Shown here: positions 1 to 38,109 of the stretch, in pieces
How positions within the stretch are numbered: position 1 is the first letter of the stretch
Layout: each line of letters opens with the position of its first letter
NCBI GenBank assembly: GCA_017470145.1
Contig: JAFUFB010000027.1
Span: 1-38,109 of the forward strand
From: Clostridia bacterium
GTDB lineage: Bacteria > Bacillota > Clostridia > Christensenellales > Aristaeellaceae
DNA: 38,109 nt
Reading direction: 5' to 3'
The notes under the pieces: generated by a model
The model's database searches: none
What the model was told of the DNA's origin: nothing
What the model saw: the letters and a program-made list of their open reading frames with translations, nothing else
Translations under genes and position numbers: made by a program

Positions 1-345
1 AAGTAGGCACGTAAATGTAGGTACGTTTTCTCAAAAATCTTGAGCCCTTATATTTCAACTACTTTCTTGTATCTCCATGGGAACGGAGCCATTCAGGCTT
101 CGTTTTTTCTTTCCATGAAGTGGCAAACTCGGGTTATATCATAGAGAAGTTTTTTGTGTAAACCGGCATGGAAATCTAAGAGAGGAAAGCTGCGTCGCAC
201 AGATATGCTTTCCAGCTGGCTTGCTTTCACCAACTTTCCCGATAATCCGTGTGGATCCCGGTTCCCGCTCAGTCCGCAAAACGCTGTTGAATCTCCTTCA
301 TCCGGTCATGGGCGGCCACGAAGGCGTCCACTACATTCGGATCAA
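1..345. other. Intergenic region with hairpins, no intact gene
   Basis: I see no credible complete gene here. It holds a terminator at 83-108, a long-range inverted repeat (TTTCCATG at 110-117 against CATGGAAA at 167-174), a second one (GGAAAGC at 184-190 against GCTTTCC at 207-213) with a small hairpin inside it, and a gene remnant on the minus strand at 269-349. The first 30 bases contain an imperfect tandem repeat of GTAGGNACGT. The role of the inverted repeats is unknown. Confidence 0.5.
83..108 (+). terminator. Rho-independent terminator of an upstream gene
   Basis: The 8-bp stem ACGGAGCC / GGCTTCGT (one G-U pair) has a 5-nt loop and runs into six T residues. It would end a plus-strand transcript entering the window from the left. 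Confidence 0.6.
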
Positions 346-349
346 TCAG
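269..349 (-). pseudogene. Remnant of the C-terminus of an HD-GYP or similar signalling protein
   Basis: Read on the minus strand in a frame different from the AraC gene, this stretch encodes GDLIDPNVVDAFVAAHDRMK followed by EIQQRFAD and a stop. That looks like the end of HD-GYP phosphodiesterase or response-regulator proteins, where a DP-x-VV-x-AF motif is followed by a short helix. No upstream part of such a protein is present, because the AraC gene occupies the adjoining DNA. The family call is from memory of such C-termini and the piece is short, so it is tentative. Confidence 0.45.
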
Positions 350-1209
350 GTCACCCGGCTGCGGTTGATGTTGGCACTGGGCTCGCGGCTCTTAATCTGC
401 TTCGGGTTTACGCCAAATTTCTTCTTAAACTGCTTGCTGAAATAGAAGGCGTCTGAAAAGCCATAACGATCGGCTACCTCCCCCACCGTCAGATTGCCAG
501 ACCGCAAATCCATATATGCCATCTCCAGCTTCAGATCCATCTGATACTGATGAATACTCTTGCCGACGATTTCCCGGAACCGGGCGGACATGTTTCGCAC
601 ACCCATGTTCACAATCTGGCTCAGCTCATCCAGGGAATAATTTCGCTCTGGATGCTTTCGGAACAGATTGATGATGGCCACCGTCCATTCCTCCTGTGCC
701 ACATCCTCCGCCCGGCCAATGGCACTGATCTCATCCAGCAGCAAATTCAGCATCAGGGTTAATCTTCTTTCCTTGTTGGGCCGGTGAGACCAATACAGAT
801 CTATAATCGCGTTAATCAGCCGGGTGGTCAGATTATTCTGCCCGCAATGAACCACCGTGGGGACGACAAAGAAATTATCCCGATTCAGGCGGTCAATTTC
901 CTCCCCGCTCAGCGCCTGAGCGCTTCGATCCCCTGGCAGAGCGTTAAAGTGAATGAAGATGGATCGCATGTTCACCGAACAGGGCGCAGTACCATAATGA
1001 TGACTGCCTGCCCGCAGCAAAACCAGATCCCCTGTGCGCAGGGAAAAGCTCTCCTCATCCTGGGCCAGCGGCTGTTCACCGCTGAAAATATACAGCAAAT
1101 CATGCACATCCATCACCCGATCCAGATGCGGCTCCGGCACGGGATACACATTAGTGCCGCATAGCAACACCTGTCGTCGCTCCATAACCGGCAAAACGGT
1201 AAAACTCAT
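346..1209 (-). CDS. AraC family transcriptional regulator
   Basis: This is a 287-residue regulator with an N-terminal cupin-like sensor domain (residues about 15-105, including RTGDLVLLRAGSHHYG) and a C-terminal double helix-turn-helix domain (about 180-275, with the typical ending YGFSDAFYFSKQFKKKFGVNP). I chose the ATG at 1209 because GGGGAG lies 6-7 bases before it; an ATG at 1236 has no clear ribosome site. It is transcribed away from the sugar transporter operon starting at 1501, and AraC proteins beside sugar operons usually activate them when ligand binds. The last ten or so residues run into the gene remnant at 269-349, so the natural C-terminus may have been replaced. The ligand is unknown; an arabinose- or xylose-containing oligosaccharide would suit the neighbours. 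Confidence 0.9.
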   Translation of the reverse strand: MSFTVLPVMERRQVLLCGTNVYPVPEPHLDRVMDVHDLLYIFSGEQPLAQDEESFSLRTGDLVLLRAGSHHYGTAPCSVNMRSIFIHFNALPGDRSAQALSGEEIDRLNRDNFFVVPTVVHCGQNNLTTRLINAIIDLYWSHRPNKERRLTLMLNLLLDEISAIGRAEDVAQEEWTVAIINLFRKHPERNYSLDELSQIVNMGVRNMSARFREIVGKSIHQYQMDLKLEMAYMDLRSGNLTVGEVADRYGFSDAFYFSKQFKKKFGVNPKQIKSREPSANINRSRVT

Positions 1210-1500
1210 CCAGTTCTCCCCTTCCGAAAAATACATGTTTTTTCCAAAAAATCCCGTTCATTTCTGCTTCAAATCCATCATAACCAATTTTTCGGAAAGA
1301 ATCAACTACCAAGATTGCATAATTTGGGAAAGCAAATCCTCCGTTTCTTTTCTTGTTGTATACGGTTAAATTCATTCCGAATTTTCCATTCAATTTCCGT
1401 TTTTTCCATGGTCTTTTCATTTACCATCATGGTAAAATACCTTCAGCGGGACGCAAAGGACAAAAAGCGTCACAGCAAAAATAGAAGGAGGACTGTTTTT
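1210..1500. promoter_or_regulatory. Divergent control region between AraC regulator and sugar operon
   Basis: This spacer separates the two oppositely directed genes. The lower half is AT-rich. A plus-strand -10 box TAAAAT lies at 1433-1438, about 60 bases before the start codon. There is no good -35 box at the proper distance, as expected of an activator-dependent promoter. A 17-bp palindrome covers the -10 box and is listed separately. Confidence 0.6.
1420..1436. promoter_or_regulatory. Perfect 17-bp palindrome, candidate operator
   Basis: TTTACCAT and ATGGTAAA are exact inverted repeats around a single central base, and the right arm overlaps the likely -10 box (1433-1438) of the sugar operon. 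A protein bound here would block RNA polymerase. AraC-type regulators usually bind direct repeats upstream of -35, so a second, palindrome-binding repressor may act here. The function is inferred. Confidence 0.55.
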
Positions 1501-3084
1501 ATGAAGAAGGTACTGGCTTTAGTACTGGCCCTGGCGATGCTTCTCGGCATGATGAGCTTTGCCAGCGCCGAAGGCGACAAGGTCAAGCTGAAGGGGTTGT
1601 TTATCGCCCACCCGCTGACCAAGAGCGTCTATGACATGAACTGGCTGATGGAGATCGAGGAAAAAGCCGGCGTCGATATTGAGTGGGAACAGATCTATAC
1701 CGACTGGGATCAGATCAAGACCACCCGTTTCGCCGCGGGGGACATTCCGGATATCCTGATCAACGCCACCGGCGACAGCGATTACACCACCTATGACGGC
1801 CTGTTCCTGGAGTTGACTGATCTGATTGATCAATTCGCCCCCAACATCAAGGCCATGTTTGAAGAAGAGCCCGACACCCTGGCGCTGGCCAAGACCTTTG
1901 AAGGCAATATCTATGCTGGCCCGAAGTTCCAGGGTAAGTGGCCGGACTGCAACGGCGTCATGTTCATCAACAAGGTTTGGCTCGACAACCTGGGTCTCTC
2001 CGTTCCCACCACCCTGAGCGAGCTGAAAAATGTGCTGATTGCTTTCCGCGATAACGATGCCAACGGCAATGGCGATGCCACGGATGAAGTTCCCATGGAC
2101 TTCAACGGCTGGTTCGGCGGCGCTTATTCTCTGACCAACCTGATCGGCTCCTGGGGCATCCAGCTGGTGAACTGGGGCAGCGACGCCTATTTCGCCGAGG
2201 GCGGCCAGATCAAGAACTACGCGGTGGACGAGCGGTACAAAGCCATGATGACTTATCTGGCGGATCTGTACAACGAACACCTGATCAATGAGAACGCCAT
2301 CACCAATGACTACTCCATGTTCCAGTCCCTCAGCCGCGGCGATGCCGATGGCAATGCCCTGGTAGGCGTGGTGCTGGGCTGGGAAGAAACCGATAAATTC
2401 GGCCCCGTCCTGTACGAGCAGTACGTGCCCTGCGGCCCCTTCGTGGATGATGTGGACGAGCTGGCCACCAGCGAACCCCGTTGGACTTATGACTTCTCCG
2501 GTCTGAATATGTCCAGCAACCGGATCGCCATCAGCGCCAAGTGCGAGAATCCGGAAGCCGCCGTGAAGTTCATGGATTGCTTCTATGATCCGGAAGTCTC
2601 CGTGCAGGTGCTCTTCGGCTCCATCTCCGAAGGCAATGTAAGCAAGGTGGGCGACGATCACTACAAGGTAGAAGATCCGCCGGCCGAGGCCAACACCGAT
2701 AACGGAACCTGGAAGTGGACCTCTACCTTTGCTGACAACGGCCCCATGTACATCCGCCGCGCCACCGTTATTGACATGGCCAAGGATATGGCTTTCGCCC
2801 TGAACGAGCGCGAGCAGTACAAAGAAGCCATTGCCCGCATCGATATGGACAATGAGTATTATCCCCAATTCCTGATGAAGTACACCGTAGATGACCAGAA
2901 CACCCTGGCCACCAAGCAGGCTGCCATCACCAACGTGACGGACAGCTGGTGGGGCATCTGGCTCACCGGTGAAGTGGAAGTCGAGGACACCTGGGAGGAT
3001 TACCTGGCTGACGTGGAAGCCGCTGGTTTGAGCGATGTGCTCGCCATCCGTCAGGCTGCCTATGACGCCTGGAAAGCCCAGTAA
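1501..3084 (+). CDS. Sugar ABC transporter substrate-binding protein (LplA-like)
   Basis: This 527-residue exported binding protein captures an oligosaccharide outside the cell and delivers it to the two permeases encoded next. An N-terminal signal peptide (MKKVLALVLALAMLLGMM, cleavage near ASA-E at residues 22-24) is followed by a type 2 solute-binding fold. There is no lipobox cysteine, which is unusual for a Gram-positive binding protein and implies another means of retention. The aromatic-rich surface and length match the extracellular solute-binding family 1 members that work with LplB/LplC permeases. The start at 1501 has AGAAGGAGGA just upstream; in-frame codons further upstream lack one. 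Carbohydrate type cannot be read from the sequence. Confidence 0.9.
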   Translation: MKKVLALVLALAMLLGMMSFASAEGDKVKLKGLFIAHPLTKSVYDMNWLMEIEEKAGVDIEWEQIYTDWDQIKTTRFAAGDIPDILINATGDSDYTTYDGLFLELTDLIDQFAPNIKAMFEEEPDTLALAKTFEGNIYAGPKFQGKWPDCNGVMFINKVWLDNLGLSVPTTLSELKNVLIAFRDNDANGNGDATDEVPMDFNGWFGGAYSLTNLIGSWGIQLVNWGSDAYFAEGGQIKNYAVDERYKAMMTYLADLYNEHLINENAITNDYSMFQSLSRGDADGNALVGVVLGWEETDKFGPVLYEQYVPCGPFVDDVDELATSEPRWTYDFSGLNMSSNRIAISAKCENPEAAVKFMDCFYDPEVSVQVLFGSISEGNVSKVGDDHYKVEDPPAEANTDNGTWKWTSTFADNGPMYIRRATVIDMAKDMAFALNEREQYKEAIARIDMDNEYYPQFLMKYTVDDQNTLATKQAAITNVTDSWWGIWLTGEVEVEDTWEDYLADVEAAGLSDVLAIRQAAYDAWKAQ

Positions 3085-3096
3085 AACCTAAAATCA

Positions 3097-3127
3097 GGGC
3101 GGGATGCAGAAGGCTCTGCATCCCGCC
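3097..3127 (+). terminator. Strong hairpin after the binding-protein gene, likely attenuator
   Basis: A perfect 13-bp stem (3098-3110 with 3115-3127) closes a 4-nt loop, 13 bases after the stop codon. Only a weak T-rich tract follows, so it probably lets part of transcription through and stabilises the upstream mRNA end, giving more binding protein than permease. Confidence 0.65.
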
Positions 3128-3188
3128 TTCTGTGTTCCTGTCCCGAACCTACCGGGATGAGTTGAACAAATGCAAGGGAGGTTGTCTT

Positions 3189-4148
3189 ATGAGCACGACG
3201 GCAAAGCCGAAAAGAATGAAAACGGGAGGGCGCTCCGTGCTATGGTATCTGCAGCAGGACTGGCAGCTCTGGATTATGCTGCTTCCTGCTGTGATTTACA
3301 TTTTCATCTTCTGTTACATGCCTATGTACGGGGCACAGCTGGCCTTTCGGAAATATGATTTCGCGAAGGGAATCTATGGCGGCGACTGGGTGGGCCTGGA
3401 GTATTTTAAACAATATTTCTCCAGCACCATGTTCTCCACCACCCTGGTCAATACCCTGACCATCTCCTTCTGTTCCATTCTGTTTTCCTTCCCCGCGCCC
3501 ATTGTACTGGCGATTATCATCAATCAGCTGAAGGTGCAGAAGTGGAAGCGAACCCTGCAAACCACCGTGTATATTCCCTACTTTATCTCCACCGTGGTGC
3601 TGGTCTCCATGCTGAATGTGCTCTTCGCCAAGAACGGCGGTGTGCTGAGCGATCTGCTGAAATTCCTGCATATCGTGCCGGAAAAAGCAAACCTCCTGGG
3701 CCAGCGGCAATACTTCGTCTGGATGTACGTGGGCAGCGGCATCTGGCAAAGCATGGGATGGAATTCCATCATCTATATCGCCGCCCTGTCCTCCGTGGAC
3801 ATCCAGCTGTATGACGCTGCAAAAATCGACGGGGCCAATGTCTGGCAGCGGGTAATGCACATCGAATTCCCTGCGCTGGTACCCACCATCATGATTCTGC
3901 TCATCATGAATATGGGAAACATCCTGAACGTGGGCTTCGATAAGATTTATCTGATGCAGAACACCCTGAATCTGAAATCCTCCGAGGTTATCTCCACCTA
4001 TGTGTACAGCCTCATGGCTCCAAAAACCGGCGCGCCACAGTTTTCCATGGCCACTGCCGTAGGTCTGTTCACAAATGTCGTGAATTTCATTTTCCTGCTG
4101 CTGGCCAACACCATCAGCAAGCGGGTCACCGGCTCCGGCCTGATGTAA
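3189..4148 (+). CDS. Sugar ABC transporter permease, LplB/YteP-type
   Basis: This 319-residue inner-membrane protein forms half of the translocation channel. About six membrane segments are visible, the first near residues 28-48 (IMLLPAVIYIFIFCYMPMYG). The EAA loop that docks on the ATPase is present as DAAKIDGANVWQRVMHIEFP at about 210-229. The ATG at 3189 follows AGGGAGG; the reading frame is open further upstream but without a ribosome site. It is separated by 13 bases from the second permease. No ATP-binding subunit is encoded in the operon; Lpl-type systems commonly share a housekeeping MsmX-like ATPase encoded elsewhere. Confidence 0.92.
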   Translation: MSTTAKPKRMKTGGRSVLWYLQQDWQLWIMLLPAVIYIFIFCYMPMYGAQLAFRKYDFAKGIYGGDWVGLEYFKQYFSSTMFSTTLVNTLTISFCSILFSFPAPIVLAIIINQLKVQKWKRTLQTTVYIPYFISTVVLVSMLNVLFAKNGGVLSDLLKFLHIVPEKANLLGQRQYFVWMYVGSGIWQSMGWNSIIYIAALSSVDIQLYDAAKIDGANVWQRVMHIEFPALVPTIMILLIMNMGNILNVGFDKIYLMQNTLNLKSSEVISTYVYSLMAPKTGAPQFSMATAVGLFTNVVNFIFLLLANTISKRVTGSGLM

Positions 4149-4161
4149 GGAGGGGATCAGC

Positions 4162-5085
4162 ATGGCAAAGAAAGAACTTAGCTTCACTCCTACCCGCAAC
4201 CGCATTCGGGACCGGGACGCCGCGGATATCATTTTTCATATTCTGGTGGTGGTTCTGAGCATTCTGTGCTTCCTGATTATCGTCTATCCTCTGTGGTTCG
4301 TGGTCATCGCCTCCATCAGCAATTCGGATTTGGTAAATCAAGGTAAGGTCGTACTTTGGCCCGTAGACATCCGTTTCTATGGCTTTGAGCAGATTTTCCA
4401 GGACAGCCGTATTCTGATCGGTTATCGCAACACCATTCTGTATGTAGTGGGCGGCACCCTGCTGAACATGATCGTCACCATGCCCGCAGCCTACGCCCTG
4501 AGCCGGCCGGATTTCCGCCTGCGGAATCCGATCATGCTCTATTTTGTCTTCACCATGTATTTCTCTGGCGGTCTGGTCCCCACCTACATGCAAATCAATC
4601 GGCTGGGGCTCATCAATACCCCTTGGATTCTGCTGGTGATGGTGCTGATTAACACCTATAATCTGATCATCGCCCGCACCTTCATCCAGAACACCATTCC
4701 CAACGATCTGTATGAATCCGCCACCCTGGATGGCGCCAATCATTTCCGAATCTTCTGGAGCATCGTATTGCCCCTGAGCAAGGCCATCATCTCGGTAGAA
4801 ATCCTGTATTACGCTGTGTTCCACTGGAATGACTACTTCAACGCCCTGATCTATACCTCAAACACAGACATCCAGCCCCTGCAGATGGTGCTGCGCCGCA
4901 TTCTGCTGCAAAATGAAGCCTTTGCCAACGGCAATGGCGGCGTCCAGGGCGGATACGCCCAGTCCAGCGCAGATCAGGTGAAGTATGCCGTCATGATCGT
5001 TTCCACCGTCCCGATCCTACTGGTTTATCCTTTCATCCAGAAATACTTCGAAAAGGGCGTAATGATCGGGGCCGTGAAGGGATAA
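4162..5085 (+). CDS. Sugar ABC transporter permease, LplC/YtcP-type
   Basis: This 307-residue protein is the second permease of the sugar importer. It has a first membrane segment at about residues 24-46, further segments through the middle, and the EAA loop YESATLDGANHFRIFWSIVL at about 180-199. The C-terminus ends in the family-typical KYFEKGVMIGAVKG. The start has AAGGAGGGG at good spacing. It is the last transport gene before the glycosidases, 159 bases upstream of the GH127-like gene. Confidence 0.92.
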   Translation: MAKKELSFTPTRNRIRDRDAADIIFHILVVVLSILCFLIIVYPLWFVVIASISNSDLVNQGKVVLWPVDIRFYGFEQIFQDSRILIGYRNTILYVVGGTLLNMIVTMPAAYALSRPDFRLRNPIMLYFVFTMYFSGGLVPTYMQINRLGLINTPWILLVMVLINTYNLIIARTFIQNTIPNDLYESATLDGANHFRIFWSIVLPLSKAIISVEILYYAVFHWNDYFNALIYTSNTDIQPLQMVLRRILLQNEAFANGNGGVQGGYAQSSADQVKYAVMIVSTVPILLVYPFIQKYFEKGVMIGAVKG

Positions 5086-5244
5086 GATTTTTCGCCCGCC
5101 AGCGGGTTCTAAACGCCTGGAAAGCAATCCCCCCCTGAACAATTTTTTCAGTAACAAAGGGCCGCAGCACCGGGAATTCTTTCGCTAAAATAATCGGTTG
5201 CTTCCTGTGCCGATATATTCTTCTGCACCCTGAGAGGAGATCAT

Positions 5245-7080
5245 ATGATAGAAAACAAACTGTCTTCCATGGACTATGCCCATGTCACGCTGCTGGACAG
5301 TCCCTTCCGCCGCCAGCGGGATGAAACCCTGGAGACCTATCTACGCGTTCCCACCGTGGAGGATATCCTGCATCGTGTTCGTCTGCAAGCAGGCCTCCCT
5401 TCCTCTGCTGTGGGCATGGTAGGCTGGGGCCCCTCCATCGGCCAGTACCTGGGCGCTTATGCCAAGTGGTATCGGAGCACAGGAGACAAACGGCTCCGCC
5501 AGAAGGCGCTGGATCTCTTCCACGGCTGGTGCGAATGCGCTGAAAAAAATGAGGAGGTCATGAACGTTGGCACCTACGTCTGGGAAAAGCTCCTGGGAGG
5601 ATTTCTGGATCTTTATGAGTTCATGGGGCTGGAGGAGGTTCGTCCCTGGGTGCTGCGAATCACGGAATATGCCCATAAAACCTTCGATCCCAACATTCCC
5701 CGGGATGGGCTGCAAAGCGACGCCATGAAGGGCCAGATTGAGTGGTACACCCTGCCGGAGAATCTCTTTCGGGCCTGGCAGCTTTTTGGCGATCCCCTGT
5801 ACCGGGAAATGGCGGAAGAATGGCTCTATCCCTATCTATGGGACAAGTTGGCCGCCGGGGAAAAGGATATCGGTCCCCGGCATGCCTACAGCCATGTCAA
5901 CAGTCTTTCCTCCGCAGCCCGGGCTTATCTGGTCACGGAGGATCCCCATTATCTGAAGGTCATTGAGAAGGGATACAAGGAGCTGACGGAAAACCATATT
6001 TACGCCACCGGTGGCTACGGCCCCGGGGAGATGCTTTTCGGCGAGGATCCCGGCTATCTGGGAAACGCGGTATTGCCCACCTGGGACAGGGAGCTCACCG
6101 AAACAAACAAGCTGGTGTACCGTAATTTTGTCGGCGCTCTCTCCACCCGCTCCGATGCCTGGGGCAGCTGCGAAGTCAGCTGCTGCAGCTGGGCCGTGTT
6201 CAAGCTCTGCAATTATCTGATCCGTCTAACGGGGGATGCCCGCTACGGCGACTGGTGTGAAAAGCTCCTGATCAACGGCGTTCTGGGCCAGCCGCCCATT
6301 ACAGACAAGGGTCAAGTGCTCTATTACGCCAGCTATTTCCTGGATGGGGCCCTAAAGTCCTATGAGGATCGTCGCCTGCAACACTTGGGCCAGAATTTCG
6401 TCTGGCAGTGTTGCACCGGCACCTTCCCTCAGGATACTGCGGAATATGCCAACATGATCGCTTATTATGATTCGGAGGGGTTATACATCAGCCAACTGAT
6501 TCCTGCCGCGGTGGATTTCACTGCCCAGGGCATCCCGGTCACCCTTTTCAGCGAAGGGGATTTTCCGGCCTCCCCTGAAGCCCATTTCCGTCTCCGTTCC
6601 CCCTCCCCCGTCCATTTTACGCTGCGCATCCGGGTCCCCTCCTGGGCCACAGAAAGCAACCAGGTTCGCGTCAATGGGGAGGCGCTGGATCTGCCCCTCG
6701 TTCCCAATACCTGGCTCACCCTGGATCGGCTCTGGAAGGATGGGGACGAGGTCGTGCTCTCCCTGCCCTATCGGCTTCGTTTCCAAGCCGTGGATCCTCA
6801 GCATCCCAATGTGGTAGCTCTATGTTATGGCCCCCTGACCCTGGCCTGCGAGGAAATGACCGTGCTGGTAGGGGATCAGGCACATCCGGAAAACTGGATT
6901 CTACCCGTGGAAGGAGAGCAGAATGTCTTCCGCACGCTACCGGGCCATAGCGGATTTTATCCGCAGATCTGCCGGACCTTCCGCCCCTACTACACCATTG
7001 GGCTCATGAAGTGGTACTATCTGTATAATCGAATTTATCCCGATATGCAGACCCTGGACCGTCAGCATCAGGGAACATAG
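5245..7080 (+). CDS. GH127-like (DUF1680) glycoside hydrolase, putative beta-L-arabinofuranosidase
   Basis: This 611-residue cytoplasmic enzyme has no signal peptide, so it should act on imported oligosaccharides. It has the (alpha/alpha)6-barrel layout of the DUF1680/GH127 family with a C-terminal beta domain (about 430-600). The cysteine and glutamate residues typical of the zinc-thiolate active site are here: C309-E310, C313-C314 and C389-C390. In characterised GH127 enzymes the nucleophile is a cysteine held by zinc. The E-x-x-C spacing differs from the E-x-C of the founding enzyme as I remember it, so this is a divergent subgroup and the substrate is not certain. The start has GAGAGGAG upstream. 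It is followed 20 bases later by the GH31 gene. Confidence 0.82.
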   Translation: MIENKLSSMDYAHVTLLDSPFRRQRDETLETYLRVPTVEDILHRVRLQAGLPSSAVGMVGWGPSIGQYLGAYAKWYRSTGDKRLRQKALDLFHGWCECAEKNEEVMNVGTYVWEKLLGGFLDLYEFMGLEEVRPWVLRITEYAHKTFDPNIPRDGLQSDAMKGQIEWYTLPENLFRAWQLFGDPLYREMAEEWLYPYLWDKLAAGEKDIGPRHAYSHVNSLSSAARAYLVTEDPHYLKVIEKGYKELTENHIYATGGYGPGEMLFGEDPGYLGNAVLPTWDRELTETNKLVYRNFVGALSTRSDAWGSCEVSCCSWAVFKLCNYLIRLTGDARYGDWCEKLLINGVLGQPPITDKGQVLYYASYFLDGALKSYEDRRLQHLGQNFVWQCCTGTFPQDTAEYANMIAYYDSEGLYISQLIPAAVDFTAQGIPVTLFSEGDFPASPEAHFRLRSPSPVHFTLRIRVPSWATESNQVRVNGEALDLPLVPNTWLTLDRLWKDGDEVVLSLPYRLRFQAVDPQHPNVVALCYGPLTLACEEMTVLVGDQAHPENWILPVEGEQNVFRTLPGHSGFYPQICRTFRPYYTIGLMKWYYLYNRIYPDMQTLDRQHQGT

Positions 7081-7100
7081 ATATGGAAAGGAAAAAAATC

Positions 7101-9071
7101 ATGAACTACTTTGAAATCGATGGACAGCGGCTGATTTTTCGCAATCACGGGGAAACCCTGTATATTGATCCCTGGGGACCAGACAGCCTGCGGGTTCGTT
7201 CCGCCCTGCAGGGAGAGGTGCGGGATGACCGCTTTGCTCTGTTGGATCCCATTCCCTGTCCAGGCGCGAAGGCCCTTATCCTGGACGAGCTTCACGCCGA
7301 GGTTCGCTGTGGCAAGATCACCGCGAAGGCAGAGGTCTGCGGATGGAAGAACATCGCCGTGCTCACCTTTGTAAACCACAAGGGCGAAATTCTTTTGCGG
7401 GAGACGGAGGGGGAAAATGCCCTGACGCTGCGAGCCCGGAAGTTCGAGCCCCATCTGGGCGGTGATTATACCCTCACCGCCACCTTCCAGGGGCAGGAGG
7501 AGGAACACATCTACGGCATGGGCCAATATCAGGAGGAATATCTGGATTGGAAGGGATGCACCCTGGAATTAGCTCATCGGAACTCCCAGGCCAGCGTCCC
7601 CATGTATCAGTCCAGCCGGGGCTACGGCTTTCTCTGGCACAATCCCGCTATCGGCTCCGTCTCCTTCGGGCGAAATAAAACCACCTGGCGGGCGGATTCC
7701 GCCAAGCAGCTGGATTATTGGATCACCGCCGGGGATACCCCTGCGGAAATCAGCCTGCATTACGCCCAGGCCACAGGCTTCGCACCCATGATGCCGGAAT
7801 ACGGCCTGGGCTTCTGGCAGTGCAAGCTGCGCTACTGGAATCAGGAACAGCTGCTCTCCGTCGCTCGGGAATATAAACGCCGGGGTCTGCCCATCGACGT
7901 CATCGTTTGCGACTTCTTCCACTGGCCCCATATGGGGGATTATCGCTTTGATCCCGAATTTTTCCCGGATCCTGCCGCCATGGTGCGAGAGCTGAAGGAG
8001 ATGGGCATCGAGCTCATGGTCTCCGTCTGGCCCCAGATCGCCCTCACCTCAGAAAACTATGAGGAGATGCTGCAGCAAGGGCTGCTGGTTCGAGCGGAGT
8101 ATGGCGAGCAAGTTGGCATGCGTTTCGTGGAGGATTCCATGTTCTACGATGCCACCAATCCCCGGGCCCGGGAGTATGTTTGGCAAAAGTGCAAACAAAA
8201 TTATTACGATCAGGGCGTCCGCCTTTTCTGGCTGGATGAGGCAGAGCCGGAGTACGGCACCTATGATTTCAAGGCCTATCGCTATGCCCTGGGCTCCAAT
8301 CAACAGATCGGAAACATCTATCCCCAGTGCTATGCCCGGGGGTTCTACGAGGGCATGGCGCGGGAGGGCCAGGAGAATCCCGTCAATCTGCTCCGCTGCG
8401 CCTGGGCTGGCAGCCAACGCTACGGCGCCTTGGTGTGGAGCGGGGATATCATGAGCGACTGGAGCTATCTTCGCCGCCAGGTTTGCGCCGGCGTTAGCAT
8501 GGGCGTGGCCGGTATCCCCTGGTGGACCACGGACATCGGTGGTTTCCACGCCGGCAATCCCCAGAAGCCGGAGTTCCGGGAACTGCTGATCCGCTGGTTC
8601 CAGTGGGGCTGCTATTGCCCCGTCATGCGTCTCCATGGAGATCGTCAACCCGCGGAGCCGGTGTACCGGAAGGACGGCACCCGTGTGCTGAATTCCGGCA
8701 GTGATAACGAGGTCTGGAGCTTTGGCGAGGAAGCCTATCCCATCCTGGTCAAGTATCTGAACCGCCGGGAAGCCCTCCGGGATTACATTCGGGAGCTGAT
8801 GCGCCAAGCCCATGAGGCAGGCACGCCCCTCCTCCGAGGCATGTTCTATGAATTCCCCGGGGATGAAAACTGCGCGCTTTTGCAGGATCAGTACATGTTC
8901 GGTCCCCGCTTCCTGGTGGCTCCCGTCATGGAGCCTGGCCAGCGGCAGCGCCAGATCTATCTGCCCCAGGGAACCTGGCGTAATGTGGACACGGGGGAAA
9001 CCCTATCCGGCGGCCAATGGGTTACTGTCCCCGCGCCGCTAGACGTAATCCCCGTGCTGGAAAAAATCTGA
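7101..9071 (+). CDS. GH31 family alpha-glycosidase (alpha-xylosidase or alpha-glucosidase)
   Basis: This 656-residue cytoplasmic retaining glycosidase removes alpha-linked xylose or glucose from the non-reducing end of oligosaccharides. The nucleophile is D379 in WLDEAEPE and the acid/base is D449 in WSGDI, both in typical GH31 contexts; the stretch GIPWWTTDIGGF further on is also diagnostic. An N-terminal beta-sandwich covers about 1-210 and C-terminal beta domains about 570-656. I chose the ATG at 7101, with GGAAAGGAAA before it, rather than an in-frame ATG at 7083. The WLDEAEPE form recalls alpha-xylosidases, and together with a possible arabinofuranosidase hints at arabinoxyloglucan oligosaccharides, but alpha-glucosidase activity cannot be excluded. 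Confidence 0.9.
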   Translation: MNYFEIDGQRLIFRNHGETLYIDPWGPDSLRVRSALQGEVRDDRFALLDPIPCPGAKALILDELHAEVRCGKITAKAEVCGWKNIAVLTFVNHKGEILLRETEGENALTLRARKFEPHLGGDYTLTATFQGQEEEHIYGMGQYQEEYLDWKGCTLELAHRNSQASVPMYQSSRGYGFLWHNPAIGSVSFGRNKTTWRADSAKQLDYWITAGDTPAEISLHYAQATGFAPMMPEYGLGFWQCKLRYWNQEQLLSVAREYKRRGLPIDVIVCDFFHWPHMGDYRFDPEFFPDPAAMVRELKEMGIELMVSVWPQIALTSENYEEMLQQGLLVRAEYGEQVGMRFVEDSMFYDATNPRAREYVWQKCKQNYYDQGVRLFWLDEAEPEYGTYDFKAYRYALGSNQQIGNIYPQCYARGFYEGMAREGQENPVNLLRCAWAGSQRYGALVWSGDIMSDWSYLRRQVCAGVSMGVAGIPWWTTDIGGFHAGNPQKPEFRELLIRWFQWGCYCPVMRLHGDRQPAEPVYRKDGTRVLNSGSDNEVWSFGEEAYPILVKYLNRREALRDYIRELMRQAHEAGTPLLRGMFYEFPGDENCALLQDQYMFGPRFLVAPVMEPGQRQRQIYLPQGTWRNVDTGETLSGGQWVTVPAPLDVIPVLEKI

Positions 9072-9091
9072 TTCCTCCCCAGGAATCCAAT

Positions 9092-9123
9092 CGCCCCGGC
9101 ATAGTCTCGCCGGGGCGTATTTT
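9092..9123. terminator. Bidirectional terminator between convergent operons
   Basis: The 9-bp perfect stem CGCCCCGGC / GCCGGGGCG with an 8-nt loop is followed by TATTTT on the plus strand. It lies between the end of the glycosidase operon and the end of the ECF operon on the other strand. Confidence 0.75.
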
Positions 9124-9162
9124 CTCGTTGTTTTCATAAAGCGCTTGATACATCATCTTCCA

Positions 9163-9849
9163 CTACACGCCGTATTTGATCTTGATCCGCTCCAGCTTTT
9201 CCCCGAAAGGCTTTCCCAACAGCAGCAAAAACACCACATTGCTGAGGGCATAGCTGATCATATAGGGCAGCGCAGTCGCTACCGCCGCGGCATACAGGGG
9301 CCAGTTAATGCCCCCGTTGTACCAAAGCACCGTCCAGATATCCATAAACAGGGAATAAGCCACCCCGGCGAAAACTCCATAGGCCGAAAGGGCCAGGCGG
9401 CTTTTCTTCAGCGGCTGGGCCAGCAGCCCCGCCAGCAACCCGATCATGCCCCAGGCGAACATCTGGAAAGGAGTCCATGGGCCCTGGCCGGAAAAGAAAT
9501 TGGAAATCAGGGCAGACAGGGCCCCCACCAGGAATCCTGTCTCCCCGCCGATCCAGATAGCCGTAATCACCACAATGGCCGTAATGGGCTTAAAACCTGG
9601 AATCGGTGCGAACAGCACCCGCCCCAGCACGCTCAGAGCGGTCATCACCGCGGCAATAACCATGCGGCGGGAGCCCACGGTTTTCTTTTCAAACCCCGTC
9701 ACAAACAGCGCCTGGGTCAGGATCACCATGCCCAGAATCCCCCAGGCATAGAACCGATCCCCCATCTTCCATCCGCCCCAAACCACCAGCAAAGGCATCA
9801 TCACCAGGGGGATGCCCCACCGCAGGGTGTTTCTCCATCCCCGCTTCAT
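9163..9849 (-). CDS. ECF transporter S component (CbrT-like, predicted cobalamin)
   Basis: This 228-residue membrane protein is the substrate-binding subunit of an energy-coupling-factor importer. It shows about six hydrophobic segments, and a conserved-looking stretch NFFSGQGPWTPFQMFAWG at about residues 112-129 that resembles S components assigned to cobalamin in Firmicutes. The ATG overlaps the stop of the double ATPase by four bases (ATGA), so the two are translationally coupled. The vitamin B12 assignment rests mainly on the neighbouring intrinsic-factor-like protein; another cobamide precursor is possible. Confidence 0.8.
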   Translation of the reverse strand: MKRGWRNTLRWGIPLVMMPLLVVWGGWKMGDRFYAWGILGMVILTQALFVTGFEKKTVGSRRMVIAAVMTALSVLGRVLFAPIPGFKPITAIVVITAIWIGGETGFLVGALSALISNFFSGQGPWTPFQMFAWGMIGLLAGLLAQPLKKSRLALSAYGVFAGVAYSLFMDIWTVLWYNGGINWPLYAAAVATALPYMISYALSNVVFLLLLGKPFGEKLERIKIKYGV

Positions 9850-11477
9850 TGGCCCGCCTCCCGCTTCAGGGTTTGGACGGCCTCCGCCACCGTGACGCAT
9901 CCCGGCGCCAGGCGGCTGACAGGGGTAGTGTAATAGCTGCCCCGGGCGAAGAAGGCATGGGGCTCGTCCACCGCCTCCAATCTTCCCCGGAACAGCAGGC
10001 CACACCGATCCGCGGTCTCCGCCGCAAATTCTGCGTCATGGGTCACCATCAGGATGGTCATGCCTTCCTGCCGCAGCCCCCGCAGCACCTCCTGAATCTT
10101 TCCTCGCCAGGACGCGTCCAGCCCGCCTGTGGGCTCATCCAGCAGCAGGAGCCGGGGTTTCACCGCCAATACCTTCGCCAAGCCCACCAATTGCTGCTCG
10201 CCCCCGGATAGATCGTAAGGATGCTGATCCAGCAGGTGATGAATGTCAAAGGGCAGCTCCTCCGCCCGGAGGCCGGAATCCTTCAGCTCCTCCCTTACGC
10301 TGGGGCGCAGAAACAGGGTCTGCACATCCTGGGGCATCATGGCCACCCCCTCGTGGCGCAGGGTTCCATGCCGGTATTCCTTCTGCTCCTTGCCGAAGAA
10401 TCGAATCCTTCCGCTGTAGGGCTTGATCAGCCCCGCAGCCGCCCGCAGCAGGGTGGATTTTCCACTGCCATTCCCGCCCAGGATGCCGAAGATTTCCCCC
10501 GGAAGCAGATCAAACTCCAGGGACCGCAGCACATCCTGGCCCTCCCGGGAAAAGCGGAAGGACACCTGATGGAAAGAAAGGGCTGGGACAGGGGGGGCTT
10601 TTGCGTTTTTTTGCTCTTCAAGCTTTTGGCGTTCGGATGCTTCTCCGTGCTTCGGAAGCCATTTGCTGATCCAGGCCCGGCCTTCCCCGGTGTTCAGCGG
10701 GCACTCTCCCGCCGCTCCCAGACCGCGCCAGATTCTCGTCGCCGCAGGCAGGGCCCCTTCCAGGGCGCTGCCCTGAGGGATCGCAGCGCAGACCTGTCTG
10801 GGCTCTCCAGCAGCCGTAATCCTTCCCTTGTCCATCAGGATCAGCTGGTTCGCCCGGCTTAGGCTGTCCTCCAGCCGATGCTCTGCCATCAGGATGGTCA
10901 TGCCCGTTTCCCGGTTTAGTCGCTCCACCGCCGAGAGGAAGTTCCGCGCCGCGATGGGGTCCAGCCGGGCGGTGGGCTCGTCCAGAATCAGCAGCTCCGG
11001 CTCCATCGCCGTTACCGCCGCCAGATTCATCAGCTGCTTCTTGCCGCCGGACAGCTGATCCGGATGCCGGTCAAAGCTATCCTCCAGGCCGAAGAACTGG
11101 GCCACCTCCGCCACCCGGCGACGCATCTCCTTTTCCGGAATGCCCAGATTCTCCAGCCCAAAGGCCAACTCATGCCAAACCCGATCAGTGACGATCTGCT
11201 CCTCCGGGCGCTGAAACACAAAACCAATCCGGGCCGCAGACTCCCGCGAGGAAAGGGTCGCCAGGCTTTGCCCCTGGAAAAGGATGGCCCCCTCCTGGGT
11301 TCCCTGGGGAGCCAGCTCCCGCTTCAGCAGCCGCAGCAGCGTGGTCTTTCCGCAGCCCGTTTCTCCCGTCAGGATTGCGAAATCCCCCGGCTGCAGGCAC
11401 AGAGAAACCTCCCGCAGGGTAGGCCGGGCCACCCCGGCATAGGTAAAGCTCAAATTCTGGACATCAAGAATAGGCAT
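9846..11477 (-). CDS. ECF transporter ATPase, two fused ABC domains (CbrU-like)
   Basis: This 543-residue cytoplasmic protein powers the ECF importer. Domain 1 has Walker A GETGCGKT (38-45), signature LSGGKKQ (142-148) and Walker B LLILDEPT (162-169). Domain 2 has GGNGSGKST (334-342), LSGGEQQ (423-429) and LLLLDEPT (443-450). A variable linker of about 70 residues (230-300) joins them. Most ECF systems use two separate ATPases; the fused form is characteristic of dedicated group I systems. I chose the ATG at 11477, which has GGAG seven bases upstream; a TTG at 11489 is a weaker choice. A structured element of about 155 bases separates it from the ecfT gene. Confidence 0.93.
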   Translation of the reverse strand: MPILDVQNLSFTYAGVARPTLREVSLCLQPGDFAILTGETGCGKTTLLRLLKRELAPQGTQEGAILFQGQSLATLSSRESAARIGFVFQRPEEQIVTDRVWHELAFGLENLGIPEKEMRRRVAEVAQFFGLEDSFDRHPDQLSGGKKQLMNLAAVTAMEPELLILDEPTARLDPIAARNFLSAVERLNRETGMTILMAEHRLEDSLSRANQLILMDKGRITAAGEPRQVCAAIPQGSALEGALPAATRIWRGLGAAGECPLNTGEGRAWISKWLPKHGEASERQKLEEQKNAKAPPVPALSFHQVSFRFSREGQDVLRSLEFDLLPGEIFGILGGNGSGKSTLLRAAAGLIKPYSGRIRFFGKEQKEYRHGTLRHEGVAMMPQDVQTLFLRPSVREELKDSGLRAEELPFDIHHLLDQHPYDLSGGEQQLVGLAKVLAVKPRLLLLDEPTGGLDASWRGKIQEVLRGLRQEGMTILMVTHDAEFAAETADRCGLLFRGRLEAVDEPHAFFARGSYYTTPVSRLAPGCVTVAEAVQTLKREAGQ

Positions 11478-11507
11478 CTTTTTCTCCAATTAGTAATCGC
11501 AACAGTT

Positions 11508-11663
11508 CAGCCATGCGAAGGGATGTTTCACTCAGGGGCCCTTGGAAGACGTCGGCACTTAGCGGGTGGCGAGGGTTCACCCGAAGGCAGCCGCTTTGTG
11601 CCGCTACGTCTGGAACGGAGCGAGAGCGTGCCCCGGAGGGGAACTCCCGCGCGCATACGGCTG
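11508..11663. repeat. Structured dispersed element, long copy (E1)
   Basis: This gene-free 156-base stretch folds almost completely. The outer stem is CAGCC-ATGCG (11508-11517) with CGCAT-ac-GGCTG (11652-11663). Inside are a 12-bp stem (11547-11558 with 11598-11611, one 2-base bulge), AGCGG/CCGCT, a GGG/CCC hairpin, and a GGAG..CCCC/GGGG..CTCC arm. Its left 60 bases align without gaps to 26857-26916 (about 41 of 60 identical), and 11514-11541 matches 15296-15323 at 25 of 28 positions. It lies between ecfT and the ATPase gene, its right end five bases from the ecfT stop codon. It could be a non-coding RNA or a miniature mobile element. Confidence 0.7.
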
Positions 11664-11668
11664 AACAC

Positions 11669-12547
11669 TTACACTTGACTTATCAATCTTTTCCACCGGG
11701 CGCGATCCCAAAGTTCCAGGGCCGGCGCGGCCAGGCACAGGGCGACGAAGAGCAGATAGGCCGCTATTCCGGGCAAACGGAAGGCCGGCGTCACCAGCCG
11801 GGGATACCAGCTGTATCCAATCCATCCCATCCATTTGGCCCCCAGGATGATCAGCATCATCCCCAGGCTCCCCGCCGTCAGCAGGGTATCCTGCCCTTCC
11901 CAGGGATAGAGCACATATCGCGTACGTTTCCCCATGCCATATCCCCGGGCCGTCATGCTATCCGCCAGGGTAATGCCGTTCTCCAGCCCCCAGGTCACCA
12001 TGCCGTCAAAGATTCTCACCGCACCCTTCATCCGGTCCAGCCCATTTTCCTCCCGGATCAGCCCCAGCCCCGCCTGGGCTTCCCGGGCCATCCGGGCCTG
12101 CCGGCGCAGCAGGGGTACATACCGCAGGGCCATACTCAAAATCAGGGATACCTTCGGGCTCAGACGGCTCATCACTGTCAGCAGCCGGTCCGTATCCATC
12201 ATCAGCAGGAAGCAACGACTCCAGATCAGCGCCGCGGCGATCAGCATGCCCATGACCCATCCATACAGCAGCGCCTCCCGGGTCACCGGGTTGCTGTTCA
12301 GGAAAAACAGGGGCGTTTCTCCATTGTGGTTAAACATCGGATTGATCACGCCGCTGAACAGCACAATGCCCAGATAGCCCAGGTATTCCTTGCCAGGAAA
12401 GTGTCCCGCCAGCAGCCAAAGCAGCAGCGCGCCGGAAAGCAGCCCGGTTCCCGCCGTAAGGGGATCGATCCCGAAAATCACCGGAAGCAGCACACACAGA
12501 AAATAGACGCACACCGCGCCGGGATGCCGGCTTTGCACTGGGCCCAT
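11669..12547 (-). CDS. ECF transporter transmembrane component EcfT (CbrV-like)
   Basis: This 292-residue integral membrane protein couples the ATPases to the S component. It has membrane segments in the N-terminal half (about 10-115), then the long cytoplasmic coupling helices carrying SMALRYVPLLRRQARMAREA (about 146-165) and the second coupling motif SMTARGYG (about 204-211), whose Ala-Arg-Gly triplet is diagnostic of EcfT/CbiQ. Two more membrane segments follow near the C-terminus. The start has AAGGAGG upstream. It is the second gene of the unit that begins with the intrinsic-factor-like protein, 27 bases downstream of it. Confidence 0.9.
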   Translation of the reverse strand: MGPVQSRHPGAVCVYFLCVLLPVIFGIDPLTAGTGLLSGALLLWLLAGHFPGKEYLGYLGIVLFSGVINPMFNHNGETPLFFLNSNPVTREALLYGWVMGMLIAAALIWSRCFLLMMDTDRLLTVMSRLSPKVSLILSMALRYVPLLRRQARMAREAQAGLGLIREENGLDRMKGAVRIFDGMVTWGLENGITLADSMTARGYGMGKRTRYVLYPWEGQDTLLTAGSLGMMLIILGAKWMGWIGYSWYPRLVTPAFRLPGIAAYLLFVALCLAAPALELWDRARWKRLISQV

Positions 12548-12574
12548 ATTTTGCTGCCTCCTTCCTTGCGCTGC

Positions 12575-14128
12575 TTATTGATCCTTCCCTAAATTCCGGG
12601 TATACACCCATTCCACCAGATCCCCCGCCTGCAACCTGTACTGGGTGCTGCCCACGTCGGCGAACTCCCCATTCACCTTGTACATCCATCCGGAGAGATT
12701 GCCAAAGGCGTACTCGTAGAGGTATCCGATGCCCCGCACATAAGCTCCCGCCGCCGTACCGTCGTATTCCATCTGAATCCGTGCCTCCCGGGTGGCCTCC
12801 AGTAGCTGATCAAAGGCGGTTTCTCCCTCCGCCATAGGGATGGTGGTTTCCGCCAGCAGGATGCCATCCGTCGGCGCATACTCATTTTCCCCCGCGATGC
12901 TGTCGCAGCGGATGGAAATCCGGGTTTCCAGATTCCTGTCCGCCTCCGACCTCCGAGCCGCGCTGTAATATCCCTCCGGGGTCTGAATCTCCGTCCCGAT
13001 GATGACGGCCGCCAGCGCCAGTCCCATCAGCAGGGGGCAGGCATAGCTGCGCCAGTTCCGTTTTCTCCGCGCGGCGGCCAGAATCCATCCCGACGCTACC
13101 AGCAGCGCCGCCCCCGCCAGGAGCCAGGCCCGCAAGGGCACCCGCTTCACCCAGGAGGCGACGCTAGGCCGAGGAGGTTGAAAATCAAACACATAATAAG
13201 GGCTGCCGCCGGCCAACTCATTCTCCAGCCCCACCAGGGCGTAAAAGCACTGCACCGTGGCAGTGTCGTTCCGCCCCACCCCCAGGCTGTGGGCAAAGCC
13301 CTCTCCCGGGAGGCGGAACCGCAGCATGGCATCCAGCGCAGAGCCGCCAAGCTTTACAAAGCGTTCATCCTTTGTTCCGTCGATCCCCAGGCAGGACAGG
13401 GCCAGCAGGGCCTGGGCGCAGCTCTCCGCGCTTTCCATCCCCATGCCCAGAAAGCCACCGTTTTCCTGCTGCACCTCGGACAACACCTGCACGCCCCGCT
13501 GGATGGAATCCTGCACCTCCGCCTTCGCCCCCAGGGGGGCCAACGCCTGCAAAGCCATGGCGGTGCAGTCCACGTCGCAGATTTCCCCGATCACGGCCCA
13601 GCCGCCATCCGCCAGCTGCAGGGCAATGATCCGGTCCGCCATCTCCGCCCGCCGAGCGCCGTAGATTTCCGGATCGTTATTCATCAAGTGCAGGGCGAAC
13701 ACCAGGGGCATCAGGGTTACCTCCCCCTCCGCCGCGGCGATGGTTTCCTCGATAAAGGGGCTCTGACTTCCCAGGGCCTGCAGCGTCAGGGCCATGCGCT
13801 CCCGCTTGGTGATGCTGCCCTCTTCCTTCTCGGCCTTTTCCTCCAGCGCGGCCCGGACCCGCAGAAAGTCTGTCCCCGCGATCTTCCCCGGCCAGACCCC
13901 ATCCGCCGCCATTTTTTCCAGACGGCGCAGGGCGATGAGATACCATCCCCCCGTGCCGTCCGCGGCTTCTGTCAGGGTGGAATCCACCCACCCCTGCAGG
14001 TCCTTCTGCCCCGCCAGGGCTATTTGCTCCTGCATGATCTGGGAGATCAGACCCGCAGGCTTCTCTCCCAGGGCCAGGCCGCAGAAAAGCAGCATCCCCG
14101 CCAGCAGCATCACGAAAATCCGTTTCAA
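12575..14128 (-). CDS. Intrinsic-factor-like surface protein: alpha-barrel, membrane hairpin, DUF4430
   Basis: This protein (517 residues) has a signal peptide (MKRIFVMLLAGMLLFCGLALG), a helical prenyltransferase/terpenoid-cyclase-type barrel (about 35-305) with repeats marked by GGWAV, GGFLGMG and DTATVQCFYAL, two membrane segments (about 334-353 and 363-380) joined by the basic loop RRKRNWR, and a C-terminal DUF4430 domain (about 403-512) with SGWMYKVNGEFADVG and LQAGDLVEWVYT. By the positive-inside rule both large domains face outward. An alpha6-alpha6 barrel plus a DUF4430-like beta domain is exactly the architecture of mammalian intrinsic factor and transcobalamin. With the ECF genes just downstream it is likely a cobalamin-capture protein; this is inference. 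A TTG at 14128 has a strong GGGAGGGAG; an in-frame ATG at 14152 is the alternative. Confidence 0.82.
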   Translation of the reverse strand: MKRIFVMLLAGMLLFCGLALGEKPAGLISQIMQEQIALAGQKDLQGWVDSTLTEAADGTGGWYLIALRRLEKMAADGVWPGKIAGTDFLRVRAALEEKAEKEEGSITKRERMALTLQALGSQSPFIEETIAAAEGEVTLMPLVFALHLMNNDPEIYGARRAEMADRIIALQLADGGWAVIGEICDVDCTAMALQALAPLGAKAEVQDSIQRGVQVLSEVQQENGGFLGMGMESAESCAQALLALSCLGIDGTKDERFVKLGGSALDAMLRFRLPGEGFAHSLGVGRNDTATVQCFYALVGLENELAGGSPYYVFDFQPPRPSVASWVKRVPLRAWLLAGAALLVASGWILAAARRKRNWRSYACPLLMGLALAAVIIGTEIQTPEGYYSAARRSEADRNLETRISIRCDSIAGENEYAPTDGILLAETTIPMAEGETAFDQLLEATREARIQMEYDGTAAGAYVRGIGYLYEYAFGNLSGWMYKVNGEFADVGSTQYRLQAGDLVEWVYTRNLGKDQ

Positions 14129-14185
14129 AGCTTCTCCCTCCCTGGGATCCATTCTACCTTATTTCCTTCCCTTTGCGCAATCCCA

Positions 14186-14214
14186 TTGTATTTTCTCCCC
14201 CGGACATTTATAAT
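14186..14214 (+). promoter_or_regulatory. Promoter of the SGNH hydrolase gene
   Basis: The -35 box TTGTAT (14186-14191) and perfect -10 box TATAAT (14209-14214) are 17 bases apart, 31 bases before the start codon. The spacer to the divergent DUF4430 gene is too short to hold a cobalamin riboswitch. Confidence 0.7.
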
Positions 14215-14245
14215 GGATGTATTCCATTTTTCAGGAGGAACCCCT

Positions 14246-15289
14246 ATGCAAACCATCGCCATTACCCCCGATACACCCCGCCTGCGGCTGCTGGGCCGCA
14301 TGGATCTGACCCAAAATCCCCTTTGCCTGGACTGGACCGGCAGCGGCCTGGAATTCCGCCACCGGGGTTCCGACGCCTGGGTAGAGCTGGAGGCGCCGGA
14401 AAAATCCCCTATCTTTTATATGATCGTCCTGTCCGACGGCTGCCCCGTGGTCCGTTTCCCGGTGGAGCCCGGCGTCCGCTTTTATCCCCTGATTCTGGGC
14501 ATGGAAGCAGACAAGGAGCGGACCATTACCCTGATGAAGGAAACCCAGTGCATGCCGGACAGCTCCGCGGGCACAGTGAAGCTCCATTCCCTGCGGTTTG
14601 AAGGAGAGCTGCTGGACCTGCCCTCCTATGATCTGCGCATCGAATTCATCGGCGACAGCCTCACCAGCGGGGAAGGCGCCTTGGCCCCCCTGGGGAATGA
14701 GGAATGGATCACCCCCTGGTTCTCCGCCCGGGGCAATTATTCCTGGTACGCCTGCCAGATGCTGAACGCCGAGCGGCGCATCCTGAGCCAGAGCGGATAT
14801 GGCACCGTCTGGAACTATCTGCATGACGAAGCCCGGAACATGGCGGAAGGCTATGAAAAGATCGCCGGGGTCATGTTCGGCCCGGAGGCCGAAGCCCGGG
14901 GCTGCCAGAAGCCCTACGATTTCTCCGCCTGGCCAGCGGACATCGTCTGCATCCGCCTGCTGAGCAACGACGCCGGCGGCATGAACCACAAGCAGTCCTT
15001 CGAGCAGGATCATGCTCCCCTGGTCCAGGGCTGCCTGGACCTGCTGGAGAAGATTCGAGCCAATAACCCGAAGGCGAAAATCGTCTGGATCAAGCCCGAT
15101 TCCGGCTGCCATCCCGAGGTGGCGGACGAGGCGGCGGAGCTAGCCCGGCAGAAGGGCCTGCAGGAAATTTACACCTTCGCCCTGCCGGACTATCACCCGG
15201 AGGACTGCGGCGCCCGCAATCATCCCAACGCCGCCTGGAATCAGATGGCCGGGCAGCTGCTGGGCGAGTATCTGAAAGGGATTCTATAA
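14246..15289 (+). CDS. SGNH/GDSL hydrolase, probable carbohydrate acetyl esterase
   Basis: This 347-residue cytoplasmic protein has an N-terminal beta-rich domain (about 1-125) and a C-terminal SGNH hydrolase domain (about 130-347). The nucleophile is S138 in FIGDSLTSGEG, block III is around N241 (LLSNDAGG), and the catalytic histidine is H326 in RNHPN. This two-domain form resembles CE2 acetylxylan esterases, which remove acetyl groups from plant polysaccharides, so it may work with the glycosidases at 5245-9071 on imported, acetylated sugars. It has its own promoter and GGAGGAA ribosome site. The stop is followed within six bases by a piece of the dispersed element E3. Confidence 0.85.
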   Translation: MQTIAITPDTPRLRLLGRMDLTQNPLCLDWTGSGLEFRHRGSDAWVELEAPEKSPIFYMIVLSDGCPVVRFPVEPGVRFYPLILGMEADKERTITLMKETQCMPDSSAGTVKLHSLRFEGELLDLPSYDLRIEFIGDSLTSGEGALAPLGNEEWITPWFSARGNYSWYACQMLNAERRILSQSGYGTVWNYLHDEARNMAEGYEKIAGVMFGPEAEARGCQKPYDFSAWPADIVCIRLLSNDAGGMNHKQSFEQDHAPLVQGCLDLLEKIRANNPKAKIVWIKPDSGCHPEVADEAAELARQKGLQEIYTFALPDYHPEDCGARNHPNAAWNQMAGQLLGEYLKGIL

Positions 15290-15295
15290 TGCATG

Positions 15296-15329
15296 TGCGA
15301 AGGGATGTTTCCATCCGGGGCCCCATTTT
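15296..15329 (+). repeat. Structured dispersed element, short copy (E3), doubling as terminator
   Basis: Bases 15296-15323 match 11514-11541 at 25 of 28 positions, including 16 identical bases at the left end. Here they form the hairpin GGATG-TTTC-CATCC (15303-15316), then GGGGCCCC and ATTTTT, so the fragment may serve as the terminator of the SGNH gene, whose stop codon is six bases away. Confidence 0.6.
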
Positions 15330-15354
15330 TGAATGTTTCTAATATGTTTTTTCA

Positions 15355-15384
15355 TTGACTGACCATAGAATTTTCCTATATAAT
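15355..15384 (+). promoter_or_regulatory. Promoter of the 2-oxoacid oxidoreductase operon
   Basis: The -35 box TTGACT (15355-15360) and -10 box TATAAT (15379-15384) have an 18-base spacer, 34 bases before the first start codon. This looks like a strong housekeeping promoter. Confidence 0.8.
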
Positions 15385-15418
15385 ATCTTTTAAACCCAAC
15401 GAAGGAGGCGAATCAGCC

Positions 15419-15622
15419 ATGGCTCTGTTGACCATCGCCCAGGAAACCTGTAAAGGCTGCGGTCTCTGCGCCGACGTTTGCCCGAAGAAGATCCTTGCCC
15501 TCAGCAAGGAGATCAACTCCAAGGGCTATCATCCCATCGCCATCACCGATCAAAGCAAGTGCATCGGCTGCGCGTTCTGCGCCCGCATGTGCCCCGACGC
15601 GGTGATTAAGGTCGAAAAGTAA
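15419..15622 (+). CDS. 2-oxoacid:ferredoxin oxidoreductase, delta (ferredoxin-like) subunit
   Basis: This 67-residue protein carries two [4Fe-4S] clusters bound by C11, C14, C17, C21 and C48, C51, C54, C58 in classic CxxCxxCxxxCP motifs. It passes electrons from the TPP-containing catalytic subunit to free ferredoxin. It is the first gene of a four-gene operon, and the strong GAAGGAGG site fits high expression. A stand-alone ferredoxin is unlikely because the alpha, beta and gamma subunits follow immediately. Confidence 0.93.
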   Translation: MALLTIAQETCKGCGLCADVCPKKILALSKEINSKGYHPIAITDQSKCIGCAFCARMCPDAVIKVEK

Positions 15623-15639
15623 AAGGAGGAAGCGAAACC

Positions 15640-16716
15640 ATGGGTCAAAAAATGCTCATGAAGGGAAATGAGGCCATTGCCGAAGCCGCCATCCAGGCGG
15701 GATGCCGCTTCTTCTTTGGCTACCCCATTACCCCTCAAAACCAGATTCCCGAATACATGTCCAAGCGGCTGCCCAAGATCGAGGGAGGCTGCTTCCTGCA
15801 GGCGGAAAGCGAAGTCGCCGCCATCAACATGGTCTACGGCGCAGCCGGCGCGGGCGCCCGCGTCATGACCTCCTCCTCCTCTCCCGGAATCTCCCTGAAG
15901 CAGGAGGGCATCAGCTACATCGTCGGCGCCGAGCTGCCCTGCGTCATCGTCAACATGGTCCGCGGCGGCCCCGGCCTGGGGTCCATTCAGCCCGCCCAGA
16001 GCGACTATTATCAGTCCACCCGGGGCGGCGGCCACGGGGATTACCGGATGCTGGTGCTGGCTCCTTCCTCCGTGCAGGAGGCTGTGGAGCTGACCCAGAC
16101 CGCCTTTGACCTGGCGGATAAGTATCGCAATCCCGTGCTGATCATGGGCGATGGCCTCATCGGCCAGATGATGGAGCCGGTGGAGATGCCGGATTATCAA
16201 AAGCCCGCTGATCTGCCTCCCAAAACCTGGGCGGCCACGGGCTGGACCCCCTCCTCCGACCGGGAGCGGGCCATCATCAATTCCCTGTATATCGATCCCG
16301 CCGTGCTGGAAAAGCATGTGAACCATCTGTATGAGAAGTACGCCGTCATGGAACAGACGGAATGCCGCTGGCAGGAGGAAATGACGGAGGACGCCGACTA
16401 TGTGCTGGTCGCCTACGGCACCACCGCCCGTATCGCCCGCTCCGCCATGCGCAAGCTGCGGGAGGAAGGCATCAAGGCGGGCCTGATTCGGCCCATTACC
16501 CTTTGGCCCTTCCCCGCCGCCCCCATCGCCCAGGCCGCGGCGCATGCCAAAGCCTTCCTGACGGTGGAAATGAGCATGGGCCAGATGGTGGATGACGTCC
16601 GCCTGGCCGTGGAGGGCAAGAAACCCGTGCATTTCTTTGGCCGTACCGGCGGCATCGTGCCCACCGTGCGGGAGATCATTACCCAGGTTGAAAATCTGGC
16701 AAAGGAGGGGAAGTAA
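15640..16716 (+). CDS. 2-oxoacid:ferredoxin oxidoreductase, alpha subunit (VorB-type)
   Basis: This 358-residue subunit holds the pyrimidine-binding domain and a transketolase-C-like domain. The N-terminus MGQKMLMKGNEAIAEAAIQA and the motif GYPITPQNQIPEYM are characteristic of the group annotated as VorB (3-methyl-2-oxobutanoate:ferredoxin oxidoreductase) or KorA. The enzyme decarboxylates branched-chain or other 2-oxoacids to acyl-CoA and reduces ferredoxin, a step of amino-acid fermentation. The gene starts 17 bases after the delta subunit behind AAAAGGAGGA. Sequence alone does not separate 2-oxoisovalerate from 2-oxoglutarate as substrate. Confidence 0.93.
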   Translation: MGQKMLMKGNEAIAEAAIQAGCRFFFGYPITPQNQIPEYMSKRLPKIEGGCFLQAESEVAAINMVYGAAGAGARVMTSSSSPGISLKQEGISYIVGAELPCVIVNMVRGGPGLGSIQPAQSDYYQSTRGGGHGDYRMLVLAPSSVQEAVELTQTAFDLADKYRNPVLIMGDGLIGQMMEPVEMPDYQKPADLPPKTWAATGWTPSSDRERAIINSLYIDPAVLEKHVNHLYEKYAVMEQTECRWQEEMTEDADYVLVAYGTTARIARSAMRKLREEGIKAGLIRPITLWPFPAAPIAQAAAHAKAFLTVEMSMGQMVDDVRLAVEGKKPVHFFGRTGGIVPTVREIITQVENLAKEGK

Positions 16717-16719
16717 ATC

Positions 16720-17457
16720 ATGGCTGTTGTATATGAGAAGACCGGCATCCTGACGGACGCGCCCCTTCATTATTGCCCCGGCTGCACCCATGGCATCATC
16801 CATCGCCTGGTAGCGGAGGCCATTGACGAGCTGGGCATCCAGGGCAAGACCATCGGCATCGCCCCCGTGGGCTGCGCCGTGTTCGCCTACAATTATTTCA
16901 ACACCGACATGATGGAAGCCGCCCACGGCCGGGCCCCGGCGGTAGCCACCGGCTGCAAGCGGGTGAATCCGGATAACATCGTCTTCACCTATCAGGGGGA
17001 CGGCGACCTGGCTTCCATCGGCGCGGCGGAGATTACCCATGCCGCCACCCGAGGGGAGAACATCACCGTCATCTTCGTCAATAACGCCATTTACGGCATG
17101 ACCGGTGGCCAGATGGCCCCCACGACCCTGCCCGGCCAGGTGACCACCACCTCCCCCTATGGGCGGGATCCGGCGCTGTGCGGCTATCCCATCCGGGTCA
17201 GCGAAATGCTGGCCACCCTGGATGGCCCGGCTTACATCGCCCGCTGCTCCGTCCATGATGTGAAGCATATCATGGACGCCAAGAAGTGCATCAAGAAGGC
17301 CTTTGAAACCCAGATTGCCAAGAAGGGCTTCTCCCTGGTGGAGGTGCTGTCCTCCTGCCCGACCAACTGGGGCATGACGCCTCGGGAGGCGCTGAACTGG
17401 CTGGAGGCCAACATGATTCCCCAATATCCCCTGGGCGTGAAAAAGGAGGTAGAGTAA
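16720..17457 (+). CDS. 2-oxoacid:ferredoxin oxidoreductase, beta (TPP-binding) subunit
   Basis: This 245-residue catalytic subunit binds thiamine pyrophosphate through [16 protein letters not shown] and the downstream [11 protein letters not shown], which together supply the Mg-diphosphate ligands. An N-terminal CPGC motif (residues 19-22) and further cysteines may help bind a cluster, as in related enzymes. It starts three bases after the alpha stop codon, with AGGGGAAG upstream, so the pair is translationally coupled. There is no full ferredoxin domain in it; the delta subunit supplies that. Confidence 0.94.
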
Positions 17458-17461
17458 TTCC

Positions 17462-17998
17462 ATGGAAGCTCAATTCCTGATTGCCGGCTTCGGCGGACAG
17501 GGCGTGCTGCTGATCGGTCAGCTGCTGGCCAAGGCCGCCATGCACGAGGGCATGAACGTTTCCTGGATGCCCTCCTATGGCCCCGAAATGCGGGGCGGCG
17601 AAGCCAACTGCGCCGTGGTCATCTCCGATGAACCCATCGGCTCTCCCCTGGTGACGGAGATCCCCTTCGCCGTCATTATGAACAAACCCAGCATGATTAA
17701 GTTCACCCCCGCTATGGAAAAAGGCGGCGTCATGCTGTACAATTCCTCCCTCATCGACATTACGCCGGATCGGGAGGATGTGGTCGCTATTCCCGTGGAT
17801 TGCAATGGCATCGCCGAATCCCTGGGCAATGCCCGGGTGGCCAACATGGTCATGCTGGGGGCGATTTTGAAAAAGACCGGCGTCGTTTCCATCGACGCGG
17901 CTATGGAAGCCCTGAAGCAGACCTTTGGCCCCAAGAAGGAGCATCTGCTGCCCATTAACCGCCAGGCCATGGAGGCCGGCGCAGCCAGCGTGCAGTAA
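17462..17998 (+). CDS. 2-oxoacid:ferredoxin oxidoreductase, gamma subunit
   Basis: This 178-residue subunit carries the coenzyme A-binding Rossmann-like fold, recognised by GFGGQGVLLIGQLLAKAAM at residues about 9-27 and by the following SYGPEMRGGEANC. It completes the delta-alpha-beta-gamma complex. AAAAAGGAGG lies before its start, and it starts four bases after the beta stop codon. A strong terminator at 18021-18050 ends the operon. Confidence 0.93.
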   Translation: MEAQFLIAGFGGQGVLLIGQLLAKAAMHEGMNVSWMPSYGPEMRGGEANCAVVISDEPIGSPLVTEIPFAVIMNKPSMIKFTPAMEKGGVMLYNSSLIDITPDREDVVAIPVDCNGIAESLGNARVANMVMLGAILKKTGVVSIDAAMEALKQTFGPKKEHLLPINRQAMEAGAASVQ

Positions 17999-18020
17999 TC
18001 AAAACGGAAGCTTTTTCCGA

Positions 18021-18050
18021 CCCTCCCGGCCCCTGAGGCCGGGAGGGTTT
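18021..18050 (+). terminator. Terminator of the 2-oxoacid oxidoreductase operon
   Basis: A perfect 11-bp stem CCCTCCCGGCC / GGCCGGGAGGG with a 5-nt loop and a short T tract follows the gamma-subunit stop by 22 bases. Confidence 0.75.
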
Positions 18051-18063
18051 GGTATATTTCCGT

Positions 18064-18166
18064 GCGAAAAAGCCCTCTTCCCGGGTATGCGGACCGGGGA
18101 GAGGGCTTTTCCTCGTTTGAAGAATGGATTCCGTTGAATGGAGGTTGTATGTTAGTCTCTGCTAAC
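18064..18166 (-). ncRNA. Candidate small RNA with its own promoter and terminator
   Basis: On the minus strand a promoter (18173-18201) is followed by a 5' hairpin GTTAG-CAGAGA-CTAAC (18151-18166), an open stretch containing ACAACCTCCATTC, and a strong terminator hairpin ending in GGGCTTTTT (18067-18110). The predicted transcript is about 100 nt. I find no start codon with a ribosome site in it. The unit is separated from gyrA by gyrA's own terminator. The exposed CCTCC is complementary to Shine-Dalgarno sequences, as in C-rich regulatory RNAs of Firmicutes. The transcript itself is inferred. Confidence 0.55.
18067..18110 (-). terminator. Terminator of the candidate small RNA
   Basis: Read on the minus strand, GCCCTCT pairs with AGAGGGC around an inner CCCGG/CCGGG stem and an 8-nt-class loop, followed by TTTTT. 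It also has four T residues on the plus strand, so it may back up the oxidoreductase operon terminator. Confidence 0.75.
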
Positions 18167-18172
18167 AACCAG

Positions 18173-18201
18173 ACTTTACCATATTTTCTTATAGTTGTCA
18201 A
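18173..18201 (-). promoter_or_regulatory. Minus-strand promoter of the candidate small RNA
   Basis: A perfect -35 TTGACA (18196-18201) and -10 TAAAGT (18173-18178) are 17 bases apart. The -35 box lies inside an inverted repeat (ATAGTT at 18191-18196, AACTAT at 18207-18212), a possible operator. Confidence 0.65.
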
Positions 18202-18244
18202 TAGCTAACTATATATTTTTTTCTGCTCTTCCCCAGCCTGCCAT

Positions 18245-18272
18245 GAAAAACGGAGCGGCTTTCGCCGCTCCG
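18245..18272 (-). terminator. Terminator of gyrA
   Basis: Read on the minus strand, CGGAGCGGC-GAAA-GCCGCTCCG is followed by five T residues, about 35 bases after the gyrA stop codon. The GAAA tetraloop adds stability. Confidence 0.85.
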
Positions 18273-18305
18273 CCAATCTTATGCTTATTCTCCGCCATTA
18301 GTGTC

Positions 18306-20873
18306 TCACAGGGTCGAACCTTCCTCCTCCCCGGAGCCTTCCTTCTCTTCCCAGTTCAGGTCCAGATCAGAAGCAGGCTGCTCCGCCGGAACCTCTGCCG
18401 CTTCCTGCGGGTTCTCTTCCGCGGCTTCCGTCTCCGCCGGCTCTTCCTCTTCCGGCTCCGCCCGGCAGACCGCCACTACCTGGCTGCCTTCCGCCAGCTT
18501 CATAATCCGAACGCCCTGGGTGGCCCGCCCGCAGAGGCGCACATCCGCCGCCCGGGCCCGAATAATGGTGCCGTCGTCTGTAATCAAAAGGATATCCTCT
18601 TCCTCATGGACGAACAGCAGCGCCGCCAGATCCCCGGTCTTTTCCGTCAGATTCATGGCCCGGATGCCCTTGCCGCCCCGGCCCTGCTCCCGATATTCCT
18701 CGGGATCGGTCCGCTTGCCGTATCCGCCGGTGGTAATGGCCAGAATGGTGGTCTCCGGCTCGATGACCGCGATATCGATCACCTCGTCGTCCTCCGCCAA
18801 CCGCATGGAGCGGACGCCGATGCTGTTGCGGCCCAGGTTCCGCACATGCCGCTCATTAAAGCGGATGCACATGCCCTTCCGGCTGCTCAGCAGCATTTCG
18901 TCGTCTCCCGTGCTCAGCCGGACGCCGATCAGCTCATCCTCCTCCCGCAGGGCGATGGCAATGAGGCCGTTCTTCCGCAGGTTCCGGAATTCCTCCAGGG
19001 CCGTCTTCTTGATCATGGCGCCCCGGGTGGCCATTACCAGGTTGAACTCCTGGTCGCTTTCCTTCGGCATGGGCAGCATGGTGGAGACCTTCTCCCCGCT
19101 GGCGATCTGCAGCAGGTTGATAATGGCCGTCCCCCGGGCCTGCCGGCCGGCTTCCGGAATCTGATAGCACTTCAGGCTGTAGACCCGGCCCCGGTTGGTA
19201 AAGAACATGATCTCCTGATGGGTGGACACCACGCACATCTGCACGGTGTAGTCTGTCTCCTTCACGTTCATGCCGCTGACGCCCCGGCCGCCGCGATGCT
19301 GGGCCCGATAGACGCTGGAGGGCACCCGCTTCACATAGCCCTCATGGGTCAGGGTGACCACCATGTTCTCTTCCTGAATCAGATCCTCAATATCGATTTC
19401 GTCCTCGACGATGGTCAGCTCGCTGCGCCGCTCGTCTCCGAACTTGTCGCGAATCTCGGTGATTTCTGTCTTGATGACATTCATCAGCTCCCGTTCGTCC
19501 CCCAGGATCTCCAGCAGGCGGGCGATGGTCTTCTCCAGCTCCTGATATTCCTCCATCAGCCTTTCCCGCTCCAGGCCGGTGAGCCTGGCCAGGCGCATAT
19601 CCAGAATGGCCTGGGCCTGCCGGTCGCTGAATTCAAACCGCAGGATCAGGGCTTCCTTCGCCGTCTGGGTGTCCTTGCTGGCCCGGATGATGGCCACGAT
19701 CTCGTCGATGTGGTCCAGAGCCTTCAGCAGCCCTTCCAGGATGTGAGCCCGGTTCTGGGCCTTGTTCAGGTCGAATTTCGTCCGGCGGGTAACAACGTCC
19801 TTCTGGTGTTCCAGGTAGTAATAGATCATCTCCCGCAGGTTCAGGATGCGAGGCTTCCCGTCCACCAGGGCCAGCATGTTGGCGCCGAAGTTTTCCTGCA
19901 GGGAGGTGTGCTTATACAGGGTGTTCAGCACCACCTGGGGCTGCACATCCTTCTTCAGCTCGATAACGATGCGCATGCCCTGCCGGTCGTTGGATTCATC
20001 CCGGATATCGCTGATGCCCTCCAGGCGCTTTTCATGCACCAGGTCGGCAATTTTCTTGACCAGCACCGCCTTGTTCACCTGGTAGGGAATTTCCGTCACC
20101 ACGATGCGACTGCGGTTGGGCCCCATCTCCTCGATGTTGCTCTTCGCCCGCACCGTGATCCGGCCATGGCCGGTATAATAGGCTTCCTTGATGCCGCTGC
20201 GGCCCATGATCAGCCCGCCGGTGGGGAAATCCGGGCCCTTGATGTGCTGCATCAGGTCGTCAATGGTGCAGTCCGGGTTGTCGATCATGCAGATGACGCC
20301 GTTGATGACCTCCGTCAGGTTGTGGGGCGGAATATTGGTGGCCATGCCCACGGCGATGCCGTTGGAGCCATTCACCAGCAGGTTGGGGAAACGGGCCGGC
20401 AGCACCGCGGGCTGCTGCAGCGTTTCGTCGAAGTTGGGATAGAAATCCACCGTGTCCTTGTCGATGCCGTCCAGCAGGTGCATGGTCAGCTTCTGCAGCC
20501 GGGCCTCCGTGTACCGCATGGCGGCAGCACCATCGCCGTCCACGGAGCCGAAATTACCCTGGCCCTCCACCAGGGGATACCGGATGTTAAAGGGCTGGGC
20601 CAGGCGCACCATGGCGTCGTACACCGAGGAGTCCCCATGGGGGTGGAATTTACCCAGCACGTCGCCCACCACGCGGGCGCTCTTGCGGGTGGGTTTGTCC
20701 GGCGTCATGCCCAGCTCTTCGGACATGTCGTATAGGATTCGCCGGTGAACGGGCTTCAGCCCGTCGCGGACGTCGGGCAGGGCGCGGTCCACGATGACCG
20801 CCATGGCATAGGCGATGAAGCTTTTCTTCATCTCCTGTTCGAGATTTACAGGGATCAGCTTATCTTGAATCAT
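18306..20873 (-). CDS. DNA gyrase subunit A
   Basis: This 855-residue subunit cuts and rejoins DNA during supercoiling. The catalytic tyrosine is Y121 ([10 protein letters not shown]). The quinolone-resistance region reads [10 protein letters not shown], with S82 and D86 at the positions of E. coli S83 and D87, so it is wild type for quinolone sensitivity. The C-terminal beta-pinwheel carries a GyrA box as QHRGGRG near residue 525 and a related GRGGKG repeat later; the box is needed for DNA wrapping, which marks gyrase rather than topoisomerase IV. The tail (about 815-855) is strongly acidic. AAAGGA precedes the ATG. It lies downstream of gyrB with a 175-base spacer. Confidence 0.98.
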
Positions 20874-20924
20874 TCTTTAGTCCTTTTCTTCTTCGCTTCT
20901 ACCTTTATTGTCCAGCTTGGGAGA

Positions 20925-20951
20925 CCCCTCTCCCCTACACCCCTCCCCCCC
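20925..20951 (-). other. G-quadruplex motif in the gyrB-gyrA spacer
   Basis: On the minus (sense) strand four runs of at least four G are separated by loops of 1, 4 and 3 bases (G7-A-G4-TGTA-G4-AGA-G4). It lies in the transcribed spacer 52 bases before the gyrA start codon and could fold in the mRNA. Confidence 0.6.
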
Positions 20952-21000
20952 GCCTCGGCGGGGGACGGGGAATTTTTAGTGGATGGGGCTTCGCCCCATC
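20947..21000. repeat. Pair of hairpins in the gyrB-gyrA spacer
   Basis: One hairpin is CCCCCGCC/GGCGGGGG (20947-20964), the other GATGGGGC-TTC-GCCCCATC (20982-21000). The first overlaps the G-quadruplex motif, so the two folds exclude each other. They look like an inserted intergenic repeat; a terminator or processing role is also possible. Confidence 0.55.
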
Positions 21001-21048
21001 AGCCCTAAAATGCACATACAGCCGCTGGTTTTTCTATGCGTTATATTC

Positions 21049-23040
<1,992 letters not shown>

Positions 23041-23142
23041 TCAATCTATTTTCTCCTGAAAATCGCCCCTTTTTCAAGCGCTTTTCCCGCCCCTTTCGAG
23101 AAGGGCTTTCCCCTTGAAAAATAAAGCGTTCCGGACCTTTTG

Positions 23143-23148
23143 ATTATA
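23143..23148 (-). promoter_or_regulatory. -10 box of the gyrB promoter
   Basis: A perfect TATAAT on the minus strand lies about 130 bases before the gyrB start. The -35 position (TTTCTT at 23166-23171) is poor. The leader contains a small CCCTT/AAGGG hairpin. Confidence 0.5.
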
Positions 23149-23162
23149 CCATAAAACAGGCC

Positions 23163-23208
23163 AAAAAGAAAGCTTCGGACGGGACAAATTTCCGTCCCGC
23201 CCGAAGCT
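23163..23208 (-). terminator. Terminator of the phosphopantetheinyl transferase gene
   Basis: The 15-bp stem AGCTTCGG-x-CGGGAC (23171-23185 with 23194-23208, one mismatch) is followed on the minus strand by TTTCTTTTT, directly downstream of the stop codon at 23214. Confidence 0.8.
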
Positions 23209-23213
23209 GTTTT

Positions 23214-23882
23214 TTATGCTTTTTCCACCGTTTTTCCGTCCTCTCCCAGGAGGACCTGCTTCCTGGTAAAATGGGGCCGATTTTCGCTGAAAGCACAGCA
23301 GGCCGCGGCGCACTCCCCTAGCAGCCTCTGTCCCTCATACCAGACTCCTTCCTGGGGCGCGATAGTCTGGAAGCTGTCCATCCCCAGGCTGAGCCCCCGG
23401 CCCGTCGCCTTCAGATAGCTCTCCTTCCGAGTCCAGATCTCCGCAAAGGCCCGATCCCATTCCTCTCCTGAGGGAATGGATGCCAAATAGGCCTGTTCCG
23501 CCGGGTGATAAAACCGGTTGGCAATCTTCTCATTGCCCCGGGCCACTCGTTCCACATCGCAGCCCAGGGGAACCGGGCCCAGGGCACACATGGCCCAGGG
23601 AGCGCAGTGGCTCAGGCTGAAATGAATCTCCGGGTGTGCTGGCAAATAGGGCTGGCCATATTCCGTTGCTCGAATCTCCACGTCCCCGCCGTCAACGCCC
23701 TGTTTTTTCAGGGCCAGATACAGCAGAATGCCAACGCCCAGGCTCAGGCGTTGGCTTTCCGCATGTCGAAGGGAGCTTACCTTCTCCCTCCTGCTCTTCG
23801 GCATTCGCGATAGCCACCAGGCAAACAGCGCCGGGTCAGAGAGAGGGGCAATCTCCAGATAAGTTATTTCACAGTTGATCAT
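23214..23882 (-). CDS. 4'-phosphopantetheinyl transferase, Sfp type
   Basis: This 222-residue cytoplasmic enzyme transfers phosphopantetheine from CoA to a serine of a carrier protein. The family motifs are present in order: GQPYLPAHPEIHFSLSHC (about 76-93), GCDVE (107-111, with Mg ligands D109 and E111) and WTRKESYLKATGRGL (150-164, with E154). Length matches Sfp-type enzymes. Such enzymes serve NRPS/PKS or act in place of AcpS; no carrier protein or megasynthase is in the window. The gene starts only 9 bases after the foldase stop codon and has no good ribosome site, so it is probably translated by coupling. Confidence 0.93.
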   Translation of the reverse strand: MINCEITYLEIAPLSDPALFAWWLSRMPKSRREKVSSLRHAESQRLSLGVGILLYLALKKQGVDGGDVEIRATEYGQPYLPAHPEIHFSLSHCAPWAMCALGPVPLGCDVERVARGNEKIANRFYHPAEQAYLASIPSGEEWDRAFAEIWTRKESYLKATGRGLSLGMDSFQTIAPQEGVWYEGQRLLGECAAACCAFSENRPHFTRKQVLLGEDGKTVEKA

Positions 23883-23891
23883 CCCGAATGC

Positions 23892-25346
23892 TTAGTTCCC
23901 GTCCGCCAGGGTCTCTTCCGTGGCTTCCGTGGTCTCCACGGATTCAGTATCCGCTTCCGCCGCGTCCAGAATGGCCTGGCCTTCGTCGGTATAGACGATT
24001 TCCGCCGTGTTGGTCCATTCTTCCACCATGGCGCTGACCGCGGTGGTCTCCTTCTCGCTGAGCAGCTCTTCCTTCAGCTGTTCCCGAATCTCCTCCGTCA
24101 GTTCAATGGCGCCCGCGGGGATATCCCGGGTGTAGTGCAGCAGATGGATGCCATAGGAGCCCAGCACCGGCTCGCTCACGTCGCCCACCTTTTCCAGCGC
24201 CATGGCGCCCGCCGTAAAGGCCGGATCCCACAGAATGCTTTCCGCGTGCACCGCGTAGCCATTGGTCTTGTTGGGCTCCTGGGTCATGCCCGGATCCGTG
24301 CCATATTCAGCGATCAGATCCCCAAAGGGCGTCCCCGCCTCGTATTTCGCCATGATCTCGTCCACCTGGGCCTGCACGCTGTCCAGAATCGCCTGCTTGG
24401 CCGCGTCCACCTGCTCCTGGGTGACGGGGGCTTCCGTCTCTTTCTCTCCTTCGGCCACCGCTTCCTCCGCGGTTTCCGTGGATTCGTCCGCAGTCTCTTC
24501 CTCCTGCTGCTCCTCCAGCTTGGCGGACAGATCAGCATAGGTGCTCAGCAGGTCAGCGTCCACCTCCAGCAGGATATGGGTGATTCCCCGATATCCTTCC
24601 GGCACATAGTAGCTATCGGACCCCATGTACTGGGTGTAATACTCATACATGGGCACGTTGCCCTCGTAGGTTTCTTTATCCTCTTCCACCAGGTCATTGA
24701 AGTAGGCGGTAACTTCGTCCTCAGTGACTTCGATCTCGCCCAGCACGGCCTTCTGCACGTTCTGGCGCATCTGGCTTTCCTTGGAGCCCTCTACATATTC
24801 ACTGATGTAGGATTCCTCCGTGTAGCCATAGCTGGCTTCAATGTAGGACAGGGCTGTCAGCCGGGCCTCAGCGATCTCCTCCTCCGTGGATTCCGTCGTG
24901 ATGCCGCCCAGATATTCCGCGTAATAGGAAACGGCTTCTTCCCACTCTTCCCGGGCGGAGGCTTCCAGCTCTGCCTTTTGCTCCTCCGTCATCTCCGCCA
25001 CATTCAGCTCAGCGGCCTTCTGCTGATACAGAATGCCTTCAATGGCCCAATGGAGGCCCGCGGCCTGCAGATAGGCCTGCAAGGATTCATCATTCGTGTC
25101 ATATCCGTAGGAGGAATAGTAGCTGAGGTAGTAATTGATCAGCTCCTGCATATCCTCGTTGTTGCTCCAGATTTCATCCCCGTTGACCGAGGCCAGCAGT
25201 ACGGGCTCCGCCTCTTCCTCGGCAGTCAAATCCGCCACCACAGCCGCATCCGCCCCTTCCGCCAGGGCGCCCAGCAGACTCCCCGCAAGCAGCAACAACG
25301 CCAGCAGCAGCGATGTAATCATCTTCATCCAATGATTGTTCTTCAT
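23892..25346 (-). CDS. Secreted parvulin-like peptidyl-prolyl isomerase (PrsA/SurA type)
   Basis: This 484-residue exported foldase has a signal peptide (cleavage near residue 29, ALA-E), an N-terminal SurA/PrsA-like helical domain (about 45-245) and a parvulin domain (about 252-405) with ITHILLEVD at its start and GDVSEPVLGSYGIHLLHY at its end. The parvulin domain is interrupted at about 278-308 by an acidic stretch rich in E, T and A (EETADESTETAEEAVAEGEK). The whole protein is unusually acidic and has no lipobox, unlike typical PrsA. The start at 25346 has AAAGGAGAAGG. Catalytic activity is uncertain, because not all active-site residues can be placed. Confidence 0.82.
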   Translation of the reverse strand: MKNNHWMKMITSLLLALLLLAGSLLGALAEGADAAVVADLTAEEEAEPVLLASVNGDEIWSNNEDMQELINYYLSYYSSYGYDTNDESLQAYLQAAGLHWAIEGILYQQKAAELNVAEMTEEQKAELEASAREEWEEAVSYYAEYLGGITTESTEEEIAEARLTALSYIEASYGYTEESYISEYVEGSKESQMRQNVQKAVLGEIEVTEDEVTAYFNDLVEEDKETYEGNVPMYEYYTQYMGSDSYYVPEGYRGITHILLEVDADLLSTYADLSAKLEEQQEEETADESTETAEEAVAEGEKETEAPVTQEQVDAAKQAILDSVQAQVDEIMAKYEAGTPFGDLIAEYGTDPGMTQEPNKTNGYAVHAESILWDPAFTAGAMALEKVGDVSEPVLGSYGIHLLHYTRDIPAGAIELTEEIREQLKEELLSEKETTAVSAMVEEWTNTAEIVYTDEGQAILDAAEADTESVETTEATEETLADGN

Positions 25347-25391
25347 GGTCCTTCTCCTTTCAGCGCCGGATCCCCGGCCGCTATGGATGCT

Positions 25392-25420
25392 ATTATAGTC
25401 CTTTTTATTTCTCCGGGCAA
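25392..25420 (-). promoter_or_regulatory. Promoter of the foldase gene
   Basis: A -35 TTGCCC (25415-25420) and a perfect -10 TATAAT (25392-25397) are 17 bases apart on the minus strand, 45 bases before the start codon. Confidence 0.65.
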
Positions 25421-25453
25421 GAATCCCCATGTAAACGTTCTGTGAATGATTGC

Positions 25454-25482
25454 AAAAAAAGAAGCGATCCTTCCTGATCGCT
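25454..25482 (-). terminator. Terminator of the tRNA pair
   Basis: Read on the minus strand, AGCGATC pairs with GATCGCT across a 6-nt loop and seven T residues follow shortly after. It lies just behind tRNA-Glu. Confidence 0.85.
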
Positions 25483-25486
25483 CAAG

Positions 25487-25559
25487 CAGCTCCGACGGGA
25501 TTCGAACCCGTGTTTCCGCCTTGAGAGGGCGGCGTCCTAGGCCTCTAGACAACGGAGCC
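25487..25559 (-). tRNA. tRNA-Glu (anticodon CTC)
   Basis: The cloverleaf can be drawn in full: acceptor GGCTCCG/CGGAGCT (one G-T pair), anticodon stem CCGCC/GGCGG with loop CTCTCAA, and T arm with GGTTCGAATCC. The anticodon CTC reads GAG. The CCA end is not encoded. It is 11 bases downstream of tRNA-Gln in the same transcript. Confidence 0.93.
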
Positions 25560-25570
25560 AAAAAGAAAAG

Positions 25571-25641
25571 CTGGGGAACTAGGATTCGAACCTAGACAAT
25601 ACGAGTCAGAGTCGTAGGTGCTGCCGTTACACCATTCCCCA
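25571..25641 (-). tRNA. tRNA-Gln (anticodon CTG)
   Basis: The cloverleaf has acceptor TGGGGAA/TTCCCCA, anticodon stem TACGA/TCGTA with loop CTCTGAC, and T arm with GGTTCGAATCC. The anticodon CTG reads CAG. The U1-A72 pair is typical of tRNA-Gln. CCA is not encoded. It is the first gene of the tRNA pair. Confidence 0.93.
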
Positions 25642-25666
25642 ACAGCAGCTCTTTGCTGCGGGAAGT

Positions 25667-25695
25667 AGTATAGCAAAACCCGCCCCTGCTGTCAA
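25667..25695 (-). promoter_or_regulatory. Promoter of the tRNA-Gln/tRNA-Glu unit
   Basis: Perfect -35 TTGACA (25690-25695) and -10 TATACT (25667-25672), 17 bases apart, on the minus strand, 26 bases before tRNA-Gln. Confidence 0.8.
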
Positions 25696-25728
25696 GCAGA
25701 AATTTCAGGAATTTTTGCGTCCCTTTTC

Positions 25729-25757
25729 TTGACGAAGCCGATGGAACAGTGTAAATT
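25729..25757 (+). promoter_or_regulatory. Promoter of the dehydrogenase-cupin operon
   Basis: A -35 TTGACG (25729-25734) and -10 TAAATT (25752-25757) are 17 bases apart, 20 bases before the start codon. Confidence 0.55.
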
Positions 25758-25777
25758 AAGGTCAACGGAGGGGAAAG

Positions 25778-26494
25778 ATGAGAAATGTTTTGATCACCGG
25801 TGGGTCCAGAGGCATTGGCGCCGCCATGGTTCGGCGATTCGCCGCCACAGGGGACCGGGTTTTCTTTTCCTACCTGCATTCCGAAGCGGAGGCCCTTCGC
25901 CTGCAGGAGGAGACCGGCGCAAAGGCAATTCCCCTGGATGTTTCCGACAGCGCCCAGGTTCAATCTGCGGTAGCGGCCATCGAGCAGGCCTCCAGCGGCG
26001 TCGATGTGCTGGTCTGCAGCGCCGGCGTGAGTTTGAACAAAATGCTGATGGACACCCAGGATGAGGAATACGCCCGCGTCATGGACACCAATCTTTTCGG
26101 CACCTTTGCCCTGATTCGTGCCGTCCTGCCCGGCATGTTCTGGCGCCGGTCCGGCGTCATTCTGACCCTCTCCTCTATCTGGGGGCAGGAGGGTGCTTCC
26201 TGCGAGGCAGTTTATTCCGCCTCCAAGGCCGCCATCATCGGGCTGTCCCAGTCGGTGGCGAAGGAGGCCGCCGGCGCCGGGGTGCGGGTGAATTGCATTG
26301 CCCCTGGCATGATCGATACGGCCATGAACAACCATCTATCCCCGGAAGAAAAGATGGATCTGGCCCAGGAAATTCCCCTGGGGCGGATGGGTGCGCCGGA
26401 GGAGGTAGCGGAAACAGCCTTCTTCCTGGCCAGCGACGCCGCCGCGTATATCACCGGCCAGGTGATTTCCGTCAACGGCGGATGGAGAATATAA
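25778..26494 (+). CDS. Short-chain dehydrogenase/reductase, FabG-like
   Basis: This 238-residue NAD(P)-dependent oxidoreductase has the cofactor motif TGGSRGIG (7-14), the catalytic serine S133, and Y146-x-x-x-K150 in YSASK, followed by NCIAPGMIDTAM and the C-terminal ITGQVISVNGGW. The arginine after the glycine motif suggests NADPH. It resembles 3-oxoacyl-ACP reductase, but no other fatty-acid genes are near. The only partner is the cupin gene 26 bases downstream, so it may reduce another small carbonyl substrate. GGAGGGG precedes the start. Confidence 0.9.
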   Translation: MRNVLITGGSRGIGAAMVRRFAATGDRVFFSYLHSEAEALRLQEETGAKAIPLDVSDSAQVQSAVAAIEQASSGVDVLVCSAGVSLNKMLMDTQDEEYARVMDTNLFGTFALIRAVLPGMFWRRSGVILTLSSIWGQEGASCEAVYSASKAAIIGLSQSVAKEAAGAGVRVNCIAPGMIDTAMNNHLSPEEKMDLAQEIPLGRMGAPEEVAETAFFLASDAAAYITGQVISVNGGWRI

Positions 26495-26520
26495 ATACAG
26501 AAAAAAGGAGTACAAAACCA

Positions 26521-26856
26521 ATGAAAGGCATCGTCAAGCATCATCAGGACACCGAACTGCTGGATCTGGGCGGCGGAACCACCCGTCGAATTTTGGCCTG
26601 GAATGACCAGCTGATGGCCGTGGAGGTCGGCTTTGAGGCTGGCGCCGTAGGCGCGCCCCATACCCATCCCCACGTGCAGTGCAGCTATGTGCTCTCCGGC
26701 AAATTCCGTTATTCCGTGGAGGACGAAAGCACGGAGCTGAACCCAGGAGACAGCATCGTCGTCCCCGGCGGCCTGGTCCACGGAACGGTTTGCCTGGAGG
26801 CGGGCACCCTGCTGGATATCTTCACCCCCGTCCGGGAGGATTTTCTGAAGAAATAA
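26521..26856 (+). CDS. Cupin domain protein
   Basis: This 111-residue protein is a single cupin barrel. Motif 1 holds the metal-binding histidines in HTHPHVQCSYVLSGKF (about 47-62), motif 2 is PGDSIVVPGGLVHG (about 74-87). Small cupins of this kind act as sugar or carboxylic-acid isomerases or as sensors; the true role is unknown. The reading frame is open upstream, but the ATG at 26521 has AAAAAGGAG before it and gives a standard-length protein. It probably belongs to one operon with the dehydrogenase. Confidence 0.85.
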   Translation: MKGIVKHHQDTELLDLGGGTTRRILAWNDQLMAVEVGFEAGAVGAPHTHPHVQCSYVLSGKFRYSVEDESTELNPGDSIVVPGGLVHGTVCLEAGTLLDIFTPVREDFLKK

Positions 26857-26924
26857 GGCATGCGAGAGGCTATTGCCTTCCCGAGCCTTTGGCGGATGTC
26901 GACACTGAACGGCTGGTGCGCATG
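26857..26924 (+). repeat. Structured dispersed element, internally deleted copy (E2)
   Basis: Bases 26857-26916 align without gaps to 11510-11569 (about 41 of 60 identical). The same outer stem is kept as CATGCG (26859-26864) with CGCATG (26919-26924), and an inner AGGCT/AGCCT hairpin replaces AAGGG/CCCTT. About 90 bases present in the long copy are missing. It begins directly after the cupin stop codon. Confidence 0.6.
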
Positions 26925-26954
26925 AAAACAGCGGAGCTTTCGCTCCGCTGTTTT
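26925..26954. terminator. Bidirectional terminator between cupin and ABC transporter genes
   Basis: A perfect 13-bp stem AAAACAGCGGAGC / GCTCCGCTGTTTT with a TTTC loop serves both converging operons, with T runs on either strand. Confidence 0.85.
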
Positions 26955-26963
26955 CCTATTCTC

Positions 26964-27758
26964 TTAGCTCAGCAACAGCCGGTCGCCATCCAGCTCCTTG
27001 CCAGCAGCCTTTTCAAACAAGCCCATCAAATCTCTCCGGGTCAGCTTGCTCTTCTCTTCCCCGGAAACGTCCACCACAATCTTGCCCTCATTCATCATGA
27101 TCAGCCGATTGCCGATGGCGATGGCGTCCTTCATGTTATGGGTCACCATCATGGCGGTCAGATGCTGCTCATCCACGATCTTCTGAGTAATCTCCAGCAC
27201 CTTCGCCGCCGTCTTAGGGTCCAGGGCCGCCGTGTGCTCGTCCAGCAGCAGCAGCTTGGGCGCCTGCAGCGTGGCCATCAGCAGCGTCAGCGCCTGCCGC
27301 TGTCCGCCGGACAGGAGGCCCACCTTGCTGGCCATCCGGTCCTCCAGGCCCAGACCCAGGCTCTTCAGATGCTCCCGATATTGGTCCCGCTCGCTGGCGG
27401 TGATGCCCCATCTCAGCCCCCGGGGCTTCCCCCGGCGGAAAGCCAGGGCCATGTTCTCCTCAATGTTCATGGTAGCGGCGGTCCCAGTCATGGGATCCTG
27501 GAACACCCGGCCCAGATATTTGGCTCGCTTGTGCTCCGGCAGCCGGGTCACGTCCGCGCCGCCAATCATGATGTGCCCCTGGTCCACGGGGAAAACTCCG
27601 GCCACGGCGTTCAGCATGGTGGATTTCCCGGCGCCGTTGCCGCCGATAACGGTCACAAAGTCCCCTTCCTTCAGATCCAGGCTCACCCCCTGCAGGGCCA
27701 CCTTTTCCGTAATGGTTCCAGGATTAAAGGTCTTGTAAATCTGATCAATTTTCAGCAT
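26964..27758 (-). CDS. ABC transporter ATPase, TrpZ-like
   Basis: This 264-residue ATPase energises the importer encoded with it. Walker A is GGNGAGKST (about 38-46), the signature is LLSGGQRQAL, and Walker B is LLLLDEHTAALDP. The H in place of P in DEHT is typical of ATPases paired with PF04392-type binding proteins. The H-loop is MVTHN. Its ATG overlaps the permease gene by 14 bases and has GGAGG upstream. The operon order is binding protein, permease, ATPase. Confidence 0.92.
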   Translation of the reverse strand: MLKIDQIYKTFNPGTITEKVALQGVSLDLKEGDFVTVIGGNGAGKSTMLNAVAGVFPVDQGHIMIGGADVTRLPEHKRAKYLGRVFQDPMTGTAATMNIEENMALAFRRGKPRGLRWGITASERDQYREHLKSLGLGLEDRMASKVGLLSGGQRQALTLLMATLQAPKLLLLDEHTAALDPKTAAKVLEITQKIVDEQHLTAMMVTHNMKDAIAIGNRLIMMNEGKIVVDVSGEEKSKLTRRDLMGLFEKAAGKELDGDRLLLS

Positions 27759-28680
27759 TCCGAGGGCCTCCTTTGCTGCCTTTGGTCCGGCTCAGAATCT
27801 GATTCTTCCAATAGGGCACGCCCAGGAAAATGCCTACCACCAGGGCGGTCAGCAGCTTCAGATCGTTGGCGTCCAAGCCCAGCCACAACACCACCTGGAT
27901 CACCAGATAGTAGACGATGGCGCCGATGGTTACCGCCACCAGCTTCATGGCGAAATTCCGGAACAGCTTTCCGAAAACCACCTCGCCGATGATGACCGCT
28001 GCCAGGCCGATGACGATGGCGCCCCGGCCCATATTCACATCTGCGAAGCCCTGATACTGCGCCAGCAGCGCGCCGCTCAGCGCCACTAAGCCATTGGAGA
28101 GCATGAGCCCCAGCAGAATATTATGGTTGGTGTTAATCCCCTGGGCCCGGGCCATCTTCTGATTCGCCCCCGTGGCCCGCAGGGAGGAGCCCAGCTCCGT
28201 GCCGAAGAACCAATACAGCAGCAGCACCACCACCGCCGTGAACAGAATCAGCACAAAAATCGGGTTCTGAATCGCCCAAGAGCGCACATTCCGGAGGCTC
28301 ACCAGCAGATAAAACTTATTGGCGCTGATAGCCGTGTTCGCCTTCCCGCCCATGATGCGCAGGTTGATGGAATAAAGCCCCAGCTGGGTCAAAATGCCGG
28401 CCAGGATCGCGGGGATGCCCATCAGCGTATGGAAGCAGCCCGTCAATAGGCCCGCCAGCAACCCTACCACGAAGGCAGCCAGCAAGGCCACCCACACGGA
28501 ATAGCCGCTGGTGATCAGCATCGCTGCCACCGCGCCGCCAGTGGCCAGACTACCGTCCACCGTCAGATCCGCCACGTCCAGAATGCGGAAGGTAATATAC
28601 ACTCCGATGGCCATCAGGCCCCAAATCAGCCCCTGCGCCACCGCGCCGGGCAGGGCGTTGACCAGTTTTATCAATTCCAC
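27745..28680 (-). CDS. ABC transporter permease, TrpY-like (branched-chain permease family)
   Basis: This 311-residue membrane protein has about eight hydrophobic segments of the BPD_transp_2 type, with the opening IWGLMAIGVYITFRILDVAD typical of permeases next to PF04392 binding proteins. The start is GTG at 28680 behind AAGGAG. The substrate is set by the binding protein, and such systems are predicted to import tryptophan or tyrosine. The C-terminal tail after the last segment is basic. Confidence 0.9.
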   Translation of the reverse strand: MELIKLVNALPGAVAQGLIWGLMAIGVYITFRILDVADLTVDGSLATGGAVAAMLITSGYSVWVALLAAFVVGLLAGLLTGCFHTLMGIPAILAGILTQLGLYSINLRIMGGKANTAISANKFYLLVSLRNVRSWAIQNPIFVLILFTAVVVLLLYWFFGTELGSSLRATGANQKMARAQGINTNHNILLGLMLSNGLVALSGALLAQYQGFADVNMGRGAIVIGLAAVIIGEVVFGKLFRNFAMKLVAVTIGAIVYYLVIQVVLWLGLDANDLKLLTALVVGIFLGVPYWKNQILSRTKGSKGGPRNAEN

Positions 28681-28721
28681 TTGGAGACTCTCCTTATCCT
28701 TGGGTATTTAAACGGAACGAA

Positions 28722-28749
28722 GCCAGGGAAGAGTCGCCTCTTCCCCGGC
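28722..28749 (-). terminator. Hairpin between binding-protein and permease genes, likely attenuator
   Basis: The 12-bp stem GCCAGGGAAGAG / CTCTTCCCCGGC (one A-C mismatch) with a TCGC loop lies 30 bases after the binding-protein stop codon. No strong T run follows, so it likely reduces rather than stops transcription, as in the sugar operon. Confidence 0.6.
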
Positions 28750-28778
28750 CTGAAAAAACCATGTTTGATTCCCGACGA

Positions 28779-29717
28779 TTATTCGATCACTTCATATCCG
28801 TCCGGAATGGTGATGCCCAGCGCTTCCGCGTTGGCGGCGTTGTACTTCTTGGTGAAGTTGGGAGCGGCTTCAATGGCCAGCTCGCTGACATTGACTTCGC
28901 CCTTCAGGATCTTGGCGGCCTGCTTGCCAGTGGCCACGCCCAGATCGTAGTAGCTGATGGTCAGGGTCGCGACGCCGCAGCCCTGGGCGATGCCTTCTTC
29001 GCCGGCGATCACGGGCAGGTTGCCAGGAATGACGACGCCCGCGATGGTCTCGGTTACGGAAGCGGCGGTGTTATCCGTGGGGATGTAAAGCACATCCACC
29101 GCGCCCACAGCGCTCTGGGTCACAGAAGCGACATCGTTGGAATCGGCGAAGGCGAAATCCTTGGTCTCCAGGCCCTTGGCTTCCAGGAAGCCGCGGATGG
29201 TCTCGATCTGGTAAACGGAGTTGGGCTCCGCGGAGCAGTACAGCAGACCAACAGTCTTCGCTTCGGGGAACAGCTCGGTGATGATATCCGCCTGGCCATC
29301 CAGGGGCGCCAGGTCGGTGGTACCGGAAACGTTGATGCCGGTGGCCGTTCCCTGGCCGATGCCGTCAATGCTCAGGGCGCTGGCGTAGTCAGTAATGGAG
29401 GTGCCCAGGATCGGGATGTCCGCCGTGGCGGCCACCGCAGCCTGCAGGGCGGGGGTAGCATTGCCCAGGATCAGGTCCACGTCGTTAGAAACGAAGGTGT
29501 TGGCGATCTGCGCGCAGGTGGCGGAATCGCCGGAAGCGTTCTGAGAATCAACCTCTACATCCGGAATTTCTTCCTTCAGGGCGTCGATGAAGCCCTGGGT
29601 CGCCGCGTCCAGCGCGGGATGCTGCACCAGCTGAATCACGCCAACGGTCGTCGCGCTGGCCAGACCGCACAGAGCAACCATCATCAAACAAAGAACCAGA
29701 GCCAATGTCTTCTTCAT
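28779..29717 (-). CDS. ABC transporter substrate-binding protein, TrpX-like (PF04392)
   Basis: This 312-residue exported protein has a signal peptide (MKKTLALVLCLMMVALCGLASA) and the two-lobe fold of the PF04392 family, recognised by VGVIQLVQHPALDAATQGF at the mature N-terminus and by DVLYIPTDNTAASV and PVIAGEEGIAQGCG further on. Related systems are predicted to transport tryptophan or tyrosine. The cysteine in the signal peptide is not in a proper lipobox, so it is probably released or held otherwise. AGGAGGAC precedes the start. I found no T-box or other leader RNA in the short 5' region. Confidence 0.92.
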   Translation of the reverse strand: MKKTLALVLCLMMVALCGLASATTVGVIQLVQHPALDAATQGFIDALKEEIPDVEVDSQNASGDSATCAQIANTFVSNDVDLILGNATPALQAAVAATADIPILGTSITDYASALSIDGIGQGTATGINVSGTTDLAPLDGQADIITELFPEAKTVGLLYCSAEPNSVYQIETIRGFLEAKGLETKDFAFADSNDVASVTQSAVGAVDVLYIPTDNTAASVTETIAGVVIPGNLPVIAGEEGIAQGCGVATLTISYYDLGVATGKQAAKILKGEVNVSELAIEAAPNFTKKYNAANAEALGITIPDGYEVIE

Positions 29718-29777
29718 GGAAATAAGTCCTCCTCACAAATGTAATCCAAGAACTCTCCGGCAAAAAACTCATTTCCA

Positions 29778-29806
29778 ATTATAAAAAGCCGATTTCGCCC
29801 TGTCAA
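29778..29806 (-). promoter_or_regulatory. Promoter of the TrpXYZ-like operon
   Basis: Perfect -35 TTGACA (29801-29806) and perfect -10 TATAAT (29778-29783), 17 bases apart, on the minus strand, 60 bases before the start codon. This is one of the strongest promoters in the window. Confidence 0.85.
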
Positions 29807-29884
29807 TGAGGTACAGGGGAAATACAATGTTTTTCCTTTGCACTTTAAACCACGAAAGCGGATCGGATTCTCCCCGTCTTTGCG

Positions 29885-29914
29885 AAAAAACAGCCGCTCC
29901 CGCGGCTGTTTTTT
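29885..29914 (-). terminator. Terminator of the peptidase-EF-P operon
   Basis: CAGCCGC-TCCC-GCGGCTG flanked by A6 and T6 gives a strong bidirectional hairpin, just after the CD1247-like gene. Confidence 0.85.
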
Positions 29915-29927
29915 CGAATGTCAAAGC

Positions 29928-30353
29928 TTAGTCTACTTCTTCCGGCAGCTCCGGAAACAGCTCCTTGCCGCAGTTGGGGCACAGATGCTCCTCCTCCAGG
30001 TCCAGCTCCTCCGGATCCAGCTCTACCGTTTCCTTGCAGTGGGGGCATTCGTACAGCAGGGCCGCGCCAAAGCCGTCTTCCTCGCCGTCCTCGAAGTCCT
30101 CCTCTTCCTCGTAGGCGTCCTCATCGTCGTCGTCGAAGAGATCGGCCTCCAGGTCCGCCAGGTCCTCGTCGATGCTGTCCACGTAGTCGCTCAGCTCGCC
30201 ATGAGCTTCTGCCAGGGCTTCAAAGCTGTCGCCCACCTCGCCCAGCACCTCCAGGATACCCAGGATCAGGCGGTTGGAATCCTTCTCCGGATTCAGCTTC
30301 ATCCCCTCGGCCAGGCCCTGCAGATAGGAAATCTTGTCCGTCAGCTTGCTCAT
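29928..30353 (-). CDS. CD1247-type protein with acidic linker and zinc ribbon
   Basis: This 141-residue protein has an N-terminal helical domain (about 1-70, starting MSKLTDKISYLQGLAEGM, as in proteins named after C. difficile CD1247), a long run of D and E (about 71-93), and a C-terminal zinc ribbon with C103, C106, C125 and C128. No function is known to me. It sits 15 bases behind efp, and the order peptidase, efp, CD1247-like protein appears to be kept in related Clostridia, which suggests a link with translation. TTGGAGG precedes the start. Confidence 0.85.
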   Translation of the reverse strand: MSKLTDKISYLQGLAEGMKLNPEKDSNRLILGILEVLGEVGDSFEALAEAHGELSDYVDSIDEDLADLEADLFDDDDEDAYEEEEDFEDGEEDGFGAALLYECPHCKETVELDPEELDLEEEHLCPNCGKELFPELPEEVD

Positions 30354-30368
30354 TGCTACGCCTCCAAA

Positions 30369-30926
30369 TTACGCGCGCTTCAGATATTCGCCGGAACGGG
30401 TATCGATCTGAATCTTGTCGCCGGTGTTGATGAACAGCGGCACCTGCAGGCTGAAGCCGGTCTCCAGCGTGGCGGGCTTATAGGTGTTGGAAGCGGTATC
30501 TCCGGCGAAGCCGGGCTCGGTGTCCGTCACCTCCAGCACGACGAAGTTCGGCGCTTCCACGGAGAAGGCGCTGCCCTTGAAGAACCGCATGGTCACGTTG
30601 GTGCCTTCCTTCACGAAGGGAATCGCGTCCTCCACCTGGTCGTGGGTCATGGGCAGCTGCTCATAGGTTTCCACGTCCATGAAGTAGTACAGGTCGCCAT
30701 CGTTGTAGACGTACTGCATTTCCTTGGTCTCGATGATGGCGCGGGGCATCTTATCGGTCGGGTTGAAGCTGCGCTCCACGACCGCGCCGGTCATGACATT
30801 CTTGATCTTCGTCCGGACGAAAGCCGCTCCCTTGCCGGGCTTAACATGCTGGAAGTCGACGATGTTCCAGACGCCGCCGTCCCATTCGATGGTAATGCCC
30901 TTCTTGAAATCTCCAGCTGTGATCAT
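30369..30926 (-). CDS. Elongation factor P
   Basis: This 185-residue factor binds stalled ribosomes between P and E sites and promotes peptide bonds at polyproline. It has the three-domain length of EF-P. K32 in [12 protein letters not shown] is at the site that is modified in other bacteria (for example with 5-aminopentanol in Bacillus). No EpmA- or YmfI-type modification gene is in the window. The start has GAGGAGGAAG. Pairing with an Xaa-Pro peptidase gene upstream is common in Firmicutes. Confidence 0.97.
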
Positions 30927-30994
30927 GGTTCTTCCTCCTCGTTTCTTTTTGAAACCTTCCTATAAATATAAGATAACTTATGGGAAACAAATTT

Positions 30995-32068
30995 TTACAG
31001 GACCACCAGTTCCTTCCGGGCGGTGGTCAGGGGCTCGGAGCCGTTCTCCTTTACCAGGCAGGTGTTCTCAATGCGGACGCCTCCCAGGCCGGGGATGTAC
31101 ACCCCGGGCTCCACGGTAATCACCATGCCCGCCTTCAGCACGTCATGGCAGCTGGCGCTGAGCCGGGGATCCTCGTGGATGTCGATGCCTACGCAATGGC
31201 CCAGCCCATGGCCGAACCGGCCGACGTAGCCCTGGGAGTCGATGTAATCCCGGGCGATCTTGTCGATGTCAAAGCAATTCTTCCCGGCGGCCAGCGCAGC
31301 CTCGCACATGGCCTGGGCCCGGAAAACGGTGTTGTATACCTTCCGCATCTCGGGGGAGGGCTCGCCCAGGGCCACCGTCCGCGTCATGTCGCTGCAATAA
31401 CCGCCCACCTTGGCGCCAAAGTCCATGGTGATCATATCGCCTTTTTGCAGCTTGCGAGCCCCGGGAACCGCGTGAGGCAGGCTGCCGTTGACGCCGCTGG
31501 CGATGATGGTATGGAAGGCCAGGGCTTCCGCCCCCAGGCGGTACATGGCGCTTTCCAGCTCCAGCCGCAGCTCCAGCTCCGTCATGCCGACCCGAATCTT
31601 CCCCAGCACGGCCTCGAAGGCTTCGCTGGTAATGGCGCCGGCCTTGCGCATGGTCACGATCTCCGCGGGGGTCTTGATCTGCCGAAGCAGCTGGGGCGCC
31701 TTTTTCAGCGGCACGAAGCTGACTTCCTCCCCCACCGCTGTGCGCATGCGCTCCAGCTCGTCCACGGAGATGTAGTTGCTCTCGAAGCGAATTTCGTTAA
31801 TCTCGTCCTGCTGGCAGATTTCGGCCAGCCGCTTCCCGGCCGGATGATCCTTATCCGTCATCACGATTTCAAAGCCCGGCGCGTCTTTCTCCGCCGCCTC
31901 GGTGTATCGGAAATCGGTAATGATGACTCTTCTCTCCGCCGTCAGGTACACCAGGCCTTCGCCCCTGTAGCCCTCCGTCAGATAAAACATGTTGGCCGGA
32001 TCGTGAACCACCACCGCCGTGTTCACGGTCAGATGAAGATACTCGACCAGCCTTTCACTCGCGGTCAT
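30995..32068 (-). CDS. Xaa-Pro aminopeptidase family (M24) metallopeptidase
   Basis: This 357-residue cytoplasmic peptidase cleaves peptides at an X-Pro bond. The creatinase-like N-terminal domain covers about 1-130. The pita-bread catalytic domain has all five metal ligands: D216, D227, H291, E320 and E334. The contexts are MDFGAKVGGYCSDMTRT, GHGLGHCVGIDIHE and EPGVYIPGLGGVRIEN. The ATG at 32068 gives the family's usual length and has AAAGGA, though at long spacing; a TTG at 32098 is less likely. The gene is first in the operon with efp and the CD1247-like gene. Whether it is an aminopeptidase or a dipeptidase cannot be told. Confidence 0.93.
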   Translation of the reverse strand: MTASERLVEYLHLTVNTAVVVHDPANMFYLTEGYRGEGLVYLTAERRVIITDFRYTEAAEKDAPGFEIVMTDKDHPAGKRLAEICQQDEINEIRFESNYISVDELERMRTAVGEEVSFVPLKKAPQLLRQIKTPAEIVTMRKAGAITSEAFEAVLGKIRVGMTELELRLELESAMYRLGAEALAFHTIIASGVNGSLPHAVPGARKLQKGDMITMDFGAKVGGYCSDMTRTVALGEPSPEMRKVYNTVFRAQAMCEAALAAGKNCFDIDKIARDYIDSQGYVGRFGHGLGHCVGIDIHEDPRLSASCHDVLKAGMVITVEPGVYIPGLGGVRIENTCLVKENGSEPLTTARKELVVL

Positions 32069-32110
32069 TCTCGATTCAACATTCCTTTCCGGGCACAAAG
32101 CCCGTCGGAT

Positions 32111-32139
32111 ATTTTATCATATCCACGGCCGTTTGAAAA
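32111..32139 (-). promoter_or_regulatory. Promoter of the peptidase-EF-P operon
   Basis: A -35 TTTTCA (32134-32139) and -10 TAAAAT (32111-32116) are 17 bases apart on the minus strand, between the DUF3048 stop and the peptidase start. I see no terminator between these two genes, so read-through is possible. Confidence 0.5.
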
Positions 32140-32160
32140 GCATTATTTTTCGGGCTCATC

Positions 32161-34515
32161 TCATTCCGTATAGATCACATCCGTAATATCATTGGTAATA
32201 ACGAAGAAGCTCTTGCCCCGTTGGAGCCGCAGCTCGCTGCCATCCTCGTCCACCAGCACCAGCCGCCCCGTCTCCGAGGCCCGCACCCAGGCGCCGCGGA
32301 CATATCTTCCGTTCTGGAAGATTTCCGCCGTGCCGGAGCCCGTCATATGGTGGTTCAGATAGATGTAGTTTCGGTCATAGCTCATCCGCACTCGCAGCAC
32401 GATGACATTCGCGAAGGGGATCACCTCGCCGTTATCCCGGTCGATATACACACCGCTGGAATTGGTCCGGGTGTAATAGTCCTTCGCCGGGTCGTACTTG
32501 AACACCGCTCGGCTGGCGGAATTGGAGCCGCTCTCGGCGTTTTCTCCCCGGTGCAGCACGCGGACGATATTGGCCACCGCCCCCGTCTGCCGGGGTTCAT
32601 CCGTAAACAGGAAAGGCCGCTCCTCGAACTCCACTCCCTTCTCCACCAGGTTAGCATGGATCTCCGCAATGTGGCAGGAGAGGTTGTGGGATCCAATGCC
32701 CTTCACCCGCTCGCCGAATCCATTGGCGCTCAGCAGGTTGTACACCCGATGGGTTCGGCTCATGCGGAATTGATCCGTCAGCTCCATCAGGTCCGCCGGG
32801 CCGCCGGTGCCGCTGATGGCGGGCGGGCCCGCGAAGGCGATGGCTGCGTCGAAGCTCAACGCCGCCGGCAGCATGGAGGATCGCCCGGAGCGCACCGGCC
32901 CCGCCTGGGCAGGATAGCTGTCGGTGTACAGCGCCATCAGCTTGGTGGCGCCCTGGCCAGCATTGGGCACCTGGAAGAGGATGTCCGCCTGGGTTACGCC
33001 CCAGTGGGGATAAGCGTCCTCTGCGTTGTCCAGCACCATGACGATGGGGGTATATTTTTCCCCCGAAGCCGGCAGGCCCGTCATGCCGTTTTCCCCGGCG
33101 ATCATCGGATGGGTCGCGGGGTACTCCTCCTGCAGGGGAATCTGGGCTTCAATCGCGCCCGGAACATGGATGGATTTATCCTCCGCGGGCGCCATGTCCG
33201 CCGCCGCGATGGGGTGCAGCAAAATCCCCTCCTGCTCGGTTTCGGAGGTGAGGTTCCATTTTTTCTTCGCCACGATGAACTCATCGCTGGCCAGATAATT
33301 CCCCGTGGCGCCAAAGGTCTCCGTCGTGCCATACCAGGTGGCCCCGGTGGCATATTGCACGGTGTATACGCCTTCCGGCACCTTGAGGGTGACGTTATTT
33401 CCCGGCGTAATGAAGGCCTCCGCCTGAATCACGAAGGTATCCGCGTCTCGCAGCTGAACATAGGTGTTCCGGCCATCCTTCGGCACCTTGATCAGCACGC
33501 CCCGGCCCTTCTTCGCCTGATGAATCGCGCCGTTTTTGGGCAGGGGCAGCGCTGCCTCCTCCGGCATCAGCCGATATCCCGCCACCAGCTGGTCGAAGGT
33601 GGCCGCCGGGGTGTAGGCCGCAATGTAGTCCCGATAGCCCTCCGGCGCTGTCCCGGCGATCAGGGCATCAAGATCGATGGTCATCGCCTGGGGCACCAGT
33701 CGCCCTTTCTTCATCTTAATAGCGGCTTCGCTCAGAGCGTCCCGCCACAGGCCGGGCAGGCTGGATTCCGCGTCCCGCTCCGTTCCCGGCTTTCCTGCCA
33801 GGTATCCCGTCAATTGATCATAAGCCTGGTTCAGCAGCTTGGTGGGGTCCGCGCCATCCCAGGTCAGCTGGATTCGTTCCGGCCCCTGGCTCACCTTGTA
33901 TTGCCAGTTTCTCTGCACATAGAACAGCGGCGCCCAGTCCGAGGGCGTTTCTCCGGGATACAGCTCCGGCCGGGCCGCGATGGCTGCCTGAAAGCTCGCG
34001 TCCGCGTTGGTCAACGAAGCCGCCTCCACCTTTTTGGCCGCCGTAGGGCTGGGAAACAGCAGATCCGTCACCGCGTCCGTCCATTCCTTTTTCGCCAGGG
34101 AGCCCTTGGCGTTGCTGGCGGCGTTCTTGACCTTGGTAATCAAGGCGGCGGCGGATTTCTTCGTCACCTCTCCATCCTCCCCATAAGCCACTTCCAGCTG
34201 CAGCCGATAAGCGGAAACATTCTCGAAGGCCTTTTTCCGCCAGGCCACCTTGTCCTCCGCCTTCGCAAAGCTACCCAGGCCCTTCAGGTCCGGATCATAT
34301 CCCCGCAGATAGAAAGAAACCTTGCCCTCCTCCGCGGCGACATCCCGCGCGCCGGAGAGCAGAATGGCCTTGACCCAGGGGTCCTTCTGTCCCTCCGCCT
34401 GCTGCGCCAAAAAGGCGTCCAGCTTTTCCGCGCTCCCGCTCTCTGCCCCGGCGATGCCCAGAAGCAGCAGCAAGCAGCAGGCCAGCAGCCCAGCGATGAT
34501 GGTCTTTCGATTCAT
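32161..34515 (-). CDS. Secreted DUF3048 (YerB-like) protein with large N-terminal extension
   Basis: This 784-residue protein has a signal peptide (MNRKTIIAGLLACCLLLLLG, cleavage near residue 24) and no lipobox. The last 300 residues (about 485-784) are a DUF3048 domain, with VMVLDNAEDAYPHWGVTQAD, LMALYTDSYPAQAGPVRSGR and a final beta-rich part. The middle (about 330-410) holds a beta-rich segment. The first 310 residues match nothing I recognise. Typical YerB-like proteins are about half this length, so this is an unusual fusion. The role is unknown; envelope function is likely. GGAGAAGGGAG precedes the start. Confidence 0.85.
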   Translation of the reverse strand: MNRKTIIAGLLACCLLLLLGIAGAESGSAEKLDAFLAQQAEGQKDPWVKAILLSGARDVAAEEGKVSFYLRGYDPDLKGLGSFAKAEDKVAWRKKAFENVSAYRLQLEVAYGEDGEVTKKSAAALITKVKNAASNAKGSLAKKEWTDAVTDLLFPSPTAAKKVEAASLTNADASFQAAIAARPELYPGETPSDWAPLFYVQRNWQYKVSQGPERIQLTWDGADPTKLLNQAYDQLTGYLAGKPGTERDAESSLPGLWRDALSEAAIKMKKGRLVPQAMTIDLDALIAGTAPEGYRDYIAAYTPAATFDQLVAGYRLMPEEAALPLPKNGAIHQAKKGRGVLIKVPKDGRNTYVQLRDADTFVIQAEAFITPGNNVTLKVPEGVYTVQYATGATWYGTTETFGATGNYLASDEFIVAKKKWNLTSETEQEGILLHPIAAADMAPAEDKSIHVPGAIEAQIPLQEEYPATHPMIAGENGMTGLPASGEKYTPIVMVLDNAEDAYPHWGVTQADILFQVPNAGQGATKLMALYTDSYPAQAGPVRSGRSSMLPAALSFDAAIAFAGPPAISGTGGPADLMELTDQFRMSRTHRVYNLLSANGFGERVKGIGSHNLSCHIAEIHANLVEKGVEFEERPFLFTDEPRQTGAVANIVRVLHRGENAESGSNSASRAVFKYDPAKDYYTRTNSSGVYIDRDNGEVIPFANVIVLRVRMSYDRNYIYLNHHMTGSGTAEIFQNGRYVRGAWVRASETGRLVLVDEDGSELRLQRGKSFFVITNDITDVIYTE

Positions 34516-34551
34516 TTGCGTTGATCTCCCTTCTCCTTGTTATCTTACTTG

Positions 34552-34580
34552 ATTATAACGAATCTCTAACATTTTCGCAA
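34552..34580 (-). promoter_or_regulatory. Promoter of the DUF3048 gene
   Basis: A -35 TTGCGA (34575-34580) and perfect -10 TATAAT (34552-34557), 17 bases apart, on the minus strand, 37 bases before the start codon. Confidence 0.65.
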
Positions 34581-34586
34581 CAATTA

Positions 34587-34615
34587 TTGTCCCTCGTCCT
34601 TAAAAATGATACAAT
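34587..34615 (+). promoter_or_regulatory. Promoter of addB
   Basis: A -35 TTGTCC (34587-34592) and -10 TACAAT (34610-34615), 17 bases apart, 27 bases before the addB start. It is back to back with the DUF3048 promoter. Confidence 0.6.
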
Positions 34616-34642
34616 TCTTGTAATATTTCAAAGGAGATTGCC

Positions 34643-37600
34643 ATGCATTCCATTCGATTGATGGGCATTCCCGGCCGGCAACAGCGCCCCTGGCTCTTTT
34701 CCCAGATTGCGGAAAGCCGCCGGCAGGGCCGCCCCGTGGTGCTCTTTGTGCCGGAGCAATATACCCTGCAGGCGGAGCGGGATCTCATGACCGGGCTGGG
34801 GCTCAAAGGCCTGCTGAATCTGGACGTGGTCAGCCCCACGAAGCTGAAGGTCCTGGTGGCGGAACGGGCAGGCTCCAGCGGCCGGAAGCCCTTGGACGAG
34901 GCGGGCCGCGCCATGGCGCTGCATCAGGCGCTGCATGAATGCAGCGCCAGCCTGACCTATTATCAGCGTCTGGGAGATCTGTACGGCGCGGTGCCCCGGA
35001 TGGATCGCACCCTGGCGGAGCTGCGGGAGGAAAATCTGACGCCGGAAAGCCTGGAGGCCCTGGCCAGCCAAGCCCGCAGCGGCGCCCAGCGGGCGAAATA
35101 TCAGGATCTGAGCCGCATCTGGCGGAGCTACGACGCCCTCCTGCAGGATCGTTTTGATGATCCTGCCCTTTTCTGGCAGGACATGTGCGCCCGGCTGAAG
35201 GAAAGCGGCCTTTGGCAGGGGGCGGATCTGTACATCTATGGCTTTGACACCCTGCGGCCGGATCTGCGGCAGCTGACCCTGGCCGCGGCGGAAATCTGCG
35301 CCTCCATCACGGTCCTGCTGACCATGACGGACGCCTCCTCCCCCTCCGCCCGAGTCTTCCGGGTCCAGCGGGACAGCGCCCTGGCTCTTTCCGCCGCCCT
35401 GGAGGAAAAGGGCTATCCCTGCTCCCTGGAATTTCTCCCGCCCGGCCCCGCCCAGGAAATCCCCCTGGCCTTCCTGGAGCAGTATCTCTTCTCTGAAAAC
35501 GACGCCCGCTTCCCCGGCAACCCCACCCCTTCCCTCTCCCTGCACGCCGCCGCCAATCCCACGGCGGAAGCCTTGTCCATCCTGGAGCGGCTGCGGGCCT
35601 GGCGGGAGGCAGGCATCCCCTGGAACCGCATGGCCATCGCTCTGCCCCGGTCCTATGGCAGCACAGATACGCTCCTGGCCGCCCTGCGCCGCCATGGGGT
35701 CCCCTTCTTTTTCAGCCAGAAGCAGGATCTGAGCCGCCACGGGGTCAGCCGGCTGCTCTCCAGCGCCCTGGATTGCGTTGCCCAAGGGCTTCAGACCGAT
35801 GCCCTGCTGGAAATCGCCACCTGCGGTTTTGGATCCCTCTCCCGGGAGGAAGGGGCCCAGCTCATGGAATATGTCCAATCCTGGGGCATCGACCGGGGCC
35901 GCTGGCGGAAGCCCTTTACCCGGGGGGAAAACGCCGAGGAGATGGAGGCCTTGCGCCAAAGGCTCTTGGCCCCCCTGGATCATCTGCACGACGCCCTGCG
36001 AGCCGCCTCCTCCGCAGAAAAGAGCGCGGAGGCCCTTTATCGCTTCCTGCAGGAGGAGCAGATTTATCCCCAGCTGGAAGCCCGGCAGCAGCGGCTGCTG
36101 GCGGAGGAGCAGTTCGCCGAGGCCATTGTGGACCGCCAGGTCTGGGCCCTGCTGATGAATCTGCTGGATCAGCTCCACGCCCTGCTGGGGTCTCGTCGGG
36201 CCTCCCTGAAGGAGATTGCCCTGCTGATGCAGGGAGCCCTGGAAAGGGCCACCCTCTCCGCCCTGCCGGAGCGGGAGGAGGGTGTCGCCATCGGGGAAAT
36301 CGGCCATATGCTTCCTGGCCGAACGGAGGCCCTGATTCTCCCAGGTATGAACGATGGCGCCCTGTCGGCGAAAAACGATTCCCTCCTTTCCGATCCGGAG
36401 CGCCATGCCCTGGAGGAAAAGGAAGGCCGGGTCATCGGGCTGGATCAGGCCCGCATGAGCATGATCGTCCGGTCCGATTATCTGCGCACCATGTCCCTGC
36501 CGGAAAAGCAGCTGTGGGTCAGCTTCTGCCTGCGAGACGAGGGGGGCGCCGCCCTGCTGCCGGGGGAGCCGGTCTCCGAGCTGCGCCGCCTCTTTCCTGC
36601 CCTGCGGGAGGAAGGGGGCCTGTCCCAGCCGGAGGTGTTCTTCGCCCCGGAGACCCCCGCCCTGGCCCTGGAGGGCTTGGGGCCTCTGCTGCGGGAAATC
36701 CGCGCCGGGGATCAGCCGGATCTGCCCCTCCCCTGGCAGGAAGCCCTGCGGGGCCTCCTAACCCAGGAGGCTTATTCCCCTGCCGCCCAGGCCCTGCTGC
36801 GCCGGATGCTGCAGAAAGCGCCGCCCCGCTCCCTCCCGCCGCAAGTCGCCCTGCGGCTCTTCCATGGGGATCGGGTGTCCATCAGCCGGCTGGAATGCTA
36901 TGCCGCCTGCCCCCATCAGTTCTTCCTGCGCTATGGCATCAAGCCCCTGCTGCCCCGAGGATTCGAGTTCACCGCCGGGGATGCTGGCAACTTTTTCCAT
37001 CAAGCCCTGCAGGAGTATACCGACGCCGCCATTCAGGATCCCTCCTGGCCCCGGCTGTCGGAGGAGCGCATTGATCAGCTGATGGATGAAATTTTGAATC
37101 ATCTGACGGAAGCCTGGCTGGAAAGCCCCCTGGAAGCCGACGCCCTGGGCCGGTGGCAGGGGGAGGAATACCTGCGCCGCGCCCGCCACGCCGCCTCCGT
37201 GCTGACCAAATACGCCGCCAATGGGGATTTCCAGATTCTGGGTACGGAGATCGAATTCGGCGCCCCCGGCAGCCCCCCGCCCCTGATTCTTTCCCTGCCC
37301 TCCGGCGAGCGGGTGGCCCTGCAGGGAAAGATCGACCGGCTGGATCTGTATCGCGGCCCGGAGGGAGATTATCTGCGCATTGTGGATTTAAAAAGCAGCG
37401 AAAAGAAGCTGGAGCCCGCCCGCATGGACAGCGGCGAACAGCTGCAGCTGATGATCTATCTGCTTTCCGCCCTCCGGCACCGCCCCGGCGCCCTGCCTGC
37501 CGGCGCCCTCTACTTCCCCATTCGGGATCAGGAGGTGGAGGCCGACAGTCCCAAATCCGCCGAGGCCCAGCGGCTGAAAAACGTCCAGTTCAAGGGCGTG

Positions 37601-37966
37601 GCCCTGGCGGATGAAAACGTGCTTCGGGCCATGGATCGGGATATTTCCCCCTTCTCCCTGCCCAAGGTGTTCAATCAGGACGGCAGCATCTCCAAGACCG
37701 CCAGCTGGGCCCTTTCCCCCGAGATTCTGGATCAACTGATGGCCGCCGCCGCCGCCAAGGCCGCGGAGCTGTGCGTCCGCATCCGGGCGGGTGAAATTCC
37801 CATCTCCCCCTCCGTCTCCGAAACCCGCTCTCCTTGTTCTTTTTGTGAATTTAAGGAAATCTGTCCCCGCCGCAAAGCGGACGAACGCCCCCTACTCCAA
37901 GGGATGGGCTTTGAAGAAGTTGGAAAATCCGCCGAGAAATTACCGTTGCGTGAAAGCGAAAAATAG
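34643..37966 (+). CDS. ATP-dependent helicase/nuclease subunit B (AddB)
   Basis: This 1107-residue protein is the second subunit of the AddAB double-strand-break resection complex. It has an inactive helicase-like N-terminal part and a C-terminal RecB-type nuclease with GKIDRLDLY (about 895) and VDLKSS (about 913). The [4Fe-4S] staple is formed by the cysteine in RLECYAACPHQFF (about 752) and the C-terminal cluster CSFCEFKEICP (about 1063-1073). The N-terminus reads RLMGIPGRQQRPWLF, so the Walker A motif found here in B. subtilis AddB (as I remember it) is gone. No addA follows: a terminator ends the unit. The start has AAAGGAG. Confidence 0.92.
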   Translation: MHSIRLMGIPGRQQRPWLFSQIAESRRQGRPVVLFVPEQYTLQAERDLMTGLGLKGLLNLDVVSPTKLKVLVAERAGSSGRKPLDEAGRAMALHQALHECSASLTYYQRLGDLYGAVPRMDRTLAELREENLTPESLEALASQARSGAQRAKYQDLSRIWRSYDALLQDRFDDPALFWQDMCARLKESGLWQGADLYIYGFDTLRPDLRQLTLAAAEICASITVLLTMTDASSPSARVFRVQRDSALALSAALEEKGYPCSLEFLPPGPAQEIPLAFLEQYLFSENDARFPGNPTPSLSLHAAANPTAEALSILERLRAWREAGIPWNRMAIALPRSYGSTDTLLAALRRHGVPFFFSQKQDLSRHGVSRLLSSALDCVAQGLQTDALLEIATCGFGSLSREEGAQLMEYVQSWGIDRGRWRKPFTRGENAEEMEALRQRLLAPLDHLHDALRAASSAEKSAEALYRFLQEEQIYPQLEARQQRLLAEEQFAEAIVDRQVWALLMNLLDQLHALLGSRRASLKEIALLMQGALERATLSALPEREEGVAIGEIGHMLPGRTEALILPGMNDGALSAKNDSLLSDPERHALEEKEGRVIGLDQARMSMIVRSDYLRTMSLPEKQLWVSFCLRDEGGAALLPGEPVSELRRLFPALREEGGLSQPEVFFAPETPALALEGLGPLLREIRAGDQPDLPLPWQEALRGLLTQEAYSPAAQALLRRMLQKAPPRSLPPQVALRLFHGDRVSISRLECYAACPHQFFLRYGIKPLLPRGFEFTAGDAGNFFHQALQEYTDAAIQDPSWPRLSEERIDQLMDEILNHLTEAWLESPLEADALGRWQGEEYLRRARHAASVLTKYAANGDFQILGTEIEFGAPGSPPPLILSLPSGERVALQGKIDRLDLYRGPEGDYLRIVDLKSSEKKLEPARMDSGEQLQLMIYLLSALRHRPGALPAGALYFPIRDQEVEADSPKSAEAQRLKNVQFKGVALADENVLRAMDRDISPFSLPKVFNQDGSISKTASWALSPEILDQLMAAAAAKAAELCVRIRAGEIPISPSVSETRSPCSFCEFKEICPRRKADERPLLQGMGFEEVGKSAEKLPLRESEK

Positions 37967-38000
37967 GCTATAATCCGGTTTTTAACAGTTTGAGAAAAGA

Positions 38001-38044
38001 AAAATGGCTGTAGGCCTTATGTAGGAAGGCTCACAGCCATTTTT
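38001..38044 (+). terminator. Terminator of addB
   Basis: AAAATGGCTGT (38001-38011) pairs with ACAGCCATTTT (38033-38043), with a second inner pairing of AGGCCTT and AAGGC. A further small hairpin of TGAAAAT/ATTTTCA lies behind it. I see no gene in the remaining bases to 38109. Confidence 0.8.
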
Positions 38045-38109
38045 AGACTCAGTGAAAATGTAGCATAATTTTCATTTTCATAATAATTTTTTTATGGCTT
38101 TCTTTAGCG

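Follow-up and report, generated by a model that had tools for sequence, protein, structure and literature searches.

A probable membrane-anchored relative of intrinsic factor is encoded beside a predicted vitamin B12 importer in a gut bacterium

We analyzed a 38,109-nucleotide stretch of a Clostridia genome (the window), in which a four-gene unit occupies positions 9163-14128 of the minus strand. Gene calls and Pfam matches confirmed the unit that an earlier note had read there: an exported barrel-hairpin-DUF4430 protein, EcfT, a double ATPase and an S component. The genes and the parts of the first protein, our proposed receptor, are as follows.

12575..14128, minus strand: barrel-hairpin-DUF4430 protein, proposed cobalamin receptor; 517 aa, exported; Pfam DUF4430 and fold match
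14066..14128, minus strand: signal peptide, residues ~1-21; hydrophobic N-terminus, predicted helix 2-18, cleavage site judged by eye
13175..14065, minus strand: alpha/alpha barrel, residues ~22-318; Prenyltrans and SQHop_cyclase_C matches, predicted fold matching terpene cyclases and the alpha domain of intrinsic factor
12995..13135, minus strand: two-helix membrane hairpin, residues 332-378; hydrophobicity, predicted helices, basic inner loop
12593..12937, minus strand: DUF4430 / transcobalamin-beta-like domain, residues ~398-512; Pfam, and within the intrinsic factor and transcobalamin alignments
11669..12547, minus strand: EcfT, 292 aa; CbiQ/EcfT family at 24.1 bits, just under the Pfam cut-off of 25
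9846..11489, minus strand: fused double ECF ATPase, 547 aa; two ABC_tran stretches, TIGR04520 at 7e-97
9163..9849, minus strand: S component, 228 aa, start ATG at 9849; Pfam ECF_trnsprt 1.8e-12, nearest solved chain 6fnp_A

The receptor gene runs from a TTG start at 14128, preceded by the stretch AGGGAGGGAG, to a stop at 12575; a start at the in-frame ATG of position 14152 would lengthen the protein to 525 aa. Along the operon, 27 nt separate the receptor and EcfT genes and 179 nt the EcfT and ATPase genes, and the ATPase and S component genes overlap by 4 nt.

The receptor C-terminus matched Pfam DUF4430 (PF14478) at 7e-14 (52.5 bits, cut-off 23.8), and the barrel matched Prenyltrans below the cut-off (3e-4). 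In our alignment of 64 of the 81 receptor sequences at hand, DUF4430 was matched in all 64, SQHop_cyclase_C in 58 and Prenyltrans in 47 (E<=10), and PF01122 was absent among the 25 families listed for the set. The hairpin helices were predicted at residues 332-353 and 359-378. Across the 64 sequences the net charge of the intervening loop averages +4.1 and never falls below +2, which under the positive-inside rule means that both soluble domains should face out. Hydrophobicity and loop charge thus fit the outward orientation of both halves that had been proposed earlier, as a predicted topology.

Intrinsic factor binds vitamin B12 in the human stomach. We superposed the predicted receptor fold on it, as the earlier note had suggested, and a single alignment covered both the barrel and the DUF4430 domain. 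Among the 50 fold matches listed, only intrinsic factor (two entries) and transcobalamin (one entry) aligned over both domains of the predicted fold; haptocorrin and further transcobalamin entries were absent among these 50. PDB profile searches with receptor sequences returned no chain of the intrinsic factor type. Vertebrate TCN proteins are reported to carry DUF4430 at their C-terminus (PMC4350170). Terpene cyclases are nearest to the receptor barrel in both sequence and fold: they are the closest solved barrels in the PDB profile search, and drimenyl diphosphate synthase is the best single-domain fold match among the rows listed. Terpene cyclization as the main receptor function was considered and is disfavoured, as the protein is exported, pairs the barrel with DUF4430 and fits intrinsic factor over two domains.

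The transporter genes point to a known system. As a single sequence, the S component had CbrT of Lactobacillus delbrueckii (6fnp_A) as its nearest solved chain (E 2.4e-13); a family profile of 54 of the 67 S-component sequences at hand matched it at 5.6e-17, and the next solved S component at 4e-4. CbrT has nothing equivalent to the first ~55-60 residues of the window's S component. By eye, this extra segment holds two more hydrophobic stretches. The operon combines a CbrT-kind S component with EcfT and two ATPase domains, as expected of CbrTUV. CbrT of L. delbrueckii is reported, on the evidence of growth complementation and uptake assays, to be a B12 S component, encoded in an nrdJ-cbrS-cbrT-pduO cluster and using a shared ECF module (PMC5997447). 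According to the same source, Lactobacillales CbrT proteins were predicted from gene context and the absence of BtuCDF, so we did not treat B12 regulation as a defining CbrTUV trait.

We profiled the distribution of the receptor. Within the GTDB family, 22 of 200 genomes had a match, the window's own included (one of them, G042, weak and in the hairpin only), and 344 stretches in named genomes encode receptor relatives; the barrel-hairpin-DUF4430 operon is therefore not a chance arrangement. No relative was found in viral contigs. Of the 80 best-scoring of the 344, found with one barrel motif as scan pattern and so describing close relatives only, 68 sit with EcfT, double ATPase and S component genes, under score limits and a 7-kb midpoint distance of our choosing. 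The homologues are thus not mostly beside unrelated transporters, the outcome that the earlier note had named as speaking against it. Its claim that the receptor is coupled to its "own" ECF transporter stands in that the linkage is conserved, and needs correcting in that the module is of the known CbrTUV type. In a search of the phylum, 117 of 398 genomes had a match, many rows being barrel-only or separate-gene.

Cobalamin riboswitches precede many of these operons. Rfam detected one upstream of the operon in six of eight relatives examined, the two without being congeners of the window's genome. With two covariance models of our own, R1 (six sequences) and R2 (built from 17 of its own matches), a riboswitch was found at 41 of the 80 loci (E<=1e-3), and an Rfam AdoCbl-II match raises this to 42. 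Some of these matches arise by construction: those of the 17 R2 sequences, and those of five or more of the six R1 sequences, whose contigs were searched again. Rfam checks independent of both models were positive at 6/8, 2/8 and 3/14 loci (one of the last three AdoCbl-II), the latter two sets being chosen mostly where R1 was weak or silent. All 49 R2 matches (E<=0.1, 1.2 Mb) lie on the coding strand, and the next gene downstream, sought among the five operon genes only and with distances taken to stop-to-stop frames, is that for the secreted protein (44) or EcfT (5). Neither Rfam nor our two models detected a riboswitch at the window locus, and none was found at the operons of its four nearest relatives (L051-L054). 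The riboswitch was found in relatives outside the genus, and not for the window operon itself.

The only cobalamin riboswitch found in the window's own genome (G000:C30:95572-95786; 150 of 224 first-look candidates scored) precedes a gene for a secreted 155-aa DUF4430 protein. In the genus, all standalone DUF4430 genes that we found directly follow a cobalamin riboswitch (7 of 7 genomes). We judged the secretion of these proteins, and of the protein encoded upstream in relatives' operons, by eye. Profile comparison of this upstream protein with the DUF4430 domain gave 15% probability (E 0.0017), and the fold search was far clearer. In their predicted folds, the single-domain proteins resemble the transcobalamin beta domain solved alone with cyanocobalamin (5np4).

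Strong S-component and barrel-type DUF4430 matches fall in the same 5 of 45 genomes, and a sixth has a weak S-component match (E 2e-4). We examined eight congeners without the S component. In five (G066, G112, G132, G163 and G195) the riboswitch heads genes for a binding protein, a FecCD permease and an ATPase, two of these operons being checked by Pfam and three judged from their sequences. G163 has a second cobalamin riboswitch before another operon. In the other three (G209, G216 and G218; 64-68% complete) the riboswitch heads a DUF4430 gene, so the single-domain protein also occurs without the ECF transporter. The window's own genome (83.7% completeness) has MetH, and neither a FecCD protein nor CbiD was found in it.

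Split forms of the receptor bear on the hairpin. By eye, family member L047 encodes a barrel protein ending in a membrane helix and then a DUF4430 protein starting with one, and L048 encodes the two as separate proteins with a membrane helix in the DUF4430 protein only. A Latilactobacillus curvatus operon (CP117684) encodes an LPXTG barrel protein, a DUF4430 protein, EcfT, a double ATPase and an S component, the last sharing 34% identity with that of the window; no riboswitch was found there at the Rfam gathering score. In the phylum search, read from the matches alone, barrel and DUF4430 matches also occur on the same strand at a distance of 1-1.3 kb, as in G440:C10 and G610:C7. Because the halves occur separately beside the same ECF genes, the hairpin is best read, from these sequences, as two membrane anchors fused into one chain.

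We interpret the operon, with good confidence, as a CbrTUV-type ECF importer of cobalamin (corrinoid) whose extracellular receptor acts in the manner of intrinsic factor. The cobalamin riboswitches on relatives' operons and CbrT as the nearest solved S component add support for B12 as cargo. The earlier suggestion that the receptor "could clamp" cobalamin is, as worded, supported by the two-domain superposition and the ECF neighbours. Cobalamin would be caught outside the cell between the barrel and the DUF4430 domain, with the hairpin positioning the two halves close over the membrane and next to the S component. The S component would then take the vitamin over from the receptor, and EcfT and the double ATPase would drive its inward release. 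With less assurance, we suggest that the secreted single-domain proteins (the genome's own 155-aa DUF4430 protein and that of the relatives' upstream gene) may be auxiliary B12 scavengers, perhaps acting ahead of the receptor. A bolder version, in which the receptor is an obligatory two-stage external ECF receptor whose hairpin docks on and feeds the S component (perhaps through the extra N-terminal segment), and in which the bacterial receptor is ancestral, or related by common ancestry, to vertebrate intrinsic factor and transcobalamin, is tentative and we would not count on it.

The same apparatus might carry another corrinoid or a precursor (cobinamide, pseudocobalamin, dimethylbenzimidazole or cobalt) instead of cobalamin. 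L. delbrueckii CbrT is reported to transport cobinamide as well (PMC5997447), and cbrUVT appears in a review under cobyrinate diamide uptake (PMC8123684). However, a clamp of two domains, as in the human binders, would favour a corrinoid over cobalt or a lower base alone, and the MetH of the window's genome needs the finished cofactor; we consider this reading unlikely. A switch of substrate in the window's genus after riboswitch loss would agree with the riboswitch-free operons of the window and L051-L054, but is highly improbable: the S component retains 47-64% identity to those of the 49 aligned operons outside L051-L054, riboswitch-led ones included, the genome keeps a cobalamin riboswitch on its second DUF4430 gene, and its search returned no FecCD-type importer.

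It is also conceivable, if quite improbable, that the two domains assist the ECF complex without holding the vitamin, the barrel serving as an enzyme or simply as a scaffold and DUF4430 acting in the wall or in assembly. The kinship of the barrel with terpene cyclases, drimenyl diphosphate synthase included, would suit an enzyme, as would an invariant D187-x-T-A-M in the barrel, which we take to be reminiscent of the cyclases' DXDD acid motif. However, position 188, presumably the place of the last Asp in DXDD, is Val in 92% of the 64 sequences and Cys in the window protein. The receptor is, moreover, exported, and intrinsic factor aligns over both of its domains together.

Little is known of how Gram-positive gut bacteria capture B12 outside the cell, or of where the animal B12 binders come from. 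Both become testable with an operon that many gut Clostridia carry (344 relatives in named genomes) and that couples an intrinsic-factor-like protein to a B12-type ECF transporter, and our reading offers a concrete candidate function for DUF4430. If it is true, competition for B12 between bacteria and host would involve tools of like design on both sides. CbrUVT has been used as a genome signature of B12 uptake (PMC8123684) and reported on a Lactobacillus plantarum plasmid (PMC6722938). A proteomic paper names an "additional lipoprotein component of putative cobalamin ECF transporter" (a RAST-style name) and a DUF4430 gene beside rtpR (PMC9963975). Among the titles listed in our literature searches, none concerned a bacterial intrinsic-factor-like protein joined with an ECF transporter; the transporter type is therefore known and the receptor architecture newly recognised.

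To our knowledge, ECF systems are usually pictured as working without a separate binding protein, a picture from which the bolder version above would depart. The window operon shares a CbrT-like S component, EcfT and a double ATPase with ECF-CbrT/CbrTUV, but adds the exported two-domain receptor and the ~55-60 extra N-terminal residues; it also encodes EcfT and ATPase itself, whereas L. delbrueckii CbrT relies on the shared module. The L. curvatus operon has the same gene order, but its wall-anchored barrel protein is separate from the DUF4430 protein, where the window has one hairpin-joined chain. In some congeners where the ECF-receptor system is absent, a riboswitch-led BtuFCD would be the equivalent B12 importer, with a binding protein and permease unrelated to the window system. 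With human intrinsic factor, transcobalamin and haptocorrin, the receptor shares an alpha/alpha barrel followed by a DUF4430-type beta domain, and its predicted fold superposes on the first two over both domains, although PDB searches gave no sequence match to these binders. Unlike them, it is bacterial and tethered to the membrane by a hairpin between its halves, and its gene adjoins those of an ECF transporter, whereas the human binders pair with an endocytic receptor.

The genes that border the receptor operon in the window are as follows.

14240-15289: GDSL-esterase and CE2-like matches, both below the cut-off, in a divergent gene
4162-9071 and 15640-17998, plus strand: neighbouring genes

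The divergent gene occupies the place of the secreted DUF4430-like gene of most relatives. On one flank the plus-strand genes code for an ABC permease, a 611-aa protein and a GH31 glycosidase; on the other, the series of genes opens with a pyruvate/2-oxoacid oxidoreductase subunit. No link to B12 was seen in these neighbours.

Related features were located elsewhere in the genome of the window (G000), in two congeners and in other genomes.

G000:C30:95572-96324 (L049:7573-8325): cobalamin riboswitch and secreted 155-aa DUF4430 gene
L149:6306-7531 (congener G218) and L150:165-1347 (congener G216): riboswitch, DUF4430 gene, then 169-aa membrane protein gene
L149:5170-5270 and L150:2382-2482: NiCo riboswitch near the cobalamin riboswitch
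L047:3452-9583: open frame, 2043 aa
L185 (CP117684.1 111203-121466): split barrel/DUF4430/ECF operon
L186 (NZ_AP023417.1 91074-105553): Vescimonas barrel and DUF4430 genes
L057:6842-7984, L068:7004-7915 and L072:6998-7939: upstream secreted proteins with sortase-signal-like end

The 155-aa protein is headed by the sole cobalamin riboswitch found in G000. Downstream, on the opposite strand, lies a pair of GTPase-like genes that resemble COG0523 metallochaperones; one of them has long His/Asp runs. In the congeners, the 169-aa membrane protein is possibly another S component; it had no Pfam match at E ≤ 1e-3. The NiCo riboswitch adjoins a gene resembling a cation efflux protein. In each of the relatives L119, L124 and L125, a single gene cluster carries two cobalamin riboswitches (about 6793-7006 and 9566-9789), one ahead of the secreted gene and receptor, the other ahead of EcfT.

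The L047 frame joins repeated domains, a DUF4430-like segment and a barrel with a C-terminal membrane helix. The split operon of Latilactobacillus curvatus is borne on a 592-kb plasmid typed as mobilizable. In Vescimonas, MoxR, DUF58 and transglutaminase genes adjoin a barrel gene and a DUF4430 gene that scores below the cut-off, and the stretch holds no ECF gene, so the pair may serve other purposes.

Some upstream secreted proteins (L057, L068, L072) end in a TG-containing motif, a membrane helix and a basic tail, which resembles a sortase signal.
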